Shown here piece after piece: positions 1 through 39,019 of a stretch of 39,019 nt of DNA. The notes beneath the pieces were generated by a model. That model had not been told where the DNA came from. It did no database searches and saw nothing but the letters and a program-made list of their open reading frames with translations. A program made the translations under genes and the position numbers. The stretch covers positions 1 through 39,019 of IMG/VR virus record IMGVR_UViG_3300046000_009272; one strand, given 5' to 3'. Source of the DNA: a virus. Position 1 is the stretch's first letter; every line of letters begins with the position of its first letter.

Positions 1-20
1 AAGTGGCGTAGAAACGAAAA

Positions 21-48
21 ACCCCTAGAACATCACTGTTCTAGGGGT
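21..48 (-). terminator. Intrinsic terminator of tRNA-Arg, left copy
   Basis: A perfect 12-bp stem (ACCCCTAGAACA pairing with TGTTCTAGGGGT) has a 4-base loop and, on the minus strand, runs into a T-tract. It is the terminator of the tRNA-Arg gene duplicated within the att repeat. Confidence 0.8.
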
Positions 49-54
49 ATCGTT

Positions 55-99
55 TGGTGCGGCTGGCAGGAATTGAACCCACGACCCCTTGGTTCGTAG
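55..99 (-). pseudogene. 3' fragment of tRNA-Arg in attL
   Basis: The anticodon loop (CTACGAA), the 3' anticodon strand, the variable loop, the T arm, the acceptor 3' strand and an encoded CCA match the tRNA-Arg(ACG) gene at the right end. The 5' half is missing and replaced by phage sequence. This is the non-functional fragment left by tRNA-targeted integration. Confidence 0.85.
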
Positions 100-224
100 T
101 TTTGCAGCCGCTGTTAAGTAGTTGATTCATAAGGGATTGGTGCCGTTCGTTCCAACTGATTGTGCACTGTATTGAGCAGAGATTCGGGGGCCAATCCCCC
201 AAAACTCCCCATGAGCCAAACGCA

Positions 225-272
225 AAAAAAGCCCACCGGGCCGCACTCAATGGCGGCCCGGTGGGCTTTTTT
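225..272. terminator. Bidirectional terminator with perfect 20-bp stem
   Basis: Six A, then GCCCACCGGGCCGC, pair perfectly with GCGGCCCGGTGGGC followed by six T, across an 8-base loop. The A-tract and T-tract allow termination in both directions. It lies directly after the small gene ending at 278 on the minus strand. A close relative sits at 1174-1225. Confidence 0.9.
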
Positions 273-277
273 ACAAT

Positions 278-442
278 TTACTTGGCGGCCTGTTTGCCTG
301 CCTCAAACGCCGCTTTGAGTGCAGCCTCTATGCTCCACACGGCCAGGTCGTGAAAATCGAGCCGGTCTGACTTGCGCTCCTGGAGGGTCTCAAGTCTCAA
401 GTGCTTTTGCGCGATTTGCGTGAGGATCTGCTGAGTGGTCAT
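278..442 (-). CDS. Small DUF6900-like phage protein (54 aa)
   Basis: The translation starts MTTQQILTQIAQKHL and continues through a helix-rich segment (SDRLDFHDLAVWSIEAAL) to a lysine-alanine tail. The pattern of an N-terminal helix, then a leucine pair, then SD.LDFH..AVW resembles the DUF6900 family of small phage and plasmid proteins, whose role is unknown. The stop codon is 6 bases from a perfect terminator stem, as expected for a real, separately ended gene. The ribosome site is weak (AAGG about 13 bases before ATG). It is too short for many gene finders. The family call is from memory and moderate; the coding call is stronger. Confidence 0.65.
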   Translation of the reverse strand: MTTQQILTQIAQKHLRLETLQERKSDRLDFHDLAVWSIEAALKAAFEAGKQAAK

Positions 443-883
443 TTGTTTGCTGCCTTGTTGCTGGCCTCCAGTACCGCTCTAGGATCGTGAGAAGTCAAGA
501 GCAAAAAAAAAACATTTTCACTCAACTATTGAGCATTGAAGGGGTCCGCGAGACCAAATGCTTTAGGAACCCTCGCCAATCAAGCGATCCAGTCTGGCTT
601 TCGCGCCCAGAATGAACAGTGTAAATGCTGCTTACATGAATACTGCGCATCCGACCAGGAACACTACCTGTAGTGGCTTGTCACCACCTTAGACACCATA
701 TATAGTGCGGACATCTGACAGCAAAAAGCCAAGGCGGCAACCTTGGCTTATGCAACCCCAACCAATTTTTAGCCCGGTCGGGGGTTTCCTAACAACGTAG
801 TGTTCAGAACCTCTATGTTGCCACGGAAATTGAGGGTGATCGGGCTTTTTTTGTAACGGCCATTGGCCAGAAAAAAACCAATC
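443..883. other. Stretch without a recognisable gene
   Basis: No ORF here has a convincing start site and natural composition. The stretch holds an A-run of about ten bases near 504, a hairpin at 726-749 and the region upstream of the plus-strand gene at 884. It probably carries promoters for the two flanking small genes, but I cannot place them with confidence. Confidence 0.5.
726..749 (-). terminator. Hairpin with T-run, probable terminator
   Basis: AAGCCAAGG pairs perfectly with CCTTGGCTT across a 6-base loop, and on the minus strand the stem continues into a T-tract. No minus-strand gene is evident just upstream of it apart from leftward read-through, so it may simply insulate the left end. 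Confidence 0.55.
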
Positions 884-1171
884 ATGACAACAAATCATCA
901 AATTCACTACGTGAACAAAGTACCTCGCACCGACATTCATAACGCCATAAAGTTTGTTGGGGGACGAAACCCAGACGGTACGGTCTGGAAAATGACATTG
1001 AACAACGCGGTCGAGAAAGTGCTGGACGCAACCTATCGTTTCTACGTTTCCGCCGGCGGCAAATCGGCATGGGTGTCGGTAGTCAAGTCGGCTAACGGCA
1101 ACCTCTTTTTGAAAACCGACGCCGATTCACTACTGGTGGACAACCTACTTAGCCTGCAAGAGTTTCCATAA
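884..1171 (+). CDS. DUF3892-like small protein (95 aa)
   Basis: The protein reads from MTTNHQIHYV and has the DUF3892 pattern: a beta-strand start, a G.NPDG..W segment near residue 30 (GGRNPDGTVWKM), Y.FYVSAGGKS.WV in the middle and a closing NLFLKTDADSLLVDNLLSL. DUF3892 proteins are small, of unknown function, and common in phages and bacteria. An in-frame TTG at 863 would add seven residues, but ATG at 884 fits the family start better. It stands alone, opposite in direction to the late operon, and ends at a shared terminator. Such isolated, separately transcribed genes at prophage edges are often expressed in the lysogen; that is inference. Confidence 0.75.
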   Translation: MTTNHQIHYVNKVPRTDIHNAIKFVGGRNPDGTVWKMTLNNAVEKVLDATYRFYVSAGGKSAWVSVVKSANGNLFLKTDADSLLVDNLLSLQEFP

Positions 1172-1173
1172 GC

Positions 1174-1225
1174 AAAAAAGCCCACCAGCCCGCACTTGAT
1201 GGCGGCCCGGTGGGCTCTTATTTTT
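1174..1225. terminator. Terminator shared by convergent genes
   Basis: A GC-rich stem (GCCCACC...CCGC with GCGG...GGTGGGC, two interior mismatches) is flanked by A and T tracts. It lies between the stop of the DUF3892-like gene and the stop of the methyltransferase and can serve both. It is a diverged copy of the terminator at 225-272, with the same loop size and nearly the same stem. Confidence 0.8.
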
Positions 1226-1227
1226 GG

Positions 1228-2013
1228 TCAGAACAACCCAGCAGGCTGCGCGTCCACATCCCAGCTGCTGATGATCAGCTCCATGCGGTCGACGCCCTGG
1301 CCACCGCCCACCGTGTACTTGATGGGCACCTCAATGACGTGGAACCCCGCAAAGCACTCGCGGATCTGCGGGTGGTCGTTGATGCTCAACATGGCCTTGC
1401 CTTTGATGGTGCGCATGATCTCGGCCATGGCCTCGTACTCGGCCCAGGGGAACGGCACGCCGTAGCCTTCGGTCTCCCAATACGGCGGGTCCATGTAAAA
1501 GAAGCTGTGCGGCCGGTCGTACCGACGTATGCACTCCTTCCAGTCCAGCCGCTCGATGTAGGCGCTGGCCAGGCGCAAGTGCGCGGTACTGAGGGATTCC
1601 TCGATGCGCAGCAGGTTCACCGCCGGTGCCGTGGTGGCCGTGCCCCAGCTCTGGCCCTGCACGCGGCCGCCAAACGCCTGGTGCTGCAGGTAGTAGAACC
1701 GGGCGGCCCGCTGGATGTCGGTCAGCGTCTCGCTGGGGGTGATTTGCGTCCACTTGAAGATCTCGCGGCTGCTGAGCGCCCATTTGAACTGGCGAACAAA
1801 CTCCTCCAAGTGGTTCTGCACCACCCGGTAGAGATTGACCACGTCGCCGTTGACGTCGTTGATGACTTCAACTTCGGCCGGTTGCCGCAAAAAATAGAGC
1901 GCCGCGCCACCGGCGAACACCTCGACGTAGCAGGTGTGCGGGGGAAAACGCGGGATGATGATGTCGGCCAGGCGGCGTTTGCCGCCCAACCAAGGAATGA
2001 TGGGAGATGCCAT
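1228..2013 (-). CDS. D12-class adenine-specific DNA methyltransferase
   Basis: This 261-residue protein is predicted to transfer a methyl group from S-adenosylmethionine to N6 of adenine in DNA. It shows the Dam/D12 order of motifs: WLGGKRR at residues 8-14, the SAM-binding FAGGAA at 33-38, the INDVNGDVVN strand at 51-60 and the catalytic DPPY at 175-178. Length and layout fit the MethyltransfD12 family. It is the last gene of the leftward late transcription unit, after the lysis genes, and is separated from Rz1 by a 168-base non-coding stretch. No partner restriction enzyme is visible, so it is an orphan methylase, likely protecting or marking phage DNA. The recognition site cannot be read from sequence; GATC is possible but unproven. 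Confidence 0.92.
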   Translation of the reverse strand: MASPIIPWLGGKRRLADIIIPRFPPHTCYVEVFAGGAALYFLRQPAEVEVINDVNGDVVNLYRVVQNHLEEFVRQFKWALSSREIFKWTQITPSETLTDIQRAARFYYLQHQAFGGRVQGQSWGTATTAPAVNLLRIEESLSTAHLRLASAYIERLDWKECIRRYDRPHSFFYMDPPYWETEGYGVPFPWAEYEAMAEIMRTIKGKAMLSINDHPQIRECFAGFHVIEVPIKYTVGGGQGVDRMELIISSWDVDAQPAGLF

Positions 2014-2150
2014 TGTGAGGATGATCCAGTGGGGGTTGTTACACTTGGCCCGCCTCCCGGGAGGTGGCAGGGCCTAGGCTGGCTCACGGCGCGTTCGTGG
2101 TTTGGCGGCTGGTCAGGAGTGTTAGTAGCACTACTGGCCGGTCGCTCTGT

Positions 2151-2169
2151 CTTTGCACCAGGTGCAAAG
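2151..2169. repeat. Perfect 19-base palindrome
   Basis: CTTTGCACC-A-GGTGCAAAG is a perfect inverted repeat between Rz1 and the methyltransferase. A second, shorter one (AGTAG-CA-CTACT) lies 20 bases away at 2123-2134. There is no T-tract, so it is not a typical terminator; an operator or a processing site for the methylase message is possible. Confidence 0.6.
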
Positions 2170-2181
2170 ACGGGAAATCAG

Positions 2182-2409
2182 TTAATCCAATGCTCCTGCA
2201 GCCGTCCTGCACTCGTAGTACAGGCCGGCCACTTCGATCAGCTTCTCGGTCGTTGCTCCGAAACTGTTATCGCGCAGGGGTGTCAGGCGGGGGCAGCTTG
2301 CCACCGTCAGTGGGCTTGGGCTCACTATTGGTGAGTGCCGAGTTAACAAGCCGCAGCCCGTTGTCAGAGTGCTTGCAATCAGCATAAATAGTATTGGTGT
2401 GAGTCTCAC
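2182..2409 (-). CDS. Rz1-like outer-membrane spanin lipoprotein
   Basis: The 75-residue product begins MRLTPILFMLIASTLTTGCG: a basic n-region, a hydrophobic stretch and a lipobox-like TTGC, so Cys19 would be lipidated and anchored in the outer membrane. The start is a GTG placed six bases after a perfect AGGAGG, which decides for it over the ATG 24 bases downstream. The gene begins inside the Rz gene in another frame and runs past its end, the classic Rz/Rz1 nested layout. Together with Rz it would fuse inner and outer membranes in the final step of lysis. The T at position -3 of the lipobox is unusual. Confidence 0.85.
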   Translation of the reverse strand: MRLTPILFMLIASTLTTGCGLLTRHSPIVSPSPLTVASCPRLTPLRDNSFGATTEKLIEVAGLYYECRTAAGALD

Positions 2410-2617
2410 GCTCGACCTCCTGTTTAATGGTTGTGTTGTTGACGCGGATCTTGGCGATCGCCTTTGCGCTGGCATCACTCAGGATGCCTACCGCCTCCTC
2501 CAGCAGTTCTTTTTTGTCAGATTCACTGGCTTTTTGGTGGTCTACGCCCAAGGTAAACCCACCCCATCCAGCTCCTAAGCAGGCCACCAGGGCGGCGACG
2601 ATCAAATAGGGGTTCAT
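2267..2617 (-). CDS. Rz-like inner-membrane spanin
   Basis: A 116-residue protein with one N-terminal membrane segment (residues 4-22, YLIVAALVACLGAGWGGF) is followed by a charged, helix-prone region (about 28-75) expected to form a coiled coil in the periplasm. The C-terminus is proline-rich (TDGGKLPPPDTPAR). This is the shape of an i-spanin. The ATG overlaps the stop of the endolysin gene as ATGA, so translation is coupled. The nested Rz1 gene supports the call; sequence similarity to lambda Rz itself is not obvious. Confidence 0.82.
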   Translation of the reverse strand: MNPYLIVAALVACLGAGWGGFTLGVDHQKASESDKKELLEEAVGILSDASAKAIAKIRVNNTTIKQEVERETHTNTIYADCKHSDNGLRLVNSALTNSEPKPTDGGKLPPPDTPAR

Positions 2618-3027
2618 GGGTAGAACGCCCGGTTTCCAGACCGTGGGGCCCGGGTAGTCCAGTGGCTCCAGCCCTTGGTCGCGCTGGGGTGTTCGATGTA
2701 GATGCCGTGGGCAGCCAGCCGGTCCTGGTGGGCCATGCACCAGTCGTCAATGGCTTCGTGCGGATCGTAGCGGTCAACACCCTCGCCTTCCTTGTGGCTG
2801 GAGTTCGGGGCACCCTGCGGACAGGTTTGTGGGCGGAAACCACCGAAGGTTTGCCCGCTGACGCCGCTCTTTGTGGCCGGGTTGACGGGGAACACCACGC
2901 CGTCGGCAATCATTTCCTCCTCCAGGGCGCAGCAGGCGGCCAGCAACTTTGTCGCGTGTTGCTCGCGGGTTGGCGACCAGTCCGAGGAATCGCGGTGGGG
3001 GCCAACGTATTGGTTCAGGGTAATCAT
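2614..3027 (-). CDS. M15-type peptidase endolysin
   Basis: The 137-residue protein has the metal-binding pattern of M15 peptidases (VanY / L-alanyl-D-glutamate endopeptidase): SSHKEGEGVD with His78 and Asp85 as zinc ligands, then Glu112 in IEHP and His122 in GWSHW. Such phage enzymes cut the peptide cross-links of the cell wall. No signal peptide is present, so export would depend on the holin. AAGGA precedes the ATG, and the gene sits between membrane proteins of holin type and the spanins. The N-terminal 60 residues hold a helix-rich part that is not clearly catalytic. Confidence 0.85.
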   Translation of the reverse strand: MITLNQYVGPHRDSSDWSPTREQHATKLLAACCALEEEMIADGVVFPVNPATKSGVSGQTFGGFRPQTCPQGAPNSSHKEGEGVDRYDPHEAIDDWCMAHQDRLAAHGIYIEHPSATKGWSHWTTRAPRSGNRAFYP

Positions 3028-3031
3028 GGGT

Positions 3032-3352
3032 TCATCCTTCTTTCACACGGGTTCGAATAATGAGAACGGCAAAGCCGCACATAACTGCGGTTTCTGCCAG
3101 CGAGGGGATTTGGTGGTTGACGCGCTCCCACGGGTTAACGTGCACGCCAAAGTGGAGCAACAGCGGTGTGACCACCGCGCCACCAGCGCCCAGGGCGAAC
3201 AGCAACCAGGACAGCGCCTTGAGCCCATCCAGCAGGCGGGCGAGTGGCGCCAGTCCAGGTGCAAAGGGCGTAGTGCGCTCCATCTTGTTGAGCGCCTCGG
3301 CTAGCACAATCAGGCCGGCACACCAGTGGGCAACTTGCAGGGCGGCGTCCAT
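3032..3352 (-). CDS. Small membrane protein, holin or holin partner
   Basis: A 106-residue protein has two strong hydrophobic segments, around residues 45-70 (ALSWLLFALGAGGAVVTPLL) and 87-98 (AVMCGFAVLIII-like), and a charged C-terminus. Its ATG overlaps the stop of the preceding membrane protein (TGATG), and the endolysin follows four bases after its stop. Position and shape suggest a second holin or an antiholin; no family could be named. Confidence 0.65.
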   Translation of the reverse strand: MDAALQVAHWCAGLIVLAEALNKMERTTPFAPGLAPLARLLDGLKALSWLLFALGAGGAVVTPLLLHFGVHVNPWERVNHQIPSLAETAVMCGFAVLIIRTRVKEG

Positions 3353-3756
3353 CACGCACCCCCTTGCACAGCAGGCGTATTGCCAGAGGCCCGGGATATG
3401 GCAAACACCAGCACCTTTTGAGCCCCACCTCCTACCGCAAAGGCTGCACTGAGCAACAGCGGATCTGGCAGGCTGGCCATCAACAACACCAGGGGCGTGA
3501 GATAGCCGGCCGTCAGGCTGGACGCCACCGCCACAAACATGCGACGCAAGGTGGTGCGGACCAGCTCTGTCCATGTGTCTGCACTGCCAGGCACGCTGTT
3601 GAGCAAGATGATGGCGACCAGCGAGCCAAAGAAGCCCGCAATCAACAAGTCAGCCCGCAGGCCTAGGGGAACCCCAAACAGGGTGAGCATTGGCATAGAC
3701 ACACTGGCAGCAGCCAGCGTGGCGACCGCCACCGTTGTGGACGTTGGTTCAGGCAT
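3352..3756 (-). CDS. Putative holin (multi-pass membrane protein)
   Basis: The 134-residue product has about four hydrophobic segments (near residues 8-30, 37-53, 72-96 and 99-118) with short loops. This fits a phage holin that opens the inner membrane to release endolysin at a set time. It heads the lysis cassette holin - second membrane protein - endolysin - Rz/Rz1. The upstream 3794-4162 gene ends in a hairpin terminator, so lysis genes may be partly uncoupled from the tail genes. The exact holin class is not clear. Confidence 0.7.
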   Translation of the reverse strand: MPEPTSTTVAVATLAAASVSMPMLTLFGVPLGLRADLLIAGFFGSLVAIILLNSVPGSADTWTELVRTTLRRMFVAVASSLTAGYLTPLVLLMASLPDPLLLSAAFAVGGGAQKVLVFAISRASGNTPAVQGGA

Positions 3757-3782
3757 GAAATTCCTCGGGTTTCAATGGGCGT

Positions 3783-3806
3783 AAAAAAGGCCGCTAAGCG
3801 GCGTTC
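3783..3806 (-). terminator. Terminator overlapping the stop of the 3794 gene
   Basis: On the minus strand GCCGC-TTA-GCGGC is followed by a T-tract. The stem includes the last two codons and the TAG stop of the gene ending at 3794, so this gene ends inside its own terminator just before the lysis cassette. Confidence 0.75.
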
Positions 3807-4162
3807 TTGATGTGGGGGTGGCCTGGCGGTGCGATCCAGTTCAACAGGCGGGCGATTGGTCTGGCCACCCTGCCCCGCCAGCCGGTGTCAAACCACAGTC
3901 GCTCCAGGCGGGTGCTGAATGTCCACTCGGGCTGCAGCTCGTTTTGCTTCCAGCGCGGCCACTCCCACAGGTAGATAGACAGCACCGTCCAGTTGGCCAG
4001 CACGTCGATCAGCAGCGCGAACCCCGCAACGAACTCGCAGACGTTGCGCGCCCACTGCGGCCAGCTTTCCCGCTGGTACTGAATTCCCAGCGAATAGCCG
4101 AAAAAAAGGGCCACTGGTTGGCCCACGAAGAACAGCAGTAAAATCCACCAGAGCCACGTCAT
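3794..4162 (-). CDS. Membrane protein upstream of lysis cassette
   Basis: The 122-residue product begins MTWLWWILLLFFVGQPVALF, a hydrophobic segment, and has a second one near 42-66 (FVAGFALLIDVLANWTVLSIYL), followed by a basic, tryptophan-rich tail. ATG overlaps the previous stop as ATGA. The function is unknown. It is placed between tail-fibre genes and the holin, where small phage membrane proteins such as superinfection-exclusion or accessory lysis factors are common; that role is only inferred from place. Confidence 0.65.
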   Translation of the reverse strand: MTWLWWILLLFFVGQPVALFFGYSLGIQYQRESWPQWARNVCEFVAGFALLIDVLANWTVLSIYLWEWPRWKQNELQPEWTFSTRLERLWFDTGWRGRVARPIARLLNWIAPPGHPHIKNAA

Positions 4163-4533
4163 GCATCCACCCCGGCAAACGCCTTGACAAGAGACTCCGG
4201 CAGCGTTGCGACGATGGCCGCGTACTTGCCAAGAATGAAGGCGTCCACCAGCTCGGGGTCGGCGGGGCACCCAGTCGTAATGTCCAGAAGTGCAAAGCGG
4301 GTGGCGCTGCATGCCGAGACAAGCTCGGAATCACCTGCGTCCCGTGCGGCATCTTTGATGCCATGCACGCGGCCCAAGATAGCCTCACGCACCTTGCGCA
4401 CCTTGGACAGCTTGGACTCCACCTCAGATTTTGTGCGGGATTCCTCCCGCGCTGCGATTTCCTCGGAGGTGGCTTCGCGGTCACCGGGTCGCATGTCACC
4501 AACGTAGATTTGATTTTGTGAATTGATGTACAT
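4159..4533 (-). CDS. Probable tail fibre assembly-like protein
   Basis: The 124-residue protein opens MYINSQNQIYVGDMRPGDREA, a beta-hairpin-like start often seen in tail fibre assembly or DUF4376-type proteins. A basic helical stretch (about residues 35-66) follows, then a C-terminal helical part. It starts with TGATG overlap directly after the tail fibre gene, the normal place of a fibre chaperone. The call rests on position and the N-terminal pattern; it is not a firm family match. Confidence 0.55.
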   Translation of the reverse strand: MYINSQNQIYVGDMRPGDREATSEEIAAREESRTKSEVESKLSKVRKVREAILGRVHGIKDAARDAGDSELVSACSATRFALLDITTGCPADPELVDAFILGKYAAIVATLPESLVKAFAGVDA

Positions 4534-6053
4534 CAGAACCCCCTCGCAACTGAAAACCCAACCTTCCAGCTCCCAATCACGGTGTCTGTAATCGTCCCGG
4601 TTGATTTATGGGGAAGTTTTGGGCCACTGCCTCCGAACGTGAACCCGCATGTATTCCTTGTCGTCCAGAACGCCGCACCAGAATAGACACTCCCATTTGC
4701 GTCGGCTCCTAGGACGTATATCCTGTCCCCAACCGCGTAACCAACATCTGCCGTCTTGCACTCAATCCATGCGATAGCGCGTTGGAACGGCGTCCCAATG
4801 TTGCTATTGAAAGAGTACGCCGTGGCGACAGCGATGGTCGTTTGCTCGTTGGAGTAGCGGCCAACTTTTGTGTAACTCACCACGCTGGTAATCGTCGATG
4901 CGCCTGCGAGGCATTCACCTACCGCGTCTCGCTGCACTGCTGTTGCCGTCGACCCATTGCCGACATACATCTGCCCCACGTCGGACACATAGGTATGCTG
5001 CCCATTGACGACTGATATGGCTGGCACCGAATCTTGGGCAATGTATGGAAGCGTGGAGCTGATGGCTGTCAGTGCCCCGGTGCTGGCATTACGGTCGACA
5101 AACAGGTAATTGACCACGTTGGCGGTCAGTCCAGACCAGTATCCAGTCACATCTGCAGACAGCGTGCCAACAAAGTCAGATGCGCCAGCGGCACCCATAC
5201 CATTTGCGAACGCCAGGCGCAAGGGCGTGGCAGTGGCAACCAGGTTGCAGGCCAGTCCAGGGCCGATGGCTACGAAGGCGGAAGCGCCTGCAAGAATGGT
5301 CTGGCGCAACGGGACCTGCACCGCCAGTGCAGTCGAGGAAAAATTCAGCAACTCCACCACACCACCCGCAAGCACCCGCAGTTCCCCCGAATCGCCCCCC
5401 GCCAACTGAACGTTGGCGCCCCGCTGCGTGATCAGGCTTGCACCATTCACAAACGAAGGCGTAGCACCGGTGGCAACCACAAACCGGAATACGCGTCCAA
5501 CGGCTGCGGTGAAGCCCGTCATGGCGTTGTTGCCGGTGAATTGGATGTCATCCGTATCCGGCGCATTGGCCGTCAGGTCGACCACACCGGCCACGCTGGC
5601 GACATCAACGCGTGCGGCACGTGGGGAGATGCCCAGGGCGGCGTAGCTCAGGCCGATGGTCCAGCTGACGAAGGTGCCGCTGCCCACGGCGTAGGTCACG
5701 TTCACATCCAGCGCGGTACCGGTGTAGCCGGTGACCACGCCTTTCATGTAGTTGGCGCCGTTGCTGACCACGACCGTCTGTCCCACGGTCCAGCTCTTGC
5801 CGCTTTGGGTGACAAAGGACCGGGCTCCCGTGCCAATGGCCAAGCTGGTGGTGCTGGTGCCGCCATAGTTGGGCAAGGCCATATTCATGGCAATGCTGGC
5901 GGTCACGTCCGCATTGGTCTGCATCGCGTCGGCCGTACTGTTGGCTTGCGTTCTAAACGTCTGCAACGAGGCCAGAAATTCAAATGCTTTGGCGTCAAAA
6001 TTCGACACCGAATCGGTTGGGCTAGGTGGGTCGGGTAATGCATTAATGCTCAT
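4533..6053 (-). CDS. Tail fibre protein
   Basis: A 506-residue protein is low in cysteine and rich in Ala, Gly, Ser, Thr and Val, with long beta-strand repeats typical of trimeric fibres. The N-terminus (MSINALPDPPSPTDSVSNFD, then a helical Phe-Leu-Ala-Ser-Leu-Gln segment) is a form seen at the virion-attached end of phage tail fibres. The C-terminal 150 residues contain a W, Y and G rich segment that may be the receptor-binding tip. The gene follows the distal tail gene with a 4-base overlap and precedes an assembly-like gene. It is the only fibre candidate in the window and carries no variable repeat of the DGR. Confidence 0.8.
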   Translation of the reverse strand: MSINALPDPPSPTDSVSNFDAKAFEFLASLQTFRTQANSTADAMQTNADVTASIAMNMALPNYGGTSTTSLAIGTGARSFVTQSGKSWTVGQTVVVSNGANYMKGVVTGYTGTALDVNVTYAVGSGTFVSWTIGLSYAALGISPRAARVDVASVAGVVDLTANAPDTDDIQFTGNNAMTGFTAAVGRVFRFVVATGATPSFVNGASLITQRGANVQLAGGDSGELRVLAGGVVELLNFSSTALAVQVPLRQTILAGASAFVAIGPGLACNLVATATPLRLAFANGMGAAGASDFVGTLSADVTGYWSGLTANVVNYLFVDRNASTGALTAISSTLPYIAQDSVPAISVVNGQHTYVSDVGQMYVGNGSTATAVQRDAVGECLAGASTITSVVSYTKVGRYSNEQTTIAVATAYSFNSNIGTPFQRAIAWIECKTADVGYAVGDRIYVLGADANGSVYSGAAFWTTRNTCGFTFGGSGPKLPHKSTGTITDTVIGSWKVGFSVARGF

Positions 6054-6949
6054 GTGAGTCCTTCCAAAGATAAAGAGCAGTCAGATGTGGTGGGGTAGTT
6101 GACCAACGTGTTGAAGTTCATAAAAACTCCGTAAACAGTGGTGCTGGCGTATTCGTCGCTTCCGATCCACAGGCATGGAATGGCCCGCAGGGATGCCAGG
6201 TAGTCATTGAAGGGGTCCACCTCGTGGCGGTCAATCGTCAGCACAAAGTCGGCTGTTTTGGCATACCCCCGCTGGGTGAGAACAATGTCGCCCCACTCAT
6301 TGGTTTCTTTTCGGCTGTAGTCCTTCATGCCCAGGCTTGCGCCGTAATGCACGCCAAAACCCCAGGTGCTGACATTGCCCACCATCAGGGTGCCCACCGC
6401 CATGTCGGCCAGGCCAGTGAAGTCCACAATGATTTGCGCGTCAAAAAAGCTGGGCAAGTCTTGGTAGTAGCTGGTGAGCGATCCCAAGCGCTGGCCAAAG
6501 AACCAGTTCCACCAGCCGGGGCCTGGTGGCGTGCGGGCGCGGGTGATGGTCTTGTCGTACACCGTGCCGTAGGCATCGCTCACCATGCGAACACGGATGG
6601 TCTGCACGCTGCGCAGGTTGACCGCAGCCACCGCAGTCACCACCGTGCCGGGGCGGATGGTGTAGCTGATGCTGGTGGTCTGCGCGGTCTGCGAGCTGCT
6701 GACCAGGTCGAACAACTTCCAGCGGTTGGTGGCGCTTACCAGCACCCACCAGGTGGCATTGGCGGCCGGGGCGTGCCCGACATTCGTAGCCTGCCGGCTC
6801 TGGTAGATCAGGTGGTTGTCAATCACCCGGTCGCCAACCGCATAGGTGGTGCCTGCGGCGTAGGTGGCGTAGTCGGCCTCGGGCACGTTGGTGGCAATCA
6901 GCATGGCGGGGGTGATCGCCAGGGGCTTGATGATGGTCAGGCTGCTCAT
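6050..6949 (-). CDS. Distal tail protein with carbohydrate-binding-like module
   Basis: The start MSSLTIIKPLAITPAML overlaps the tape measure stop as ATGA, which decides against an earlier TTG. Residues about 37-82 form a chitin/cellulose-binding-like pattern found in phage tail proteins: YAAGTTYAVGDRV, then a tyrosine-rich strand, then W and TNRWKLFD. The rest (299 residues in all) is beta-rich with aromatic clusters (PGWWNWFFG near 155). It is directly after the tape measure, so it likely belongs to the tail tip. It replaces the several tail-tip genes normally found here. The function is inferred from position and module only. Confidence 0.7.
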   Translation of the reverse strand: MSSLTIIKPLAITPAMLIATNVPEADYATYAAGTTYAVGDRVIDNHLIYQSRQATNVGHAPAANATWWVLVSATNRWKLFDLVSSSQTAQTTSISYTIRPGTVVTAVAAVNLRSVQTIRVRMVSDAYGTVYDKTITRARTPPGPGWWNWFFGQRLGSLTSYYQDLPSFFDAQIIVDFTGLADMAVGTLMVGNVSTWGFGVHYGASLGMKDYSRKETNEWGDIVLTQRGYAKTADFVLTIDRHEVDPFNDYLASLRAIPCLWIGSDEYASTTVYGVFMNFNTLVNYPTTSDCSLSLEGLT

Positions 6950-9900
6950 GCTGTCGCACCTGGTGGCATTCCGTTGCGGTCCCAATCTTCAAAGATTTTT
7001 AGCATGCGGCCGTACAGCAGGGACATGCTGCGGTACTGGGAACGCGCTTCCTCACGCTGGGCCCGGATCTCGGCAGCGGCTGCATCATTGGTGGGGGCCG
7101 CAGGGCCGCCGCGCAGGGCGCCGGCCATTTGGTCGGCGTTCCAGATGCGGGCGGGGCCAGTGGCCTCTATCTCGGGGCCGTTCTCGCCCACCAGGCGCAA
7201 GCCGCCGGCGTGCATGCCCCCGGCTGCAAAGCGGGGCAAGGCCTTCATGCCCGAGGCGGACGCTGCGCTGGCATAGTCCACATAGTTGGAGTACGCCAGT
7301 GTGCTCAGAACGCTGTTGGCAGCGTCATCCGCAGCCTTGGTGACCTGGGCAAATGCACCACTCATACCCATCAGCGAGGCATACATGGCCCGGCCCGATT
7401 CGGTGTTGACGTCTTGCGCGTTCACCAGGTCGCGGTAGGTCTGCAGGGAGTCGGGCAGCGCCACCCCCATCTTGTCAAACGAGCCGGTGAGCTGCTCCAA
7501 CAGCTTGGCGTTGCGTTCACCCTCGGTATAAAACGCCTCGTAATAGCTGGACGTGGTGGCTTTGAACGCATCCATGCCGCCCAGCAGATCCACCAGCTTG
7601 CTGGCCGAGTCTCCGCTGGTCAGGCTGAGAGACAGCAATTCCTTGCCCAGCACGTCAAAGGAATTGTTGACCTGCCCCAGGCTGGTACTCAGGCGGACCA
7701 ATGTGACGCTGGCGGTCTCACCCTCTTTCATCAACGCGCCCGGCTTGAATACCGTGCTCACTACGTCAGGAAGGAAACCACCAAGCAAACCCGTTGCCTG
7801 GGTCACCGTGGTTTCATACGTTCCAAGGAAAGCCGCAGACATGTCGTCGGCTATGCCGGCAAACATGACATCAATCGCCGCTTTGTTGGCTGCGGCGTCC
7901 GAGCCCAGGGCCACGGTGATGTCCTTGCTGAAGCCTTTTATCGTGTCAGTGGACAACCCCAGACTTTGAGCAAAGCCCGACACCTGGTCGGTGACACGGA
8001 CAAATGCATCCCCCAGTGCGTTGGACGCAGCCGAGCCCATGGCGCTGTAATTGGTGCCAGAGCTACCAGAGGTCTTGCCAATGCCAAAGATGCCCGGGCT
8101 ACCGTCGTTTTGCCAGTTCTGGTAATTGCGTCCGGAGAACCCGCCGTTACTGAACTTGCCCTGCACGCCGGTGCCAACGGTGTACTCATGCCCACCGTCG
8201 AACCAGCTGCCCACTTTGTCCAGCACGCCCTGAATCAAGGCTGACCCGCTGACGATGGCCGCCGTCTTGCCATCCAGTCCAACGCCCTGCAATACGCCAT
8301 CGGTCGCGCCCATGACGGGCTCCAGCGCGTTGTACTTTCCATTCCAGCCGTGGCCCTGGTCGTAAAACGAACTGGACGCGCTCATGCCCGCCAGAATCCA
8401 GCCGATGATGGGAATCATGGACGAGCCAGATGCGCCACCAGCCGCGGCACCGCTAGCAGCACTGCCGCCCGATGCATTCACGCCCGCCCAACCGCCGTTG
8501 GCAGAAGACAGGGCCCCAATGGAGTCACCACCCACCATACCCACGCCGTTGGCGTACGCAAGGGATGCAGACGAAGCGCCCGCGCTGGATCCAGTCCAGT
8601 ACTGGGCCGCAGCGCCGCCAAAGCTGGACAGGCTGGAAGCCGTGTTTGCCCCGTTGATCAAAGAGTTTGAGCCCATGCTGGTGGCACCCGCCCCACCCAA
8701 CATACTGGAGAAGCCCTGCGAGATTGGGCTGACCACAGCGCTGACGATGGGGCGCAGGATCATGGTCTTGAACATGTTGGTGATGGTGTCCCGCAGGTTT
8801 TCAGCGAAACCTTTTCCATTCTCAAACCCACGCATCAGGGCGTCGGTGATGTCTTTGTTGATGCTGTCCGCGGTGCGCTTCCATTCCTCGGCGGCCTTCT
8901 TGGCTACTTCGACTTGCGCCTCTTTTGCGGCCCCGGTCTGCTTGAGTTCTGCCAGTTTTCGCAACTCTTGCGCCTGCGCCTTGTAGAGCCCGTACTGCTC
9001 TTCATCCAAGTTCTTGTCCAGCGCCTTGATAGCCATCAGGTCCAGCGTGACGGCCTGTGATTCCAGCTTGGCCGCATCCAGGGCGGCAATGGCTTCGACG
9101 CTTAGGCCAAGGCGGTCGTTATGCTCTTGCTGGGTCAGGCTTTCGGCCTTGAGCTTGTCCAGGCCTTGCGTCAAAGTCTCGACGTACTTGTGTTGCGCTT
9201 CGCTGGCTGCAAGATTGGCCTTGGTCTCTTTGTCTTTTTCAGCATTTGCCAGTTCAGTGGCTACCAGCGTCGACATCTTCGCCCGCGTCAACTCAATCTC
9301 GCCCGCAGTCATCTTGAGCGTGCCAGGGATCAACAAGTCAGCCTCAAACTTGGCGCTGTATTTCTGCGCCTCAGTCATCCGGGCTTGCGTTTCCAGATCA
9401 AGATTCGCAACAGCTTGTTTTTCAGCAATGGCGCGGGTCAGCTTTTGATAGTCCGTGATTTGTACTGCTGCTGCCTTGCTGTCTCCACCCAAAGCATTCA
9501 TCATGGCTTTGTAGTCCGCCATCCAATCAGATTGGGGTTTGACGCTGGCAGGGTTCACAGAGCCCCTACCCGCGTTGCCGTCTGTCAACCCAAAATAGGC
9601 CTTGCGCGCCGCTTCCAGCGCCTTTGTTTTGCCTTCGATCTCAAGTTGAATTTGCCCGCGCCGGCCGAACAGGTCCACCGTAATCAGGCTTTGTGCTTCA
9701 TGCAAATCGGCCAGATCATCGGTCAGGCTTTTGATGCCCTTGCGCTGCTGGCGACCGCTCCAGTCAAACATCTGATTTGCAGCCTCGTCAATGCCCGCCA
9801 TGACGCCTTTGAACATGCCGCCCTTTTGAGATGCATCTGCCATGGCTTGCGTGATGATGATCAGTGCAGGCATAAAGTCATTCATCATCGCCATGCCAGA

Positions 9901-10542
9901 GATTTTGCTCAGCATGCCAAGCTCGGCCATGTTGTCGTTGAATGCGTCGGATTGCGGCGCCAAAATCGCCATTTGCGCGGCATATTTAGCGGACTTTTCT
10001 GCCGCCTTATCCAGGCCATCAGAGCCCATATTCAGCATCGGGATCAAGTCCATTCCAGACTTGCCGAACATCTTTACCGCAAGCGTAGTTTTTTCCATGC
10101 CATCGGGCATGCCCGCAAAGACATTGGCCAGCTGTTTCATGGCGTCGTCTGCCGTAGTCGCCGTGATACCGGCTTTTTTCAATGCATCGCCATGCTCCAA
10201 GAGGTTTCCAGACAGGCTCTTGATGCCCTTTGCCAAGGCTTCCATCGAGGTGCCTGACTGGCTTGCTGCAAGCTCATATTTCGCAAGGTCTTTAACCGCG
10301 ATACCAACACGTTGCGACAAATCATTGATGGCATCAGCAGCGTCGATGGTGGCACGTGCATGGCTCACTATCGCAGTGACGGACAGCCCAGCAGCAAACC
10401 CCGACAACGCAGCCTTTGCGACATTCGCAGCACTTGAAATGGAGGACATGGCACTCCCGACTGCACGTTTTGCGTCGTCCATGTCTTTTTGCAGCCGTGC
10501 CATATTGGCCAGGAGCTGAATCTCAAGGGTTCCGGCGATCAT
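6946..10542 (-). CDS. Tail tape measure protein
   Basis: The 1,198-residue protein is by far the longest gene in the tail block. It has an N-terminal coiled-coil and alanine-rich part (residues 1-60), long helical stretches (about 280-560), a Gly/Ser/Ala-rich middle (600-720) and small hydrophobic segments. The C-terminal FAAGGMHAGGLRLVGENGPE pattern, followed by EATGPARIWNADQ, is a hallmark of phage tape measures. It sets tail length and is probably ejected with the DNA. A rough scale of 0.15 nm per residue would give a tail near 180 nm. It follows the G/GT chaperone genes, as expected. Confidence 0.93.
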   Translation of the reverse strand: MIAGTLEIQLLANMARLQKDMDDAKRAVGSAMSSISSAANVAKAALSGFAAGLSVTAIVSHARATIDAADAINDLSQRVGIAVKDLAKYELAASQSGTSMEALAKGIKSLSGNLLEHGDALKKAGITATTADDAMKQLANVFAGMPDGMEKTTLAVKMFGKSGMDLIPMLNMGSDGLDKAAEKSAKYAAQMAILAPQSDAFNDNMAELGMLSKISGMAMMNDFMPALIIITQAMADASQKGGMFKGVMAGIDEAANQMFDWSGRQQRKGIKSLTDDLADLHEAQSLITVDLFGRRGQIQLEIEGKTKALEAARKAYFGLTDGNAGRGSVNPASVKPQSDWMADYKAMMNALGGDSKAAAVQITDYQKLTRAIAEKQAVANLDLETQARMTEAQKYSAKFEADLLIPGTLKMTAGEIELTRAKMSTLVATELANAEKDKETKANLAASEAQHKYVETLTQGLDKLKAESLTQQEHNDRLGLSVEAIAALDAAKLESQAVTLDLMAIKALDKNLDEEQYGLYKAQAQELRKLAELKQTGAAKEAQVEVAKKAAEEWKRTADSINKDITDALMRGFENGKGFAENLRDTITNMFKTMILRPIVSAVVSPISQGFSSMLGGAGATSMGSNSLINGANTASSLSSFGGAAAQYWTGSSAGASSASLAYANGVGMVGGDSIGALSSANGGWAGVNASGGSAASGAAAGGASGSSMIPIIGWILAGMSASSSFYDQGHGWNGKYNALEPVMGATDGVLQGVGLDGKTAAIVSGSALIQGVLDKVGSWFDGGHEYTVGTGVQGKFSNGGFSGRNYQNWQNDGSPGIFGIGKTSGSSGTNYSAMGSAASNALGDAFVRVTDQVSGFAQSLGLSTDTIKGFSKDITVALGSDAAANKAAIDVMFAGIADDMSAAFLGTYETTVTQATGLLGGFLPDVVSTVFKPGALMKEGETASVTLVRLSTSLGQVNNSFDVLGKELLSLSLTSGDSASKLVDLLGGMDAFKATTSSYYEAFYTEGERNAKLLEQLTGSFDKMGVALPDSLQTYRDLVNAQDVNTESGRAMYASLMGMSGAFAQVTKAADDAANSVLSTLAYSNYVDYASAASASGMKALPRFAAGGMHAGGLRLVGENGPEIEATGPARIWNADQMAGALRGGPAAPTNDAAAAEIRAQREEARSQYRSMSLLYGRMLKIFEDWDRNGMPPGATA

Positions 10543-10904
10543 TTGGAGTCCTGTTTGCTAATGGTTGCGATTGCGATGCGGTCAAACACTTGAATCATTT
10601 CAAGCTCCCAAGGCGTGAGCCGGGTGCCGTGGTTGTGTTGCCAAGCCTGGATTTCTTGCTGGCTGATAGCACTCGCCCCACTCATGCTGGGCGGCCTACT
10701 CAAGCTGTTGAAGATGTCCCACAAGGGGCGGCCCACCTTGGGCCACTGCACCAGCAAGCGGGGGTCAACCCGGCCGGTATTGGCGGCCAGGCGCTGCAAG
10801 TGGGTTCCCAGGCTGGCACCGTCACCTTGCCGGGCCGAGAGTTCAAACTCAGCCCGGCAGCACTCCGCTAGGGTTTCGCGGAGCTGCTGATAAAAAGCTC
10901 GGAT
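10539..10904 (-). CDS. T-frame of tail assembly chaperone (reached by -1 frameshift)
   Basis: This frame is open from 10904 to the TGA at 10539-10541 and overlaps the end of the G-like gene. It holds no ATG in its first half. Natural-looking protein runs across the overlap (YQQLRETLAECC, then the conserved-looking QEIQAWQHNHG and LTPWELEMI). A possible TTG at 10799 would give only 86 residues. Its frame is exactly the -1 frame relative to G, as in lambda G/GT, so it is best read as the C-terminal part of a G-T fusion needed for tail assembly. Its stop overlaps the tape measure start. Confidence 0.78.
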   Translation of the reverse strand: MRAFYQQLRETLAECCRAEFELSARQGDGASLGTHLQRLAANTGRVDPRLLVQWPKVGRPLWDIFNSLSRPPSMSGASAISQQEIQAWQHNHGTRLTPWELEMIQVFDRIAIATISKQDSK

Positions 10905-11314
10905 TTATTCAGCGCAGCCAGCACTTGGGTGCGCAGCCATTGCTTCTTGGGGTCGGCGTAAAGCTTGCGGGCAGCATCCGCGCTGTGCAGCAGTGGTGCG
11001 CCACCTTGGGTAAGGTTCCAGCCCAAAGTGGAGGCCACCAGGTAGTCGGTCTCGTCAGCTACGTCATCTACCGGATCGCTCACGGGCATCTTGCCGGTCT
11101 GGTTGAAGGTGTTGCGCAGTTTGCGCGTGCGCGCCATGTCGATTTGCTTGCGCGACTGGTGCTCGCGGCTGGCCAATGTGATGGTGGACGTGGTGGGAGC
11201 TTGGGTGGCAGGGTTGAGCAGCACGACGGTGCCGGTGGCCATGTCTTCGTAATCGTCCAGATCCATGGAGGCGATCAGGCTGGAGACAAGTGCGCTGGGG
11301 GTTGCTGTGTTCAT
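10868..11314 (-). CDS. Tail assembly chaperone, G-like
   Basis: The 148-residue protein (MNTATPSALVSSLIASMDLD...) lies between the tail tube gene and the tape measure, where lambda-like phages encode the chaperone that coats the tape measure. It is mixed helix and strand with a charged middle (HQSRKQIDMARTRKL). The stop TAG lies within the overlap with the T frame, and the two frames are related by -1. Position, frame relation and size support the call; no sequence motif alone proves it. Confidence 0.75.
   Translation of the reverse strand: MNTATPSALVSSLIASMDLDDYEDMATGTVVLLNPATQAPTTSTITLASREHQSRKQIDMARTRKLRNTFNQTGKMPVSDPVDDVADETDYLVASTLGWNLTQGGAPLLHSADAARKLYADPKKQWLRTQVLAALNKSELFISSSAKP
10889..10898 (-). 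other. Probable -1 frameshift site in G/GT overlap
   Basis: On the minus strand the G frame reads GAG CTT TTT ATC. The run of five T lets tRNA-Phe on TTT slip back one base onto TTT, giving ...Glu-Leu-Phe then Tyr-Gln-Gln in the T frame. It is not the classic X-XXY-YYZ heptamer but supports a one-tRNA slip. The G frame stops 22 bases later at TAG. Confidence 0.55.
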
Positions 11315-11412
11315 TGGGTTCTTTCGCGGGTGGAAGTAAAAAATGCCCGTTCCCAGCCACTGCGCCCCCGCGAAGGAGCGACAGCAGCCGGGCCGGTGCC
11401 GGGGTGCAGGGT

Positions 11413-12624
11413 TTAGGCTGCGGAGTCTTGAATGGAGATGGTGGTCAGATCGCTGGCCAGCGCTGGGCCACCCGTGACGTTAAGCAGTGCCTGGAAGGGG
11501 ATGGTCTGGGTGATGGTCTTTTCACCATCGTCCTTGGTTGCCCCTCCCACTTTCAGGCGGGGGATACTGAAGCCGACAAAGTCAGAAGCGGCCGTGTTAT
11601 CCGCAGTGAATACGGCGTACAGCCCGATTTCGGTCTCGTTGTAGAACGCATCACGCAGGGTGGTATCGACAAAGGTAGCCGTCATCTGGCCAGTCACGAT
11701 TACCCGGCCTGCCGCCTGGAATGCCACGGTGTTAGAGCCCACAACAGGCTCACCACTTTGCGCGGCAGCTACGTCAATAGTCAAACCGGTGACGTTGGCC
11801 ACCGTGACGCCACCCACACGCAGCACACCATTGACTGCAGCCATGGTGCCGGTGGTAGTGAGTGCTGTAGGTGCTGTGAAATACTGCACCGCAGTAGGCA
11901 CTGCGTCTTTGCCCATGAATTCCACATTGCATGTGGCCAGGCCGGTGGGGGGCAAACCAAACGACACTTTGGAAACCTTGCAGCCGGTGAATACTTCACT
12001 GGCGGGCACGTCCGGGTACCAATGCTCAATGGAGAACGACTTGTCGGTGTGGCCAGTTTGGGGAATGAATGATTTTTTGCCAAACACCGTGACAGTGCTT
12101 GCTGCAATGGGGCCTTCAGCCACCAGCGCGGAGGCATTGAGCACCAAGCCCGTGAGTACCGGGGCGGTGACGTTGGTGACCATGATGTTCTTTGCCAGGT
12201 TGGCAGCATTGAAGCCGCCGACCGACAGGCGGATAACGTCGCCAATTTTGATGCCATCGGTGAGGTAGGAACCCGCTGCACGGGCGATCGTCCACGCGCC
12301 TGCACTGCCTGCGATGGTGATACCGGCACCGACAATGGCCACGGTAGCGGAGAAGTCTTTTTTCAGTGCCGCAGCAATGAAATCGGCATACGTTTTTGCC
12401 GATAGCTCGCCATTCACCGCGCCGCCTACTTTGCGGATACCGTGGCGGAAGTCTGCCAACTGGAAGTCGGGGCGGACTTCGTTGGACTGGTAAGTTTCTT
12501 TGGTCAAATCCAGACTGGAGGTGACCCGGCGCAGCTGCTGCGCGGATGCTGCCGCGGGTGGCGTGCCATAGGTGGCTTCGACTTTGTAGGCTACTTGCTT
12601 GAAGGTGCCGCTTGCTGTGCTCAT
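11413..12624 (-). CDS. Major tail tube protein
   Basis: The 403-residue product begins MSTASGTFKQVAYKVEATYG, followed by the SSLDLTKETYQSNEVRPD pattern seen in large siphovirus tail tube proteins of Burkholderiales and Pseudomonas phages. It is beta-rich, with an internal Ig-like or second-domain-like insert (about 90-180, VGAGITIAGSAGAWTIARAA and onwards). It would polymerise into the tube around the tape measure. A terminator-like hairpin sits between it and the upstream DUF3168 gene, which may adjust transcription for this highly expressed protein or require antitermination. Confidence 0.88.
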   Translation of the reverse strand: MSTASGTFKQVAYKVEATYGTPPAAASAQQLRRVTSSLDLTKETYQSNEVRPDFQLADFRHGIRKVGGAVNGELSAKTYADFIAAALKKDFSATVAIVGAGITIAGSAGAWTIARAAGSYLTDGIKIGDVIRLSVGGFNAANLAKNIMVTNVTAPVLTGLVLNASALVAEGPIAASTVTVFGKKSFIPQTGHTDKSFSIEHWYPDVPASEVFTGCKVSKVSFGLPPTGLATCNVEFMGKDAVPTAVQYFTAPTALTTTGTMAAVNGVLRVGGVTVANVTGLTIDVAAAQSGEPVVGSNTVAFQAAGRVIVTGQMTATFVDTTLRDAFYNETEIGLYAVFTADNTAASDFVGFSIPRLKVGGATKDDGEKTITQTIPFQALLNVTGGPALASDLTTISIQDSAA

Positions 12625-12642
12625 GATTTACCTTTCGGACAT

Positions 12643-12680
12643 AAAAAAAACCCGCCGGCGGTATGCAGGGCGGGCGGGTT
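12643..12680 (-). terminator. Internal terminator before the tail tube gene
   Basis: AACCCGCC pairs with GGCGGGTT across a 16-base loop and, on the minus strand, leads into eight T. It lies between the tail terminator gene and the tail tube gene within the late operon, so late transcripts must read through it or restart after it. Confidence 0.7.
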
Positions 12681-12701
12681 GGAAAAACTCTTTTGGGTGG
12701 G

Positions 12702-13109
12702 CTAATTGGCTTCGTGGTAGATCACATGGAAGTCAACCGATTGCATGTAGAAGTCAGTCTCAGGGTCGTTAAAGTCGGGGCCGTTGGAGCCACGCCGCAC
12801 CGATACCACCGGCACACCGGCTACCGTGCCGCGCTTGTAATTGCAGGCCTTGCGCACCGCAGCCAACAGCGCCTTTTGCGCGGGGTAGCTGGCAGCTACT
12901 ACTGTGACCTGCACTCGGGCATCCACCAGCGTGTAGGGGGACTGCGCATCAATGTGGGGTATCTCCACCGTGCTGACCTCAGCGACGCTCACCGCTGGCA
13001 GCGGAGTACCCTGGGGGATGACCCCGGCCATGATCTTTTCAGCGGGCACCAGGGCCAGCAGCGGCGCATTGGCTGCAAGCAGGGCTACGATGACCTTGAC
13101 GCAACTCAT
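12702..13109 (-). CDS. DUF3168-like tail terminator / completion protein
   Basis: The 135-residue protein (MSCVKVIVALLAANAPLLALV, then IPQGTPLPAVSV) has the DUF3168 layout: an N-terminal helix, a strand containing P..V.V, a central ARVQVTVVA strand, a helix with Lys-Ala-Leu-Leu, and a C-terminal SVDFHVIY strand. Such proteins cap the tail tube at the head-proximal end and stop its growth. It overlaps the gp10-like gene by four bases and precedes the tail tube gene, as in HK97-like phages. Confidence 0.85.
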   Translation of the reverse strand: MSCVKVIVALLAANAPLLALVPAEKIMAGVIPQGTPLPAVSVAEVSTVEIPHIDAQSPYTLVDARVQVTVVAASYPAQKALLAAVRKACNYKRGTVAGVPVVSVRRGSNGPDFNDPETDFYMQSVDFHVIYHEAN

Positions 13110-13594
13110 TGGGCCTCCAAATCAACGCTTGATGCGTTCAAACCTTGCTTGGTCAGGCGCTTTTTGATCGATTCACCGACTGCCTGCAAGGCGGCTTGGG
13201 ATTGACTGTCCAGGGCGGGACGCATGAAGGGTTTTGGCTTTGCGCCAGGGTGGTCAACACCATCACGCATCAGGCCTGCAAAAAACAGGCTCTTGGCGGT
13301 TTTTGGCTTGATAAAGTGGGCCGCTGTACCGTATTCAACCAAGTGTGCAACCGGGCCATGCTTACCTTTTGCCTTGACCTTGGCTGTGACGACTCCACGA
13401 CGCAGACCCGTGCTGACCTTGAGGCCATTTCGCAGAAGCTCGCTCTTGACAGGCACGTTTCTTTTGGCCTCCTCCAGCACGACATTGGCACCTTGGCGCA
13501 TGGCGGATCGCATGATGTTGGCCTCCAACTTGACCGGGAGTTGGTCCAGGAAGGCTTGCAACTCTTTGAGGCCGGTGACGGTCGCGTCGCTCAT
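13106..13594 (-). CDS. HK97 gp10-like head-tail / tail component
   Basis: The 162-residue protein has the gp10 family pattern: GLKELQAFLDQLP near residue 8, ANVVLEEAKRNVPVKSELLRNG at about 36-57, HLVEYGTAAHF at 84-94 and PFMRPALD near 122. Members help to join head and tail or act as minor tail proteins. It is flanked by head closure and DUF3168 genes with short overlaps, the standard order. Confidence 0.88.
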   Translation of the reverse strand: MSDATVTGLKELQAFLDQLPVKLEANIMRSAMRQGANVVLEEAKRNVPVKSELLRNGLKVSTGLRRGVVTAKVKAKGKHGPVAHLVEYGTAAHFIKPKTAKSLFFAGLMRDGVDHPGAKPKPFMRPALDSQSQAALQAVGESIKKRLTKQGLNASSVDLEAQ

Positions 13595-13944
13595 GTTCCC
13601 CGCCCATCTGTTGAATATTCCTCAGCCATGAATTCAAGCCCTTCCTTGCGGCCCAGCTCAGCGGGGCCCGAGATGATTTGCAAAACCCTGTTGCCCCGGC
13701 TGAGCAGCACCACGCGCATATCGGTGGTGACGCCGCCCAGGTAGCGGGTGCGGATGCGGGCGGGCCGGGTGGAGACCCGAACGCCGGTGCTTTGTGTTTC
13801 TGCCTTGCTGGGCAGTACGTCTTGCACTTGCGCCCATACGGTGGCAAAAGTGGCCCAGGTGATTACCGGGGTGCCGTAGTCGGGGTCGGGCGTTGTCTGT
13901 TTGACTTCAATGCGGATGCGCTGGTCATATTTTTCAGCCCTCAT
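13591..13944 (-). CDS. Head closure / head-tail joining protein
   Basis: The start MRAEKYDQRIRIE overlaps the connector stop as ATGA and is preferred over an ATG three codons upstream. The 117-residue protein shows the SPP1 gp16 / phage head-tail joining pattern: D.RI.I...T...DYG.P...W.....VWA.V, then a strand with TR.IRTRYL. It seals the portal after DNA packaging and presents the tail-docking surface. Confidence 0.82.
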   Translation of the reverse strand: MRAEKYDQRIRIEVKQTTPDPDYGTPVITWATFATVWAQVQDVLPSKAETQSTGVRVSTRPARIRTRYLGGVTTDMRVVLLSRGNRVLQIISGPAELGRKEGLEFMAEEYSTDGRGT

Positions 13945-14510
13945 AGCGTCCACACCTTGTAGCGGTCGAGCAGCCGGTCAGCAAAGCCCAGTGCATACGT
14001 CTGCACAGCGCCCTCGGCCTGGCGGTTCTCGTACATGGCACCCACCTGCAGCTTGATCCAGGCCTTGATGCTGTCGGGCACATTCGCCGCTGCGGCGTAG
14101 CCTGCCACATAGCGCAGGGCGACGGCGTTGATCTGCTCGCGTGCGTCGGGCCAGGTGCCTCCAAACACCGGCACCACATAGGCGTTGCCGAAGTCATCGG
14201 TGTTGTCCAGGGTGTACAGGTTGGAGCCCAGCGTTTGCTGGACACCGGCTGTGTCCCAGTACTTCAAACTGGTGATGCTGGCAGCGGGCACGCGGGTGAT
14301 CTCGAACGCCTCGGGGAAGGCATCGAGCGTCAGCTCCCAGGTCTGCGGCATGAGCGCCCGGCCGGTGGCCTGCTCAGCCAGCTCGGCGGCAGCCGTGATG
14401 TACGCGGTGATAAGCGAATCTTCATCCGTCGTGTCCACGCGCAGGTGGACCTTGACGTCTGCCAGGCTGACGGCCAGCTCGGTCGCTGGAGTGATGAGTT
14501 TGAGGGCCAT
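13941..14510 (-). CDS. Head-tail connector, gp6-like
   Basis: The 189-residue protein starts with ITPATELAVSLADVKVHLRV and continues D...ED.LI..YI.AA.E.AE..TGRAL, the standard gp6-like / phage_QLRG connector pattern. C-terminal helices include IKAWIKLQVGAMYENR. It forms the ring below the portal. It follows the capsid and the 14618 gene, from which it is separated by a 107-base non-coding stretch holding a long hairpin. Confidence 0.88.
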   Translation of the reverse strand: MALKLITPATELAVSLADVKVHLRVDTTDEDSLITAYITAAAELAEQATGRALMPQTWELTLDAFPEAFEITRVPAASITSLKYWDTAGVQQTLGSNLYTLDNTDDFGNAYVVPVFGGTWPDAREQINAVALRYVAGYAAAANVPDSIKAWIKLQVGAMYENRQAEGAVQTYALGFADRLLDRYKVWTL

Positions 14511-14574
14511 GATCCTGGTTCAAGGTGGTGCGTGCAAACGTCTGTACGCAAGGGAGTAAATTGCAATGCTCTGC

Positions 14575-14603
14575 TATGCGCCCGCTGAGTCAGCAGGCGC
14601 ATA
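14575..14603. repeat. Long imperfect palindrome between head genes
   Basis: TATGCGCC.GCTG and its complement CAGC.GGCGCATA pair over 13 positions with one mismatch and a three-base loop. There is no T-tract. It lies in the only sizeable gap of the head block and could be an RNA processing or stability element. Confidence 0.65.
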
Positions 14604-14617
14604 AACAGCACTGGGAG

Positions 14618-15040
14618 TTAGGCCGGTGGATTGGATGTCGGTGCCAGCGCTGGTTCACCCAGAATGGCAACAGCGGCGAAAAGACCGGCGCTGGCATTCG
14701 CTGAAGGCGTGATGGTCAGGCGGGTATAGCGCTTGTTCCCCTTGTAGCCCAGCTTGAACACTTTGTCGTCATCGGAAAAAATGAAACTGGCCAGCGCCGT
14801 GGTGCCCAGCAGGTCGGCCGCCGCAACCGTGGCGGCATCTGATAAGCCGGAATCGTCGCCCTCCTGCAAAGTGACGGCAAAGGTGGCATCCACATCGGCC
14901 AAAGAGCCGGTGAGGATGACGTATTCCAAGGCTTCGAAGCCCTGGCGGTCGATGATTTGCCCGACTTGGGCAGTGGTGTCGGCTACAGAGACAGGGCTGA
15001 TGACCCGTTTGACGTGGATATTGTTGTGCAGATCGCGCAT
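14618..15040 (-). CDS. Phage head-module hypothetical protein
   Basis: The 140-residue protein (MRDLHNNIHVKRVISPVSVAD...) is beta-rich and belongs to a widespread group of hypotheticals found just after the capsid gene in HK97-type phages. The pattern IDRQGFEALEYVILTGSLADVD, then ATFAV.L.EGDDS.LSDA, then RYTRLTITPS is recognisable. Position after the capsid suggests a head decoration or completion role, but no function is established to my knowledge. Confidence 0.65.
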   Translation of the reverse strand: MRDLHNNIHVKRVISPVSVADTTAQVGQIIDRQGFEALEYVILTGSLADVDATFAVTLQEGDDSGLSDAATVAAADLLGTTALASFIFSDDDKVFKLGYKGNKRYTRLTITPSANASAGLFAAVAILGEPALAPTSNPPA

Positions 15041-15125
15041 GTTGAAATGCTCCAGATGAATGAATGGGGTTGATGGGCCGGAATTGCTCCCGGCCCTACT
15101 GTTTACGAGCTCAGTCGTTCACGGA

Positions 15126-16475
15126 TTAAGCGAACTTCATGACCTTGATGGCCTCGAAGTTGCGAATGCCACCCCCAACGCGGCGGCGGAAGTTGAACTT
15201 CGTGGTGCCTTTGGTGGTGATGTTGTCGCGGATCAGGGCGATTCCCTTGCGGTCTACGATCCGGTAGGCACGCTGGAAATTGGCGTACGCGATCGACAGG
15301 CTGTTAGCCGCCAGTACCGGCATGTTGTCGTCAATCTCGACCGGGGCACCCAACACGAAGCCGGTGAACTTTCCGGTTGGGTCTGGGTTGAACAGGTAAA
15401 AATTGCCGCTGCCATCCTTGATCTTGCGGACCTCAGCCAGCGTGGTGTCTGCCATCAACAGCGTGGCGCCGTTGCGGTAGGTGGCACGCAGGGAGTGCAG
15501 CAGGTCAATGATCTTGTCGCTGGGATTGGAGGCAGCAAAGGCGCCCGCTGCGCCGGAGGCGAGGTAGCCGACCTTGCCCCATACATAGTTGGCATTGGCC
15601 ACCATGTCATAGGATAGGATTCCGCGCGGTTTTTTGATGCCGTTGCCATTGATGAAGGCGACGCCCTCACCTTCACCGAAACCAATTCCCGCCTCACTGG
15701 TGATGTCCGATACCACATCAAAGTCGGCGTCATCCAGCGCGCTGTTATAGGCCCAGGGCTCAACTTCCATCTCGTTAGCAACGATTTCGAGCTGTGCATA
15801 TTTGGGGTTGGTGGTTTCGCCGCCGGCCTCGGCCTCGCCTACCCAACGGGCCGCTGTGCCGCTGGTTTTAACGCGGAATTCAAGGCTCGCTTTGCCAATG
15901 GTACGGACATCTGCCAGGCCGCGCATAGCCGAGACGGTAATAGCCACGCGGTCAATTTCAGCCACCATTTCTTCATCGATCAGGAAACCGCCGTCCACAT
16001 CGCTACCCATCTGGAAGGCTTTGCGCTCCAGGTTCGCCAGGCCGTTGGCATCGCCTTTGCGCAGAAAGCTGCGGAAGGCTTGCTTATGCTCTTCTTTTTC
16101 TGGAGCCAATGCACTCTTACCTTCAGCTGGGCGGTTGGATTTTTTGGCAATATCCCCGATTTGCTTTCCGAGTTCGGTCAGGTCGTCGTTGATTTTGTCA
16201 ACTTTGGCAACAACATCAGAGGGCGCGTAGCCTTTGCCTTCGATGGACTTAAGGCGATCATCGTTGGCCTTTTTAAATTCCTCAAAGGCCACACCCTGCT
16301 TTTTGAGCAGGTCGGTCAGTCCTTCCATACCCACTTCGCCAATAGCCAGCGGCATGAAGCTGAGCGCGGCCAGCGCTTCTGGGGGGATAACGGGATGGCC
16401 CATCAGGGCGAAGACTGCGGCAATGGCTAGGCCGACCAGCAGAAGGAGGCGGGGGTGTTTCATCATAGATTTCAT
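15126..16475 (-). CDS. HK97-fold major capsid protein
   Basis: The 449-residue protein has a charged, helical delta-domain (about 50-135, EGLTDLLKKQGVAFEEFKKAN onwards). The mature part starts near the FQMGSDVDGGFLIDEEM segment (about 155), with the N-arm, E-loop and A-domain order of HK97-fold capsids. The delta region is normally removed by the protease encoded upstream. Oddly, residues 1-49 form an extra N-terminal piece with a strong hydrophobic stretch (RLLLLVGLAIAAVFALMG). A GGAG ribosome site seven bases before the ATG at 16475 supports this long start; the usual start would be Met50. It is two bases after the protease stop. Confidence 0.93.
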   Translation of the reverse strand: MKSMMKHPRLLLLVGLAIAAVFALMGHPVIPPEALAALSFMPLAIGEVGMEGLTDLLKKQGVAFEEFKKANDDRLKSIEGKGYAPSDVVAKVDKINDDLTELGKQIGDIAKKSNRPAEGKSALAPEKEEHKQAFRSFLRKGDANGLANLERKAFQMGSDVDGGFLIDEEMVAEIDRVAITVSAMRGLADVRTIGKASLEFRVKTSGTAARWVGEAEAGGETTNPKYAQLEIVANEMEVEPWAYNSALDDADFDVVSDITSEAGIGFGEGEGVAFINGNGIKKPRGILSYDMVANANYVWGKVGYLASGAAGAFAASNPSDKIIDLLHSLRATYRNGATLLMADTTLAEVRKIKDGSGNFYLFNPDPTGKFTGFVLGAPVEIDDNMPVLAANSLSIAYANFQRAYRIVDRKGIALIRDNITTKGTTKFNFRRRVGGGIRNFEAIKVMKFA

Positions 16476-16477
16476 AT

Positions 16478-17173
16478 TCAGACTCCAGGGGTTGAAATGG
16501 TTTGGGTATTTCGGAGAATCAACTCCGCCAGTTCGCTGTAGTCCTCAACATCTCGTTGAGGTATCGCGGTGAAGCCTTTGGCCAGAATGGCCTTGGCTTC
16601 GTTACGAGAAAACCCAGCATCACGCAGGGCTTTCTCGGCTTCACGGATGGACCGGTCGGACTTGACCGAATCCACCCGCGCTTTTCCGTTGGCAGGAAAG
16701 GTGACGGGAGATATTTCTGCCACATCAATGCGCTTGAGGCGACGACGTGGATCGTCCGGCTTGCTGCGCGGCTCCCATTCTTTGGCGATGTACCCGATGG
16801 ACAGTCCGTCCAGCGCCGGGCGTGGACTCATCTTGAGCAGGCCATAGACTTCACGGCCGCGCGGGGTATCGGCCAGCTTGCCAGCGACTTTGAGGCCCTT
16901 GCCGTCTTCAGCGAGACTGGTCCAGATGCCGATGGGCGTCATGTCCTCAGCAGTCAACCCCATGCCGCCGTGCTGCAGCAGCATGGCCGGCCAATTTTGC
17001 TTACCAGACTGGACGTCGGACAGAAAGCCGGAAAAAGCGCCGGGGTCAATGATGTCGCCGTAAGAGTCGACATTGCCAAAAATCGCGCCATAGCCTTCGA
17101 AGCTCATCGCATCGACGCCTGCATCGGGCGGGGCAAGCTTGAGCTCGATCAGGCCGCAGTTGAGGTGTTCCAT
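16478..17173 (-). CDS. HK97-type prohead protease
   Basis: The 231-residue protein starts at MEHLNCGLIELKL, just after the portal stop. It shows the U35 serine protease features: EGYGAIFGNVDSYGDII near residue 28, the catalytic-His region LLQHGG near 67 and the catalytic-Ser region LDGLSIGY near 122. A charged C-terminal tail (KSDRSIREAEKALRDAGFS) is typical. It cleaves the capsid delta-domain during head maturation. An in-frame start 28 codons earlier lies inside the portal gene and is unlikely. Confidence 0.9.
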   Translation of the reverse strand: MEHLNCGLIELKLAPPDAGVDAMSFEGYGAIFGNVDSYGDIIDPGAFSGFLSDVQSGKQNWPAMLLQHGGMGLTAEDMTPIGIWTSLAEDGKGLKVAGKLADTPRGREVYGLLKMSPRPALDGLSIGYIAKEWEPRSKPDDPRRRLKRIDVAEISPVTFPANGKARVDSVKSDRSIREAEKALRDAGFSRNEAKAILAKGFTAIPQRDVEDYSELAELILRNTQTISTPGV

Positions 17174-17177
17174 ATTT

Positions 17178-18413
17178 TTAGTTACCTGGTGTTGGGTCAG
17201 TAGGCTTGGGGGTTGTCCCCACGTTGGTAGGCTCGCGCAGGGTTGCGGCTGTGCCACCCAGTGGGTTGAGTTCGTCCAGCTCGCGCACTTCGTCTTGCGT
17301 CATCCAGGCTGGACTGCCACCAGAGCCCAGGGCTTTGCCGAAATACTCGGCCCGGTCTTTGTGGGCCCCACGCATCAGGGCTGCTGGCACGAACTTGAAA
17401 TACAGGCCCTGGCTACGCTCTTTTTCAGTCAGCAGGTTGGCATCGGCCGATTGCTCCAGGCGGGCATACCACGGCCCCATGGTGTGGACCACATGCGCAA
17501 GAAACATTTGTTCTGCGCTGGCGAAAGTGGCGGCTTTATCGGAGTGACCAACCATGATGGGCAGAACACGGGCGAAGCGACAGACCTCTTCAATCTGGAA
17601 TCGACGCTGCTCGATGAGCTGGGCCTGGTCGTTTTGCTGCGCCATGGGCGACCACTTGAGACCGCCCCACAAGATGGCTGTTTTGAAGGCGTTGGCCGGG
17701 CCGCCTTGGGTCTCCTCCCAACTTTCACGCAAGGCCTTCTTCTGTTCAGGATTGACCGCACTGTCTGTGGACAGGACACCGCCGACACGTGCACCGTTGC
17801 TAAACATGCGGGCGCTATGCTCTTCCGTGGCCAGCGCCAGGCCGAGGGCTTCACGCGCAAGGGTGATTGCATTGAGCCCTTCCCATCCGCTCCAACTGGG
17901 CCCCCGGATATGCCACATATCTTCGGCGGGGATCTCGATTTGCCGACCGTCTACTGTGGACACAAAATAGGCCGAGACCCAGCCTTGTCGCTTGACGGTG
18001 ACCATGTTCGGCTCATAAGCCAGCAGCTCGACAATCTTGCCGCCGACACGGTTGACCCAGATGTAGGCATTGAAACAAAACACCAGGTGCAGCGCAATTT
18101 GCTCACGGAATTCGAAACTGGTTTGCCAGTCGTTGGGTTTTGTCGCCAGCAGGCTGTAGAGACCATGGTCCGTCGCCGGGTTTTTTCCCCCGCCAGGGTT
18201 GTCTTGGTACAGCTTGAATGGCACCTGTGCCAAGCCATCCGCAATGACGCGGGCGCAGGCGAAGGCGGTCGTGATCTGCAGAGCGGTTTTCCAATTAACC
18301 TTCGCGCCACTCTTGCTTGTCCCTTGGCCCAATAGGTTAGACAGGATTTCCCGTGGGCCGATAGCCTTGCGTTGTCCTTCGCCGCCGCCGATGTTGAAAC
18401 CAAATATTTTCAC
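17178..18413 (-). CDS. Portal protein
   Basis: The 411-residue protein is an HK97 gp3-like portal (phage_portal family): VNWKTALQITTAFACARVIADGLAQVPF near residues 39-66, a helix-turn with EFREQIALHLV, WHIRGPSWSGWEGLN near 166 and a C-terminal QMFLAHVVHTMGPWYARLEQ helix. Twelve copies form the DNA gate of the head and bind terminase. Its ATG overlaps the terminase stop as ATGA. Confidence 0.93.
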   Translation of the reverse strand: MKIFGFNIGGGEGQRKAIGPREILSNLLGQGTSKSGAKVNWKTALQITTAFACARVIADGLAQVPFKLYQDNPGGGKNPATDHGLYSLLATKPNDWQTSFEFREQIALHLVFCFNAYIWVNRVGGKIVELLAYEPNMVTVKRQGWVSAYFVSTVDGRQIEIPAEDMWHIRGPSWSGWEGLNAITLAREALGLALATEEHSARMFSNGARVGGVLSTDSAVNPEQKKALRESWEETQGGPANAFKTAILWGGLKWSPMAQQNDQAQLIEQRRFQIEEVCRFARVLPIMVGHSDKAATFASAEQMFLAHVVHTMGPWYARLEQSADANLLTEKERSQGLYFKFVPAALMRGAHKDRAEYFGKALGSGGSPAWMTQDEVRELDELNPLGGTAATLREPTNVGTTPKPTDPTPGN

Positions 18414-20080
18414 CAGACGTCCACTCCTATTTCGTTTTCTTTGGGGGATTGCGCCATCGCCCGGCCCAGTGCCATCAGCATGGCCATGGGGCCGTCGATC
18501 TTGTTTTCGGGTCGCTCTTTGGTGGGGGATCGCAGCTCGTTGAACTTGCTGACCTTGACCACCAGGTTGCTCACCATCCAGGTCATGACGGGGTTGCCGT
18601 CAAACTTCAGTTTCTTTTCCAGCACCAGGTTCTCCACCTGGATCAATGGCGGCGTGAAAAACATGGCGCGCTGTGCGATTTCGACCAGCGGCAGGCCTTC
18701 TTCGATCAGCTTGCCGGCGAAATACATGCTTAAGGCCGGGTCAAAGGCGATTTCCTGCACATCAAAAATCTTGCAGTAGCGCCGCATGTCTTCGGCCAAC
18801 ACGTCAAAGTCGGTGATATCGCCATCGGTGACGATCACATGCCCTGCCCTTGCCCAGCCGCTGAGGTGTGCGTTGCCGCTCTCCTGCACAGCCAGCTCAT
18901 TCAAGTACAGACGTGTGCACACGTGCCATTCATCGCCGCGCTGAAATACCAGACAAAGCGCGGCAAAGTCTTTTTTCTGGGCCAGATCGAGGCCCATCCA
19001 GCAACGTTCACCAGCAAAGTCGCCCAGGCTCATGCCCGGAACTGCGCACTTGGCCCAGGCCACCATGTCCATCCAGGCGCTCTCACCGTTCACCCACACA
19101 TTGAGCCGCTTGGTGAAGAAGTTATTGCGCGAGCTTTCAGAGTTTTCAGCGTTTCGGCTGGCGGCTTCCATGTCATCGCGAAGCACCGACACCAGCCAGT
19201 TGGGGTTTGCCTTGGCCCAGCTGGATTCGACAAATGGGTTGTCGCCGTCGTCTATCGTGAAGATGATCCCAAAAGTGCTGTGGTCGTCGATGACTCGCTC
19301 AAGCACTTTTGTGGTGTAGGTGCGTCGTTCGTAGCAAATGCCGCTCAGATCAGTGCCAGCGGTGGTGATATTCCACAGCAGGGACTGCTCACGGGCGCCC
19401 CGCGCAGTGTCGATCACGTCATAAACAGCCCGGGTCTTGTGGGCATGCAGCTCATCGAGCACGGCGAAGTGAACATTCAACCCGTCCAACGTACTACCTT
19501 CCGCTGCCAGCGGCTTGAAACTGCTGGCAGTGCGGGCCACAGTGATGCTGTGCTGTTGGATGACCAGGCCTAGATAGGTGCGCATGTCAGGCGTGCGGTC
19601 GGCCATTTGCTTGGCATCGTCAAACACGATGCGGGCCTGATCTTTGGTGGTGGCCGCGCTGTAGATTTCAGCGCCGGGCTCACCGTCTGCGGTCAACATG
19701 AACAGGGCCACGCCGCTGGACAATGTTGACTTCGCGTTCTTGCGAGGAATCTCCAGGTACACGTCGCGGAAGCGGCGCAGGCCAGTGTCGCGGTGCACCC
19801 ATCCAAAAACCGTGGTCAGAATGAACGACTGCCAAGGCCCCAACTCAATCAACCGGCGATCACGCGCCCATTTGCCTTTGATATGCGGCAGCAGCTCAAT
19901 GAATTCACAGGGCCGCACAGCCCTGGCGCCATCAAATACCCACGGCCAGTCGTCTGATACCTCACGCTCTAAGTCATCTACCTGACGCTGCACCGCGAGG
20001 ATGGTCCATTTGCAGGACGGAATTTCGCCCGACAGCACGCCGCGCATGTAGTTATGCGCTTGATCGATGTGGTTTGTCAC
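18410..20080 (-). CDS. Terminase large subunit
   Basis: The 556-residue ATPase-nuclease packages DNA into the prohead. The Walker A region is PRKNAKST (about 112-119), Walker B is HFAVLDE (204-210) and the C-terminal nuclease begins at GLDLAQKKDFAAL with an expected metal-binding Asp. The signature GPWQSFI near 81-87 and the overall pattern match the HK97 / phage terminase_1 family. It overlaps the small subunit gene by four bases. Confidence 0.95.
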   Translation of the reverse strand: MTNHIDQAHNYMRGVLSGEIPSCKWTILAVQRQVDDLEREVSDDWPWVFDGARAVRPCEFIELLPHIKGKWARDRRLIELGPWQSFILTTVFGWVHRDTGLRRFRDVYLEIPRKNAKSTLSSGVALFMLTADGEPGAEIYSAATTKDQARIVFDDAKQMADRTPDMRTYLGLVIQQHSITVARTASSFKPLAAEGSTLDGLNVHFAVLDELHAHKTRAVYDVIDTARGAREQSLLWNITTAGTDLSGICYERRTYTTKVLERVIDDHSTFGIIFTIDDGDNPFVESSWAKANPNWLVSVLRDDMEAASRNAENSESSRNNFFTKRLNVWVNGESAWMDMVAWAKCAVPGMSLGDFAGERCWMGLDLAQKKDFAALCLVFQRGDEWHVCTRLYLNELAVQESGNAHLSGWARAGHVIVTDGDITDFDVLAEDMRRYCKIFDVQEIAFDPALSMYFAGKLIEEGLPLVEIAQRAMFFTPPLIQVENLVLEKKLKFDGNPVMTWMVSNLVVKVSKFNELRSPTKERPENKIDGPMAMLMALGRAMAQSPKENEIGVDVW

Positions 20081-20640
20081 GGAACCAGAGAGAACTTTGC
20101 GAAGCCGCTGGCGGCATTCTGATTGGGTGCTGGGTCAATGCCAGGCAATGACGCCTGCACGTAATTGGATGGCTGCACCCGTGCACGCGCTGACGGGCTC
20201 AAACCAAAGTGCGCCAGATGGCGGTGCACTTGCAGACGGTGGCCAGCTATCAGATTCACGATAACGCTCTGTTGCTCGTAGCCGCTGGGGGTTACAACCC
20301 GACTGGCAGCAAAAACCGCATCGGGGTAATTCATACCCTCATTGACGTGGCCCTGCACCTTGCCATTGAATGCCATCTCCAGCTCGGACAAGCGGCCAAC
20401 TGCCTGACAGTACAGCGACAAAGCAGCACGATCCAGGCCGCTGATCAAGCCCAGCTCCTCCAGAAGCGGAGCGATCCGCTTCCATTCCTTTTTTGCTTCC
20501 TGCCCCAGGTGCTTGGGCGGCGACGGAATTTCAATACGCGGATTTACCCCATCAGACAGATTCAGCGCCCGCTTGCCGGGGTTTCCCTCCAGCAATTTGA
20601 GCGCGACAGGCTTCGGCAGTGGCCCGCGAGTCCCGGTCAT
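20077..20640 (-). CDS. Terminase small subunit, P27 type
   Basis: The 187-residue protein opens MTGTRGPLPKPVALKLLEGN PGKR, the P27-family start, and carries the helical LGQEAKKEWKRIAPLLEELG and DRAALSLYCQAVGRLSELE segments that bind phage DNA near cos. It recruits the large subunit to the packaging site. The 143 bases upstream, up to the HNH gene, are the likely cos region. Confidence 0.92.
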   Translation of the reverse strand: MTGTRGPLPKPVALKLLEGNPGKRALNLSDGVNPRIEIPSPPKHLGQEAKKEWKRIAPLLEELGLISGLDRAALSLYCQAVGRLSELEMAFNGKVQGHVNEGMNYPDAVFAASRVVTPSGYEQQSVIVNLIAGHRLQVHRHLAHFGLSPSARARVQPSNYVQASLPGIDPAPNQNAASGFAKFSLVP

Positions 20641-20783
20641 GGTGATAAATCCTTACAAATATTTAGTGTTTTGGTATCGCTACCAGATCGGGCGGGGTAC
20701 CCCCCCTCCCATTACTTGCGCACGTGAAAAAAGTGGGAAGCGGTCGGTTTCCAGTTGGAGGCTTCCAGACTTTTCATCCCCCC
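20641..20783. promoter_or_regulatory. Candidate cos region between HNH and terminase genes
   Basis: This non-coding stretch has a G+C-rich core (CGGGCGGGGTACCCCCCCTC near 20690-20710) and A+T-rich flanks. In HK97-like phages cos lies between the HNH nuclease and terS. The placement is inference; the cut site cannot be read from sequence alone. Confidence 0.4.
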
Positions 20784-21140
20784 CTACCACCTTGCCCTGT
20801 GCTGGCCTCGCACTCGCTCGGCCTTGCTCTTTATGTCATGGCACTCCAGGCACAAGCCCTGCTCATTGCTTTCATCGTCAGCGCCACCCTCTTCGAGTGG
20901 CACGATGTGATCGCGTTGTGTGGCCAGCGTGACGCGTCCAAGGCGTTTGCATTCAGCACACAAAGGGGCGCGAGTAAACAACGATGCACGCATCGCTTGC
21001 AGCCTCCTACCCGTCACACGCTTGGTTGCGTTGGCAGACTTGGCCCATACCTGTTGGGGATGCTTGGGGCAACGGCTAGTGCCGTCTCGTACCAGGACAC
21101 CACAACCAGGGTGATTGCAGGGCTTTGGGGCGGACCTCAT
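20784..21140 (-). CDS. HNH endonuclease of the packaging module
   Basis: The 118-residue protein has a CxxC-type N-terminus (CNHPGCGVLV), a basic middle and the HNH core: LCAECKRLG, DHIVPLEEGG, then EQGLCLECHDIKSK. Paired cysteines bind a structural zinc and His-Asn-His bind the catalytic metal. In HK97 and relatives such an enzyme next to terS is needed with the terminase for specific cos cutting. It is the first protein gene of the late unit, just after the tRNA. Confidence 0.9.
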   Translation of the reverse strand: MRSAPKPCNHPGCGVLVRDGTSRCPKHPQQVWAKSANATKRVTGRRLQAMRASLFTRAPLCAECKRLGRVTLATQRDHIVPLEEGGADDESNEQGLCLECHDIKSKAERVRGQHRARW

Positions 21141-21211
21141 AGGGGCAGGGTCAGTTCAGAATGGTTAGAAGGCCGTGGCCATCAGGGTGTGGTGTTGAAC
21201 TGCCCTGCTGT

Positions 21212-21287
21212 TGGTTGCACCGGCAGGACTTGAACCTGCGACCTCTGGCTTATGAGGCCAGCGAGCTACCAGCTGCTCCACGGTACG
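21212..21287 (-). tRNA. Phage-encoded initiator-type tRNA-fMet(CAU)
   Basis: A 76-base cloverleaf: acceptor CGTACCG with CGGTGCA, D stem GAGC/GCTC, anticodon stem CTGGC/GCCAG with loop CTCATAA, T stem GCAGG/CCTGC with loop TTCAAGT, and an encoded CCA. The first pair is C1 with A72, unpaired, which is the mark of bacterial initiator tRNA. The A11-T24 D-stem pair also fits an initiator. The third anticodon-stem pair is C-G instead of the usual G-C. It lies between a terminator and the HNH gene on the late strand. Confidence 0.9.
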
Positions 21288-21382
21288 TCGATATTGATAA
21301 GGCTGACTGCTGCTGTTAGGGGTTTGCCAGACCCTTGGTGTGCGGAACTCTATGCGCCGCGTACCCTGCACTGGTAAAAGAA

Positions 21383-21414
21383 AAACCCCTGCAAGTAGTG
21401 GCCTGCAGGGGTTT
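21383..21414 (-). terminator. Strong terminator between Q-like gene and late operon
   Basis: An 11-bp perfect stem (AAACCCCTGCA with TGCAGGGGTTT), a 10-base loop and, on the minus strand, a T-rich tail form a typical intrinsic terminator. It follows the Q-like gene and precedes the tRNA and packaging genes, so it may be the stop that a late antiterminator must overcome. Confidence 0.85.
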
Positions 21415-21479
21415 GGGAGCAATTGAATTCCGGGTGGTGACAGGAACTCCACAGCTTGCCTGAAATGTACACATAAAGT

Positions 21480-21872
21480 CTATGTTGTAAAACTCCTTTT
21501 TTTCTTGGCCTCAGCGTGATCAGCGAACCACGCGGACAGCGCGTGGTCTGCCTGGTCAAGGTTTGCTTTGATGGTGGACTCAGCGCGGGACATGTGGCGG
21601 GCGGTCTCACGCACGCCAATGCCACCGATATAGATGCACTGCAGTGTGGTGTACAGATGCATGCGGCCATCGCGCAAGGACTCCACCGCTGTATTGGTCA
21701 ACCCGGCATCAATGTCATCGACGGTATTGCTGATGTCGATCTCGCGGGAGTTGTCCACCACTTCGTGGAGCAGCACGGACTGGGTGGCATAGCCCAGCCC
21801 ACCACGGCTTTCCTTGTCCTTCCACAACGCCCAGTTCTCCAGGCGGTGTTTGATCCAATCAATGCGTGCCAT
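21480..21872 (-). CDS. Q-like late transcription regulator
   Basis: The 130-residue protein begins MARIDWIKHRLENWALWKDK and ends with a helix-turn-helix-like part (YIGGIGVRETARHMSRAEST, then IKANLDQADHALSAWF). This layout, with a tryptophan-containing N-terminal helix and a C-terminal sigma-region-4-like HTH, matches phage Q antiterminator relatives. It is the last gene of the early leftward unit, just before a strong terminator and the late operon, the normal place for Q. An upstream in-frame start would overlap the preceding gene by more; Met at 21872 fits the family start. The specific family is a moderate call. Confidence 0.68.
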   Translation of the reverse strand: MARIDWIKHRLENWALWKDKESRGGLGYATQSVLLHEVVDNSREIDISNTVDDIDAGLTNTAVESLRDGRMHLYTTLQCIYIGGIGVRETARHMSRAESTIKANLDQADHALSAWFADHAEAKKKRSFTT

Positions 21873-22179
21873 TGGCGGCCCCTTGTGGTGGTATTGCAGT
21901 CTCGGCCCAAATGCAGACGTATGTACAACCAAACGTCACCATGTACTGGGCTACATCACGGGCGATCTCGGTCATGGTGAATGGCGACCCCACTACCCTG
22001 CCCTGCTCCATCGCGTAGAAACAATTGGCCTCACCACGCAGGCCACGGCGGACCAGGACATAAGCATCGTTGCCGATCACATCGGCCTTGGCTTTGATGC
22101 TTTTGTAGGTCTCAGGCATGAACCGTTTGATCTCCTCGATCTTGGCTCCGACGTCTATCTTTGCTGTCCTAGTGTCCAT
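21859..22179 (-). CDS. Early phage hypothetical protein
   Basis: The 106-residue protein (MDTRTAKIDVGAKIEEIKRF MPETYKSI...) has a helical N-terminus and a strand-rich C-terminus (EIARDVAQYMVTFGCTYVCI). A TTG nine bases upstream would add three residues, but AAAGG is well placed for ATG at 22179. It overlaps the Q-like start by 14 bases, so the two are probably coupled. I do not recognise a family; such proteins before Q are common in phages of Burkholderiales. Confidence 0.65.
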   Translation of the reverse strand: MDTRTAKIDVGAKIEEIKRFMPETYKSIKAKADVIGNDAYVLVRRGLRGEANCFYAMEQGRVVGSPFTMTEIARDVAQYMVTFGCTYVCIWAETAIPPQGAANGTH

Positions 22180-22549
22180 ACTGTCCAACCTTTTCTATAG
22201 AGTAAATAAGTGAAGCGGGTGAGCACGCGAGCGCGGGCGTGGGTGGGTGTCTGCCTGTGCCTGCCCGCCTTGGAATAAGGCGCTGGGCAGATACTTGAAA
22301 CACAGTGGGCAATGCAGCAGCTTCAACCCCCAAAAGATGGGAATAAGGGCTGCTGGTGGTCTCTATGCAAACCACTGGCCACCATGGACACTTGGACACT
22401 TTCAGGTCATGGGGCTATGCGATGACTTCCCCGCAACCGCACCGCAATGGGGGCGCAGCGCACCTCCCAGCCCTTCGGGCGCACTACTGCCAATCTTGCG
22501 TCTGGTAGTGCTTGCAGCACGGCGCGTTTGTTGCGCCATGACCTGTTGG
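22180..22549. other. Region between VapE-like gene and Q-side genes
   Basis: Apart from the short coupled frame 22407-22553 no gene is convincing. The right part on the minus strand is rich in C and T with repeated GTGTCCA motifs (near 22383-22400 and again near 22170). It may carry a promoter for the Q-side genes, but no clear -35/-10 pair could be placed. Confidence 0.4.
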
Positions 22550-22553
22550 TCAA
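22407..22553 (-). CDS. Possible small coupled protein (48 aa)
   Basis: A TTG start overlaps the stop of the VapE-like gene (TTGA), and the frame gives a natural-looking basic protein (MTNRSWRNKRAVLQALPDAR, then RPKGWEVRC). The GWEV strand and mixed charge look coding, and the coupling is typical of this phage. There is no ribosome site of its own. Function is unknown. Confidence 0.4.
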   Translation of the reverse strand: MTNRSWRNKRAVLQALPDARLAVVRPKGWEVRCAPIAVRLRGSHRIAP

Positions 22554-25198
22554 AATGGCACATCGTCACCGTCCTCTTCCGTCAATTCATCCGCTACGCT
22601 GGGTGGCGCAGCAGTCATGTCATCCTCAACCTCAACCGGGGGCCAATTGGCGGGGCGCACATAGCCCCATGCCCTGGCACCGTTGATTTGTTTTTTGACG
22701 CGCTCCCAGCCCTCGTGGTCCAGCCAGCCGCGTATCTGCGCTTCAAGGGCGGGGCTGCTCTTGGCAGCGTCCACACCCAGGGCCAAGGTGAGCTGGGCAA
22801 TGGTCACAAAGTCGGTCAAGGTATTGACGACCGACTGAATGCCCGTGGGCATGGGTGGGCGGGTCAACACGTACAGCAACTCGCTCAGCACCGCTGTCTC
22901 CACCAGGCGGCTTTCCTGCATGGGCACAAACAGCCGGCGCTCTTGCTCAGGTGTTGGCGTGTAAGGCGTATCCAGCAGGTACAAGGCATAAGCCTCGGCC
23001 AGCAGCTGGTCGCGGTACTTGATCAGCCATTCGGTGTTGATCGTGTGCTTTACCGGCACCGGCCAAAAGCGGCGGTTGCCGGTGCGGTCGCGCAGGTAGG
23101 TGTTTTCGTTGGTCGTACCCACCAGCAAGCATTGGCGGGCAAAGCTACCCACCGTGCTGCCATAGGCCACGCGGTACCGGTCGACCTTGGAGCTGATAAA
23201 CGCCTTGATGGCCCCCACCTCAGCCTTGCTGAAGTGCGTCATCTCGGCAATCTCGTACACCCACAGGCCCTGCACCTGTTCTTGCGCTTCTTTGCCGCGA
23301 CCCACCTCAAAAGGGGTATCGCTGTAAAACTGTGAGCCTGCCAGTGTCTCCACCATGGTGGACTTGCGCAGGCCGCCCACGCCTTCCAGCACCGGGCAAT
23401 AGTCAAATTTGCAGCCGGGCTGCATCACCCGGTTAACCATGCCCAGCAACCAGCACCGGCCCACGATCTGCAAGTACTCCAGCATGGCCGGGCTCAGTGA
23501 TTCGGGTGTTTCGCCCAACACATGCACCAGCCATTTATCGATGCGGCTTTTCCCGTCCCACTTCAAGCCCTGCAGCTGCTCGCGCACTGGGTGGAAGCGG
23601 CGGGTGTGCGCCACGGTCTGGATGGCCTCGGTCAAGGCTGCACGGGCAATGCTGGGCAGGCCATAGGTGTCGGTCAGGTACTTACCCAGCAGCAAGTCCA
23701 CAGCGTCGGTCACGTCGCCCACCTTGCTGTGTGGCCAGGGCCACAGCACCCGGCTTTGCACGTTGTTGCTCAGCTCGTTGTAGGCCAGCACATCGGCCAG
23801 ATTGGGGTCACGCTCCAGCAGCAGGATCACCATCTTGCGCGAGGTGAGCCAGCGCTTGTTGGCCTTGTCGTAGTAGCACGCCAGCCATCCGGGAATGCGC
23901 CGGCCACTGATCAGCGTGAAGCCATCGTCGTCAATATCACCGTCTCCAGTGCCAACGGAAGCGTCGATTTTTTTTGCGACTGCTTTGCCATCTTTCACCG
24001 CGGGCTCTGAGGCATCGGCCCCCGCCAGCAAGGGCTGCGCCTGACCAAAGAACGCCAGCACCTGGGCACCGTCCCAACCGTCGGTATTGATGGCGTCGGC
24101 ACAGTCCCAGCCATCGGGCACGGACAATGGCGCGGGAATGGGCAACATATGCACCTTGCAGGCATGCGCATCCTGCAGCAGCGCACCAATGCCCAGCATG
24201 GCGGCCATGCCTGGTTGTTTGTGAAGAGGCAGCACGGGCTTGGTGGCCTGAATGACAGCGCGAGCCATGTCATCAGGTGCAGCGTCCCGCTCCGCTTTAG
24301 TCAAAGGCTCACGCTTGCCATCACAGTCAGCCCAGAGCAGCACCGGGCAGCCGTTGAGCCAAGACCAGTCCGCCTTCTTCCAAGCCTTGCAGCCACCCAC
24401 CCAGCTGGCGACCAGGTACACCCCGGGGGCATGGGAATCCAGCAAGGTTTGCAGAATGCCGGCCTTCTTTTCCCCTTCCACCAAGATGACTGTGGGCAAC
24501 GTCCCCGCGCCCGCAACCAAGGGCGAAACGCCACCGGGAAAGTACAGGGGCCGGGGTTCGTCCCACGTTTTCCAGTGCCAGCGGCTGGCACCGTCGCGGG
24601 CGCTGGTGCACCAGGTGTAAGGCAAGGTTTCCTTGCCGCCGTCACTGGTCTTGAAGCGCACCACGTAACCGTACAGCTTGCCGTCGATCTGGTAGGTGGC
24701 CGTGTGCTCTATGTCCTGCAGCTGGCGGTATTGGTGGCGGAAGGTAGCGGCCGGGGCCAGCTCTGGCACCGGGGCTACGGTCTGCCATCCTTCGTCTGAT
24801 TTTGGCGCGGGCGGTGGCGGCGCTGGGCGCACCGGCTTGGGTGCGGGTGGCTCACTGGATGAGCCTGCACGGGCGGGCTGCACACCGGCCACATCTTCCA
24901 GACCTTCTTCACGGGCCAGCTGCACCGCAGCCTTTCCCATGGTCAGGCTGTGGATGGCGGCATACAGGCCCACCAGATCATTGCCCGCCTCATTGGCAGC
25001 AAAGTCTGCCCACTTGCCGTTGACCAGGTTGACCGAGCAGCTTGAGCCCGTGCCACCTGATAGCGACCCGCACACGTATTCATGGCCCCGCCTGGTACCA
25101 CCCGGCAACCACATGGGCACCAACGTATCAGCCTGAGCCAGCAGCGCGTCTGCCAGCGCTGCAAAGTTGATGGGAGGCAACGGTTCACGCTCAGCCAT
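22550..25198 (-). CDS. VapE-type primase-helicase for phage replication
   Basis: The 882-residue protein combines an N-terminal primase-like part with a C-terminal superfamily 3-like helicase. The N-terminal part has a zinc-free HEYVCGS..GGTGSS start, then a toprim-like VILVEGEKKAGIL near 235 and VLLWADCDGK near 280. The ATPase has EGVGGLRKST (about 602-611) as Walker A, GLWVYEIAEM as Walker B, and sensor and arginine elements in LVGTTNENTYLRDRTGNRRF. This is the VirE/VapE family, used by many phages and satellites as the only replication protein. It is read from the leftward early unit after the CII-like gene. Confidence 0.9.
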   Translation of the reverse strand: MAEREPLPPINFAALADALLAQADTLVPMWLPGGTRRGHEYVCGSLSGGTGSSCSVNLVNGKWADFAANEAGNDLVGLYAAIHSLTMGKAAVQLAREEGLEDVAGVQPARAGSSSEPPAPKPVRPAPPPPAPKSDEGWQTVAPVPELAPAATFRHQYRQLQDIEHTATYQIDGKLYGYVVRFKTSDGGKETLPYTWCTSARDGASRWHWKTWDEPRPLYFPGGVSPLVAGAGTLPTVILVEGEKKAGILQTLLDSHAPGVYLVASWVGGCKAWKKADWSWLNGCPVLLWADCDGKREPLTKAERDAAPDDMARAVIQATKPVLPLHKQPGMAAMLGIGALLQDAHACKVHMLPIPAPLSVPDGWDCADAINTDGWDGAQVLAFFGQAQPLLAGADASEPAVKDGKAVAKKIDASVGTGDGDIDDDGFTLISGRRIPGWLACYYDKANKRWLTSRKMVILLLERDPNLADVLAYNELSNNVQSRVLWPWPHSKVGDVTDAVDLLLGKYLTDTYGLPSIARAALTEAIQTVAHTRRFHPVREQLQGLKWDGKSRIDKWLVHVLGETPESLSPAMLEYLQIVGRCWLLGMVNRVMQPGCKFDYCPVLEGVGGLRKSTMVETLAGSQFYSDTPFEVGRGKEAQEQVQGLWVYEIAEMTHFSKAEVGAIKAFISSKVDRYRVAYGSTVGSFARQCLLVGTTNENTYLRDRTGNRRFWPVPVKHTINTEWLIKYRDQLLAEAYALYLLDTPYTPTPEQERRLFVPMQESRLVETAVLSELLYVLTRPPMPTGIQSVVNTLTDFVTIAQLTLALGVDAAKSSPALEAQIRGWLDHEGWERVKKQINGARAWGYVRPANWPPVEVEDDMTAAPPSVADELTEEDGDDVPF

Positions 25199-25271
25199 TG
25201 CGCACCCCCAGGCTGTAGGGGGTGTTTGTCCAAACCGGCAGCACCACCACCGGGGTTTGTGTGTTTGTCAT
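25191..25271 (-). CDS. Possible 26-residue leader peptide of the replication gene
   Basis: ATG begins 12 bases after the preceding stop, and the frame (MTNTQTPVVVLPVWTNTPYS...) ends eight bases inside the primase-helicase gene. The overlap would couple translation. The frame is short and has no clear Shine-Dalgarno, so this is tentative. Confidence 0.35.
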   Translation of the reverse strand: MTNTQTPVVVLPVWTNTPYSLGVRNG

Positions 25272-25283
25272 GATGGGGTTGGG

Positions 25284-25592
25284 TTAGCGCTGCCAGCCTG
25301 CAATGCACTGGCTCAGCACCGCCCTGCCCGAATCTTCAAACAGATCAGATGCATTGCAAGGCGCGTATTCGGCCACCGGGCGATTGCGCCCGGCCACCTT
25401 GCGTGTGCCAATAATGTCCAGGTGGCCATGGCGGCGCAGGTTTGCCACCGTATTGCGGGCCACCTTGTAGCCCACACACGAGCGTGCCACCAGCTCAGCC
25501 AGCGTAGGCCCTTGCCCACTTTCAGCCCGCTCCAGCCGGATTGCGTGCGCGGCCTTCAAGACCGCCAGAGAAACTTCACCAGCGGGCCTCAT
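25284..25592 (-). CDS. Small winged-helix-like DNA-binding protein
   Basis: The 102-residue protein (MRPAGEVSLAVLKAAHAIRL...) has a helix-turn-helix-like middle: TLAELVARSCVGYKVARNTV, then NLRRHGHLDIIGTRKVAGRN, i.e. a recognition helix followed by a beta wing. It starts with ATGA overlap on the CII-like gene and precedes the primase-helicase, so a replication-initiation or regulatory DNA-binding role is likely. No named family could be assigned. Confidence 0.68.
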   Translation of the reverse strand: MRPAGEVSLAVLKAAHAIRLERAESGQGPTLAELVARSCVGYKVARNTVANLRRHGHLDIIGTRKVAGRNRPVAEYAPCNASDLFEDSGRAVLSQCIAGWQR

Positions 25593-26044
25593 TCGCGGTG
25601 CCCCTCAGCGTTCAAGGCGCGGGCAGCAGCCAGCAGCTGGTGCACAGCGGCAAGCAGGTCAGCGCCCTCGCGTTCTATGCGGTGCAGCTCGTTATCGTTC
25701 AGGCGGTTGTCGCCCAGGTCAGCAGCCACCTCGGTTACCAGCTCCGAGAACTCCCGCGCGGTGGCGCTCAGCTTGTCCAGGCAGCCGCCTACGGGTCCGG
25801 TGGGAATCTGTGGCATGCGAATGACGATCAGCCCATGCTCTGCGTTCCAGGCTTCGAGCACGCGCAAGTCGCCGCTCAGAGCCGTGATGGTGGCGGTATC
25901 CTCCAGGCCCAGCTTGGCAGTGCCCTGGCCCACCAGCTCGTGGTTCAGGGTGGTTGGGTTCTTACTCATGCGTAAGGCCAGGGCGGCAGCGCCACCGGGG
26001 TACGCCCGGGCCAGGTTAAGGGCTTGATCACGCAAAGTGGTCAT
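25589..26044 (-). CDS. CII-like regulatory protein (Phage_CP76 family)
   Basis: The 151-residue protein opens MTTLRDQALNLARAYPGGAA, then ALALRMSKNPTTLNHEL and ITALSGDLRVLEAWNAEHG. This is the phage regulatory CII / CP76 pattern: helix with YPGG, a helix-turn-helix, then a segment with TGD..IL..LA..G. Such proteins activate lysogeny promoters or control early genes. CAGGAG lies nine bases before the ATG. It belongs to the cro-led leftward unit and is followed by the winged-helix-like gene. Confidence 0.82.
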   Translation of the reverse strand: MTTLRDQALNLARAYPGGAAALALRMSKNPTTLNHELVGQGTAKLGLEDTATITALSGDLRVLEAWNAEHGLIVIRMPQIPTGPVGGCLDKLSATAREFSELVTEVAADLGDNRLNDNELHRIEREGADLLAAVHQLLAAARALNAEGHRE

Positions 26045-26302
26045 AGCTGTGGGCTCCTGTTGTAGTGATAGACGGGCAACACGGCAGCGCAGACACTGCG
26101 GCCATGCCCATGAAGAAAAGCACCCACCGCCCCGACGCACCAAAGACCGTGCGTCTTCCCACGCGCGGCCAGAGTGAAAGGGAGGGAATCACTGGAGTAA
26201 CCAGTGCGCCGGAATTGATGGCGGTGGGTGGAAAAATGGCGAGCGCCCCCAGCGATGGACAATGGCGTTCTCACACAACCAAAACCAACACAAGGGGAAC
26301 TC

Positions 26303-26599
26303 ATGAAAATCAAGAATCCGTTCGACCTCAAGATCGAAGTACAAAAGAACATGCCGTCCGATATGCGGGACGCGGCCATCGTTTTGACCGACACGCTGGA
26401 CCTGTGCTGGGCAGCAGCCCAAGCAGTTTTCGAGAAACAGGCCAAGCCCGAGCACGCCATTGCTTTGCTCCCCATGTTCATAGAGCGGGCAGACGCGAAA
26501 CGTCAACAAGCAGAAGCCGACTACAAAGCTCATGCGGACGCCGTAGCTGGACAAACCTCAGTGAAGCCGTCTCGACGTCGGAAGCCAAAGGCAGACTGA
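26303..26599 (+). CDS. Plus-strand hypothetical protein inside the cro-cII gap
   Basis: The 98-residue protein (MKIKNPFDLKIEVQKNMPSD MRDAAIVL...) has natural composition, a helical body and a basic tail (SRRRKPKAD). AAGGGGA precedes the ATG by a good distance. It faces against the leftward early unit and its last 122 bases overlap the minus-strand small gene 26478-26702. It could be a separately expressed gene or work through antisense transcription. Function unknown. Confidence 0.58.
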   Translation: MKIKNPFDLKIEVQKNMPSDMRDAAIVLTDTLDLCWAAAQAVFEKQAKPEHAIALLPMFIERADAKRQQAEADYKAHADAVAGQTSVKPSRRRKPKAD

Positions 26600-26702
26600 C
26601 CTCAGCGGCCAGCAAATCCGTCTTGCTGGCCTCGTTGCCAGACTCCAGTGGCGTGATGTTTTGGAGCTTTGCAAGGCTTGCAAGATATGCTTTTGCGTCC
26701 AT
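26478..26702 (-). CDS. Small gene after cro (74 aa)
   Basis: The ATG is one base after the Cro-like stop, with an excellent ribosome site (GGGGGAGG) seven bases upstream. The first 50 residues (MDAKAYLASLAKLQNITPLE...) look natural; the C-terminal part (RRPHELCSRLLLVDVSRLPAL) is less so and overlaps an opposing ORF. The strong start suggests it is translated. Function unknown; an early regulator is possible. Confidence 0.55.
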   Translation of the reverse strand: MDAKAYLASLAKLQNITPLESGNEASKTDLLAAEVSLPLASDVETASLRFVQLRRPHELCSRLLLVDVSRLPAL

Positions 26703-26703
26703 C

Positions 26704-27090
26704 TCAAGCCTCCCCCGCCACATTGAGCTGACTCAGATTGATGCCGCGGCGATCACCGTCGCCCCGTTGTCGTTGCAACCGTCGCTCAGCCAGGCGGCGC
26801 ACCCGGCCAGCGCGGAGGGCGTTCACGGGGGCGGCTTCGACTGCTATGGATTCAGTAGCTGCCTGCGCAGGACTGGCGGGGGCTTTGGCCAGTTCTGGCA
26901 TGTAAATATCGTTGAACGTTATGGAATGCCCGAGCGACTGCGCAAAGGTGATCAATCGCTTTGCGGCTTCAGGCGGAACTGTCTGGCCCCGCTCGTAGTG
27001 CCCGATGTTTCCTTGGGTACATCCCATTTCGACAGCAAGTGCTTCCTGCGTTACGCCGAGGCGTTTCCGGATGGCTTTGATAGTGTTCAT
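26704..27090 (-). CDS. Cro-like HTH repressor
   Basis: The 128-residue protein has an N-terminal Xre-type HTH: MNTIKAIRKRLGVTQEALAV, then MGCTQGNIGHYERGQTVPPE. A linker follows, and the C-terminal basic tail (RRLAERRLQRQRG) is unusual. It diverges from the CI-like gene across a 85-base operator region and leads the leftward early unit, the position of Cro. The predicted -10 (TACTAT) ends only six bases before the ATG, so its message is probably leaderless. Confidence 0.85.
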   Translation of the reverse strand: MNTIKAIRKRLGVTQEALAVEMGCTQGNIGHYERGQTVPPEAAKRLITFAQSLGHSITFNDIYMPELAKAPASPAQAATESIAVEAAPVNALRAGRVRRLAERRLQRQRGDGDRRGINLSQLNVAGEA

Positions 27091-27096
27091 ACGTGA

Positions 27097-27125
27097 ATAG
27101 TAGTTTAACTGTTTTATCTTGTAAA
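27097..27125 (-). promoter_or_regulatory. Leftward early promoter for cro
   Basis: On the minus strand TTTACA and TACTAT are spaced by 17 bases. The -10 is identical to that of the promoter at 28777-28805. The start point would fall at or within a base or two of the cro ATG. The -35 abuts the operator palindrome at 27125-27139. Confidence 0.75.
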
Positions 27126-27139
27126 GCAGTATTACTGGT
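27125..27139. promoter_or_regulatory. Operator-like palindrome between cI and cro
   Basis: AGCAGT-ATT-ACTGGT has the core CAGT-N3-ACTG. The same core with the same spacing lies at 28764-28778. Additional half sites (ACTGTTTT near 27109 and GAACAGTAA near 27150) flank it. It is the likely binding site of the CI-like or Cro-like protein. Confidence 0.65.
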
Positions 27140-27175
27140 TTTCTATTTTGAACAGTAACGCTATTGTTTGATCCA

Positions 27176-27667
27176 ATGAAAAAAATCGGGCGTCAGGCCA
27201 TTGATCCGCTAATAGTTTCCGAAGAGTCCAAGCTCCTCGCAGCTATTTGGTACAACACGCCAGCCAAGCATCGCGGCAGTCAAGCTGAGTTCGGTGAAAG
27301 GTTTGAAGTTGGAAATCAAAGCGCGGTGGGGCAATTCCTCCGAGGGGAGTCCCCCCTCAGCATGAAAGCGGCAAGGGGATTTGCCAAAGGCTTGGGTTGT
27401 CAGATCAACGCTTTCAGCAAGCGTCTTGCGGCTGAAGTGGATGATGCAAGTTCGGTAAACGGCCCCACAAGCGCTATTTCTGGTGGAGAGCAGTGGCCTT
27501 TCTTAACCGTGACACCGGAACAATACTACGGCGTCCTAGACAAGGGCCAGCGTGACATTGTCGAGGCTATGGTCCGAACTCTCGTAGGAGCACGGGAGCC
27601 TCCAATAAAACATCCAGCACCCGCGAACAATACCGCCACCAAGACCAGCGTTGCAAAGACAGCGTGA
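27176..27667 (+). CDS. CI-like repressor
   Basis: The 163-residue protein starts MKKIGRQAIDPLIVSEESKL and has an HTH region LLAAIWYNTPAKHRGSQAEF, then GERFEVGNQSAVGQFLRGES, a common form in short phage repressors. The C-terminal part (TPEQYYGVLDKGQRDIVEAM) lacks the S24 peptidase Ser/Lys residues, so it is not a LexA-like self-cleaving repressor. Induction must work otherwise, for example through an antirepressor. No Shine-Dalgarno precedes the ATG; a TTG four codons upstream is possible. Confidence 0.8.
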   Translation: MKKIGRQAIDPLIVSEESKLLAAIWYNTPAKHRGSQAEFGERFEVGNQSAVGQFLRGESPLSMKAARGFAKGLGCQINAFSKRLAAEVDDASSVNGPTSAISGGEQWPFLTVTPEQYYGVLDKGQRDIVEAMVRTLVGAREPPIKHPAPANNTATKTSVAKTA

Positions 27668-27768
27668 GCTATTTGGCGAGTCCGTTTATTGTTTTCAATC
27701 TTATAAAAACAGCCGGGTCATAGTCGCTTGGAACGCGAGTAATTGGTTTACGACAGGGAGGAAATATT

Positions 27769-28395
27769 TTGAAATCTAGTCTAGAAATGGCCGGCAGCGT
27801 CAGTGCCGCCAAACACCACACCAACCGGGCGATCGAACACCTGATGGGCATCGTGACCGGGATGGTCGCCGATGGAGTACTCAACGATCTTGAGATCAAG
27901 ATGCTGAGCACCTGGCTGGCTAGTCACCCCGAGGCGACAGCAGACTTTCCCGGCTCAGTGATTGCTCGCGCAGTGGCAGATGCCATGGAAGATGGCGTCA
28001 TTGCTGAGGGCGAAAGAGCACATTTACTAAAAATGCTGACGGGCCTTGCATCGACAGACTTCAGCCTGACCGGGTCGGTTAGCCCGGAGGTTGCCAGTCT
28101 ACCCATTGAGGACTGTGTATCCATCGACTTCAATAACTCTATGGTCTGCTTTACTGGAGAGTTCTTGTACGGAACACGCGCTGCCTGCGAGCGACTGGTG
28201 CTGAAAGTAGGCGCCATGTGTGCGGACAACGTGAGCAAGAAGGTGGACATACTGGTGATTGGCACCCGTGTAGCGCCTGACTGGGCGCACACCAGCTTTG
28301 GCCGAAAGATTCAACGTGCAGTAGAGCTTCAAGAGGAAGGCCATGCTATTGAAATCATCTCCGAAAAACGGATGATGGAAGCCGTATCCGCGTGA
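27769..28395 (+). CDS. BRCT-domain protein with TerB-like N-terminus
   Basis: The 208-residue protein starts at TTG, seven bases after a strong GGGAGG; the next ATG six codons later has no such site. Residues 15-105 are helical (a tellurite-resistance TerB-like or EF-hand-like bundle: GIVTGMVADGVLNDLEIKML). Residues 125-205 are a BRCT domain of the DNA-ligase type (NSMVCFTGEFLYGTRAACER, then VSKKVDILVIG). BRCT domains bind phosphoproteins or DNA ends. A gene of this type near a repressor is found in various prophages; the role is unknown. Confidence 0.82.
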   Translation: MKSSLEMAGSVSAAKHHTNRAIEHLMGIVTGMVADGVLNDLEIKMLSTWLASHPEATADFPGSVIARAVADAMEDGVIAEGERAHLLKMLTGLASTDFSLTGSVSPEVASLPIEDCVSIDFNNSMVCFTGEFLYGTRAACERLVLKVGAMCADNVSKKVDILVIGTRVAPDWAHTSFGRKIQRAVELQEEGHAIEIISEKRMMEAVSA

Positions 28396-28411
28396 GATTA
28401 AGGGACCGTAA

Positions 28412-28702
28412 ATGACGCGGGCGTGGTCACGGTATTTTTCTATTCTCATAGTGCTCATCTGCACAATGGCCACTGGCGCAAACGCCGAATATGCTCGGAG
28501 TAAAAAAGCTCTCCGTGAGTTCGTCAACCAGCAGGCTTGCCCCTCCACTGGGTTGCACCGCCTGCCCTGCCCTGGATGGCAAATAGATCACATTGACCCA
28601 CTGAAATGCCTTGGGCTTGACGATCCAATAAACCTGCAATGGCTCACCGTGGACGATCACAAAGCAAAGACAAAACGAGAAGCCAAGTGGTGCAGGCAAT
28701 AA
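28412..28702 (+). CDS. Secreted HNH nuclease
   Basis: The 96-residue protein has a signal peptide (MTRAWSRYFSILIVLICTMA, then TGANA) and an HNH core in the mature part: ACPSTGLHRLPCPGWQIDHI, then PLKCLGLDDPINLQWLTVDD. Four cysteines and the D-H / N / D-H positions fit the compact HNH family with PCPGY.IDHI. The product should act in the periplasm. AAGGGA precedes the ATG. It sits in the lysogeny region, downstream of the BRCT gene and before an operator-bearing promoter, so it may be expressed in the lysogen. Confidence 0.8.
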   Translation: MTRAWSRYFSILIVLICTMATGANAEYARSKKALREFVNQQACPSTGLHRLPCPGWQIDHIDPLKCLGLDDPINLQWLTVDDHKAKTKREAKWCRQ

Positions 28703-28761
28703 CTGTCTGACCCAGCCCGTCGCGGCATAGGTTTTTGCCATTTCGAAAATATTTCCAAATT

Positions 28762-28778
28762 AAAACAGTTTTACTGTT
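28762..28778. promoter_or_regulatory. Operator-like palindrome at the right promoter
   Basis: AACAGT-TTT-ACTGTT is a perfect inverted repeat, overlapping the -35 of the promoter at 28777. It has the same CAGT-N3-ACTG core as the cI-cro site at 27125-27139, so the same repressor likely binds both. Confidence 0.72.
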
Positions 28779-28805
28779 GACATAAATAAGCAGCAAAACT
28801 ACTAT
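28777..28805 (+). promoter_or_regulatory. Rightward sigma70 promoter of the DGR operon
   Basis: TTGACA and TACTAT are spaced exactly 17 bases: a near-consensus strong promoter. The palindrome 28762-28778 covers the upstream edge of the -35, so binding there would block it. The sequence AAACTACTATTCAC is shared with the cro promoter. All genes from 28847 to the integrase lie downstream with few gaps. Confidence 0.85.
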
Positions 28806-28846
28806 TCACCCCATCCCGCCACCTCACGGCGGATTTGGAGTGAATC

Positions 28847-29281
28847 TTGCAAACCTCAACACAGCGGCCCGCCCGCACCCGCAAGCCAGCCACCACAGCA
28901 CCGGCAGCAACACCGTTTAGCCAGGCAGCAGCCAAGCTGATCGCGCAAGTCCAGGCCGAAGCACGTGAGCAGTTGCTCAAAGAGCTGAGCGCCAAAGACG
29001 GCATCACCGTCCTGCACGGCTTTGATGCCGAAACCAAGCATGTGATGGCAAATGGAAACAGCATCACCATTTGCGACTACAGCGGCAATAAATTGCACAT
29101 ACAGCGCAGCCATCAAGAGCCAGAGGGCTGGCGCGGCCACTCATACATGGCAGGCTACTGGCACCCGGCCCGTTGGTACGGCGACCAGATCATGGTGGAC
29201 GCTAGCGGCGTCGGGTGGTCGCGAGACATCGGCATCTTTGTCTGCGACGACTTCGGCAACCTGGTAGCGGTGCAGCGATGA
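28847..29281 (+). CDS. First gene of the right operon, hypothetical
   Basis: The start is a TTG six bases after TTTGGAG. The 144-residue protein has an Ala/Pro/Arg-rich, probably flexible N-terminus (1-30), a helix (SQAAAKLIAQVQAEAREQLL) and a beta-rich C-terminal part (VMANGNSITICDYSGNKLHI, then WHPARWYGDQIMV). I do not recognise a family. It is the first gene after the operator-controlled promoter. Confidence 0.68.
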   Translation: MQTSTQRPARTRKPATTAPAATPFSQAAAKLIAQVQAEAREQLLKELSAKDGITVLHGFDAETKHVMANGNSITICDYSGNKLHIQRSHQEPEGWRGHSYMAGYWHPARWYGDQIMVDASGVGWSRDIGIFVCDDFGNLVAVQR

Positions 29282-29424
29282 CCTACCGCCAAGCCTTCGA
29301 CCGCCTGGGCAACCCCATTGCCCGCCCTGCCCGCGCACCCCTTGTCCACCGCATCATCCAGGTGGCGGGGCTCATTGCGACTCTTGTCGGCCTGCTGGCC
29401 CTCTACGGGGCACGGTCATCATGA
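29278..29424 (+). CDS. Small membrane protein (48 aa)
   Basis: MTYRQAFDRLGNPIARPARA is followed by one membrane segment (IIQVAGLIATLVGLLALYG, about 26-44). ATG overlaps the preceding stop as ATGA. It is too short for a family call. It is paired with a second small membrane protein. Confidence 0.6.
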   Translation: MTYRQAFDRLGNPIARPARAPLVHRIIQVAGLIATLVGLLALYGARSS

Positions 29425-29567
29425 TCACCCCCGAGGACAAAGACCAAGACAGCCTGCACAGCCTGGTGCAAGACGTTTTGTACTGGAGTGCCGTAGCGGC
29501 TGCTGCCGTCCTGACCTTGGTCGCAGCCGTTGGCACGGTCGGCTACATCTACCACCGGTGGTTTTGA
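29421..29567 (+). CDS. Second small membrane protein (48 aa)
   Basis: MITPEDKDQDSLHSLVQDVL leads into one membrane segment (about 19-44, YWSAVAAAAVLTLVAAVGTV) and ends YIYHRWF. It overlaps the previous gene (ATGA) and the next one (TGATG). Function unknown; two consecutive one-pass proteins may form a pair. Confidence 0.6.
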   Translation: MITPEDKDQDSLHSLVQDVLYWSAVAAAAVLTLVAAVGTVGYIYHRWF

Positions 29568-29911
29568 TGCAGACGTCTGCACACAAACCCCTGCCAGCCA
29601 ACTGGCCCAGCGCCGAATACACCGGCGTGCTGCTGCACGCTGCCGAGGCCCGCTCTGGCATGGCCGACACCCAAGGCCACATCGTGCCTGTGCTGTGCCT
29701 GGACATCGAGCTGGACAACGCACACCACACCCACCTGCACGTGGAGCAGCCGTTTCCGGCAGGCCACCACACGCAGGCCGAAGCCGCCGCCCATCGCCTC
29801 AAAAAAGGCATGCGCGTCACCGTGCAGGCGCCGCTGGTCGGCATGCGCCTGGTGGCCCGCAATGCCGCCCACATCCACGTCATCAACGAACTGCAGGAGC
29901 AAGCCGCGTAA
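29567..29911 (+). CDS. OB-fold-like early protein (114 aa)
   Basis: MQTSAHKPLPANWPSAEYTG is followed by alternating strands (VLLHAAEARSGMAD, IVPVLCLDIELDN, HTHLHVEQPF, GMRVTVQAPL, AHIHVI) compatible with a single-stranded-DNA-binding OB fold. In related phages proteins of this look occur near replication and recombination genes. The call is a fold guess only. Confidence 0.6.
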   Translation: MQTSAHKPLPANWPSAEYTGVLLHAAEARSGMADTQGHIVPVLCLDIELDNAHHTHLHVEQPFPAGHHTQAEAAAHRLKKGMRVTVQAPLVGMRLVARNAAHIHVINELQEQAA

Positions 29912-30102
29912 TGCCAAGCGTCACCTTCACCCTTACCGACACGCCCACGGGCGGTGTCGCAGTGCACACCGACTTCAAGCCCGCCATCGGTGCGCCTTGC
30001 AGCGTGGCCCAAGCCGCAGCGCTGGACATCATCCGCCGCACAGCCCGCGAATACGGGCTGGATTCCACCAAGCCTATCAGCCCCACTCAGGCCGCGCAAT
30101 GA
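29911..30102 (+). CDS. Small hypothetical protein (63 aa)
   Basis: MPSVTFTLTDTPTGGVAVHT is followed by DFKPAIGAPCSVAQAAALDI and a C-terminal helix. The opening (TFTLTDTPTGGVAV) is common in small phage proteins of Burkholderiales. Start and stop overlap neighbours (TAATG, ATGA). Function unknown. Confidence 0.62.
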   Translation: MPSVTFTLTDTPTGGVAVHTDFKPAIGAPCSVAQAAALDIIRRTAREYGLDSTKPISPTQAAQ

Positions 30103-30623
30103 GCCCCACCATCCTCACCCATAGCGGCATCAGTTTCAACCTGCTGAATCCCGACCCCGACCTGATCGAGATCGAAGACATCGCGCACGCCCTGTCGCAC
30201 CTGTGCCGTTTCACCGGCCACACCAACCGCTTTTACAGCGTGGCGGAGCATAGTGTCCGGGCAGCCCTGCACGTCGCGCCAGAGTTCGCGCTGGAGGCGT
30301 TGCTGCACGACGCCACGGAGGCCTACCTGGGCGACGTATCCAGCCCGCTCAAAGCCTTGCTGCGTGAATACCGCCTGATCGAGCTCCAACTAGACCTCGT
30401 CATCCGCGAGCGCTTTGGCCTACCCCTGAAACAGTCGCCCCAAGTAAAGCAGGCAGACCTGGCCATGCTGGCAACCGAACGCACGCACCTGATGCCCGTC
30501 ACTAACGAGCACTGGCCCTTGCTGGACGGCATTGCACCCGCCGACTCTATCGAAGTGCCCCTCACTTCCATACAGGCCTACAACCTGTTTATCTACCGCT
30601 TCAACTCGCTTCATAAATCATGA
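30099..30623 (+). CDS. HD-domain phosphohydrolase, YfbR-like
   Basis: The 174-residue protein has HALSHLCRFTGHT (about 30-42), YSVAEHS with His51, LLHDATE with His70-Asp71 and Asp120, the metal ligands of HD phosphohydrolases. YfbR-type enzymes remove phosphate from deoxynucleoside monophosphates. In a phage this may tune nucleotide pools during replication. It is coupled to both neighbours (ATGA). A link to the DGR, which needs dNTPs for cDNA, is possible but not shown. Confidence 0.85.
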   Translation: MSPTILTHSGISFNLLNPDPDLIEIEDIAHALSHLCRFTGHTNRFYSVAEHSVRAALHVAPEFALEALLHDATEAYLGDVSSPLKALLREYRLIELQLDLVIRERFGLPLKQSPQVKQADLAMLATERTHLMPVTNEHWPLLDGIAPADSIEVPLTSIQAYNLFIYRFNSLHKS

Positions 30624-30844
30624 AGATGAAACGCTACACCCCAAGCGGTACATCCACCGCGGGCTCCATGTGCATAGGCCCCGCCACCACCAAAGGCGCC
30701 TACAGCACGACCAAGCACAGCCCATCCACCGCCACGCGCCCAGGCGCCAACGATGCGCTGGCACTGCCCACACGCATAGGCGACCAGCTGCACCACCGCA
30801 ATGGCCGCATCACTTCTTTCTCAACCCCAAAGGCACGTAAATGA
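30620..30844 (+). CDS. Small basic hypothetical upstream of the DGR
   Basis: The 74-residue, Thr/Ser/Arg/Lys-rich protein (MKMKRYTPSGTSTAGSMCIG...) has low hydrophobic content and may be largely disordered. It is coupled by ATGA at both ends, which supports translation. An ATG two codons later is an alternative start. Function unknown. Confidence 0.55.
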   Translation: MKMKRYTPSGTSTAGSMCIGPATTKGAYSTTKHSPSTATRPGANDALALPTRIGDQLHHRNGRITSFSTPKARK

Positions 30845-31233
30845 CCAACGCACCCACCACCACACTCACCCTATCCAGCCTGCCCAACCTGGGCGCCCCA
30901 CTGGATGGAGGCACCTTTGCAGGGATCACCACTAAAAGCGACGGCACCCACTGCGCCGTGGTTCTGCTGCCCGAGCAAGGTGAAAAGCTCACCTGGAAGA
31001 AGGCCATGAACTGGGCCGCCAAACAAGGTGGAGAACTGCCAAGCCGCCCTGTTGCCGCCCTGCTTTTTGCTAATGCCAAAAGCCAGCTCAAACCCAAATG
31101 GCACTGGACCAGCGAGGAGGAGGACGCTTCCTACGCTTGGCATTGCTACTTCAGCTTCGGCATCCAGAGCACCATCCTCAAGAGCGACGAAGGTAGTGCT
31201 GTTGCCGTCCGCCTGATTCACCTCACCAATTAA
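30841..31233 (+). CDS. DGR target protein 1, C-type-lectin-like
   Basis: The 130-residue protein ends in a variable repeat. Its core pattern (LTWKKAMNWAAKQGGELPSR, then LLFANAKSQLKPKWHWTSEE and C-terminal EGSAVAVR) is the CLec / DUF1566-like ligand-binding fold used by DGR targets. The variable residues (His, Tyr, Ser, Phe, Ile, Ser, Thr, Ile at template Asn sites) lie at about 101-116. There is no signal peptide, membrane segment or tail-fibre domain. It is homologous to the next gene, so the two arose by duplication. The start overlaps the previous stop as ATGA. Function and ligand are unknown. Confidence 0.88.
   Translation: MTNAPTTTLTLSSLPNLGAPLDGGTFAGITTKSDGTHCAVVLLPEQGEKLTWKKAMNWAAKQGGELPSRPVAALLFANAKSQLKPKWHWTSEEEDASYAWHCYFSFGIQSTILKSDEGSAVAVRLIHLTN
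31124..31212 (+). repeat. VR1: variable repeat of target 1
   Basis: This 89-base block matches the template at 32291-32379 except at 11 positions. Ten of the changes are at template adenines. The other is T to G at 31186 (template 32353). The last 26 bases (GAAGGTAGTGCTG...) are identical to the template and form the IMH-like anchor. Confidence 0.93.
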
Positions 31234-31264
31234 TCCTTCAGTCCTTTTTTTTCAGGAGCCAACC
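31213..31264 (+). other. Shared 3' flank of the variable repeats
   Basis: Just after each variable repeat's gene end lies the motif TTAATYCTTCAGTCCTTT (31229-31247 and again at 31720-31738). It continues here into an eight-T run and then into a strong AGGAG ribosome site for target 2. The copy after VR2 can fold a small CAGT-loop-ACTG hairpin. It may help target recognition or be a relic of gene duplication. Confidence 0.55.
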
Positions 31265-31723
31265 ATGCCACCCATCACCCTTGAAGCCATTGAAGCCAAA
31301 CAGACCGAGCTGAGTCAGCTTATTACCAAATTCAAAGCACAGCCGCAAACCACAATAAACACATTCCCCGCGGTCGACATCGAACTATTCCCCGGAGAAC
31401 ACTATGCCGGCCCCGTGCTGGACGAATCCGGCAAGGTCACCCACCACCTGGTGCTGATGGCCCAGCAGCCAGACGGCAAGCTGAATTGGCAGGCGGCTAT
31501 GGACTGGGCCGAAGAAGTGGGCGGAACCCTCCCCACTCGGCAAGAGCAAGCCCTGCTGTTTGCCAACTGCAAACCCCACCTGCAACCCGCATGGCACTGG
31601 TCCAGCGAGACGCATGCGGATGACGCTTCCTTCGCTTGGCATTGCGACTTCGACCTCGGCAGCCAGGACGACGACCTCAAGAGCTACGAAGGTAGTGCTG
31701 TTGCCGTCCGCAGATTCCTTTAA
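31265..31723 (+). CDS. DGR target protein 2, C-type-lectin-like
   Basis: The 152-residue paralogue of target 1 has an extra N-terminal helix (MPPITLEAIEAKQTELSQLI, then TKFKAQ) before the shared lectin-like core (LNWQAAMDWAEEVGGTLPTR, then LLFANCKPHLQPAWHWSSET). Variable residues (His, Asp, Asp, Leu, Ser, Asp, Asp, Asp) make an acidic surface, unlike target 1. An AGGAG stands seven bases before the ATG. No secretion or tail-fibre sequence is visible. Confidence 0.88.
   Translation: MPPITLEAIEAKQTELSQLITKFKAQPQTTINTFPAVDIELFPGEHYAGPVLDESGKVTHHLVLMAQQPDGKLNWQAAMDWAEEVGGTLPTRQEQALLFANCKPHLQPAWHWSSETHADDASFAWHCDFDLGSQDDDLKSYEGSAVAVRRFL
31623..31715 (+). repeat. VR2: variable repeat of target 2
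   Basis: This block matches the template at 32291-32383 except at 11 positions, and all 11 are template adenines. Identity at the 3' end continues four bases further than in VR1 (through AGAT). The changes A to C at template base 18, A to T at 34 and A to T at 55 are shared with VR1. Confidence 0.95.
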
Positions 31724-31754
31724 TTCTTCAGTCCTTTAACTGAGCCCCGCCACC

Positions 31755-32117
31755 ATGGCACTGCACACCGAACTCCCGATCTACCGCACCGGCGTGCGCC
31801 TGCTTGACCTTGCAGTCAGCGCCCAGGTGCAAATGCCGCGCACCGTCAAACGTGCGCTGGGCGACAAGATCACCCAGCACTGCGTTGAAATGCTGGACCT
31901 GATGGCCCTGGCCAACGCCACACAGCGCGATGTCCGCGCAGGACATATTGACCAGCTGCTCACCCGCCAGCGGGCCATCACGGTCTTGCTGCGGGTCAGC
32001 CACGATGCACGGTACATCTCGCCCAAGCTGTGGGCGGATTCCATCGAGCTACTGGGCAGTGTCGGCAAGCAGGCTGGTGGTTGGCTCAAAACAGCGAACA
32101 GGGCGCCTGCTGTATGA
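31755..32117 (+). CDS. avd: Avd: DGR accessory variability protein
   Basis: The 120-residue, all-helical protein (LPIYRTGVRLLDLAVSAQVQ, then MPRTVKRALGDKITQHCVEM and LLTRQRAITVLLRVSHDARY) matches the four-helix-bundle Avd family, which forms a pentamer that binds the reverse transcriptase and template RNA and is needed for mutagenic cDNA synthesis. It lies between target genes and the template repeat, the usual place. Its stop overlaps an ATG in the RT frame (ATGA). Confidence 0.88.
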   Translation: MALHTELPIYRTGVRLLDLAVSAQVQMPRTVKRALGDKITQHCVEMLDLMALANATQRDVRAGHIDQLLTRQRAITVLLRVSHDARYISPKLWADSIELLGSVGKQAGGWLKTANRAPAV

Positions 32118-33472
32118 CGGTCAAGGCCCTCATACCCGTGCGCATAGTGAATCTGGTCACGCCGCTGCCCCATAAGGGCACCGACATGCACACCACGGAG
32201 ACCGCTGCCACCGCGCAGGCCTGGTCCGGTGCAGCTGCCCGTCTGATCGGCTCTAGCCTTCGGACAGGCAGCCTACATAGCGCGATTGGTACGCTTCCTA
32301 CGCTTGGAATTGCAACTTCAACAACGGCAACCAGAACAACAACCACAAGAGCTACGAAGGTAGTGCTGTTGCCGTCCGCAGATCCACACCTGTTCCAGCG
32401 ACTGGTGCAAGCCTACCTCGATTGCCGACGCACCAAGCGCAACAGCGCCAGTGCACTGGCCTTCGAGGCCCAGGCTGAGCACAACCTCTACCAACTCTAC
32501 GAGGAACTGGCCTCGGGCACCTACCAGCCAGGGCACTCTGTCTGCTTTGTCATCACCCACCCCAAGCCACGCGAGGTGTGGGCGGCACGCTTTCGGGACC
32601 GCATCGTGCACCACTTGCTTTACAACCACATTGCGCCGCGTTTTCATGCCCGCTTTGTGGCCGACAGCTGTGCGTGCATCCCCGGCCGGGGCACGCTCTA
32701 CGCAGCCAAGCGGCTGGAGCACCAGGTGCGCAGTCATACGCAGAACTGGAGCTGCCCCGCCCACTACCTCAAGTGCGATCTGGCCAACTTCTTTGTCTCC
32801 ATCGACAAAACAGTGCTGCTGGCACAGCTGCAGCGCCAGGTGACAGAGCCGTGGTGGATGGCGCTGGCCAGTGTCATCCTGATGCACGACCCACGCCAGT
32901 CGGTCGAGGTGCGCGGCACCCGCGCCGAGCTGGCCTTGGTGCCACCACACAAGAGCCTGTTCAACGCACCCGATGGCTACGGCCTGCCCATCGGCAACCT
33001 GAGCAGCCAGTTCTTCGCCAACGTGCTGCTGGATGACCTGGACCAGTTTGCCAAGCACCGCCTGCAGGCACCTCACTACGTGCGCTACGTGGATGACTTC
33101 ATACTGCTGCACGACAGCACCCAATGGCTCACCCAGGCACGCCTGCATATCGAAGCCAAGTTGGGAGAACTGCACCTGCAGCTGAACCCACGCAAGACCG
33201 TGATGCAGCCCATCGCACGCGGCATCGATTTCGTTGGCCACCTGGTCAAACCATGGCGGCGCATCACCCGCCGCAAGACCGTGCATATGGCGCTGGATCG
33301 CCTGCAGGACATGCCCGCAGCCGACCTGCACCAGTCTGCCAATAGCTATTTCGGCCTGCTCCGCCAAGCCACCCACAGCCACCACGACCGCACCCGCGTT
33401 GCCAAGCTGATGCTTCAACGTGGGCATGTAGTTCAGGGCGACATGACCAAGATTTACCGCAAAAAAGGATAA
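32114..33472 (+). CDS. DGR reverse transcriptase
   Basis: The polymerase copies the template RNA into cDNA, misreading adenines. The conserved part starts with FQRLVQAYLDCRRTKRNSAS near 32390. It includes FVITHPKPREVWAARFRDRI (motif 0/1), LKCDLANFFVSID (motif A), GLPIGNLSSQFFANV (DGR-type motif with GxPIGNxxSQ) and YVDD at 33086-33097. The start is uncertain: the frame is open from an ATG at 32114 coupled to avd, but this would translate through the template repeat. A GTG at 32363 or TTG at 32369, at the end of the template, would give the usual RT length. Confidence 0.93.
   Translation: MTVKALIPVRIVNLVTPLPHKGTDMHTTETAATAQAWSGAAARLIGSSLRTGSLHSAIGTLPTLGIATSTTATRTTTTRATKVVLLPSADPHLFQRLVQAYLDCRRTKRNSASALAFEAQAEHNLYQLYEELASGTYQPGHSVCFVITHPKPREVWAARFRDRIVHHLLYNHIAPRFHARFVADSCACIPGRGTLYAAKRLEHQVRSHTQNWSCPAHYLKCDLANFFVSIDKTVLLAQLQRQVTEPWWMALASVILMHDPRQSVEVRGTRAELALVPPHKSLFNAPDGYGLPIGNLSSQFFANVLLDDLDQFAKHRLQAPHYVRYVDDFILLHDSTQWLTQARLHIEAKLGELHLQLNPRKTVMQPIARGIDFVGHLVKPWRRITRRKTVHMALDRLQDMPAADLHQSANSYFGLLRQATHSHHDRTRVAKLMLQRGHVVQGDMTKIYRKKG
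32291..32383 (+). repeat. TR: DGR template repeat
   Basis: This 93-base block sits between avd and the conserved RT part. In the target frame it encodes eight Asn codons (AAT/AAC) that become other residues in both targets. AAY codons can yield 15 residues by adenine change without making a stop. The 3' end (from GAAGGTAGTG) is constant in all three copies, as expected for the template end of the mutagenesis homing site. It should be transcribed as part of a template RNA that includes the avd end. Confidence 0.95.
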
Positions 33473-33477
33473 ACACC

Positions 33478-35532
33478 ATGACCGACGAATTCGCATCCAT
33501 CGAGCTGGCCCTGATCGCGTCCAGCCTAACCAACCCACGCAAGAGCTTTGACCAGGTGAAGCTGCAGGAGCTGGCCGACAGCATCCGCTCCAGTGGTGTG
33601 CACCAGCCCATCCTGGTGCGCCCTCTGCCCGGTAGCCGCTTGCAAGACACGTTTGACATCCATGCCGCAGGTGGCCACCTTAAGGTGCGCCCCACCTATG
33701 AGCTGGTGTGTGGCGAACGCCGATTCCGCGCTTCTGCGCTGGCCGAAGTGGCTACCATCCCCGCACTGATCCGCGTGCTGACCGACGATGAAGTGCTGGA
33801 GATCCAGATCGTTGAAAACCTGCAACGCGACGACTTGAGCGAGCTGGAGGAAGCCGAAGGCTACGACACACTGATGCAGCACAACGGCCTGAACGCGGAT
33901 GCCGTAGGCCTCAAGATCGGCAAAAGCCGTAGCCACGTGTATGCCCGCCTCAAACTGCTCGACCTGTCCATGGAGTGCAAGCAGGCCATGCGCGAGGGCA
34001 AGATCGACGCCAGCCGCGCCCTGTTGATTGCCCGCATCCCCGACAGCAAGCTGCAGATCAAGGCGCTGGAGTACGCCACCGAACCCGGCTACCAAGACGA
34101 CATGCCCAGCGTGCGCGAGTTGCAGCGGTGGTTGCGCCAAAACGTGATGCTGGTGCTGGATCGGGCGACCTTCAAGATTACCGACGCCCGCCTGGTAGAG
34201 GCCGCTGGCAGTTGCACCGCGTGCCCCAAGCGCACCGGCGCGAACCCCGATCTGTTTGTCGAGGTGGACAGCGATGACATTTGCACCGACCCCGCATGCT
34301 TTCACGACAAGGAAGCCGCCCACCGCGCCGAGCTGGTGAAGCGGGCCGAGTCCAAAGGCATGCGCATGGTGGAGGGCCAAGAGGCCAAGGAAATGTGCAA
34401 CCCATGGGAATCGGTGCCCCCCGGCTACAGCACGCTGGGCCAGGTGCGCAAAGACCTGGCTGCGGAAGGCCAAGAGCCTGACACCTTGCGCCACCTGTTG
34501 GGCAAAGACGCCCCCAACGCCATCCTATTTGAGCACCCGCGCACCAAGGAACTGATGGAGCTGGTGCCCACCGAAGAGGCCGAGGCAGTGCTGCTTGCCA
34601 AGGGCTTACTGAAGGTAGAAAACAGCGCCGCCATACGCAATGCGGAAGGCCTGCAGGACGAACTCGCAAACCTGCAAAAGAAGGTGGAGCAAGCCACCAT
34701 CAAGGCCATTCACAAGGCCACATTTGACGCGACCGTGGACGCGATCCGCTGCACATCGGACAAGGATGCGCCGGCGCTCTTTGGCGCAGCCTTCTTGCGT
34801 GCCTGGCTGGCTTCGCAGATTGACTGCGGCGTTGATGAGGAATATCTGGCCAGGGCTTTGGGCTACACCTTTCACGACGGCGAAGACGAAGTGGACGGCC
34901 TGACCATGCACATCCAGGCGTGCAGCAGCGCCAACCTGTACCGCGCCACGGCCATCCTCATGGCACAGGAGGATATGCACGTACCGTATGGCGACAACGT
35001 GCCCACGATCCTCAATGCGCTGGTCAAGCAACTGGCCATCGACACCAAAGCCGTGTCCAAGGATGCAAAGGACACCGTAAAAGCCGAATACGCCGAAAAA
35101 ATCAAGGTGGCCAAGGCCGAAATCGAAGCGCAGAAACTTGTTTTACCTACGACCCCGCTGGCGCAGCCTGACCTTGAGGCCGGGAAGGGTCCAAAGGCAG
35201 AAGCCAAGACAACCCGAGGCCCGCTGCGCAAGCCAAAGCTGAGCGCCGAGGATGCCAAATCAGGCATCGCTGCCGCGATGCAGGGCATGGAGCAGCCCGC
35301 GACTGCGCGGGCTGAGGCCCAGCAAGGCGAACTGGGGATCGGCTTTTGCGTTGGCCAGAAGGTGCGCGTAACCGATGACGTGGACAAACTGGCGCTGAAC
35401 AAGATCAAGTACAAGGGCAAGGAAGGCGCCATCACCGAGAAGCAAGGCGACTCGGCGTGGTGGGTCAGCTTCAAGGGCCGCACGGGCGGTCTGGCTTGCT
35501 TTGATGTGTCTGAGCTGGCGGTGGCAGCATGA
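33478..35532 (+). CDS. Long ParB-like nuclease/partition-type protein
   Basis: The 684-residue protein has a ParB N-terminal domain (TNPRKSFDQVKLQELADSIR at 18-37, CGERRFRAS at 78-86), an HTH (ADAVGLKIGKSRSHVYARLK at 140-159) and a likely zinc site with Cys246, Cys249, Cys269 and Cys274. The last 60 residues form a KOW-like beta domain (KVRVTDDVDKLALNKIKYKG, then GAITEKQGD). Long ParB-like proteins without ParA are common in phages, where they may regulate replication or act as nucleases. It starts six bases after the RT stop. Confidence 0.85.
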   Translation: MTDEFASIELALIASSLTNPRKSFDQVKLQELADSIRSSGVHQPILVRPLPGSRLQDTFDIHAAGGHLKVRPTYELVCGERRFRASALAEVATIPALIRVLTDDEVLEIQIVENLQRDDLSELEEAEGYDTLMQHNGLNADAVGLKIGKSRSHVYARLKLLDLSMECKQAMREGKIDASRALLIARIPDSKLQIKALEYATEPGYQDDMPSVRELQRWLRQNVMLVLDRATFKITDARLVEAAGSCTACPKRTGANPDLFVEVDSDDICTDPACFHDKEAAHRAELVKRAESKGMRMVEGQEAKEMCNPWESVPPGYSTLGQVRKDLAAEGQEPDTLRHLLGKDAPNAILFEHPRTKELMELVPTEEAEAVLLAKGLLKVENSAAIRNAEGLQDELANLQKKVEQATIKAIHKATFDATVDAIRCTSDKDAPALFGAAFLRAWLASQIDCGVDEEYLARALGYTFHDGEDEVDGLTMHIQACSSANLYRATAILMAQEDMHVPYGDNVPTILNALVKQLAIDTKAVSKDAKDTVKAEYAEKIKVAKAEIEAQKLVLPTTPLAQPDLEAGKGPKAEAKTTRGPLRKPKLSAEDAKSGIAAAMQGMEQPATARAEAQQGELGIGFCVGQKVRVTDDVDKLALNKIKYKGKEGAITEKQGDSAWWVSFKGRTGGLACFDVSELAVAA

Positions 35533-36035
35533 GAACCACCGCCCACGGCCGCAGACTGCCCCGCCGCCCACGCCCTATTGCAGTGAACACCCTCGCCCTT
35601 GCCATGAACGGCGCATCCAAGATCGACAAGCGGGACGCTGACGAACTGCTGGCCACCGTTCAAGCATCGTTCAAGGCTATGCGCGAAGGTGTGGGTGAGC
35701 TGCGCGACTGGTCAATCCTTGCCGGCACACTGGACGTGTCCATGGCCATCGAGCGCCAGGGCGTAGTGCGCGGCCTGCATGAACACCTGGCCACCGCCGA
35801 GACTGCACTGCAGTCGGTCTACCGCCGCGCCCGCAGTGCAGACGGATGGACGTCCACCCCCCTGTACTTTCACGAGCTGGACGCCCTGCGCGAGTTTGTG
35901 GACCTGCACGCCTTCCAGATGCGCAACCTGAGCCGCTCGGAGTTTGAGCAAGTCATCCAGACCGCCACCAGCCAGATCCGCAGCAATGGCGGCAAGGCAT
36001 CTGTGGTGCGGGCGGTTTCGGGAGTGGCAGCATGA
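35529..36035 (+). CDS. Phage hypothetical protein (168 aa)
   Basis: The protein has a basic N-terminus (MRTTAHGRRLPRRPRPIAVN) and a helical body (ELLATVQASFKAMREGVGEL, then AETALQSVYRRARS). ATGA overlaps on both sides show coupling to the ParB-like gene and the next gene. A common hypothetical in Burkholderiales prophages; no function is known to me. The family pattern (STPLYFHELDALREFVDLHA) is recognisable. Confidence 0.7.
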   Translation: MRTTAHGRRLPRRPRPIAVNTLALAMNGASKIDKRDADELLATVQASFKAMREGVGELRDWSILAGTLDVSMAIERQGVVRGLHEHLATAETALQSVYRRARSADGWTSTPLYFHELDALREFVDLHAFQMRNLSRSEFEQVIQTATSQIRSNGGKASVVRAVSGVAA

Positions 36036-36439
36036 GCCTCATTGACGAAATAAGAATCGCACAGCGTGATGCTGGCGAGGCCGCTGTGATGCGCAATCTG
36101 GAACGCCTCGGACTGGGTTCAATTGGCGACTACGCAACGGCCGAAGAAACAGCTTCTGTGATTCGCCTGGGCACGCCTGATGAGCTGTGGCTCAATGCCC
36201 AGTTGGACCGCATTGCCCCCAACCGATTTGATGCTGACGTTGGTGAAAGTGACGCCCTAGTCAAGCTGGTGTTTGAGTTGAAGGCGAAGCTAGTGAACGG
36301 ACCCGAGGTGCTTAACCTGGTCCAGACTTTTCGCCAATGCCAGCATCCCGACGCCGGCGAGGTCTATGACGCGATCGTGAGCGAGTTGCACCTGGACGCG
36401 AAGACCACTCAAGGCCCACGTGATGGAGTCAATTCATGA
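36032..36439 (+). CDS. Phage hypothetical protein (135 aa)
   Basis: The acidic, helical protein (MSLIDEIRIAQRDAGEAAVM...) has no motif I recognise. Coupled by ATGA to both neighbours. Base use is slightly less G+C-rich than in the ParB-like gene. Function unknown. Confidence 0.65.
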   Translation: MSLIDEIRIAQRDAGEAAVMRNLERLGLGSIGDYATAEETASVIRLGTPDELWLNAQLDRIAPNRFDADVGESDALVKLVFELKAKLVNGPEVLNLVQTFRQCQHPDAGEVYDAIVSELHLDAKTTQGPRDGVNS

Positions 36440-36684
36440 TCGCCGTAAAAATCAAAGTCTCAGAGCTGGGCCGCTCCGATCTGGCCCTGCTGGTGACCGA
36501 TGGCCAGCGCGAGGCATGGGTGCCATTCAGTCAGATCGAAGAGATCGAGGAAGAGCCCACCGGCCCGCTGCGCCTGGTAGCCGTCACCGCGATCGTGATA
36601 CCCGACTGGCTGGCCAAAGAAAAGGGCCTAGAGCCCTTGCAGCAAGATGACGACACGCTGGATCTGTTTGGAGACGCATCGTGA
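36436..36684 (+). CDS. Small phage protein (82 aa)
   Basis: The product (MIAVKIKVSELGRSDLALLV, then TDGQREAWVPFSQIEEIEEE) is a small beta-rich protein with an acidic C-terminus. The pattern of WVP.SQI.E is shared with other small phage proteins of unknown role. Coupled by ATGA on both sides. Confidence 0.66.
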   Translation: MIAVKIKVSELGRSDLALLVTDGQREAWVPFSQIEEIEEEPTGPLRLVAVTAIVIPDWLAKEKGLEPLQQDDDTLDLFGDAS

Positions 36685-37022
36685 GCGCATTCAAAATCTT
36701 TCCCCTGAGCCGCGCCATGCACTACATCGAGGTTGCTGGCCAGCAATATCAGCCCAGCAACGGAACTGAGGGCGTGGCGTTCATTGATGGCTGGTGCTCG
36801 CATTGCGCTCGCGACAAAGCGATGCGTGAAGGCGAACCTGTAGAAGAGTGCGATGACCGGGAACTCTGCCCAATCATCGCCCGATCTATGGCTGATGGAG
36901 GCGCACCCGAGTGGGTCTACGGATCAGATGGCCAACCGCGCTGTACGGAGTATGTGGAGCACGGCCAGCCTATTCCTTATCGCTGCCCTGATACCAATGA
37001 CATGTTCGGAGGTCCACCGTGA
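36681..37022 (+). CDS. Cysteine-rich phage protein (113 aa)
   Basis: The product contains WCSHCARDKAMREG and then CDDRELCPIIARS and RCPDTNDMF, so several Cys pairs may bind zinc. It starts MSAFKIFPLSRAMHYIEVAG. Coupled by ATGA to the gene before and by GTGA to the gene after. Function unknown. Confidence 0.66.
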   Translation: MSAFKIFPLSRAMHYIEVAGQQYQPSNGTEGVAFIDGWCSHCARDKAMREGEPVEECDDRELCPIIARSMADGGAPEWVYGSDGQPRCTEYVEHGQPIPYRCPDTNDMFGGPP

Positions 37023-37171
37023 GCGCCGCATGGAAAGCCTTTGCCAAGGCCTATCACGTCCACCACTTTGCATGCCCGACCTGCATTGCGGCAGGGCTTG
37101 GAATCAGTCAGCGCTGCGACATTGGCAGCCCGCTGTGGAGCGCGTACCAGGAGAACGCAAATGTGCACTAA
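37019..37171 (+). CDS. Small zinc-knuckle-like protein (50 aa)
   Basis: A GTG start overlaps the previous stop. The product (MSAAWKAFAKAYHVHHFACP, then TCIAAGLGISQRCDIGSPLW) has CPTC and a further Cys about 12 residues later, plus three His before them. Small proteins with HFACPTCxAAG are common in Burkholderiales phages. Likely zinc-binding; role unknown. Confidence 0.65.
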   Translation: MSAAWKAFAKAYHVHHFACPTCIAAGLGISQRCDIGSPLWSAYQENANVH

Positions 37172-37314
37172 TTTTCTTCACCACTGCCATCGCAATGCTC
37201 CGTGCTTGACCCTTAGTTGTGCCACGCATGCTGATCAACCTCGTGACGCGGTTACGTCCTTGCAGCCTCGTGTAGCAGGGAAGGAAGAGGCCATTGAGAC
37301 GGCGGGTAGTGGGT

Positions 37315-37452
37315 ATGAATTTCATGTTAACTCCTTTAAAGAAAGCCACTTTAAATCGGGCTTTTGGAGTCAAGGACACGACCATTGCCAGCCAGCTGGG
37401 GGTGATGCAAGCGCAATACACCAACATGCGACGACTTGAGTGCTCAGTATGA
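37315..37452 (+). CDS. Small HTH-like protein before the excisionase gene (45 aa)
   Basis: The frame reads MNFMLTPLKKATLNRAFGVK, then DTTIASQLGVMQAQYTNMRR, a helix-turn-helix-like pattern. Its stop overlaps the start of the AlpA-like gene as ATGA, which supports coding. GTG at 37309, ATG at 37315 or ATG at 37324 are possible starts. The first part is A+T-rich with two CTTTAAA blocks (37334-37354). The 143 bases before it hold no gene I can support. Confidence 0.5.
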   Translation: MNFMLTPLKKATLNRAFGVKDTTIASQLGVMQAQYTNMRRLECSV

Positions 37453-37853
37453 ACATACTCAAACGCGGCCTCACCCACCAGGAAGCCATGGAATACGTGG
37501 GCGTGAAGCGCCGCACTTTTGACGAAGTGTGGCGGCCGCAGCTGGTGGCCATGCGTCAGGGTGCCTGCGTGATCTTTGACCGGTTGGACATTGACCGCCT
37601 GTTCGACCGCTTCAAACAAGAGGCTTCTGACCAGCCGAGTGCGGCCAACGATTCGACAAGCCAGCCGATCACGGCGCACAATGGCGGCCGGAACGAACGG
37701 CCCATCAAACCAAAAGGAGTAAATGTATGGGCCAAAACACACGGGGAATCTACCCCGAAGACAACGGGCTCTGGCAGGTTGATAAGTGGAAACGGGGCAC
37801 TCGATTTCGCCAGCGCGGCTTCGAGAGCTTTGACGAAGCGGAACGCTGGCTGA
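37449..37853 (+). CDS. AlpA/excisionase-like DNA-binding protein
   Basis: The 134-residue protein starts MNILKRGLTHQEAMEYVGVK, then RRTFDEVWRPQLVAMRQGAC and FDRLDIDRLFDRF, the winged HTH_17 / AlpA pattern of phage excisionases. Residues after 60 are Ser/Asn-rich and probably disordered. The last 127 bases overlap the integrase gene in another frame, so the tail may be shaped by that overlap. It likely directs excision with the integrase. Confidence 0.78.
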   Translation: MNILKRGLTHQEAMEYVGVKRRTFDEVWRPQLVAMRQGACVIFDRLDIDRLFDRFKQEASDQPSAANDSTSQPITAHNGGRNERPIKPKGVNVWAKTHGESTPKTTGSGRLISGNGALDFASAASRALTKRNAG

Positions 37854-38905
37854 TCACTCAGCTCGCGGGCCAGCGGGAGGTGCTGGTGCATGGCCAACGT
37901 GTCACGTACACGTTTAACCAGGCAGCAGCCCACTACATCAGCCTCAATGAGCAAAAGGCCTCTCTGGAAACCGAGATCTTCATGCTGCAAAGTGTTATGC
38001 CTTACATCGGAACGCTCGACCTGCACCAGGTGCACGATGGTTCGCTCGCGCCCTTCCAGACCGCAAGGTTGGCGGAAGGCCGCGCACACAAGACCATCAA
38101 CCTGGCGCTTGGCGTAGTGCGCCGAATTCTCAACCTGGCGGCCACAAGCTGGCGGGATGGGAGCGGTAAAACATGGCTGGAGCAGGCACCGAAGATCACA
38201 CTGCTCCCCCTGGTTGGGCACCAGCGCGAACCGCGCCCGATCACCTGGGGGGAACAGCGCACCCTGTTGCCCAAACTGCCAGACCACCTGGCACGCATGT
38301 CGCTGTTCACTTTGAACACTGGCGTGCGTGATGACGTGGTCTGCAGCCTGAAATGGGAATGGGAGATCAAGGTGCCCGAGTTGGGCATATCGGTATTCGA
38401 GGTGCCACGGGAGCACGTCAAAGGGCGCAAAAAATCGCGGGTGGTGATCTGCAATAGTGTGGCGCAGTCGGTCGTGGAAGCCGTGCGTGGCCAGCATAAG
38501 GACTACGTCTTTGTGTACCGCCGCGAACGGGTGAAAAACACCGACCAAGCGCCCAAGATGCCCTATCGACCTGTCGGGACCATGAACAACACTGCCTGGC
38601 AGACCGCACGCAAGGCCGCTGGCCTGGGCGATCTGCACGTGCACGACCTGCGCCACACCATTGGCATGCGTCTGCGCGAGGCGGGTGTGGCCGAGAGCAC
38701 GATATCCGACATCCTGTGGCACAGCACCAAGACCATGACCCAGCATTACAGCGTGGCTCAGATCGTGGAGCTGCACCAGGCACTGGAGAAGGTCAAGGAC
38801 GATGCAGGCCGGTGGAATAAGAGTCTGGCAACGCTCAAACGTGAGCAGGCGGGGGATTTCGGGGAGGCCACTCCCCCAAAAGTCCCCCAGGTGAAAGTGG
38901 CGTAG
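37727..38905 (+). CDS. int: Tyrosine-family integrase
   Basis: The 392-residue recombinase has the catalytic set Arg201 (NTGVRDDVV), Lys233 region (HVKGRKKS), His306 and Arg309 (HDLRH), His332 (WHST) and Tyr341 (QHYS). The N-terminal arm-binding part (GIYPEDNGLWQVDKWKRGTR) and the core-binding domain (about 60-150) are complete. AAAAGGAG stands eight bases before the ATG. The last codons lie inside the 99-base att repeat, and the tRNA-Arg target begins 44 bases after the stop. Confidence 0.94.
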   Translation: MGQNTRGIYPEDNGLWQVDKWKRGTRFRQRGFESFDEAERWLITQLAGQREVLVHGQRVTYTFNQAAAHYISLNEQKASLETEIFMLQSVMPYIGTLDLHQVHDGSLAPFQTARLAEGRAHKTINLALGVVRRILNLAATSWRDGSGKTWLEQAPKITLLPLVGHQREPRPITWGEQRTLLPKLPDHLARMSLFTLNTGVRDDVVCSLKWEWEIKVPELGISVFEVPREHVKGRKKSRVVICNSVAQSVVEAVRGQHKDYVFVYRRERVKNTDQAPKMPYRPVGTMNNTAWQTARKAAGLGDLHVHDLRHTIGMRLREAGVAESTISDILWHSTKTMTQHYSVAQIVELHQALEKVKDDAGRWNKSLATLKREQAGDFGEATPPKVPQVKVA

Positions 38906-38993
38906 AAACGAAAAACCCCTAGAACATCACTGTTCTAGGGGTATCGTTTGGTGCGGCTGGCAGGAATTGAACCCACGACCCCTTGGTTCGTAG
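38895..38993. repeat. attR: attR: right copy of integration repeat
   Basis: Identical to 1-99. It spans the last codons of int, the tRNA terminator and the tRNA-Arg 3' part up to the anticodon loop. Beyond it the intact tRNA sequence continues, showing this is the side where the tRNA was rebuilt. Confidence 0.92.
38915..38942 (-). terminator. Intrinsic terminator of tRNA-Arg
   Basis: The same perfect 12-bp stem and 4-base loop as at 21-48, with a T-tract on the minus strand, seven bases downstream of the tRNA 3' end. It also lies just after int and could end its message, as A-runs flank the other side. Confidence 0.82.
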
Positions 38994-39019
38994 CCAAGTA
39001 CTCTATCCAACTGAGCTAC
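38949..39019 (-). tRNA. tRNA-Arg(ACG), integration target, cut by window edge
   Basis: The minus strand reads from G7-T8-A9-G10 through D arm, anticodon stem CTTGG/CCAAG with loop CTACGAA (anticodon ACG), T arm GTGGG/CCTGC, acceptor strand CAGCCGC and A-CCA. Only the first six bases fall outside the window. The gene is kept whole by the integrated phage copy of its 3' part. Confidence 0.93.

Follow-up and report, generated by a model that had tools for sequence, protein, structure and literature searches.

What does a small HNH protein, apparently exported, do in the immunity region of a phage? Such a gene lies behind a repressor gene and a BRCT-domain gene in the stretch of viral DNA analysed here (39,019 nucleotides, IMG/VR record IMGVR_UViG_3300046000_009272, hereafter the window), and a sequence-only reading had proposed that its product degrades incoming phage DNA as a means of superinfection exclusion. 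In the present study, it was judged quite likely that the lysogen makes the protein and that it is an exported nuclease. The narrower reading, a periplasmic superinfection-exclusion nuclease of the lysogenic operon, is held tentatively, at somewhat below an even chance.

The gene and its export signal

The open reading frame had been delimited exactly and is a real gene under purifying selection (Table 1). In the comparison with the nearest homolog (L003), 33 of the 42 changed codons were synonymous and nine were nonsynonymous, and 36 of the 51 base differences fell on third positions; this codon pattern indicates that the frame is not due to chance. The gene starts 16 nt past the stop of the BRCT gene.

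The N-terminus, MTRAWSRYFSILIVLICTMATGANA followed by E, displays a basic n-region, a hydrophobic core and an ANA cleavage-type motif when read by eye. A heuristic combining hydropathy, charge and cleavage, which gave the homologs and the other genes equal freedom of start codon, flagged the window protein and 118 of 146 homologs; the rate among the remaining genes of these loci was 258 of 1838. The A-X-A motif, the heuristic and the AF2 fold thus bear out the proposal of a signal peptide ahead of a compact HNH domain.

Table 1. Features of the immunity region and the integrase gene (positions in the window)
Feature	Position	Strand	Basis and remarks
Divergent small HTH protein, Cro-like position, leftward	26704–27090	−	Pfam, PHROGs
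Inverted repeat, 33 nt, 76%	27093–27125 (left arm); 28777–28809 (right arm)	+ (left arm); − (right arm)	
Leftward promoter-like site TTTACA-17-TACTAT, λ PR analogue	27097–27125	−	Sequence
Three operator-like dyads AACAGT-N3-ACTGTT, 2 mismatches each	27099–27165		Starts 27099, 27125, 27151; 26-bp spacing
HTH repressor, homologous to the N-terminal domain of CI-like repressors	27176–27667	+	Alternative TTG start 27164; S24 peptidase domain absent
BRCT-domain protein, K139 orf2 homolog, phrog_3989	27769–28395	+	Pfam, PHROGs
Shine-Dalgarno-like AAGGGA	28400–28405	+	Sequence
Exported HNH protein gene, 96 aa, ATG start	28412–28702	+	ORF call, Pfam, PHROGs, AF2
Predicted Sec signal peptide, residues 1–25, ANA/E	28412–28486	+	Read by eye and heuristic
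Mature HNH domain	28487–28699	+	Predicted catalytic/metal residues D59, H60, N74 (H83 in the window's clade); predicted disulphides C43/C53, C66/C94
Perfect operator-like dyad AACAGTTTTACTGTT	28764–28778		Sequence
Rightward promoter-like site TTGACA-17-TACTAT, λ PL analogue	28777–28805	+	Operator-bearing
Integrase	37727–38905	+	phrog_1, 7e-32

HNH fold, catalytic residues and cysteines

The Pfam profile PF01844 scored 20.3 bits against the protein (E 6e-4), just short of the cut-off of 21.4, and matched 27 of 74 family members at E 0.01, while PHROGs HNH families matched the window protein with E from 2e-5 to 1e-4. The AF2 model (73 sequences) reached a pLDDT of 91.2, with strands at residues 56–60 and 75–79 and a helix at residues 80–93. 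The top Foldseek and VIA rows for the model were HNH chains, with Z below 8. The best PDB neighbours were the HNH domains of Cas8f (Foldseek E 0.013, prob 1.0, with no match below 0.001), to which VIA aligned 68 residues with Z 7.6 and rmsd 2.3. It follows from the model that the protein is predicted to have the beta-beta-alpha metal fold.

Residues D59, H60, G68 and N74 were invariant in 145 of 145 unique homolog domain sequences, partly by construction, because the loci had been fetched with patterns holding CPG..D(H) or N[LM]QW; loci L015, L078, L079, L129 and L140, for which a wrong frame had been chosen, were left out of the count. By comparison with the HNH family, D59, H60 and N74 are presumed to be catalytic. 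The third HNH residue depends on the clade, H83 together with T87 being found in 35 of the 145 sequences and D87 in 106. The distribution of these two states (35/1/0/109) was striking and was considered as evidence of covariation, but it corresponds to a single change on the tree; the coupling is not proven thereby, and the residues are treated as a clade marker only.

The protein might be no active DNase at all, and might instead bind DNA or another partner, cut RNA or act on neighbouring cells as an exported protein of HNH fold. The Pfam score just below the cut-off, the many substrates of HNH folds and the absence of H83 from most of the family, where D87 stands instead, agree with this possibility. 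It is opposed by the constancy of D59, H60 and N74 in the 145 unique sequences, and also by the neighbourhood and architecture: no immunity gene was recognised beside the HNH gene, and no delivery domain was found in the protein. Such a function is considered distinctly improbable, and we infer that the protein cuts DNA.

Both C43 and C53 are present in 142 homologs (145 unique sequences). C66 (or its neighbour) and C94 covary, with both present in 119 of 143 sequences, neither in 22 and C66 only in two; on the FastTree tree, C66, C94 and their joint state undergo 6, 6 and 7 changes, respectively. C94 is kept in L041 and L023, where the apparent losses are a trimming artefact. Joint gain and loss of C66 and C94 would be expected of a disulphide and is consistent with an oxidising compartment. 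C43–C53 and C66–C94 are predicted to form disulphides. An extra C-terminal domain of the YYTGPRGGCYTLT...RYVDHSFC type follows the HNH domain in L041, L042, L054, L057, L062 and L064, and the relative in L023 has a KWTDENGKVHFGERP-type stretch.

The immunity region of the window

The genes of the repressor, the BRCT protein and the HNH protein form a co-directional set in this order, the HNH gene being the last, and an outward promoter-like site lies on either side of it. All three neighbours that had been claimed for the gene, the repressor, the BRCT protein and the downstream operator-bearing promoter, were found where expected (Table 1). The two control regions hold four dyad sites, as compared with a shuffle mean of 0.025. 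In phage λ, rexA and rexB lie between the repressor and the second operator/promoter. By analogy, the region appears to follow the λ immunity plan, the HNH gene taking the position of rex. As this position is like that of λ rex and K139 glo, the gene is expected to be on in the lysogen. Predicted expression in the lysogen, export and nuclease activity are each considered well supported.

The integrase gene indicates that the phage is temperate. The HTH part of the repressor is 56% identical to that of a full CI/S24-type repressor, the S24-type domain of which was recognised by eye and by the repressor profile. The window repressor is devoid of the S24 peptidase-type domain of its relatives, so that induction probably does not proceed via RecA-stimulated self-cleavage.

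The BRCT protein of the phrog_3989 family recurs behind repressors in phages of Vibrio and Pseudomonas as well as in genomes of the host family, and the window protein gives a weak match to the candidate defence family PDC-S48. A search of viral contigs found no relatives of the window repressor and BRCT protein. BRCT homologs were present in 8 of 399 host-family genomes, and the HNH gene followed the BRCT gene in none of the eight loci; this indicates that the BRCT and HNH proteins are not an obligate pair.

Several other features of the window deserve mention. A probable diversity-generating retroelement occupies positions 30841–33472 (+), with the reverse transcriptase gene (32030–33472, +; phrog_1423) behind two lectin-like ORFs, the 3′ ends of which have a 94-nt repeat in common (85%; 31119–31212 and 31618–31711); positions 31755–32117 may encode the accessory protein of the retroelement. 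In the prophage locus L167, a similar target-like ORF lies directly behind the BRCT gene. A protein of 684 aa (33478–35532, +) in the rightward early region combines ParB N-terminal and HTH domains and is long for ParB. A second, ordinary HNH gene (20784–21140, −) adjoins the terminase genes; the terminase-linked zinc-knuckle HNH nuclease is a separate gene of the window, and this identity was rejected for the exported protein.

Recurrence of the placement

The relatives of the HNH protein included one viral protein (78%) and one from a phage record (34%), from which 78 viral loci were obtained. Of 165 relatives in bacterial genomes, 80 loci were retained, many from Burkholderiales, Methylococcales and Acidobacteria; the viral and genomic loci together make up a set of 158 homologous loci. 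Among the 11 closest viral loci that are distinct (L003, L005–L010, L013–L016), PHROGs profiles revealed a CI-like repressor in 8, at most two genes upstream and on the same strand.

A search of all 158 loci with a repressor profile detected a repressor in 50, and in 43 of these the best one was located upstream, on the same strand and within 1.2 kb (30 of 32 viral loci and 13 of 18 genomic loci). With genes drawn at random from these loci, 7.4 of 50 would be expected, and the maximum in 200,000 simulations was 19. The profile was seeded from seven of the counted loci (36 of 43 without them), and the search was blind to position. Clustered at 40% identity, the repressors of the 43 loci form 30 groups, and the HNH proteins form 31 at 70%; the placement recurs in unrelated phages. 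On the HNH tree, built without L077 and L080, the placement trait underwent 26 changes, the shuffled minimum being 30; these changes indicate that the association of repressor and HNH gene has repeatedly arisen or been lost.

Homing genes of the HNH type are frequent in phages, and the gene might be a selfish element of this type that landed behind the repressor by chance. This candidate was rejected on account of the export signal and the placement after a repressor in 43 of 50 loci spread across many clusters; a homing enzyme has to work inside the cytoplasm, and its presence here, already unlikely, is a very slim chance.

Inverted promoter/operator copies flank the stretch from the repressor to the HNH gene in the window, L003, L006, L028 and the near-identical loci L036 and L072, and their sequence differs in each. 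When 42 loci and the window were tested, downstream inverted operator copies were clear in five distinct loci, including the window, and L013 gave p of about 0.01 (43 tested). No inverted operator copy was found within 350 nt downstream in the remaining tested loci, which may reflect another layout. Many loci have, between the repressor and HNH genes, a gene for a small and variable protein of the lipoprotein, exported or membrane type, which suggests that the slot serves envelope functions.

A repressor was not detected in the fetched flanks of 108 of the 158 loci, and this counts against a pure lysogeny story. The relative in phage ctDrO704 is encoded between the portal and major capsid genes, in the late region, where nothing in the surroundings points to a lysogenic operon. 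An unannotated exported HNH homolog (L162, 4938–5312) was seen on the 7-kb Polaromonas plasmid pW9NP1. No single context emerged for the loci without a close repressor, where late activators accounted for 6 and anti-repressors for 4 of 112 proteins (non-redundant among 170 listed), and Pfam tallies of neighbours gave at most 3 of 102 per family (115 listed). In L082, which belongs to Rhodoferax sp. TH121, a 64% homolog follows a CI-like repressor at a distance of about 0.75 kb. Of 150 genomes from the host family of this locus, 11 carry the HNH gene, and such a sparse distribution fits mobile or accessory cargo.

It might also be supposed that the protein is an enzyme of lysogenic conversion, digesting extracellular or periplasmic DNA for the benefit of the host, either for scavenging of nucleotides and phosphate or for dispersal of biofilm eDNA. 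Secreted nucleases with such roles are described for other bacteria, and 67 of the 80 genome loci have no close upstream repressor. Against this, the conserved location beside the repressor, as opposed to other moron sites, points to protection of the phage, and no nutrient genes were seen between the repressor and the HNH gene. A benefit of this kind is considered improbable.

Proposed function and the target of the nuclease

Superinfection exclusion by the HNH protein is plausible by analogy, and the following course of events can be suggested. In the lysogen, the repressor promoter would drive the repressor, the BRCT protein and the HNH protein together. The HNH precursor would be exported via Sec and would fold in the periplasm with formation of disulphides. 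Folding that depends on disulphides in the periplasm would spare the host DNA, and the cytoplasm would be safe without an immunity protein. The periplasmic nuclease would then cut incoming phage DNA as it crosses the envelope, which would make it a nuclease form of superinfection exclusion in the place of Glo.

The main rival explanation retains the exported nuclease and its lysogenic expression and assigns it another target, naked transforming DNA, which it would cut in the periplasm; the prophage would thereby be protected from removal by recombination (chromosomal curing) and from competition by the transforming DNA. Mechanistically, a block of transformation fits as well as phage exclusion. 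Transforming DNA is naked in the periplasm. The DNA of P22-type phages, unlike it, crosses the periplasm in a protein conduit (PMC10883804), and such a conduit would shield phage DNA, which counts against phage DNA as the target. The precedent of prophage DNases in Campylobacter (PMC3995785), the discussion of chromosomal-curing conflicts in the literature and the presence of a homolog on a plasmid also favour this rival. ComEC was found in 10 of 10 host genomes tested, but 10 of 14 controls, E. coli among them, have this nearly universal protein as well, and it was discarded as an uninformative sign of competence. On the other side, the annotation of K139 links Glo, whose gene has the equivalent position, to phage exclusion, and one homolog lies among phage late genes, where a lysogenic operon is not apparent. 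A block of transformation is rated rather unlikely. Phage DNA is ranked first among the candidate targets, if narrowly, because of the immunity-operon slot and Glo.

A generalisation of the exclusion reading can be formulated, though it must be called doubtful: prophages of Burkholderiales and other groups would post a disulphide-locked periplasmic HNH protein from the repressor operon, usually beside a variable envelope protein, and foreign DNA would be cut before it reaches the cytoplasm, this being a widespread unnamed class of exclusion.

Comparison with known systems

The window BRCT protein is 34.6% identical to orf2 of Vibrio phage K139 over 86%. In the K139 record, cI-orf2-glo-int is marked as a lysogenic operon, and glo bears the note 'periplasmic protein; involved in phage exclusion'; the source paper is that of Nesper et al. 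(1999). As in the window, a repressor, a BRCT protein and a small exported protein are encoded on one strand under a lysogenic promoter, whereas in K139 the integrase gene is directly behind glo and the phage is classed in Peduoviridae. Homology of the HNH protein to Glo was ruled out, as BLASTP gave no alignment between them at E up to 100 and the HNH motif is absent from Glo. The parallel with K139 is thus one of place and not of protein. Lysogens of the K139-family phage 919TP are reported still to adsorb the phage, the block coming later (PMC4870250).

In comparison with λ, exclusion-type cargo is likewise located between the repressor and a second operator/promoter, and the twin promoters face outward. 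Unlike the products of rexA and rexB, the cargo of the window is a predicted exported nuclease, and the window repressor is without the peptidase domain.

Prophage-borne DNases of Campylobacter belong to another nuclease family, the non-specific DNA/RNA nucleases of the PF01223-like type; a Pfam scan of the HNH protein at E 0.1 gave HNH alone and no PF01223-like profile. The enzymes CJE0256 Dns, CJE1441 and CJE0566, encoded by prophages or elements, are periplasmic or extracellular and abolish natural transformation (PMC3995785). They resemble the window candidate as prophage-encoded periplasmic or extracellular DNases with a barrier role, and they differ in that the block demonstrated is that of transformation.

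The predicted beta-beta-alpha metal core is the same as in the HNH nucleases Cas8f-HNH, McrA, GVE2 HNH and colicin DNases. Unlike these, the window protein stands alone, is predicted to be exported, has its cysteines elsewhere and is devoid of the CxxC zinc pairs of classical HNH proteins. A search with PADLOC profiles assigned it to no known anti-phage defence family at E 0.1. An exported phage HNH protein with a role in exclusion was not found in the literature searched, which covered few subscription papers, and the terms nuclease, HNH and K139 were absent from the main text of a recent review on superinfection exclusion (PMC11436027).

The HNH fold, the rex/glo slot and periplasmic DNases of prophages are each known singly; what appears to be new is that they occur together, and do so repeatedly in immunity regions that are unrelated. 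The placement rule offers a search handle, as small exported genes in the slot of λ rex and K139 glo can be taken as candidate exclusion genes. If the proposal is true, prophage immunity would also be tied to the control of transformation. Known exclusion proteins target receptors, membranes and conduits, and a periplasmic nuclease made from the repressor operon would, if true, be a different guard.

Follow-up and report, generated by a model that had tools for sequence, protein, structure and literature searches.

Immunity operators at a PL-type early promoter preceding a phage DGR suggest control of the DGR by the phage repressor

The timing of DGR mutagenesis in phages is largely unknown, and a conserved immunity operator at a promoter that precedes a DGR gives a testable answer. 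The question is raised by the viral record IMGVR_UViG_3300046000_009272 (39,019 nucleotides, analysed over its whole length and hereafter referred to as the window), for which an initial annotation described a DGR operon promoter carrying the same operator as the lysogeny switch and suggested that the phage repressor silences both this rightward unit and the leftward early unit. The answer offered here is that the DGR would be off in the lysogen and on during replication and the early phase of lytic transcription. The analysis adds to that description the full operator sets, the probable identity of the promoter as a PL, the conservation of the arrangement with turnover of the operator sequence, and the interpretation of the DGR as putative cargo of a pre-existing early operon.

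The switch region and the genes beyond it comprise the following features.

26704 to 27090, minus strand: Cro-like HTH protein (cro; Pfam HTH_31 7e-9, HTH_3 1e-8)
27093 to 27125, minus strand: cro (PR-like) promoter, TTTACA-17-TACTAT (27125-27097), then AAACTACTATTCAC
27099 to 27113: switch operator 1, AGTAGTTTAACTGTT, overlapping the cro -10
27125 to 27139: switch operator 2, AGCAGTATTACTGGT, abutting the cro -35
27151 to 27165: switch operator 3, AACAGTAACGCTATT, close to the cI transcript start
27176 to 27667, plus strand: short CI-like repressor (ATG at 27176; alternative start TTG at 27164)
27769 to 28395, plus strand: gene placed like rex of lambda (phrog_3989 family, with a weak BRCT match)
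28412 to 28702, plus strand: HNH endonuclease-like gene, likewise placed like rex

Three operators are present in the gap between cI and cro (27091-27175), with starts at 27099, 27125 and 27151 and a step of exactly 26 bp. The middle one had been recognised correctly in the initial annotation, while those at 27099-27113 and 27151-27165 had been missed. Such an array, set between cI and cro genes that diverge, is the arrangement of lambda-type immunity. The cro gene is the first of the leftward early unit, which leads to a primase (22550-25198). Only about 7 nt separate the cro -10 from the start codon (27090-27102), a distance equally short in three relatives (L003, L004 and L106; relatives are denoted by L and a number throughout), and the cro mRNA is therefore probably leaderless.

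The CI-like repressor of the window is 41% identical over the alignment to the CI of L042 and 39% identical to that of L004. In its AlphaFold2 model, the DNA-binding domain has a pLDDT of about 87 and the remainder is short and of low confidence; the best PDB match of the model is the lambda repressor-operator complex 1lmb (E 1.2e-3, probability 1.00), and the DNA-binding domain, with a lambda-like HTH, is accordingly modelled as folding like lambda repressor. No Pfam match to the S24 autocleavage domain was obtained for the CI of the window or of L042 (1931-2335), whereas the domain is present in the CI proteins of L004 and L106. The S24 domain is not universal among phage repressors. Since the CI of the window has none, SOS induction is not assured, which argues against lambda-style induction through RecA and the SOS response, but not against control through OL and OR. 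A lambda-type topology is thus claimed here and a lambda-type induction is not; an antirepressor is one possible way of lifting the repression.

Downstream of the two genes in the rex position lies the rightward promoter.

28764 to 28778: OL-type operator A, AACAGTTTTACTGTT, a perfect palindrome overlapping the -35 by 2 bp
28777 to 28805, plus strand: predicted PL-type early promoter, TTGACA (28777-28782), spacer of 17, TACTAT (28800-28805), with the same layout in most relatives
28789 to 28803: OL-type operator B, AGCAGCAAAACTACT, degenerate, over the -10 and 25 bp from operator A

Operator A overlaps TTGACA-17-TACTAT as had been described, apart from its start, which had been placed 2 bp early at 28762; the degenerate operator B had escaped notice. 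This promoter is built like that of cro, in which one operator abuts the -35, another overlaps the -10 and AAACTACTATTCAC follows, and the presence of the last sequence after the -10 of both promoters, noted earlier for the cro promoter, was confirmed. A scoring matrix derived solely from the three switch sites was scanned over the 39-kb window. The operator at 28764 has the top score of the whole window, which none of 2000 block shuffles reaches, and the operator at 28789 ranks fifth, behind 28764 and the switch sites, and second outside the switch. A further candidate in the far-left intergenic region (615-629, AACAGTGTAAATGCT), third best outside the switch, was rejected as its score lies inside the shuffle range. 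The resemblance had originally been described as a shared CAGT-N3-ACTG core; this 11-bp core does not reach significance when taken by itself (with one mismatch allowed, 17 matches occur where 16.5 are expected), whereas the 15-bp form, from which significance is argued here, gives five matches at four sites, one site matching on both strands, where 0.35 would be expected; none of 100 shuffles gave five matches. The operators at 28764 and 28789 repeat the switch sequence at the rightward early promoter, and cI lies between the two sets, as in lambda-type immunity. Because the order OR - cI - accessory genes - OL/PL matches that of lambda, 28777-28805 is regarded as a predicted PL-type early promoter, the probable equivalent of lambda PL/OL and not dedicated to the DGR.

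The transcription unit behind this promoter includes the following features.

28806 to 28850, plus strand: conserved 5' leader hairpin, TTCACCCC..(CCGCC..GGCGG)..GGAGTGAA, pairing with the Shine-Dalgarno sequence of the gene that follows
28847 to 29281, plus strand: leading gene of the PL-type operon, starting with TTG (homologues in L028, L097, L127 and L141)
30841 to 31233, plus strand: DGR target protein 1 (VR1 at 31124-31216)
31265 to 31723, plus strand: DGR target protein 2 (VR2 at 31623-31715)
31755 to 32117, plus strand: Avd (Pfam bAvd 1.6e-10, PHROG 6e-22)
32101 to 32292, plus strand: RT-15 RNA (Rfam RF03018; 167 bits, E 3e-41), directly 5' of the template repeat
32291 to 32383, plus strand: template repeat (TR)
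32390 to 33472, plus strand: DGR reverse transcriptase (RT; PHROG 7e-108; relatives up to 92% identical)
33478 to 35532, plus strand: ParB-like protein, the next operon gene after the DGR, also present in a DGR-less sister

All genes from 28847 to 36684 have the same direction and mostly overlap, and no other plus-strand promoter-like site was found before 37653; the DGR is therefore most simply a part of the PL-type operon. With RT, Avd, TR, VR and differences directed to adenines (11 of 11 differences from TR fall at TR adenines in VR2 and 12 of 15 in VR1), the DGR appears intact from its sequence. Both targets (30841-31723) are short proteins in the early operon, and none of the window's structural genes was found to contain a VR copy. 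In two relatives (L092, carried by the cultivated strain Limnohabitans lacus HM2-2, at 6679-6728, and L106 at 5345-5917), a gene resembling a DGR target stands first behind the PL-type promoter.

The DGR does lie behind the promoter, as had been stated, but the operon also exists without it. The operator pair and the leader are retained in L142, L145 and L162, records of 35-41 kb with no DGR RT that may be fragments, and a promoter dedicated to the DGR is for this reason rejected; in L142 the ParB-like gene is present without a DGR. The same layout of three plus two operators is seen in L004, with no RT in its 12.7-kb record, which is possibly a fragment. The DGR is thus best described, as far as these sequences indicate, as optional cargo of a pre-existing early operon and not as the reason for the operator.

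The leader hairpin forms the first 40 nt or so of the PL-type transcript and occurs in L005, L011, L029, L046, L094 and others, with and without a DGR. Pairing of its outer stem is kept via two-sided changes in four of seven pairs, with 88.7% of cells paired. The covariation score of this stem is the best of all slides and is reached in none of 500 shuffles, evidence that is good and not final as related sequences can exceed such shuffles. The hairpin may act in translation control or mRNA stability.

The conservation of the operators was examined in DGR loci collected by RT-based searches (80 viral and 42 genomic). A group of these loci has the common order primase <- switch -> ... VR1, VR2, Avd, RT, mostly followed by ParB. 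A blind scan of 92 loci for a palindrome recurring in two clusters, with 368 block shuffles as the null, placed one cluster in the switch gap and the other about 0.5-2.1 kb rightward, with a sequence that differs between phages. Scores of 7-13 were obtained for 16 distinct relatives whose operator layouts are real, against a shuffle maximum of 7 and a 99th percentile of 6; high scores of L040 and L053 were discarded, their source being repetitive GC-rich sequence. For 24 phages, a matrix was built for each from its switch sites only and used to rank the sites outside the switch. In 23 of the 24, the pair at the rightward promoter takes the first two ranks, and in the remaining phage it takes the first and the third; these ranks are partly circular because the switch sites of most loci came from a scan rewarding recurrence. 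At least eight different operator sequences occur among the 24 phages (such as AACACG-N3-CGTGTT, ATACCT-N2-AGGTAT, TCTACA-N2-TGTAGA, AAGCGG-N1-CCGCTT, CTACCG-N4-CGGTAG and AGTAGC-N4-GCTACT), and the paired operators at the PL promoter are mostly 24-25 bp apart (18-26 bp overall).

The circularity was addressed by the shuffles and by loci fetched through the leader sequence downstream of the promoter alone. In L131, L141, L142, L145 and L162, obtained in this way, TTGAC is surrounded by an operator pair, and the switch sites are recovered with a matrix derived from that pair. The data are short or modest in three of these loci (L131, L145 and L162), and the PL score is reached by 10 of 200 shuffles in L145 and by 5 of 200 in L162. 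Phages with an orthologous Cro (L042, L003, L004 and L106), in which the recognition-helix segment is kept as TQGN[IV] or SQGNV, have the AGY-N3-RCT core and the operator-TTGAC-operator-TAxTAT layout of the window, which links the operator class to this family of Cro regulators. As the operator has changed jointly at the switch and at the PL promoter, one repressor is likely to serve both, and the earlier proposal of a single repressor for the two early units is thereby supported and probably right.

Loci with RT identity near 61-65% often show no operator signal, and L086-L088, considered as DGR-less controls, had no clear operator clusters and were left out. A search through the CI protein by a pattern method found no relatives, and no nucleotide relatives were found among named phages. 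In L003, OL-type and OR-type operator pairs lie about 250 bp apart (620-960), a distance into which a cI gene would not fit; this phage has possibly lost or moved its repressor.

The operators with their geometry, conservation and co-variation, the promoter layout and the gene order were observed directly, and CI and Cro binding, repression and timing are what we infer. The site very probably constitutes the OL/PL half of an immunity region of the lambda type, with the DGR operon off in the lysogen and on at infection or upon loss of CI. The five operators, three in OR and two in OL (28764 and 28789), would be bound by the CI-like and Cro-like repressors, and occupancy of OL would mask both the -35 and the -10 of a strong early promoter. 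This promoter would read a single operon of small early genes, the two DGR targets, Avd, RT-15 RNA/TR, RT, ParB and more, all of which, including the DGR, would be off in the lysogen. At infection or loss of CI, the PL-type operon would fire together with the divergent replication operon, so that mutagenic retrohoming would coincide with replication of the phage DNA, and Cro would later turn down both promoters. The link between DGR expression and induction suggested in the initial annotation may be read in the same way; the mutator would probably stay silent during dormancy and be turned on at waking.

Several other explanations deserve consideration. A chance resemblance, by which AT-rich promoter sequence mimics the switch palindrome, would agree with the 11-bp core being no commoner than expected, but it is refuted by the shuffle result for 28764, by the pair geometry and co-variation, which are the same in 24 phages, and by the blind scan and the leader-fetched loci, and it keeps a negligible probability. 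It is also quite improbable that Cro, and not CI, acts on the 28764 operator for a late shut-off of early transcription, with the promoter on in the lysogen. The operator core is common to phages with orthologous Cro, and the preference of a protein for a site is not readable from sequence; against this, the same motif forms the three-site array between both regulator genes, the CI DNA-binding domain folds like lambda repressor in its model, and a strong early promoter on in the lysogen would mean constitutive early genes.

Less improbable than these, though still rather unlikely, is expression of the DGR in the lysogen at a low constant level through read-through of the cI transcript, with OL needed only for the lytic boost. 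The cI gene and the two genes at 27769-28395 and 28412-28702 all point toward the operon, and read-through is possible as no strong plus-strand terminator is predicted between cI and 28847. DGR activity without induction has been described in hankyphage lysogens, where it is confounded by spontaneous virion production (PMC12135933). However, called genes of the opposite direction lie just before the PL promoter in relatives (L008 at 5754-6248, L011 at 5510-6040 and L012 at 5794-6491, all heuristic calls), which makes read-through unlikely as a conserved route. Repression of the operon through OL in the lysogen remains the preferred reading.

Among the closest known systems, the lambda immunity region (OR/PR/PRM - cI - rexAB - OL/PL) likewise has operators between divergent cro and cI, accessory genes downstream of cI and a second operator set at an early promoter that points away from the replication genes. 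The two sets of three operators in lambda are about 2.3 kb apart (PMC5880393), compared with about 1.6 kb between the sets here. Unlike lambda, the window has two OL operators and not three, 25-26-bp steps, a CI without S24, a PL-type operon bearing a DGR and a ParB-like gene, and a leader hairpin that pairs the first Shine-Dalgarno sequence. The Cro of the window is 38% identical to that of P22-like Salmonella phages (c2/cro), a similarity that does not extend beyond its N-terminal half; a further difference is the DGR in the early operon here. TR, VR, Avd, RT and adenine-directed changes are shared with the DGR of Bordetella phage BPP-1. In BPP-1 a tail protein is diversified and the DGR lies beside tail genes, whereas here an immunity operator precedes the early operon that contains the DGR and both targets. 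Since the targets belong to the early operon and the structural genes have no VR, the usual view of phage DGRs as diversifying tail proteins may fail here.

In the Bacteroides hankyphage, a CI-like repressor, RepC, holds most phage genes down, and its silencing raises their expression and DGR activity; the phage differs in being transposable and in having a tail-fibre target, and a repressor operator at the DGR promoter is not described in the sections available (PMC12135933). A literature search among open-licence papers found no report of an immunity operator at a DGR promoter. In E. coli, retrohoming depends on the direction of replication and is higher near the origin (PMC12875486), and both studies fit the proposed control, off in the lysogen and on with replication.

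Repressor operators of uncultivated phages can also be predicted in this way, from the co-variation of operators between the switch and a second early promoter. More broadly, and with a chance somewhat short of even, the DGR may in many temperate phages, often of Burkholderiales, be cargo of a PL-type operon directly controlled by the immunity repressor, in which case hypermutation would be confined to induction or infection, during replication, and would be targeted, in place of tail fibres, to early non-structural proteins.
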